Origin: Taeniopygia guttata
Lineage: Eukaryota > Chordata > Aves > Passeriformes > Estrildidae
Assembly: GCF_048771995.1 (NCBI RefSeq)
Contig: NC_133026.1
Coordinates: forward strand, 100,967,001-101,031,000
DNA: 64,000 nt
Direction: 5' to 3'
The translations under genes were made by a program, and so were the position numbers. The notes beneath the pieces were generated by a model. It was not told the DNA's origin and did no database searches. It saw only the letters and a program-made list of their open reading frames with translations. Numbering within the stretch: the stretch's first letter is position 1; each line of letters starts with the position of its first letter. Shown in pieces: positions 1 through 64,000 of the stretch.

Positions 1-499
1 CTTCTACCCCTTTTCAGTCAGACCCCCAACACACTAGGGATTTGTATAATTTCTTACTATATGAATTCCCTTTTTTCTTCCCTTTACATTTGGTGATTTA
101 CAATTCTATCCCAAAGGACAGTGATAAAAGTGGCCAATGCTTTACCTGGAGAACATTCCTGACTAAAAGAAGTTTTAAAAACATGTTCTTATGTAGGTGG
201 TGGCTCGATGGTTAACGAGATGTAGGGTGAAATAAGAGACCCCAAAATAAATTGTGATTTTTCCTGCAAAATTAATAAGACTAAATAAACAACTTTCTAA
301 AATGGTTAGGTTTTCCAGAAAGAACATTTTGAGTATTTATATTTTATGTACAGAAAAATACTTCAAAGCAACACTTTTAGGTATGGAAAAAACTGCTGAA
401 GAGTTAATTCTCAGTATTATTCTGTACATCTAGATCAGTAACTTTTGTAATATGCTTCCTGGTAATGTTTCCCTGAGAAACTCTTGAAAAAGAACACAC
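1..499. other. Sequence downstream of TWSG1, no gene seen
   Basis: AT-rich unique-looking sequence. The short open frames here have no recognisable domain or codon pattern. It may be flanking DNA, or more 3' UTR if a distal poly(A) site outside the window is used. Confidence 0.4.
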
Positions 500-2806
500 G
501 AGAACCGGTAATATCTTTTTATTAAAATACCTCTTAAAACACTCATCATCATAAAATACACTGGGTGTTGCTGCATGACTTTTGTGTACACACAACACTT
601 TCAGCAAACTCTAGACAGCATCAGGAATTACAAAAAGTAAGGCAAGCCCCAGAAGTTGTGCACTACCTTCTCTCAGGCCACTACAGACAAGTGTGTTTAC
701 ATTTTTATGCCATTCCCCACAGCATTTCCTGGACACCTGCTAGGCCGCTCCCCCATCCCTCCCGCTCCCACTTGATTTGACCTCACAGTGAAATTCTGAG
801 GATGTAAATGGAGACAGTGTCACAGATCCATGAGGCAGCAGGTGCCTGACCAGAAACATCAGCTCTGTTCCTCCCCCAAGAAGATTCTGAGCTACCCTCA
901 TATTTCCAATAATTTAAGACTGCAAAAATCTGAAGCACGCTAATGACCTCCTGCTTGCTTGATTGCTACGTGTCGCCTGTTTCAGTCAGGAACATTGATG
1001 TATCACCCTCCAGCTACAAACAGTCACAGGTACTCTTAACATATTCTTCCTCTCCATTCATTTTAAGAAATTCTAGCAGAAGAAAATATAATATCATGAG
1101 TTGTAAAATACAGGAATAACAACTCCTCCATTATAAACTAAGTTTTTCTACTTTCGTCTATGATCTTTTATCACTTAACTGTAAGTTTAAAGTGTGAAGA
1201 CATTCCATTATCCACTAGTTCAAAACAATAACATTCATCTTTCAAGTACATCTTTATAGCTGAAAAAGACACTGAAGAAAATAGCATTATTTGACAAGAG
1301 TAGATTTTTCTTTTATTATTATCATTATTCCATCTTATTGAAAGAACTGTATCATGAGAAAAAAAAAAAGAAAAAAACATTCAGGCAACTTTTTCAACAA
1401 AATAAATGTAGTATGACTGCTTTCATGTGTACATGGTACAGATAGACAGATGTAACTAGAAAACAGTTTAATCCCTCTAGCTGAGGTTAATGAGAGAAAA
1501 ATGAATAGTCAAGTTCTTTTTGTGTTTGCATATGCATATATGCATAAAAATTGAAGGAGTTAAAACCTACATTACTATAAATACAAAAAGCTGATCATTA
1601 ACTACTCATACACTTTATCCTTGTACTTAGTACCATTATCAGTGGACACCTTAAATCAGTCATAGTGGCTGCTATGTAACTGTCAACATATAAAACTCTT
1701 ACTTAGAAAAATGGACAATGTTCTAAACTCAGAGCACTTTAACTTTGCCTTTGCAGACACATATTCCCTTCTTCACTGACAAAAATTGATGGGGAAAAAA
1801 ATAAATTTAATAATAATAAAAATGTTTTGGAATAAATATTCACAGGAAATTACTAAATGGGAACATGCTTGCTGCCAGCTGCTCAGCTGGCAGACCTGTA
1901 CCACTTGCTTGTTCCCGTCATTTCATTCTTTATTCCTTTAGTCATTAAATTCATCGTAGCCTTTCATGTTTCCTTTACTACACTAAATGTTCAGGGTTTA
2001 ACAACCCTAGAGAACAGTGCAAAAGGTGGGAAATGCAACAGCACTTAACAGCTTTGTTTTGGGATCTAAGAGAAGACTGAAAAGATTAATTAGTGTATTG
2101 CATAAATTATGCATCATAGGCCCAAATTAAAAGAGAGCAGGGCAAATGAAACTTGGAGGAAAAGTATCCCATACATGGTGTTTTGCTGGGCAGCCCTTCT
2201 AAGAAGTTAGGATTTTATCCATGACAGCCCATTCTTTGAACTTGAAGAGAAAACACGAATTTAAATTTTTCTCACTTCCACAATAAAAGCTAACCTCAAA
2301 AACTGGAAGGTAATAAAGTTAAAAAACAAAACTAGAAACCAAATCCCAAAAACCCAGCCCCTAAACAATATCCACACTCCCTCCAACCTAGCAGCCATTT
2401 ATTTATTTGTTGAATTTAGATAATGGAAATCTCATGGCCATATTCTAAAAGTTTCCCTATTCTAAACTACAAGATAGAGTATTATGTTCTGAAAACCAGT
2501 ATAGCCAATACTTTCAAATCAAAGGAAAACAATCAGAACAGTAATGATGAGCATGACTGTACCATTTGAGCAGAAATAAAGAAAAATAAGTTTAAAACAT
2601 AGTGTTTAAACATCTACTAGTTAGCCTTGCTTACATGAATTAAAAAAAAAAAAAATTCTCTGATTTTATACATCCTTTTTTCAACCAGGTACATTTAATT
2701 GCAACCAGCAGGCACTCCACCAAAACGCAGTATTTGCAATCCCAAGTCTCTTTAACCAAGAGAGATTACTTTGGCCTCAGTATTGCTATATTACAATTTT
2801 CCTGCT
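500..2806 (-). other. TWSG1: TWSG1 3' UTR with candidate poly(A) site
   Basis: No coding sequence was recognised downstream of the TWSG1 stop. On the minus strand, AATAAA occurs at 523-518. It is followed by a GT/T-rich stretch (TGTGTTCTTTTT, about 497-486), as expected for a cleavage site near 500. The implied UTR of about 2.3 kb fits a long TWSG1 mRNA. Other AATAAA-like sites inside the region could give shorter forms. The exact end needs transcript data. Confidence 0.5.
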
Positions 2807-2988
2807 TCAGAACATGCAGTTCATACATTTGACAGTTTTACTGCCATAGTCGATGCATTCTGGCCCAATACACTCACAGCAGGCGTTGTGAAACCATCGG
2901 TATTTGGAAGCTCCCATGGACTCGCAAGAGATCTTGCACTGATGTATTGACATGCAGTCATCAAAATACACCACAGTACACATGTGCT
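2807..2988 (-). CDS. TWSG1: TWSG1 last coding exon (C-terminal cysteine-rich domain)
   Basis: The exon enters in phase 1 after a TTTAG acceptor ending at 2989. It encodes residues 164-223, including [24 protein letters not shown] and the terminal CMNCMF. The TGA stop is at 2809-2807. The spacing of cysteines matches the Tsg C-terminal domain. Confidence 0.95.
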
Positions 2989-5900
2989 CTAAACCAAGAG
3001 GGGAAAAAATGTTTAAAAGGACTTAAAGTGTTTTGAAAGGTTAGTTAGAAATTAGTTAAATGAGCAGCTTTAGAAGTATGATTGCAAACCAACAGGACTA
3101 TGAGGCATAGGGAAAAAAGGTGACAGTAAAAGCTGAGAGGCAAATCACAGAGACAAGGTAAAATCTATTCACTTCAATTTTTCAGCATCTACAACTCAAC
3201 CTGTTCTCTGATCTCCTCCTGGATTAATTTACTTCTCTATTCACAGGCAAGAATGTTTTTGAGTTTTGTCCCCCAGTTATGAGAGCATAGGGATGAGCTA
3301 TGCCGAAATTTCAAGCAGGAATGTGTTCTCTGAAGGTAATGTGCTGCCATAAAAAGCTTGAAGTTTAGACAAGTTATTTTAAAAAAACATCAAAACCATT
3401 ATTTGGTTGTATATGTTTCTTTCCCCCCCACCCCAAACTCCACAATAATCTTTAGCCAGTGTAGAGTTGTGTTACTTTTTGTTTTATTCAAGTTCTATTG
3501 CGTTATATTATGTACGCGGTCTGTTCTATGTTCAGTTGGTTTGTTCATTATTGCAATGGATAGCGCATTGGACTTCTAATTCAAAGGTTCCGGGTTCGAG
3601 TCCCGGCGGAGTCGCCAGGAGCCCAGTTCTCCCAGGGAACTGACCCCAGAGGCCCAAGCAGCACTAGAGAAGGTACAGGAAACAATGTCTGCCCGGCAGG
3701 CCCATCGATACGATCCTGATGCAGCATTTAAATTCATCATTTTAGGCAGACTGCCACACCTCCATGGAGTCATCTTTCAGTGGACTGAGACCCGGAGTAA
3801 GATCAAGGACAAGGACCACGGGCGAAGGGATCCTCTCTCAATAATAGAGTGGGTCTTCCTGAGCCATCAACGTTCCAAAAGGATGATGAGGCCACAGGAG
3901 TTGATGGCGGAGCTCATTTGCAAAGCTTAATCGAGAATTCGGAAGTTGGCAGGGTGCGATTTTGAGTGTATCCATTTACCTATAAAATTGGAATCGGGCC
4001 AATTTACAAAGGCCATGTTGGAACACCTGCTTCAAGAGAACGAAGCACTGCAATTTGCTCTAGATAGCTACACCGGTCAAATTTCCGTTTTGAGACTGGC
4101 CCACAAAATTTTTGATTCGGATATCCAATTCACATTAACCACCAAGCAGATCCAGAGCAAAAAACCACTCAATGCTCTAACAGTTTTTACAGACGCGTCC
4201 GGAGGGTCCCACAAGTCCGTAGTGACTTGGAAAGATCCTCAGACTCAGCGGTGGGAGGCAGATGTTGGCGAGGTGGAAGGTTCCCCTCAAATAGCAGAGT
4301 TGGCCGCAGTTGTTAGAGCGTTTGAGAGGTTCTCTGAGCCATTTAATTTGGTGACCGATTCGGCTTATGTAGCAGGTGTAGTATCTAGAGCGCAGGATGC
4401 TATCCTGCAGGGTGTTTCCAACGAGACCCTTCACAAGTTGCTCTCAAAGTTAATTAAATTAGTCTCCCACCAAGAGCAACCATATTATGTGATGCACATT
4501 CGGTTGCACACCAATCTGCCGGGGTTTCTGGCCGAGGGAAATCGGCGTGCCGATTCTCTCGCGGAAGCCCCCGCACAGATGGCACCTCTCCCTGACGTTT
4601 TTCAACAGGCAAAGCTCAGTCATCAGCTATACCATCAGAATGCACCTGGTCTGGTCCGGCAATTCCACCTGAGCCGTGACCAGGCCAGAGCCACTGTGGC
4701 CACATGCCTGTCCTTTAAGTCGCTCCCATTACCATCGGTGAGCGCTGGGGCAAATCCTAGGGGTCTCAAGTCCTGTGAGGTGTGGCAAATGGACCTAACA
4801 CATATAAACTCATTCGGCAGACTGAAGTACATCCATGTATCAGTAGACACCTTCTCTGGCGCCGTCTATGCCTCTGCCCACACAGGGGAGAAGGCATCTG
4901 ACATCAAAAAGCATCTAATATTGGCCTTCTCTACGCTGGGTGTCCCCAAATTGATAAAAACAGATAATGCCCCGGGGTACCAGTCCAAGGAACTCAAAGC
5001 TTTCCTGCAGCAATGGGGAGTAGAACATTAAGACTGGCATTGCCTACTCCCCGACAGGTCAAGCCGTGGTGGAGCGGACTCACCAGAGTCTGAAAAGAAT
5101 GCTAAAACAACAACAACTGACTATGAAGGTCGAGTTCCCCCAGGTTCGATTGTCACGGGCCCTCCTCACCTTAAATTTTCTTAACTGTTCTTTCGAAAAC
5201 TTGAATCCACCCATCACTAGACATTTCAACAATTATCAACAGCGCCAGGTCAGGGAGAATCCGCCAGTTCTCGTAAAAGACCCTGAGACCTGGCAGCTGG
5301 AGGGGCCTTATGAGTTGGTTACCTGGGGTCGTGGGTACGCCTGCGTATCCATTCCCTCAGGCCCAAAGCGGGTCCCTTCCAAATTCGTACGCCCCTATGT
5401 TCCAAAGACACAGCCAAAGAAGGAAATACCCCAGGTGGAGCAGGCGGCGTTTAGATGGAGAAGGAGGCCCTTTCATCCTGATTCCCCTGATGCTTCTAAT
5501 TCCTCCTATTCTCAGGATCCCCCTCTCTTTTGTTTAAGTGACTCGTTCTTCCCCTCCGACCTTGACCTCCCCTGCCCACATTGTTAATTCCCGTTTTTCA
5601 GTTGTGTTCCAGATCACTTTTCATTTGTGGCCAGCATCAAGACGAACAACCTGATGAGCCTCATCCTCCTTGCGGTGACCACCTACCGACCCATGGAAGC
5701 GTGGATCGTTCCTCAGCCCCCCGCCAATGTTTGGGTTACGTTAGCTAAAGCCCTGAACCAAGACCACCTCTGCTTGTCCACCTCTTCTGTTGCAAACCCA
5801 TTCCTGTCCTGCCTTGTGGGGATTCCCTACCCCCTCGACAATCTCCCATTCAGTTTCCCAAAAAACGTTACTGCCCCCTGAAACCAGTCCACACAATTTC

Positions 5901-8900
5901 AAAGTGTCCAACTTAATGCTCCGCATGAATGGAGAGTGTGGTACCGGTCCCTTCCTATCCTTGATGAAGAACCCCAAGAAGTTTCCCTTTTAGGTTCCGC
6001 TTTAGCTTACACCTGTGTGCAGTTTTTCTCTGTTGCTGATCCCCACCCCATTGTGAAGTCCAGGCCCTTTCTCGAAATAAAGTAATCTATGAAGGAATAT
6101 ACTGCCGGGGAGTGGTGCCTCAAGGTGATTCAGATCGATGCAGCCACCACCTACGAGGAACAACCTCGCAAATTACCAAAAGGCACCTTCTTCCTGTGTG
6201 GTAACAGGGCCTGGGCTGGCATCCCCTCTCGCCTTCTCGGAGGACCATGCACCTTTGGGCAGCTGACGCTGTTCACACCCAACAAAACGCAAATTGCACA
6301 TTGGCAAGAAGTAAATTCAACAGGGAATTTGGCCAGATCCAAAAGAGATACCAATTTTAGGACTTTGGATGAGGACTGTAATGACGAAATTTTCCATTGG
6401 GATCAGACCAAGAGCGTGCTCATCACCACATTCATTCCTTGGTGGTCGATAGCACAGTTTAAATGAGCTCAAAGGTCTTGAGTGTTGGGTGGCGAAACAA
6501 GCCAATATTACCTCAGCCGCTTTATCAGGACTCCTAGAAGACGAGAAAGTCACAAGGCAGGCGACCCTTCAAAACCGTGCAGCCATTATCTTTTGTTACT
6601 TCACAATCATAGATGTGAAGAATTTGCAGGCATGTGTTGCTTCAATTTAAGTTCAAAAGCTGAGGACATCCGCACTTCCATCACAAAAATGAAAGAAATG
6701 ATAAGTCACATCAAGCAAGAACCGAGTGACTGGTTAGGGTCGGTCTTTAGTGGATGGGGACTCTCAAACCTTGGCCAATCGTTCTTAAGTTTTCCCTTAT
6801 ACTCCTGTTTGCCCTCATGGTTTTCATTATTGGATTAAGTATCATTAAAAGACTTGTTTTGGACCATCTAAACGCAGCTATCAACTCTACACCACAAGTC
6901 TGCCACGCAGAGATGACACTGCTCACCACCAATGAAGATCCAGAAGAGCAAAAAGAAGTGTGGTTTGAAGTGCGACCCCCCCGTTTAAGTTCTCCCCGTT
7001 TCATTTGTTTTAAACAAAAAAGGGGGAGATGTAGAGTTGTGTTGCTTTTTGTTTTATTCAAGTTCTATTGCGTTATATTATGTACGTGGTCTGTTCTATG
7101 TTCAGTTGGTTTGTTCCATGTACCCCAGGTTTTTTTGAGTTGGTTCCTTCCCCAGTTTCCCGCCTCTCCTCCCCTGTCAATCTTCCCCAAAAGTGCCGAG
7201 TCATTTCCCTGCCCTCTCCCAGGATCCCTGTCCGTCACCCGGTGCCCCTGCCCCTCCATCCAGAACTTTCTACCCAGGGCATTGTGTGATTGGACCAGGT
7301 CCTGAGACCCCTCCCATACCTCTCTCCCATTGGCCTTTTCCCCAAGAGCGAGCCACTCCCCGAAGATCCCCATTGGTCCCAGTTTTCCCCGCCCCCAGTA
7401 GTATAAAATCCCCTGACATCCAGCCCCAAGTGCCTTCTCTGGCAGGCACCAATCCCGTCAACTGGATCCTCGTCAGCGTGTTGTCCCCATTGGGACCCAA
7501 TAAAGAGGATTTTGGCCCCCAGAGGAGGACTCTCTTTTCTGTCAACACCGCGGGGATTCGGCTGCGTCTTCACCAACCCACCCAGCGCTCTCCAAAGCCT
7601 TCAGAGGCCCTGCGGAGGGTGCTGGAGACCTGCCCGCTCTCTCCCTCGCAGAGAGCTAGCCGGGGGCAAGACGAGGCTTGAGGGGGAGAACGCGGCAAGC
7701 CAGATTAAATTACAGAGCTACAGAATCTTTTTTTCATCAGCATGAAACTGCACACTTTTTTCTTCCTTTTTTTTTTAGCAACATCACCACCTTTATTACT
7801 AATCTTAAGAACCCCCTTCTGCCTAAGTGTTGACCTCATGCTTCTAACACCCATGCAATTACTTGAAACACCATGAAGTTCAGGGCTGCAACATCAAAAT
7901 GGAGCTAAGGCATTCACCACAACTATAAAATAAAACCATCCCCACCTCAGTCCACTTCAAATTCTCCAAGCTGGCAGATTCCACCACCTTTCTTCTGTAC
8001 TGACCAAGTGATTATACTATAAAACTTGGTTCATCCTCCAAAGGACCATGATTACATAACATTTACCCAGAGCATAACTTGGCAGACTTTGGGGAAATCT
8101 CAACTGGCAGCTGTTTGCAAATAGAGATGTCTCCCTCACCCAGATCAGACCAACTTGTAAGCAGGAGATGTCAAAGGGCTTTCTAGCCTATTACTACTCA
8201 TGGTACACCTGGGAGAAACCCACTGATCTACATTCCAATAGATTCGTTTGGATTAGAAAAAAGTAATCCAAACTTAAATAGTAAATCTAGACAGTGGGTT
8301 TGGTTTGATGTTTTTTTAATGACTGATTTTGACCACTGTCAAATTATTTTGCTACTACCAAAACAGCTGCAAGAAGGTCAGAGGATCTGGTGCCAGCCCA
8401 CTGAAATAAACAGAGTATCCACTGCCTTGGTCGGGCTCCAGACACCAGATACAGTGCAACAGGCAATAGGGATCTTGGGCAGGAGAGGCAGACCCAGAGT
8501 TGAAGCAGTTTCTGGTCCCAGAAAAGCTGTGCTGCAAGTAAACCTGCAGTTGTCAAAAAAAATCTTGCAGTACCCGAAGAACTGCTGGGAACAAAGTGTA
8601 CTGTGTAAATCCTGTCCCATTCTTGGCACTTCTGTTTCTGTAAGCCCTTATAATATATCCTGAGGCACAGCAACCAGAGGAATAGAGTTCTCAGAGAACA
8701 AACCTCTACCTGAAAACAACAATCCTTCAATAAGGATGTTTGATTGACAGAGAGGAAGAGGAAAGAGCTGAATAGAAGTGTATGCTATGGTACCATGTGC
8801 AAGGAGTGATAGGTATACACCTGAAGTGCTCAGCCCAAGCTGAAAAGCAGTAGGGAGATGCAGCGACCACAGCCTCAAAGGCAAGGTGGCATTCAGAGGC

Positions 8901-11900
8901 CAGACAGCAGCTCCAACTTCTATGGGGAATGCACAAGGACTTGGCAACACTTCATCACCAGTGACAAAAACGCTCAGACTGCCATAGTCCTAAAGAAGAA
9001 GCACACACCATCCATTCTTGGAAGGCCCAGACAGCCCTCGGTATCTGTTCCCTTCACTCCTCACAGGAAGGTTTTAGTGGAAGGGTAGGGATGAGAAAGT
9101 AGAAGCAAGTATTCAGGCAGTATTGTCATGTCCCATCAGTCATCCAAGTCAGTGCTGGGGTTCAAGCACAAGAGCCTTACAGAAGCCTCTGTTGGACATT
9201 ACTCATACTCTTTATATACCTTTGCTTTATCTCTGTTCAGTCCTATGATATCCTTTTGGTAGCTTTTTACTGAAGTGTTACTACATTAAGTTTGATCTTA
9301 AATTCCATACATAGTCTTAGAAGGCGTCAACCGGAGGCATGAGGCCTCTTCCTTGAAACAGGCCATCCTAGCTAATCTAGAAAGATTTCTTCCTGCAAAA
9401 TCACCTTTTGGGATGCCATCTCCAAGCAACTGACTTAGTCTCTGGATAAACCTGAGAAGGCAAAATGATTCATGGCTATCTCCAGATTGGAGTGAAACAG
9501 CCCTTCAAAGGAAGCAACAATCCAAGGGGTTGCCAGAAGTGATCTGTTGATCATGGCACTCCAACTTGCAGCACACAAAAGAAAGCCTAAGGTAGGTCAG
9601 GGAAGTTGTCAGGAAAGCTGTGCGCACTCTCAGGTGTGCTAACTGCTCCCAGCATTTACAGGCTGTCTTCACACCAGAGAATGTCCAGTTCCTTCTGCGT
9701 AAGGAGACATCTGCGCTCACCTTCATATTAACCTAATCTCTGACAGCCTCAGCAGTGTTAGTACTGCTTCACAAGTCCTGGTGAAGCCCCGAGTTCATCA
9801 GCTAATGCCTGCAGAAGTGAAATAAACTTCCTGGGGAAGGAGAGCCTGTGATTTCTAGGATGTAAAGACTGATGACACTGTCATCAATCACTGTTTATCT
9901 CTTGGATAAAGGAGGCCAGAGGAGCAGCAGCACCTGGTCTATAACTCTGCAAAACTAGGTGGCATCAGTCAGCTCCTGTGAGACTGCAGCCTGGTCTCCT
10001 GAATCACTCTCCCAGGACCAAAGCCAAAATTCAACCTTATTATGGTGGCAGAGACAACCAAGGATATTAATCTTGACTGACTGGAGAGTAGAGAAGAAAA
10101 TTTATTTCCACCTGCACACAAGTCAAGGGGATTAGGTTCTCGAGGACAAGTACAAAAATGCTGCAAAGGGGAGAGAGCAGACTGCATGTGGCAGGCCAAA
10201 GCCAGCAGTAAATCCATCTTGTCCCAAGCAGCTCCTCTAAGCAGCTAACTATGTGCTCCATGTATGTGTTACCAAATTGTTTCTGATGTCTTGCTCACTG
10301 AAAGACTTTCCAGGTCTGAACAAGTCAGATTGTCCAGGGTGCACTTTGTTTGATCACAGGGCACTCCTGGTCCCCTCCTCAGCAATGCCTCTGTGCTCCT
10401 GTAGAGGCTGAATTACTGAAAGCAGTAGAGTTCCTTCCCTTAAGCACCAAATCCTGCTCTATAGACTGCAAAAAGAGAGTTACACAGGGGAAAAAAATAC
10501 ATACCTACAGGCTCAGCTGGGATCTGGGAGAGTACTTAAATTGTTTCACAAAGCTAATTACCGAGTCATCACTTGGCTCCCTCAGTGTAAATAAAAACAA
10601 TATTATTTAGTGCAGTAACAGCTTTCTCATTTGTATTTTGCCAATTTTCACACCCTAAGGATGACAGACTGCAGATGCAGCAAAAGGATGCAGTAGTAAA
10701 CTTTTTTCCCCCGATCATTAACTTCTGACCTTCCCCCCCCCCCCCCTTCATACTTAGTGAAGGTTGTGTAGGAGAAACAACAGTCAAGTCTAAATTAAAA
10801 GATTAAACTACCAGGCTTTGCTATAAAACTATCTGTATTAGTGTAATATAGAAAACTTTAGCAACTCAGAGAACCTTCCCAGTTAATGATAATTTGCTGT
10901 ATGGGATCTTTGAAGTTATATGTGCTGTCTGCTGGTCACTTTATTGGTAACTCTAAAAGTTCTTTAAGAAGGTAACTGTCCATCCAGTGGTCATACCATT
11001 TTATCACAGAATGGCCTGGGTTGGAAGGAATCTTAAAGATCATCTAGTTCCAACCCCTCTTCTGTTGGCAGGGATATACCTTCCACTAGAAAAAACACTC
11101 GTCTAGTGCAGTAGTGAGAAGAGGGGAAAACAGGAACAGGGAGATGAACCTGCAACTGTTTAGGAACAATCAACTTACATAATCTACTACTTTTGGACAA
11201 GTCAATTTTATGTCAATTAATTTATAAAAAGAAACATTTTTTTTCTTAATCTTCCTAGACTACCTACAGAGGTAGATGTCTCTTCACTGGAATTGTAGCT
11301 CTCCTCTCCCTGTTGCACTGTCAGGGAGAAGAACTGCAGACCAGACACCATCCCCTGTATCACCAAGCAATTAAGTCAGAAACCCTTAACTACAGCACAG
11401 ATTTTGTTTTATCAATTGCCAAAAAATTATCTAGTTCCCCTCTCCCTCTTGCCAACATCCTGTCATCATCTGAAACAACTAAGCTTATTTAAATCTCTGA
11501 ACTCACAGTTCAGAGCTCTGAGGGTATCAGCCAGAAGTAAAGCAAAGAGAATGAAGTACAAATGTAGCTCCAGATTAACAGCCATGGCAATCCTCTCTGA
11601 AGTAGAGTCTCAAGTTCCAGAAACAACTGATACAAAGAGCTACAGCAGCTCCAGCAGCGCATGCATAACTTTGGCAGCTAAAACATTACAAGTCAGTTCA
11701 CAGAAGGAAAGGGAAGACACTCATTAAGAGTTCAAGGTAGCTGGTGGCTGGGTTCAGAGTAGGCTGGGGCAAGAAAGGAATGCTTTATATCCCACTGCAC
11801 CCCACCTCCTCCTGGATCAACAGCTGCCTTCCCTGGTGGTGGCTCCACGCCACTGAGGCACAAAGCTCATAGTTCCCGGGGCTGGTGCTGCTTTTCCTGG

Positions 11901-14900
11901 CACTCACCCAGAACTGCATCAAGCAAATCTGGCACCCTGGGCCAGCTTAATGGTGATCCATGCAAGAATGAGCAGAAAAGCTGAAATCAGAGCTGTGTTA
12001 CACTATATGACAAGGGATATTTATAAGCAGAACCTTTCCAAATTTTGGAATATATTCCAGAAGACAGCACAGAGACCACTGCACATCTATGCCCCTCTCT
12101 CTTTACAGGCCATGCCATCGGCTGCTGCCAGCACACCATGTTGGAGGGAAGCATGCAAGGAACCACAGAAGAACCACAAAATGGAGGAGGTACAGCACTG
12201 TAAAGAAAACATAAAGCATCTGTGCTCCTGCTCACAGGAATATTCTTTCAAATCCCTGATTGTCACAGCCTCAAAGACAACTGCTTAGCAGGTCATCTTA
12301 AGGGTATCTCCATTTGCAAGACCTGCCCTCAAGCCTAGCAGCATTTCTGGGGAGAAGGAAAAGGTAAAGACCTGGTCTCTTTCTCCCACTGCAGGCTATG
12401 CTTGTTTTTACTGCCACTGAGCACACATACACATTCACAAAACCTCCCTCTTTTTCAGTGGTTCTAACACTTTCCATCTTGTTAAAGCAGTGACCTGATT
12501 GTGTGACTGAACTTAGCATGGGCAGAAGCCATCAGGCTCCAGGAACTTCCTCAGCTACCTCACTGTGCCCATGCTCACAAGGCTCTTCAGTCCCAACCTA
12601 CTACTCCTCCACCTTTTGATTATGGCTTCCCAATGAGCTCAGAAAAACAGTATTAGAAACAGTGCTACCCCATGGCTCATACAACATCCAATGCTGCTGG
12701 ATGTCCAGCTGTCCTGCATCCACCATAACAAACATCAACTGACCAACGCCAGATCAAAATTTTTCCTTCCATCTCCTCTGTTCTCAATGCTCAAATCATC
12801 AATGTTTTTATAAGCAAAATTTTATATGACTTTTGAGAAAGCAGAGCTCTGCAAAGTTATCTACACTGTGACCAAGAAAAAAGATTCGTCGGCAGGCTTA
12901 CGTATTTAGATACTTAAAAGTATAGGAATAGGATGTGGAAAGTAATTTTCTATGTTTTCCAGTTCTTCACTAGTCACTAAGATGGAGAAGGCATAGCCAA
13001 TGATTACAAGAACAGACTCTGACATTTATTTCTGTTTTAAGTGTCTGCTGAGGCCTGAAAGCCAGTGGCATTTGGTAACTATTTCCAAATATAACTGTTG
13101 TTTTTGGACTGTCATCATTCCAGTAAGAGCTCTCTCAACCTAATCTCTAATATGTTCCTAGTAAAAGAAACGAAGGGGACTTTTGACTAAGAAAAAATGG
13201 CAGTGTTATGTATTTGTCTGTGTCGTTGAACTCAAAACTGCTCCACACCCTTGAAATGCAATTCAAATTCTAAGTTTAATCCAAAACTATCATTAGCCCA
13301 TCCTGTTGGTATGGTAGTAAAGGACTGTCAGGGAACAGCCATCTGGATTGCAGTACCTAAGTACAATGGGGATATATTCAAGGCTGTACCAAACATAATT
13401 TTTTTCCCCTGAGTTTAATTAATAATTGTAAGTACTGTAGTCTTTGTACACAGGGCTTTTTGTGGCTTTCCATTTTACATGACTTTGTACATTATTCTCA
13501 TAACGGCAAGCAAGCATTTTAATAGCATCAAAGACATATGAATGAGATGCTTTCCGCCCATCTGGTTTCCTAGTTCTGCAATTAATTTATTTTTCTAATG
13601 TGCCTTAGCCAAAGGAAATTACAAAAGTTGCCATTATGTTTCCATTTAATCAGCAGCAGTCCTACTCAGAAACACAACTAGGTCAATGGTTCACACTGGT
13701 ATGGAAAAGCAGCATGTCCATCAATTAGGGTATCTTTTATTGATAAGATAAAAGGGCCATCACAACAGCAACACATGGGTTACGAATATTTAAAGTGTAC
13801 GTTGGGAAGGAAGCAAAGCATTAATTGCACTAATAAATCAGATGCTCTTTTTCCCCTATTAAGCAGCAATTCCACTATGAACTGCTTATGAGATTCTTTA
13901 AAGTCTGATGTAATGATTTGCAGGGAAAAGTGTTTCAGGTTTAGTATGGAAACCAAGAAACAGACAGTATTTTTTTTTATACCACTGTCAAAACTACCTC
14001 AAAACTTCTCATCTTCTCCCACCCAACCATAGCAAACAGTATCCTGAAGTCTGTCATCTAAACTGAAGGTAAGAATATAAAAAACTTAATATGAAATAGG
14101 AGCAGTGAATCTATAACTTGAATCCCTACCACCAACTTACTTACTTTGAAGACAATCTGTTACATATCCTTCCTTCATCAATCCTTCTAATGTTGTTTAG
14201 GTTTACTAATTAATACTAATTACTATTACTAATTACTATTAATCCTGGATTTCATAAAAAACATCCCTCTAAGGATTTCAAGTTATGCCCATTCAGATGA
14301 AAGAAATAAACAACTGCTCCAGATAAAAGAGCTTATAGCACATGGTTTTCTCAGACCTCTTAAGCCATGTTTCAGTTGCCTACTTCTGCACTGATACATA
14401 ATTTGGATTCAGTTTCTGGTCTGTCCAGTCTCCTAAGCTACAGGTAACTGTTTCTAGGTCAGAGAGCACACCTTTCCAGTGCACATGAAACAGCATGAAC
14501 AAACTACCTCATGCCACAGAAGTAATTATAAATTCATGTGGTTCAGTGTCTCCTGAGAGCATCAGTCATTTTTAACACCATCTTCCACATTCCTCAACAC
14601 CTTTGCCTCATTCCTTCTGTTATGTCATACTCAAAATTAGGCTGAACCTTTCATAGATTCTTATGGGAAAAGAAGAAGCAAGCATACAGAAACATAGGAT
14701 AGCACTGAGAAGGCTCCTGGAAGAGACAAGAGGAGATGCTAGGTATTTAGACACTGTACTCATTACCTTTGTCACTAGAATAAGGTGTGTGGACGTTGTT
14801 GTTTGGAACAGAGACATTCTGATGCTGTGGCTGGTTCACTGTTTCTAAAAAGGAGACAAGGTTCTCATGGTGTGACAGCTCTTCTGCCACAGGGAAGGAA

Positions 14901-17900
14901 ACAATATTCCAGTTCAGCTGAGTATCTCCTTCTGTCAGTGCCCGGAAAAGGGAAGGAATTGGTTCATGCAACTCCTCAACAGTGCTTTTGGATGTTGGAG
15001 GTGTGTCACTGTAATTGCGAGGATTGCACATACCTGCAGAGGAAACAAACAGTAAATTACACAGAACCCCCTAAACTCTTCTTAAAACAGGTAGGAATAT
15101 TTGGAGAATTAAAATTGCTTCTTTTTCTGCTGAACAGAACTCTTTCGTATCTATCCCACTCTCAGCCCAATAGCAGAAGTGCTATCAAATACAGCAGGAC
15201 AAGTTTTCCATAACAGCACGTTTTGGATCATTTAGATTTCTACAAAACACACCTGTGACTTGTGAAAAGAAAAACCTCATCTAAACAGCACTTTGCTTCC
15301 CTGTCAGTGTTGTAGCTTAGAAAATGGAAGGTTCCGTGGGAGGTTCACTTTCCCTGTGAGAAGAGATTATACAAAGCACAGTATAATCGATAGGAGCATA
15401 AATCTGGAATGCAAAGTTAGGACTGAACAAAGGGAGTATCTTGATAAGTCTGAGGTTTGATCATTATTCAAGTATTCCATCTCATCTGCTGCAGCAGTGC
15501 ACTAGGTCTTTCTAGTCATCTGCCAGAGATACAAAGATCACTATCAGGACAGAGCACGAGTCTGAATTACTTTACTTGTGTAGAGACAGCCAAGATGAAC
15601 CTCATTTTGCTATTTAGCTGGAGGGGTCACAACAGGCAAAATATTAATTTCTAGGTTACCTCTTCCTTATTTTTGAACATCTTCTGCAGTATCTTTTTTG
15701 AAACTGTGTAGTCTTTTTTTCACTTTGCCAATTCCTACAAAATGTTTTTGTGATATGCAATGTCAGTTCCAGTTTTTCGTTAACCATTTAAACACTAATA
15801 TTTATTACTAGCAATTAAACCAATGGGTATTTAAATTTAAGTCCAATCTGTGGACTTAAAACTACCTTTTTAATCTACCAAGATTAAAAAGAAAATTTGT
15901 ATCTGCATAGGTATTTTAAACTCAGGACAAAACACTGTTAGAAGTCATCTGTGAGAAAACACTGTTAGAAGTCATCTGTCAAGAGACAGACAAATCCATT
16001 TTCTTCATGTGCAGCTGGATATAATTTTGGGTAGTTTCACAGACACAGGTTTAGACAGCTACAATTGCGCACCAATTCTTGAAGTATTAAAGTGATATGA
16101 GATATGAATGTTCAAAGTTTACCTGCCTCATACAACCAGAGAAGTATCTCCTGCCCCGTAGATCCACTAGGACTCTGGCATCACAAATAATTGTGTTTAA
16201 CTAGAGCCTTGTACAAACCCATAATCTTCTCAATTTAAGCAGATGGATTACCATAGTGAACAAAGCAGAGGGAAGTTTGTCCATGGCGATTAGCATGAGA
16301 TCTAGCAAATCTTAAGCAAGTGGTTAGGATTAACAGCATTTGGTAATAGAAACACTTCATGACAGTCTGCTCCTATAAAAAGGTGAGCCAAGTACAGAAT
16401 AGGAAAAAAAAAATAAGCCTCTTTTCCAAACAACATCAGGTCATACTAAAAATGACACAAACACACTACTGTACATGACTGTTTTCCTACTCCTCTCAAT
16501 TAGGTTTGTTCTTCATGGACCTTTCTAGACTCAGTGCTTTAACAAAAAATTTCTATCCCTTTCTCACCACCTTTTTAATAGGCAGTAATATTAACAATAC
16601 TTTAACAAGCACTATATTGATCATACAATTGCAATAAAGGATGACCACCTGAAAATCAATTAGGAAGATATCAAACCAGGTAAGAGTTTTGTACATACAC
16701 ATCAAGGGATGTATGCTTTAGTTGATGGCATTGTATTAATGTTGTGAAACAGAAACCCGTGGGCCTTTCTAGACCTGTCAGACCAGACCTTTGCTAGGTA
16801 GGATTCAGAAAATAAATTTCAGTGATAAAAAGGACACACAAAGGAAAAAAAAATAGCATCAAGATTGTTTACCAAAATCCTGCAGAATGTACACAAGTTT
16901 GTGTGCACATCAATGCAGTATGAAAACTACCTTAAGATGGTACCAAAAAATCATTGCTTATATTTTAATGGGTAAATGCTCATCCACACAGATCCTTCAC
17001 TCTTACTGTTTTTAAAAACGTTTGAATAATAATAACAATATTTTAATATAATAAATATTATAAAATAGAAGCTTTGGTTAAAAAGTTTAACTTATGAGCA
17101 ATCTGTAAGGATCAAACATGTCTACACTACTGCTTTTTAATGGATGAGAAGATGCAGAAATGGTCTATTAAAATGATGGAAGCCTTTATACAAGGGACTA
17201 GAAGAGCTTAACTCAAAGGGAATGGAGGACTTGTTGTTGTTCTCCCTCCTCCAGCATGTTTTTCCCTGTCAGAGAAGGGAGGGCAAACATGAGGGCATCA
17301 ACTGAGCACCAGTACAGTTAGTGGTAGAGGACAGGAGGTAATTCCTGCCCTCAAGGCAGACATGATCTGTAAGACACAACAATCTATCTGCTTTTACATT
17401 ACACATGATCAGCTTATAACAAAACTTAAAATATCAGCTCAGATATCAGCAAAGAACTGTGTCTAGGGAGTCAGATATGGCATGTATTCCTGTTTCCTCA
17501 TTTGAATAAGGCTACAGCAAGGATGATTCTACACTGAAGAGAAGAAGAATAGGACCATCCCATAGAATCCAAAAGGGTCTGAGGCACCCTAAGAACCATC
17601 AGGAGAAGTTTTAGTTTACTCAGTACAGGGAAACTGAACCTGAAACCTTGTTAACTCCTCTCCTGGAAAACACTATGGGAAAGAGCCACAGAACAGTGAG
17701 TCACCTGCAGATTTATGAAAAGAAGCTTGTGTGTGGACTTCACAATCCCAAGAGGTAGGTTCTTCCTCTCTCTAGAGATCAGTACACTATGTTTCTACAG
17801 CAGATAATGGTTCTAAACTAGGGAAATAACCTGCACGGAAAATGGGCATTTTGACACTAATCACCTTCATGAATTCAGAGAAAAGTGACCTAGAAAAGCT

Positions 17901-20900
17901 GAGAGCAGGTACAACACTCAAGATGTATCCCTTTCATGAAGCTAGGATTTCGGATGGCAGCACAGGGAGACTTACAACAACCACAGGAAGATGAAGCTTT
18001 TGTTACATATAAAACAAGAAACGGAACTAGAATGCAACCTTCTTAAGTGCTTTGCAAGTAAGTGCTGGGACAGCACAGCACTCACAGGGAAAGACTTTTT
18101 AAGACTGTCATCTAGTCTTACAGTAAGGCCTTGTCTGCTTCTTTCTCACCCTTCACAAAGAGCTATTTTTGTAAATAAAAGAACAGTGGAAACACTGGGC
18201 CATGCATATTTACTAGTAGTCCCAACTCATTCTTAAAGGTGTCCTGTTGCTGTCAATGCAGCCTTTACAGGTAGAAACCTTCGGAAACACAGAAATAGAA
18301 GCACAGCATCCAACCCCACAAAGCAGACACTTGGGAGTTTCCTCAAGATGACAATTCAAACAGGAGTTTTATGTTTGAGAGACAAAATTAATAATCAGCT
18401 ATGATGACATTTAACAAGCAATACCTGGACTACTGCCACCCCCAGCTCCATAGAGCAGACCCAGCCTTCAGATGTTTGGGTCTCCACAGTAATTTATTCC
18501 ATACCCACACGAGTTGTAAGATGCTTAAAGCACATATTCTGTCCCAGTGTTTTACTTCTATTTTAAGACTGTGAGCTCAGCATGTGGCAGGAGAAAGCAA
18601 TGTAAAAAAAAGCAGGAAGTCCCCCCAAAAGTGCAAACTTACCAACACAGTCACAGCACTCATCCCAAAGTGTGCCCAGGCAGAGCATACACTCCTTACA
18701 GCAGGAACAGTTCCCTTCCCCAGGGCGGCACTGACACAGCTCCTGGAATCAACAGACACTCATTACACTGCAGCAATCCCAGATGTAAAGTAACTACACA
18801 GCAGAGTGATTTTTCCTCAAGCCACAACTCAAATTAGGGCATTAAAAAAGCTTAGTACACTAAGACAGTGAGTAAACGGTGAAACAACTCCAGCCAAAAA
18901 CTGATCCGAGTTTACAAAAGGATCTTTTGCAAGTTTGCTTTTTTTTTTTTCCTTAAAGGTGACATTCTGAAGAGAAATCTGAAGCAAGCTTTTAAAATAC
19001 AAAAAATACTATTCATGGGATAGGTGTGTGCACTTTTGTGCATGTGCATGCCTAAATCTACAAGGTTTTTGAATGTTTTCCCAACATAACAGGAAACTTG
19101 GAGACAGATGCTTCTTTATATATAAATAGTGACCGTACATTATAATTTAACTAAAAAAGAAAGCTACTATAAGCCACATGTGCCCATTCTTGACATGCAT
19201 GATGTCTACCATCACACCTATCCCTGGATTCTAAGAGGAATTTACCAATTTAGTCATCTGACCACAGGATTTTCTGTATCTCCAAACACTTGTTACACAT
19301 TGCTCTCTGATTGCAAAATTGGTGACCAGATTTTCCCCCCTTCCCACCCGCCCCAGGTCTAGATGATTCATTCATTTTTGCTATTATGAAAACAACCCCA
19401 ATCTTCATCTCTCCAAATTGACACCTTGGGATACCTACAAGACTTCTAGAGCCTCTAGGAATGAAATGATGGTACACAAGTATTTTTCTCTAACCCTTAA
19501 TAAACTAAAAAGATGGAAAAGGCATGGAAGCATAAAGACAAATATTTCTCTTTGTACTACCTAAACCCAAAAGCTCTGGTTTAGCAGTCCTGCTGGAGAC
19601 ACATACTTGTGGACCTCAAAGCATGGAAAAAGCCAACATGGATGAAGAAAATCTAAAAACCAGGCTGTCTCCTTCCCTTTAACTCAAATCCATATTAGTA
19701 ACTCCAGTTTGGCCAAAAGACTGAGGCTGCATGACAATAATTCACAGCCTTGAATTACATCATAGCACAAAACACAGACAAGCCAACAAGTCCCTTTGGT
19801 TGTCCTGTCTAAGAATTTGGTTTTGATGACGTCTGTCTAACTATCACATTACACACAACTGGGGAGAAAACGAAATCCTGTTACTGGAAACACTGACCAT
19901 GGAATCTTTCCACCCCTGGCTTTACTGAAAGGGCCACTGACAAATCTGTTACACACCAGGCCAGGGGAAGATTATGCCCATCCCCACTCTTTGGTCGCGT
20001 TATCCAGAGGCAGAGGAGGGACACACTGCAGGAGACACTCATAGACAGGCAAGAAGGGCAGGAAGGTGGTTTGGTTTGAAATTCTCCTATCCTGAAGTCT
20101 CAACCCATGGTTCCACCCCAGCTAGGTCAGGGGCATTTCTCTTTACATTGGTGGCAGGCACCAATGTCACCTGCAAAGTGAGGTTTCTTTCTGAAGTACC
20201 TTGGGAAAAGCTCAAATTAGGCAAAATTCCACTTTCTAAATAATTCTTTGCTTGCTATTGTTAAGAAGCATAAGGTAGGGGAGAAAGGAGATGTTTTTAT
20301 ACCAAATGTCAGGAATATGTTTGCAAGGCATGGCAAGCTGCAGTCTTGCACCTGCTTACTCTTTACTCTGCAAAACTGGCAACTGTAAATATCCAGAGCC
20401 CACTGAGGTGCACAGTGGCCACCCCTCGCTCACACCAGCTCACGTGGGCACACAGAAGAACAAGGAGTGCACTTCAGAGAGGGAGGTCAGAGCAAAGTCT
20501 GTATAGGGACAGGCCTCCAGAACACAGCAAATGGAGCTGCAAGGCTCCCAGGTCTGGACTAGAACTGAACAAGCCCTAGAATGTGCTGCAGACAAGCTAC
20601 ACTGTACCCAGGCAGTATAAATCCACTGATTCCTTATTTTCCATTTACTTCATCCTAGGTCACAAGTCATCTTGAATCTAGCAAAGAAACAAAATTCACC
20701 AACTATTGCTTGTAATAACTAATTCTGAGAAACACTGCTGCCTGTAGAGTTTTTTGTGACCTGTTTGCAGCACTGACTGATAGAGAGTGAACCCCTGCTC
20801 CACACACATTTCTGCAATAGGCAGCCCTTGCAAGTATTGAATTTTTATTTACAGAGTGGAAAACTAGTAATATTTATTACTTTTTCATCCTCAAAATTTA

Positions 20901-23900
20901 TGAATGACACCTATCACTGTTTCCACACAAACTGTGCTGTTTCCAAGTAAAAGGCTAATTAACCAAAGATATACAAATTTTCATCACAGGAGACATAACT
21001 AACTTAGAAAGATGACTTACGTGAATTAATGATGCATTTCTAAAACATTTATCTTACCATTTGATAAACAGATTTTGTCAGCCTTTAGAATAAAAAGCCT
21101 GAATAGAACAACTTTAAAAATAACCACAAGTTTAGCATTAAAAATATCCAATTTATTCTTCAACTGTAAAACCAGGCAAACAACTTTTACATTTTAAAGA
21201 CATCAACAGGCCAGCATGTGGGAGGAGGCAATTCTCACTAAACTATTAAATGTAATGCATGAATAGAAGCCAGAAAGTTCACTAAACTAAAGTTGTTTCG
21301 GTTTTATAGAAGAGTATTCTTGGAGAATTAAACGTAACCTTAAATTCTGAACTTGCAACCTATTAACAAAAAATTCTGCTAAGCATCTTTGTGTGTAAGC
21401 ACTGACTTGAGGCCAGAACCATTACACCTACCAGGATTGTAACAAGTTTGTTTTTCCAGGAGGGGCCCATGACCAGTGCAATATTTAAGGGTTTTTTGTT
21501 GCTGTTTGGGGTTTTTTGTTTGGTTGGTTGGTTTTTCATTATTATTTCTTTATTTTAAAATTGGAGGGAGAGGCAGGAAGAAAGAACAACTAATTAATTA
21601 GTCTTCTGCAATTTTGGGGCAATAATTGTATGTTTTTCCATATATCTGTTAGCACATCCATGGTTTCCTTAACCAGTTTTGAGTCCTCCTGCCTGACTTA
21701 TCTACACTGGATACTGGTATAGGATACATATTTTTAAAAGAATGCTTACATGAGACGTGGGTGAAGCAAGGCAGAATAAGGAACGTTCCTTGTTGATAGC
21801 TGGGGGTGGTGAGGCGTCAGTGGAAGAAAATATTACTCATAAGTCAACTTGGCAACTTCCCAAGCTGAACTACTGAAGGTGCATCGGAGAATGTATTTTG
21901 CTAGGCAAGAAATAAGCCTCACAGTTTAAAAAATACAGTATTAAGTAGGAAGTAGGCATGTTTGTATAATAAAGATACTCCTGCTCCAGAGAGCAAACAA
22001 AAATTTTTAGAAGGTGTTTAACATCTGAGTTTTTTCTAAAGCTTTCTTGAAATTCCAGAGAATATTTTCTTGGTGTAGGGAGAAGTAGGACCTGAAGGAA
22101 ACCTCTCTGCAAACTGGAAGGGGGAGTGAAAGAGTTTTGGTTTTTTTTTCCTAGAACAGTTTAATAACAGAAAATCTCCTGGAAGTGAACCAACCAGAAC
22201 TGTTTTGTTAACCCAGCTGGGTTACGTACTGCAGCTACAACACACACTGGAAGTAATTTTTAGATGCTGAAGCCCTGAAGTAAAGGAGTGGCATTTATTT
22301 CATACCACGGGGCTAAAATGTCTTGGAAATCCTTTCAGGCTGACAAGTTTGTACACAAGATTAACAGGAGGCAAAAAAGACAGATGAAAAGAGATTTTAA
22401 TTGGAACGATACCACACCAGCTGAGGTGGCTGCAGGTCTGTAGAGTTTATGAGAGAAAATCCTGTTTTCTCCACAAAACAACCTCTCTTTAGAAGGATTG
22501 TAAAACCATGCCTGAATTATAACACCATTTGTTTCCTATGCACAGCAACAGTTTAAAGCACTGTTGCAGATAAGGTAGCAAAGCTCAGCTTCCAGCCACT
22601 TCCAAGACTGACATTCCACCCGAGCCTGACTCCTGCCGGGAGCTCTGCCCCTCAAGAGCCAACCTGGGACTCGCCTCAAACCCCTTTGCTATGAACAATT
22701 GTGGGAACATCTCATCCTCGAGGTTTCTGCCTTCAAGGATTTCCTCCGTGTTGCAAGGACACAATACGTGCCTCCCCCCACCCAGCCAGCGTAACTGGCC
22801 TTTTCATCTCCTCCACACATGGAAACATCAAAACAACCCACGCGGCCAAGCCAACAGCAGATGTGCTCAATAAACACTGCAGCACACGCTCCGTGTGCAC
22901 CCAGGGCTCCACCTGGAATGCATGGCAACAGTCGCTCATGGACTCCAATCCCCAATCCCAGGGACATGGGAAGGAGCTACAGCCAGAGCCTTGAAGGGCC
23001 AAACTGATTTTGTGGATTCACTCTCTACACTCACAAGTCTTACCCACAACTCTCTAACCTACAGGAAGCCACAAAGTTTCTTAGTGAAGGCTGAGCTTAT
23101 GCAGAGAGATGCCTCAAGCTATTTTCTTTCAGGCCTTTGCTTATGGAAAAAGAGGAGCACCAATAAAGATAGAGCCCAGGATGCAAAGGGAAAGCTGAAT
23201 CCACGGGAGTTGTTGATCTCATGCACTATTCTGGATCTAACAAAATAAATATTTATGTAGGGACCACCCTTAAGCAGAGGAGCTCCTAAGGAGTGGCAGT
23301 AATGACTGTATTGACTTCTAGCCATGCTGGCAAAAATATTTATGTTAACCATATGCTTTTTGAGAGAGCAGCTCTCTTGTCTCTCTGTCTCCAGGACAGG
23401 CAGCTTTGCTTTCTGCACACAGATGCAGATGACAAACATTCACAATCTGTTTGCTCCCCTGGCTGTCTCTGAGTGACATTATCTTAGTTTCAAGACGTGG
23501 ATTTTGGTGAACTTGAACAGCGATAAAAGTTGGGAAGGGAAAAATGTCATGTGATAGTCAAGCAACCTTCCTCAATATGGTATTTTATTTTTAAGTTCAG
23601 ATTCCTGTAGAAGAGTTTAGAGGGGAAAAAAGTACATGGAATACTCTACTTGCATACCTATTCAGGAAAGAATATGCATTTCATATACCAGTGCAGCACT
23701 TCTGCCACAACAGTACTGAAGTTTTAAAACAAAAAAAGCCAAGAAGAAAGAGGACAATTGCTTTAAGTCAAAGCTTTATGATGTCTTCCTGTCCACAATC
23801 AGACTAGTCTGACCTGATCTGTTCTTCTATAAAGAATGAATACTGACTGGTAAGTCTGGCCTGTGTGTAGGAAGACAGCAGCCAGATGGTGGAAATGAAC

Positions 23901-25851
23901 AGTTTAATTCCTCTGCAACTGCACACAACTCACATGGCCCAGGCTACTTTAGGGTTTTAGATAATTGCATATGATTTTGATTTTAGGGAAATGCTTTAAA
24001 AAGGGACTCCACATCACCTGTACAAAGTAAGCGAGAACACACCTACCACGAGTAAAGCAGTTCAGAGGTTTCTCTGCATGTACAGGGCTGTGTTGCTACA
24101 GAGATGCTAACATAATCCAAGGAAAGTATAGTAATATCAGCCATTTCCATGCACTGCTGAACCTCAGCCATTTATTGGCAGTTGAGTAGGGACTCTGGTA
24201 GCATTAACGCCACTCCTCCTGGGCTGTGTTCTACTCAGACTAGCTCATAAAAATAAAGTTTAAATGCTTGCTGTCTCAAGCTTGACTCGGTAAGAGATGA
24301 TTTCTCAAGGAGGACATACCTGTTCATTCCCAGATGGTGGACTCCACCAGTGACACCAGAAAAGGAGACACATTTTCCCTGTTGTCCCCTTTGCTTACAG
24401 AAAAACAAGCAGCAGGTCAACAGCTTCCAGGACTGAAATCCAGTACCTGGACTAATAACCTTCCCCTGAATCAACAAATCTGTTCTACTGAATTTACTAT
24501 TTAAGTGCCAGGTACATCCAATGCCACAATTAGCATGTTACTTCTTACAGGTTTCAATCCTAGAGCTGTTTTTTAAAAATGCAAGAGAAGGGGATTATAG
24601 GTGCATCAGTTTGTCACAGTGCACAATGTCCAACATGCCAGCAAAACCACTGGCGATCTGTTTGAAAAGGTAAAAATCAGAAGCCTCATTCTTGCTTCCC
24701 TATTTAGCAACTCCACAGACAGTAGTGGGGCTGGAAGAAGCAGCAATTTCATTTTTTAAATTTTAAAGCAAAAGCAGTGTAGAACTCAGAAAGAAGATGG
24801 TTCAGTCTAGTCAGTTTTCATTCCATGGAGTGGATTTGTGGATCTGGCAAGTGGTTTTATTTGCAACCCAGACAAATTTTAAACAGAAGTCAGTGAAATG
24901 AAGTAAACATGGAAATGCTTGATGCCACTTCTGCATCTCTTTTCAGGCTGTGACCATGGATTTATAGTAAGCACACTCACATCTTACTGCCATATGACAT
25001 TGGTGCTCTCTGTTACTGCATTTCCAATCTACAAAGAGGCAGTAGGAAACAGTTGCTTTTAAAAAAGCTGCAGCTGACCACACGAAGCCTCCTTTCTCAG
25101 TCTGGATTCAAGAAGCATGCTCTGTTTACCATGACTAAAAAAAATACTTGGTAGCTACCAGAACTGCTTGTCATTATGGTAGAAAAGGCCCTTTTGTTCT
25201 GCTGCACATCACATCTCTTAACTCTTGATCTAAGAAGAGTAACCTGGTCTCACTCAGTTTCTTCCACTGTACAGACATGCAGTGAGTCAAAAGCAGCATC
25301 TGAATTTAACATCCATTTCCTACCAGTTCAGCTCATAAGTATTTGGTTTGGTTTTTAGGCATCTTCTAATTCACTGTACAAAACCTGATGCTATGGAGAG
25401 CATCAAGTGTCAACTCCTGAGCCTCTGCTTGAGCTTTAAGGAACCGGACAAATTGAAAGTTAAGGGGAACATCTCAGACAGAAATAATTCTTGGCTCAAA
25501 AAAGTTTCAATAAAAAAAAAAAAAACCAACAACATGCCCATATATATATGTACTTGGTATTCTCTGTCTATCAAATAGTTGTTAATCTGCACTTATATGG
25601 GTAAGAGATCAAAACAGCCTCTTTACAGAGACACTACTCAACATAAAATACTGGTTATTTGTATCTTTTCAGGACACAGTTTTCTGAACACTTGAAAGCA
25701 GATGGAGGACACAGGACTCGTACCTGTATCAGGCATTTGCTGACGTCGCTGGCACAGAGAGCCTTGTTGCAGCCTGTTGATGATGGGATCCACAGCAGGA
25801 ACAGAAGGACAGTGACTGTGGGTACCGTGATGTACTGTGACCTCATGTTTC
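2807..25851 (-). CDS. TWSG1: TWSG1, twisted gastrulation BMP signalling modulator 1 (four coding exons)
   Basis: The joined exons 25851-25724, 18742-18643, 15033-14767 and 2988-2807 give 672 coding nt, or 223 residues plus a stop. This is the length I recall for vertebrate TWSG1. The product is a secreted cysteine-rich protein that binds BMPs together with chordin and modulates their extracellular activity. Residues 1-25 form a hydrophobic signal peptide ending just before CNKALC. A first cysteine-rich block (about 26-80) contains CNKALC, CSCCKEC and DECCDC. A cysteine-free linker follows (about 81-166) with N-glycosylation sequons NYS and NVS; NCS lies in the first block. A second cysteine-rich block (about 167-223) ends in CMNCMF. 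All junctions are GT-AG with phases 0, 1 and 1. The start was chosen because the ATG is followed directly by the signal peptide and lies 5 nt inside an exon with a good acceptor. The family call is very secure. Confidence 0.97.
3454..3459. repeat. Left target-site duplication (AGCCAG)
   Basis: Six bases directly before the TG of the left LTR fragment are repeated exactly after the CA of the right LTR. This shows that integrase joined these two exact ends. Confidence 0.93.
3460..3546 (+). repeat. Truncated left LTR (first 87 nt of U3)
   Basis: It aligns without gaps to 7030-7116 with two transitions (A/G at the 15th base, C/T in the TACG context). It stops at GGTTTGTTC, where the right LTR continues with CATGTACC. 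There is no TATA box, R, U5 or primer-binding site on this side, so the provirus has no 5' promoter of its own. Confidence 0.95.
3547..3552 (+). other. Six-base filler at the LTR/tRNA junction (ATTATT)
   Basis: These six bases match neither the continuing LTR sequence at 7117 onward nor the tRNA 5' end. They are probably untemplated or mis-copied bases at a template switch. Confidence 0.7.
3553..3617 (+). pseudogene. Sense copy of mature tRNA-Arg(UCU), nt ~12 to CCA
   Basis: The segment starts at GCAATGGATAGCGC (D arm) and runs through the anticodon loop with TCT in GGACTTCTAA. The anticodon arm, T arm (GGTTCGAGTCC, a box B) and acceptor 3' strand CGGAGTCG follow, then CCA at 3615-3617. The intron that vertebrate tRNA-Arg(UCU) genes usually carry after position 37 is absent, and CCA is not encoded in eukaryotic tRNA genes. 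The source was therefore a processed tRNA. About 11 nt at the 5' end, including most of box A, are missing, so it should be neither transcribed nor functional as a tRNA. It sits between U3 and pol in place of the normal leader. Confidence 0.93.
3618..5587 (+). pseudogene. Retroviral pol remnant (RT thumb/connection, RNase H, integrase)
   Basis: Translation enters at [16 protein letters not shown], the reverse transcriptase thumb/connection. An in-frame TAA lies at 3928-3930. RNase H follows with its acidic residues in [23 protein letters not shown] and RRADSLA. The integrase zinc-binding region has HQLYH but TCLSF, so the second Cys of the usual CxxC is lost. The catalytic Asp residues are visible in WQMDLTH and KTDNAPGY. 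A one-base shift near 5028-5032 moves the catalytic Glu region (VVERTHQ) into another frame, which runs to a stop at 5585-5587. The C-terminal [10 protein letters not shown] and KFVRPY motifs are betaretrovirus-like. All the enzyme's earlier domains are deleted. Confidence 0.9.
5588..7005 (+). pseudogene. Retroviral env remnant with CX6CC transmembrane subunit
   Basis: A leader-like hydrophobic stretch (about 5650-5690) starts a surface-subunit region that is interrupted by stops near 5880 and 6067. A basic furin-type site (RSKR) lies at about 6334-6345. The transmembrane subunit shows CEEFAGMCC at 6614-6640, the CX6CC motif of gamma/type-D envelopes. A long hydrophobic membrane segment follows at about 6776-6850 with a short cytoplasmic tail. 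Several frame changes between 6466 and 6754 make it non-coding. The pairing of beta-like pol with a CX6CC env resembles type-D retroviruses. This is a description of a fossil; no intact product is encoded. Confidence 0.8.
7016..7029 (+). promoter_or_regulatory. Polypurine tract (plus-strand primer site)
   Basis: A run of six A, five G, then AGA lies directly before the TG of the right LTR. This is the expected position and composition of a retroviral polypurine tract, which defines the left LTR end during reverse transcription. Confidence 0.9.
7402..7408 (+). promoter_or_regulatory. LTR TATA box
   Basis: TATAAAA about 90 bp before the AATAAA signal and 26 bp after the last ATTGG motif, the usual LTR core promoter layout. 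Confidence 0.8.
7499..7504 (+). terminator. LTR poly(A) signal (AATAAA)
   Basis: AATAAAG lies about 90 bp downstream of the TATA box, within the expected R region. It acts on plus-strand transcripts only. Confidence 0.8.
7698..7703. repeat. Right target-site duplication (AGCCAG)
   Basis: An exact copy of the left 6-bp flank, directly after the terminal CA of the right LTR. Confidence 0.93.
11003..11089 (-). repeat. CR1 3'-end fragment
   Basis: ATCACAGAATGG through GGTTGGAAGG and CATCTAGTTCCAACCC to CCTTCCACTAGA matches the conserved 3' end of avian CR1 LINEs, read here on the complement. The element is on the minus strand and heavily 5'-truncated. Confidence 0.85.
14767..15033 (-). CDS. TWSG1: TWSG1 third coding exon (linker with glycosylation sites)
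   Basis: The exon enters in phase 1 and completes a Gly codon, then MCNPRNYSD. It runs to HTPYSSDK (residues 75-163) plus one base. The acceptor is CTGCAG, ending at 15034, and the donor GTAATG starts at 14766. It carries the NYS and NVS sequons and the acidic/serine-rich linker. Confidence 0.95.
15034..18642 (-). other. TWSG1: TWSG1 intron between coding exons 2 and 3
   Basis: AT-rich intron sequence. Apart from a 27-nt tandem duplication (15929-15982), I see no gene, RNA or dispersed repeat that I can name. Confidence 0.8.
15929..15982. repeat. Two-copy 27-nt tandem duplication
   Basis: The first 24 nt of the unit, beginning AAAACACTGTTAGAAG, are identical in the two adjacent copies at 15929 and 15956. 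This is a simple local duplication in intron sequence. Confidence 0.85.
18643..18742 (-). CDS. TWSG1: TWSG1 second coding exon (N-terminal cysteine-rich block)
   Basis: This 100-nt exon is too short for simple ORF calling. It encodes [15 protein letters not shown] and onward through DECCDCV, residues 42-74 plus one base of codon 75. The acceptor is ATTCCAG, ending at 18743, and the donor GTAAGT starts at 18642. The dense cysteines identify the BMP-binding N-terminal domain. Confidence 0.95.
18743..25723 (-). other. TWSG1: TWSG1 intron between coding exons 1 and 2
   Basis: A 7-kb intron. It includes a G/T-rich low-complexity patch at about 21487-21538. No exon, RNA gene or recognisable transposon was found. 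Scattered short frames in both strands lack splice context. Confidence 0.8.
25724..25851 (-). CDS. TWSG1: TWSG1 first coding exon (signal peptide)
   Basis: The ATG lies at 25846-25844, five bases after the acceptor (CTGCAG, ending at 25852). The exon encodes residues 1-41: the signal peptide and the first cysteines ([14 protein letters not shown]). The donor GTACGAG starts at 25723. The exit phase is 0. Confidence 0.95.
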
Positions 25852-26940
25852 CTGCAGGTGAGCAATTTTCACAAGTACTTCAACCAGCACTGAAACAAGA
25901 ACCAGCGACTGAAAAGGCTGTTGGAACACAAGTTAAATTCTAATCTATTTCCACCTTCCAATTCCTTCAATAAATAGGAATATTTTTTAAAAATGCAAAT
26001 TGGAGTACTTAACAGCAAACCCAACTCCTCCTCCTCCAGCTAACTTATTTGTACAAAGCTTTCTGTTATTGTACATTTGGATTAAAAGTACAATAAACTT
26101 GAGGTGAGCAATCTCAAGTTTGCAGTATCAAATATGACATCCTATAAGCAGTGATGGTAAAAAAATACCTTGGATGAGAAAATCCACCAAAAGAGACCTA
26201 ATTTTGTAAATGCCCAAAGCAGAAGGGTGGGTTTTGTGTAGCATCTCCTCAGGCTAAGGTACGTACACACAGGTCTGTAGGACCAAGGCAACACAGCAAT
26301 CTTTTACAAGTTGCCCCTGTAATTTTTATTGCAGACAGGTAGCTGTCTTCACATGGACCCTTAGATGTCACATAGGCTATCAACCCAATTACAAAGTTGA
26401 CTTCTTTTTTAAAAATATACAGACACCATTAAAAAGAGTACCAGACACTTTGAACAACGTAACTTTCAAGAGACAAGCAAGTGTCTGAGGTCAACCAGAA
26501 ATGACAAGCATCTGCTACATCAAACAGACAGGAACCGGGTTTGTTCAAAGCATTCCACCTTTCTTCCCTTTGTGAAAACCCAGCCTGTCGGCAGGTGGTA
26601 TTTGCGACAAATAGATCACGATTAGCAGCGTGCCACTCAGTTTTTACTTGTGCTTTGCACGTGAGCCCGGCCAAAACAGGACCTATTGCACCAGGCACTG
26701 TACCAATATATAATAAAAGGCAGCCCATGTTTGGGCAAGCTCACAGTGAGCCTGTATTGTTCTCCTAAGAGAGAAAGAATGCTAATGGAGCACTGGATTG
26801 CTTTCTTTTGGTATCTAGACATGTTTTTCTGTTTTATGAACTACAAAACCCAACATCCTCAATGAGCAAAAAAGTGGAAAATGAGGGCACGATCCGGATC
26901 TTGAAAGTCTGTGTCCGATTAGTCCTTCTTACAATGGTTG
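25852..26940 (-). other. TWSG1: TWSG1 first intron, promoter-distal part
   Basis: Non-coding AT-rich sequence between the first coding exon and the CpG island. No feature was recognised. Confidence 0.7.
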
Positions 26941-26949
26941 TTAAATGCC

Positions 26950-28480
26950 TCTGAATCTCGCTGAGCTGGGCACGCCGCCATCTGTACCAAGTTTTGCCGG
27001 GGAGACCCCCCTGCAAGACCCGGGGGCACGCACGGAAAACATGGGATCTTTTCCCTCACCGCTTTCCTTCCCTGCCATCCGGAGCCAAGAACGCTTCCAG
27101 CAGCTGCAGCTGCTGGCCCGGACCCGGCGAGTGCCGCATCCCGGGCGCGGGAGCCGAGGCGAGCACGCTGCCTGCCCAGGGGAGCGATCCAGGCGTGCTC
27201 CCGCACGGCTCGGGCGCGGGGCTGCGTTACATAAAGGGTTCCTAGCAGCGGGGCTGAGCGATGCCGTCTGCACGCACAACCCTCGTGTGCGCACCGGGGT
27301 TCGGGTACCCTTCCCCGGCCTCCCCCCGCCGCTCCAGGTCCCATTCACCGACCGCTTTCCCAGACTTCGATCCGGCGCGGCGTCCCCCCGGGGCAGGACC
27401 GCCGCCCGCCGCCCCTCCTCTCCCGTAGCCCACTCCGGCGGCACCGGCTCAGCATCGCTCCTCCGTTCCGCCGGGTCGCACCCGGGGCGAAAAACTCCCA
27501 AAAAAACGCCCCCGGCCGATCGACCCGCGCTCGGCTCCCCGTCCCCGCCGCAGCTCCCGAGAGGCCCGGGCCCCAAAGATGGCACTGCCAGGGGCCGGGA
27601 GGCCGGTGACAGGGAGGGAGATGCGGGAGAACACCCCCCGCCGAAGTGGCCCGGAGCAGGCGGGGCCCCGCACGGGGAGCAGGTCTCCTCCTCCTCGGGC
27701 AGGCACGCAGGCAGCGGGGTGGCCGCGCCGAGACGCACCGAAACTTTCCTGCCACAAAGAAGCAGCGACGGCTCCGCCGCCTTCTCCACCTCCTCCTCCC
27801 CAGCCACCGGCTCCATCCCTGCCGCCCCCCGCCCACTCCCCCGGCGGCGCTCACCGGGCGGCCCCGGGCCGGGCACCCCGCGCTCCGCAGGCGGCTCTCG
27901 CTGCTCCGGAGGCGGCGACGGCGGCGGCAGCAACCCCGCGCCTCGTCCCACTGCTCCCCCCTCGGCCGCAGGCAGCGCGGAGGCGGCGGCCTCGAATCAT
28001 CGCCCCGCCTCGGGGCACCGTCAGGCGCCGGGACCCTCCCCCCGGGACCCTCCGCCCCGGCGGGCGGCGGCTGCGCGGAGCGGGGCGGGAGAAGGAGGAG
28101 GCGGAGGCAGGGGCCGGTGGATGGAAGCTGCTGCCGGGTCGTGCCTAGCGGGACGGGACGGCCAGGCCACTGCCTCCAGTGGGGCTTCTTCAGGAAAGCA
28201 CGAGGGAATATCCCCCCGCAAAACGAGTGCGGGCAGGCAGAAACTCGGGGTTCTGTGGGCAGGCGAGGCAGCCCGGGAAGCCGGGGCGGGAGCAGCGGGG
28301 CACGGGGGTCTCGCCGAGCGGCCGCTGCGAGGAGCAGAGGGCGCCCGGGGCAGCGCTCCCGTGCCGGAGGGAGGCGGGAGAAAAGGAGCCGGGGGCAGCG
28401 CCGCTGGAAGCGCTAGAGGGGAACGCGATGAGCTGCCCTGATGGCTGAGAAGGTGCAGGTGCCCGGAGGAGGCCAGGGGC
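26950..28480 (-). promoter_or_regulatory. TWSG1: CpG island: TWSG1 promoter and non-coding first exon
   Basis: About 1.5 kb of very GC- and CpG-rich sequence in an AT-rich setting lies upstream of the TWSG1 start codon, where other vertebrates have a non-coding first exon. Two minus-strand donor candidates are visible: CGCCCG|GTGAGC (exon end 27855) and AAGCG|GTGAGG (near 27060). I favour 27855, but the transcription start cannot be fixed. Long open frames on both strands here are a consequence of few stop codons in GC-rich DNA. Confidence 0.8.
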
Positions 28481-30060
28481 TCCCAGCATTCGGAAGGGGC
28501 CCTGGGCTTCCGGACAGCCTCTCCCAGGACCTCTAAAACGCGGCAGGACGGCGACTTTATCCTCCCACGTGCCAAACTCCAAGGGACCAAGGTAACAAGT
28601 TTGGTCCCTAGAAGAAAAACACAAGAGGATCCTGGCTGGGAACCCAGAAACTCCGGGTAACTCTCGGGCTTCCCAGGAGGCAGCTAGACTCTGGCGAGGG
28701 AAACGGGGCAATCGCGCCAACGCGTTACTACCGCATGTCGTCTTATCCCCTTTTCCCAGCTCCTGCCACTCTGATGAGGTAAATCCACAGGCTGGTGTCC
28801 TTAAACAACACGTGAGGTATCATCCCACAGAGTAAACTCGGGGAAAGAAAAGAAAAGGAAAAAAAAAAAAAAAACCCGGAACAAACCTTGGATTCAAATC
28901 AGAGACGCCAAGAGATTAATATCTATGGGATTGAAATATTTGGAGTAATAAAACTTACTAAGAAGTTGCAATTGTAAAAACTCTGTTGCACAGACCCTGG
29001 TACTGGAAAATAGTTTCTCCTTATAAAGAAGACCCAGGCTAATACTAAGAAACATCTGTCTTCAGATCTCCTTACAAAATACTGCCACCAAGTATTTTTG
29101 TCACACACTTCTTTTCTAGCATAGCCAAGATTTCTGCAATCCATATTAATTTCTGTTCTTTTTCCTAGCTTCTTAATTACTCCTATCTCATATTTCTGCC
29201 ACTTCCAGTCTGTTACTCTTTACTACTTTAGCAAGTACCTGATAGAAGTAACTTGTACCCACTTACTAGTTAACACATTGCAGCTTTATCCATTTTTCCT
29301 CATCTTTTCAAGCAGATAAAACAGATTTCTGCAGCATTTTAAGATTTTACAGCTGTGGTCAGAAGACTATTTAACTTTGAGAAGAAATTTGCTTGTTCCT
29401 CAATAGTTTCACTTTTGAATAAGGTCAGGAAGATATTCCTGTAATAAAAGCAGGAACAACTTCTCCTTCCACAGGTACCTAACAAATTAAAAGTGAAAAA
29501 AAAAAAAAGTTACAGGGCAGGAACTACATATTAATTGGCTTTATTGTGCTTGAGTTACTATTTATTCTAAACTGGCACTTGCAGTGATGTGCAATGGAAG
29601 GAGTCTGCTGTCCACAGAGTCTCTTGTTCCGTTACCTGTTTGCCCTCTGCCCCAGGAAATGCCCCCTGGTAATTCATAAGCCAAGGAATAAGTTCTCTGT
29701 GGTAGCTCACTTAGTCATCAAAAATCAGTTCAAAATCAAGGATTTTAAATCTCTTATTCTGAGTAACCAGCTGTCCTGCCCAAGCCTCACTTCCTTCAGA
29801 AATAATTTCACTGACATCAGATCTCAAGCTTTCTTGAATAATTTACTGCCTGGAGGATAACAAATCTTTTTCATGAATATCTGTAACCTCCTACTAATAA
29901 ATAATTAACTGTTTGCTCATTTACAGTACTAAGAATAAAAAAGTATTGAATTTCACAACATGGAGATTTTTTTTGAATTTTTCCATTGAGTCTCCTTATA
30001 TATTCCAGGAATGCTAAGGTTTGATGTATCAAGTGTTCCAACATTAAGAAATTCCAACTA
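28481..30060. other. Intergenic gap between ANKRD12 and TWSG1
   Basis: The sequence becomes AT-rich again, with A runs at about 28858-28874 and 29496-29508. No gene was seen. AATAAA on the minus strand at 29545-29540 could be a distal poly(A) signal for ANKRD12. Confidence 0.6.
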
Positions 30061-31148
30061 ATAACATGACCAATAAAATTTATTAAGTATTATATTTACA
30101 ACTATTTACATATCCCTTCCATAGATTAATATTAAAATAGACAATATACAATTTAAGAATTTTAATTCAAAGGCATTTTGTTGGAAAAAAATAGGCTCTA
30201 TTACGAGACCACCATATAAGAGCAAAAGGGTTTTTTTTGCTTTACACAAAAATATTTTCAGTATAGGAAGTCATAGGTATGGCATTACAACAGCAGACTA
30301 ATATGAAGTATGATTTTGTAAATATTACAACAGTTTAGGTATCAGTTATTGAAGGGAAGGAGTTGAGAGTCCTGTGGAGCATGCAGTACAGTTCAATCCT
30401 CTTACAGTTATGGTGATGAAACAAGCAGCTAAATCAAATGCATGCCATACAAAAAGGAACTGCCAACCAGGAACACACTACACTTAATAAAAACGACAAC
30501 TTTGGTCCAATAAAACATTAGACAAAAACAGTTTTACAGTTAAAATATCTATTTTATACAGGTTTGAACATTAATTACAAGACTATTTACATTTGCACAA
30601 TATGTATAAAATAAATTATTTAAAAATGAAGACAATACTTCATCTTCTTCCAAAAAGAAATCTGTACAGTAATTTACAAAACATAGTAAGATTGATTCTT
30701 TTCCTCCAAGTCTTACACTTTCTTCCACAGGTTTTCTCATCATTTTTCTGTGGGAGTTCAATGTTACTGAAGTTTCATAATACAAAGCTTTATAGCAGAT
30801 TTTAAGTATCGTTTGCTTTTTGGTGGATGTTTTAGTTATTAACAGCTTCCAGCGCTGTAAACTCACCAGGTTTTGTAATCTTTTTCAGCAATAAGCCCTA
30901 AAGCTACAGGCAATTTTAAAACACAGATAACAGCAGTTACTGGGAATCTGAATTTTAAATCAGCATCCATTTTCTGTGTTTGAACGAGTGTCTGTGCCAC
31001 ACTTCTCTGTAGGAACACCTGAATTATGGAGAAAGGTAGTATTCCACAGACTTAAGTGCTCTGTCTCAAAAGAAAAATACCTTTGTGCATCACTGCACCT
31101 CAGTCTCTAGCTGTCCACGGGGAGGGGTGAGCCAGATGGTGCTGGTTG
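30060..31148 (-). other. ANKRD12: ANKRD12 3' UTR with candidate poly(A) site
   Basis: Non-coding sequence follows the ANKRD12 TGA. On the minus strand AATAAA lies at 30084-30079, followed by T/G-rich sequence, so cleavage near 30060 is plausible. A more distal signal at 29545 is an alternative. Confidence 0.45.
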
Positions 31149-62972
<31,824 letters not shown>

Positions 62973-64000
62973 CTAATATAAATAAAAAGTATACTAAGTA
63001 ATTTTTGCATAAAGTAGGATAGTCTTATAATGTATACAAACTGAAAAGACTGATATGTGAGAATGCACGTGCTTGTATATAAGTACGTGTATTACAAAAT
63101 CTTGTCAGTAAACCAAATAATCAATTGTCATTTCTTTTTTAAATAACTAACTTCTATGTTATTTCTACTTTCAGATACATCACTGTAGAAATGCTGTTCA
63201 CTATTAGAAGCTTACTTAATTAGCAAAGGAACAACATAAACTGAACAAGAATTTGCCAAGTCTTGATGACCACCCCAATTTCCTTTCCTGACCATAACAA
63301 TCCCATTAAAGGCCCACACTGCAATTCAGACTGTGAATTGTAAACCCCCAAAAGCCCCTCTAATTACCCTCCCCTGCTTCCACTCACACCTGTAACCCAT
63401 CAATACAGAATTCCCTTTCTATTTCAACAATAACAGTGTAATGTTTCATTTGAGAAAAATCTATGAAGAAATGTTTTAAACTGATACCAAATTTAGAAGA
63501 AAAAAGGTACAAGCTACTTGGATTCTTGAGTTGCATAAATCTAGAGATTTTGGCTTATAACCCATATTTCAAATAAACAGAGAAAAATCTAAACAGGCTC
63601 ACAATTAACTTATACTTGATTACTTCACTAATATAGGAGGAAAGAATGCAAAAGATACCAGGTTACTGTAAAGGCTGCTTGACAGAACCCTCTGAAAACC
63701 CATCATCTTAGCTACCAATAGAGTTGCAATGCAGAGACATGTTTTCTGTACAATACATGCTACAGAAACAATTCTTCTCTCTATCAGCTTCACAATTCAT
63801 GATCAGATGAAGTTACTAATAGATTAACTTCCTAAAGGCAGAAGAACATACACTGCTTTGCCAAACACCGAAAACCAAAATGCTGGTCCTTGGTAATTCT
63901 GAAGATATATTCAGTTAGAGGAAAGCTAAAAAATAACTTAAAGTAGAGATACAGTTCTCAAAGGCACCTTTTTTAATTTTTTTCCAAAAAAACCAAACAC
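62973..64000 (-). other. ANKRD12: ANKRD12 upstream intron (continues beyond window)
   Basis: No exon encoding the start of ANKRD12 is visible up to 64000. The intron feeding the phase-0 acceptor at 62973 continues past the window edge. Confidence 0.7.

Follow-up and report, generated by a model that had tools for sequence, protein, structure and literature searches.

A provirus of the class II avian retrovirus type lies at 3460-7697 of the 64,000-nucleotide stretch of Taeniopygia guttata DNA analysed here (the window), and it probably derives from an aberrant reverse transcript that was completed by way of a host tRNA before undergoing a normal integration. Its left side reads, in order, the first 87 nucleotides of U3, the six bases ATTATT, 65 nt of sense tRNA-Arg(UCU) and pol, which begins at 3618 with GGAGCCC. 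The left side lacks the remaining U3, R, U5, the primer-binding site, gag, pro and the 5' portion of pol, a loss put at about 4.4 kb from the length of a sibling provirus. The features are as follows.

3454-3459, no strand: target-site duplication AGCCAG, left copy, paired with the right copy at 7698-7703
3460-3546, plus strand: first 87 nt of U3, forming the integrated left end (TG); 98% identical to 7030-7116, with 2 differences
3547-3552, plus strand: ATTATT, of uncertain origin, within a 10-nt match, TTCATTATTG, to env 6823-6832
3553-3617, plus strand: nt 12-76 of a spliced, mature tRNA-Arg(UCU), its CCA at 3615-3617; 65/65 against the spliced gene product plus CCA; RF00005
3618-5587, plus strand: 3' part of pol, with RT connection (by position), RNase H and integrase, interrupted by stops; relatives align from 3618; PF00075, PF02022, PF00665, PF00552
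6089-6466, plus strand: env piece matching avian retrovirus gp85; PF03708, E 6.8e-14
7016-7029, plus strand: 3' polypurine tract, AAAAAAGGGGGAGA
7030-7697, plus strand: complete 3' LTR, TG...CA, 668 bp
7698-7703, no strand: target-site duplication AGCCAG, right copy

The Pfam domains were sought in five open reading frames lying between the existing stops, three of which gave matches (RNase H through the integrase C-terminal domain, and the gp85 piece). With TG...CA termini and AGCCAG on both sides, the provirus was inserted by an integrase-type event, and the exact left end noted in the preliminary description is borne out by this TG terminus and its duplication. All 25 LTR loci that were compared, among them the one in the window (25 of 40 scored, from 49 candidates), have CA at the 3' end, and other copies of the LTR are flanked by the 6-bp duplications CTGAAG and GCCCCT (L003: 5-6 bp). 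There is no N in window 3001-8000.

On contig C3, where the window occupies G000:C3:100967001-101031000, the provirus is antisense to TWSG1 and stands about 0.46 kb ahead of the last coding exon of that gene (minus strand, open frame 2810-3001; PF04668, E 1.2e-29). The sole solved-structure match is Twisted gastrulation homolog 1, and the provirus presumably sits within the last intron of TWSG1. The 2 differences in 87 nt of U3 and the absence of any in 65 nt of tRNA, taken with a bird rate that we assume to be near 2e-9 per site per year, point to an age of a few million years for the provirus, with a large error. Farther along the window, a Y RNA match at 11092-11203 (minus strand; RF00019, 40.6 bits) is perhaps a retrocopy.

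The exact splicing of the tRNA segment, together with its CCA, is strong evidence that it was copied from a mature, processed tRNA-Arg(UCU). When 3547-3617 was searched against the bird's own genome, three candidates came up and all three were scored: the segment itself, a tRNA-Arg-TCT gene on contig C10 and a degraded piece on C4. The C10 gene (G000:C10, L040:1490-1575) is called Arg(tct) with a 13-nt intron by ARAGORN and scores 56.8 bits with Rfam; it is the one Arg-TCT gene found, and the genome may hold others. Its 3' flank reads TGTCTTCTCTTTT, so that CCA is not encoded. Joining its exons and adding CCA gives 76 nt, and window 3553-3617 is identical to nt 12-76 of that product at 65 of 65 positions. 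Relative to this gene the intron is gone and CCA has been gained, and the source is therefore the mature tRNA. Direct insertion of a genomic tRNA gene is ruled out, as the segment is intron-less and CCA-bearing and the C10 gene is the reverse. Intron absence alone would be weak evidence, because mouse tRNA-Arg-TCT-4-1 has no intron (PMC11472047).

The structural scan agrees. Rfam RF00005 matches 3549-3606 on the plus strand at 34 bits (gathering score 29), with an E value of 0.0025 over the 64-kb window and of 4.7e-06 when the 121 bases around the segment are scanned. ARAGORN called no tRNA gene at the segment, which we attribute to the missing 5' acceptor strand, and a literature search for printed tRNA-Arg letters found none. 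The preliminary description had placed a sense tRNA-Arg(UCU), copied from processed tRNA, between an 87-nt piece of U3 and pol, and had proposed checking it by alignment, by structural scan and by a search for further copies of the junction. Its reading holds on both points, from the 98% match of the U3 piece to the identity with the spliced, CCA-tailed product, and in the bird's own genome the U3/tRNA/pol junction was found at one place, spanned by 1 of the 40 scored matches (of 266 candidates).

The degraded tRNA-Arg-TCT piece on C4, at G000:C4:8399454-8399505 on the minus strand (L041:1501-1552), likewise has no intron and bears CCA; it matches mature nt 25-76 at 87% over 52 nt. Its CCA is joined to AAAACTGATGCCTTGAGAGGC..., with AATAAA downstream, and it is possibly another tRNA/repeat fusion. 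Reverse transcription of mature tRNA-Arg therefore seems to have happened on more than one occasion.

The segment is not a primer-binding site. It is sense to the provirus and lies between U3 and pol, whereas a primer-binding site would be antisense and would follow U5. We compared the leader pieces 5' of five pol-bearing relatives with 18-nt primer-site complements that we take to be those of tRNA-Lys and tRNA-Arg. The sibling, whose 5' LTR starts at C3:125043171 and is 85% identical to the provirus LTR, matches tRNA-Lys at 16 of 18 positions directly after the LTR. Three other related loci match the same assumed tRNA-Lys sequence at 18, 17 and 16 of 18; at the search sensitivity used, the LTRs of two of them match the provirus LTR partly and that of the third does not. 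The fifth piece has no tRNA-Lys site (11/18) and no LTR match, and the best match to tRNA-Arg across the five pieces is 10-12 of 18. Among the 25 LTR 3' ends compared, a primer site follows in the sibling alone. The captured tRNA-Arg thus appears to differ from the primer that the family's sites suggest, tRNA-Lys, the provirus's own site having been deleted. Orientation and the tRNA-Lys-type sites of relatives together rule out a primer-binding site or primer read-through, in keeping with the earlier statement that this is no such site. The tRNA-Lys-type primer site in the sibling (L014:1244-1261) and the alpharetrovirus-type avian gp85 env piece here (window 3618-7697) make a class II mosaic possible.

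The junction with pol appears to lie at the 3' edge of a G-run, a clue missing from the preliminary description. This edge is read through relatives and not from the provirus's actual parent: 29 of the 40 scored own-genome matches cover pol only, and 25 of these 29 were inspected at the junction. Directly before it, the relatives have at least six G in 20 of 25, at least five in 23 and only four in two. Of the 25, 24 have A as the last base and the remaining one has T, and none has CCA there. CCA as shared pol sequence is ruled out beyond that final A, so at most one base could be shared between tRNA and pol. The commonest form of the tract, TTGAAAGGGGGGGA (15 of 25 relatives), ends at the start of the tRNA-fused pol, in the same register as the 3' polypurine tract, AAAAAAGGGGGA, which is followed by GATG and U3; the comparison assumes the trimming of two terminal bases by integrase. 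In the nearest relative, 77/83 identical at the junction, the tract is GAAGCGGGGGGT, which is broken by C and ends in T and is not an unbroken purine tract.

G-runs of at least six are rare in the sibling pieces, with four distinct ones in about 5.5 kb: three in L005 1-1515, one of them the junction tract (which recurs in L013), and a run of 13 G in the leader, in L014. By a post hoc estimate, a random junction would fall within two bases of the edge of such a run with a chance of about 0.2%. Among the 25 relatives (L005, L009-L012 and L019-L038), 15 have the internal purine-rich tract GAAAGGGGGGGA, which is possibly a central-PPT-like plus-strand primer. We also considered, and rejected, that the tRNA itself primed plus-strand synthesis in pol through base pairing, as the tRNA 3' end, GGAGTCGCCA, is by eye unlike the bases before the junction in either form of the tract.

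The six bases between U3 and the tRNA belong to neither. With their flanks they form the 10-nt match to env. Of 3000 Markov sequences, 36 gave a match of at least 10 nt, whereas none of 106 overlapping controls taken from the window did; a single copy of ATTATTG lies on the minus strand as well, at 3845. ATTATT may represent a brief third template, for which the env origin is only suggestive, or untemplated bases. Misincorporation opposite m1G9 or m2G10 is unlikely, because four of the five bases of 3548-3552 differ by eye from tRNA nt 7-11 and one of the differing tRNA bases is a C that we take to be unmodified.

We propose a model in which minus-strand synthesis proceeded leftward across env and then pol until it came to an end where the pol G-run has its 3' edge. 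From there the polymerase would have transferred to the CCA end of a mature tRNA-Arg(UCU), the two templates sharing no more than one base; the source is observed, and the jump onto it is proposed. The tRNA would have been copied to nt 12, after which six bases would have been added or copied, possibly from env. Synthesis would have resumed on U3 at nt 87 and finished there, the likeliest template being plus-strand strong-stop DNA. Both ends of the product were proper ones, and it integrated with the 6-bp duplication that is observed. One finished product cannot show the order of events; the order of the jumps, the last template and the causes of the stops are inferred.

Template switching, which the preliminary description had also favored, fits best, given the pol G-run edge and a sense tRNA with CCA toward pol, the arrangement expected from copying of the minus strand. 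Plus-strand strong-stop DNA is preferred as the last template because its 5' end is exact at the U3 terminus; were genomic RNA the last template, the minus strand would run past U3 into env and its end would need trimming. The earlier proposal that plus-strand priming at the polypurine tract of the template set the left end is right as to the exactness of that end, but it seems less economical than a jump onto strong-stop DNA.

A methylated base near tRNA positions 9-10 had been offered as the reason for the stop at nt 12. According to a review (PMC13191261), position 58 is m1A in retroviral primer tRNAs, tRNA-Arg included with its isoacceptor unspecified, and m1A58 is the usual stop of plus-strand copying in HIV-1. 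Here the copy ran past position 58 and A58 is unchanged; methylation near 9-10 is therefore a possible but unproved reason for the end at nt 12, and the earlier suggestion is left uncertain.

Two elaborations bear on how the ends were set, and we regard both with doubt. One is a variant within the explanation we prefer, sharing its odds and not adding to them, in which the internal pol tract would prime a plus strand that starts at GGAGCCC and whose 5' end becomes the end of the template for the minus strand; the minus strand would then jump to the tRNA, so that both junction-defining ends are plus-strand starts. It draws on the presence of the tract in 15 of 25 relatives and on a junction one base past the G-run, as at the 3' polypurine tract (GGGGGA then GATG, with the two-base trimming assumed). 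The nearest relative speaks against it, with its C-broken, T-ending tract and with no purine tract of at least 14 in its 1515 bases up to the junction, and the sole such tract in the provirus remnant is the 3' polypurine tract; a pause of the minus strand at the G-run fits equally. The other elaboration, a speculative one that we would not count as likely, makes the tRNA an accidental stand-in for the second strand transfer. The internal purine-rich tract and the 3' polypurine tract would define the ends of the viral DNA, the tRNA copied from its 3' end would bridge them and the left primer-binding site would never be used; short tRNA-bridged proviruses (a piece of U3, a tRNA that begins near nt 11-13 and runs through CCA, a viral purine-tract edge) would then be a recurrent and recognisable germline class.

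Repair after integration offers a different route to much the same final sequence, in which a double-strand break later took about 4.4 kb out of a full provirus, starting at U3 nt 88 and reaching into pol, and cDNA of a mature tRNA served as filler. The target duplication and the right LTR are equally expected under repair, and Gurgo and Franchini argue for tRNA-linked post-integration loss for HIV in a Jurkat clone (PMC12220202). However, the break would have to hit the edge of the pol G-run by chance, free tRNA cDNA would be required and the orientation of the tRNA would be random, whereas the orientation seen is the one predicted for minus-strand copying; we consider repair unlikely. LINE-type (CR1) retrotransposition of a viral/tRNA chimera might be entertained in view of the second intron-less, CCA-bearing piece at L041, but it is contradicted by ends that are the TG and CA of an LTR, by the 6-bp duplication, where a LINE copy would have a longer one of variable length, and by the absence of an A-rich tail, and is extremely improbable. 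An assembly or library artefact would accord with a junction found at a single place among 40 scored matches. It is nonetheless highly improbable, as the two flanks, the duplicated target site and the pair of U3 copies form a coherent whole, no N lies nearby and the tRNA gene is on another contig, C10.

If the provirus has been read correctly, an animal germline holds at least one fossil of tRNA capture by retroviral reverse transcriptase, and its sources can be named: an intron-bearing host gene, a virus family and the edge in pol at which copying stopped. The reading also suggests a route by which viral DNA may regain an integrable end without a primer-binding site, and it predicts, for any genome, spliced CCA-bearing tRNA pieces adjoining proviral purine tracts.

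Although the preliminary description knew of no named class of element with this layout, HITME in HIV-1 and two other tRNA captures had already been described (PMC12220202). HITME is reported there as 63 nt of tRNA-Asp or 65 nt of tRNA-Glu replacing an inserted hairpin, and the likeness lies in the non-homologous capture of a non-primer, nearly whole tRNA in place of a deleted segment, with 65 nt here too. In the provirus, 65 of the 76 nt of mature tRNA-Arg stand in place of about 4.4 kb, a HITME-type feature. The donor site was an engineered 300-nt hairpin in HIV and, judging by relatives, has a natural G-run here, and HITME concerns a replicating virus whereas this is an inherited provirus, in which U3 follows the tRNA as acceptor and little of the left LTR survives. 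If the counts of 63 and 65 run from CCA, and with the tRNA lengths that we assume, HITME inserts would end near nt 11-13, as the tRNA does here.

The two other captures are also set out in PMC12220202. Colicelli and Goff are cited there for a tRNA-Gly between the LTRs of an MMLV circle, a case that shares with this one the fusion of reverse-transcribed tRNA to retroviral DNA; there the tRNA is fused at an LTR/LTR circle junction, lacks four 5' bases and is explained by a spurious primer, whereas here it lies inside a provirus against pol and lacks 11. Gurgo and Franchini (2025) found a CCA-bearing tRNA-Gly beside an HIV-MN provirus, a copy that they link to proviral sequence loss, the HIV integration itself being regular. 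That tRNA lies outside the 3' LTR and replaces host DNA, whereas the present one is internal to the integrated provirus, with U3 on its left and pol on its right. In HIV-1 proviruses whose LTRs are asymmetric, a large deletion likewise takes part of one LTR and is attributed to reverse transcription errors, but in that model the damaged LTR is the 3' one and the accessible part of that source describes no host tRNA insert (PMC9278108). Among the papers listed in searches of open-licence literature, judged by titles and abstract openings, none describes endogenous or germline tRNA capture. The provirus looks like a germline fossil of tRNA capture by a retroviral reverse transcriptase, a process described from laboratory retroviruses, and it differs from them in the fusion of the tRNA to a truncated U3.
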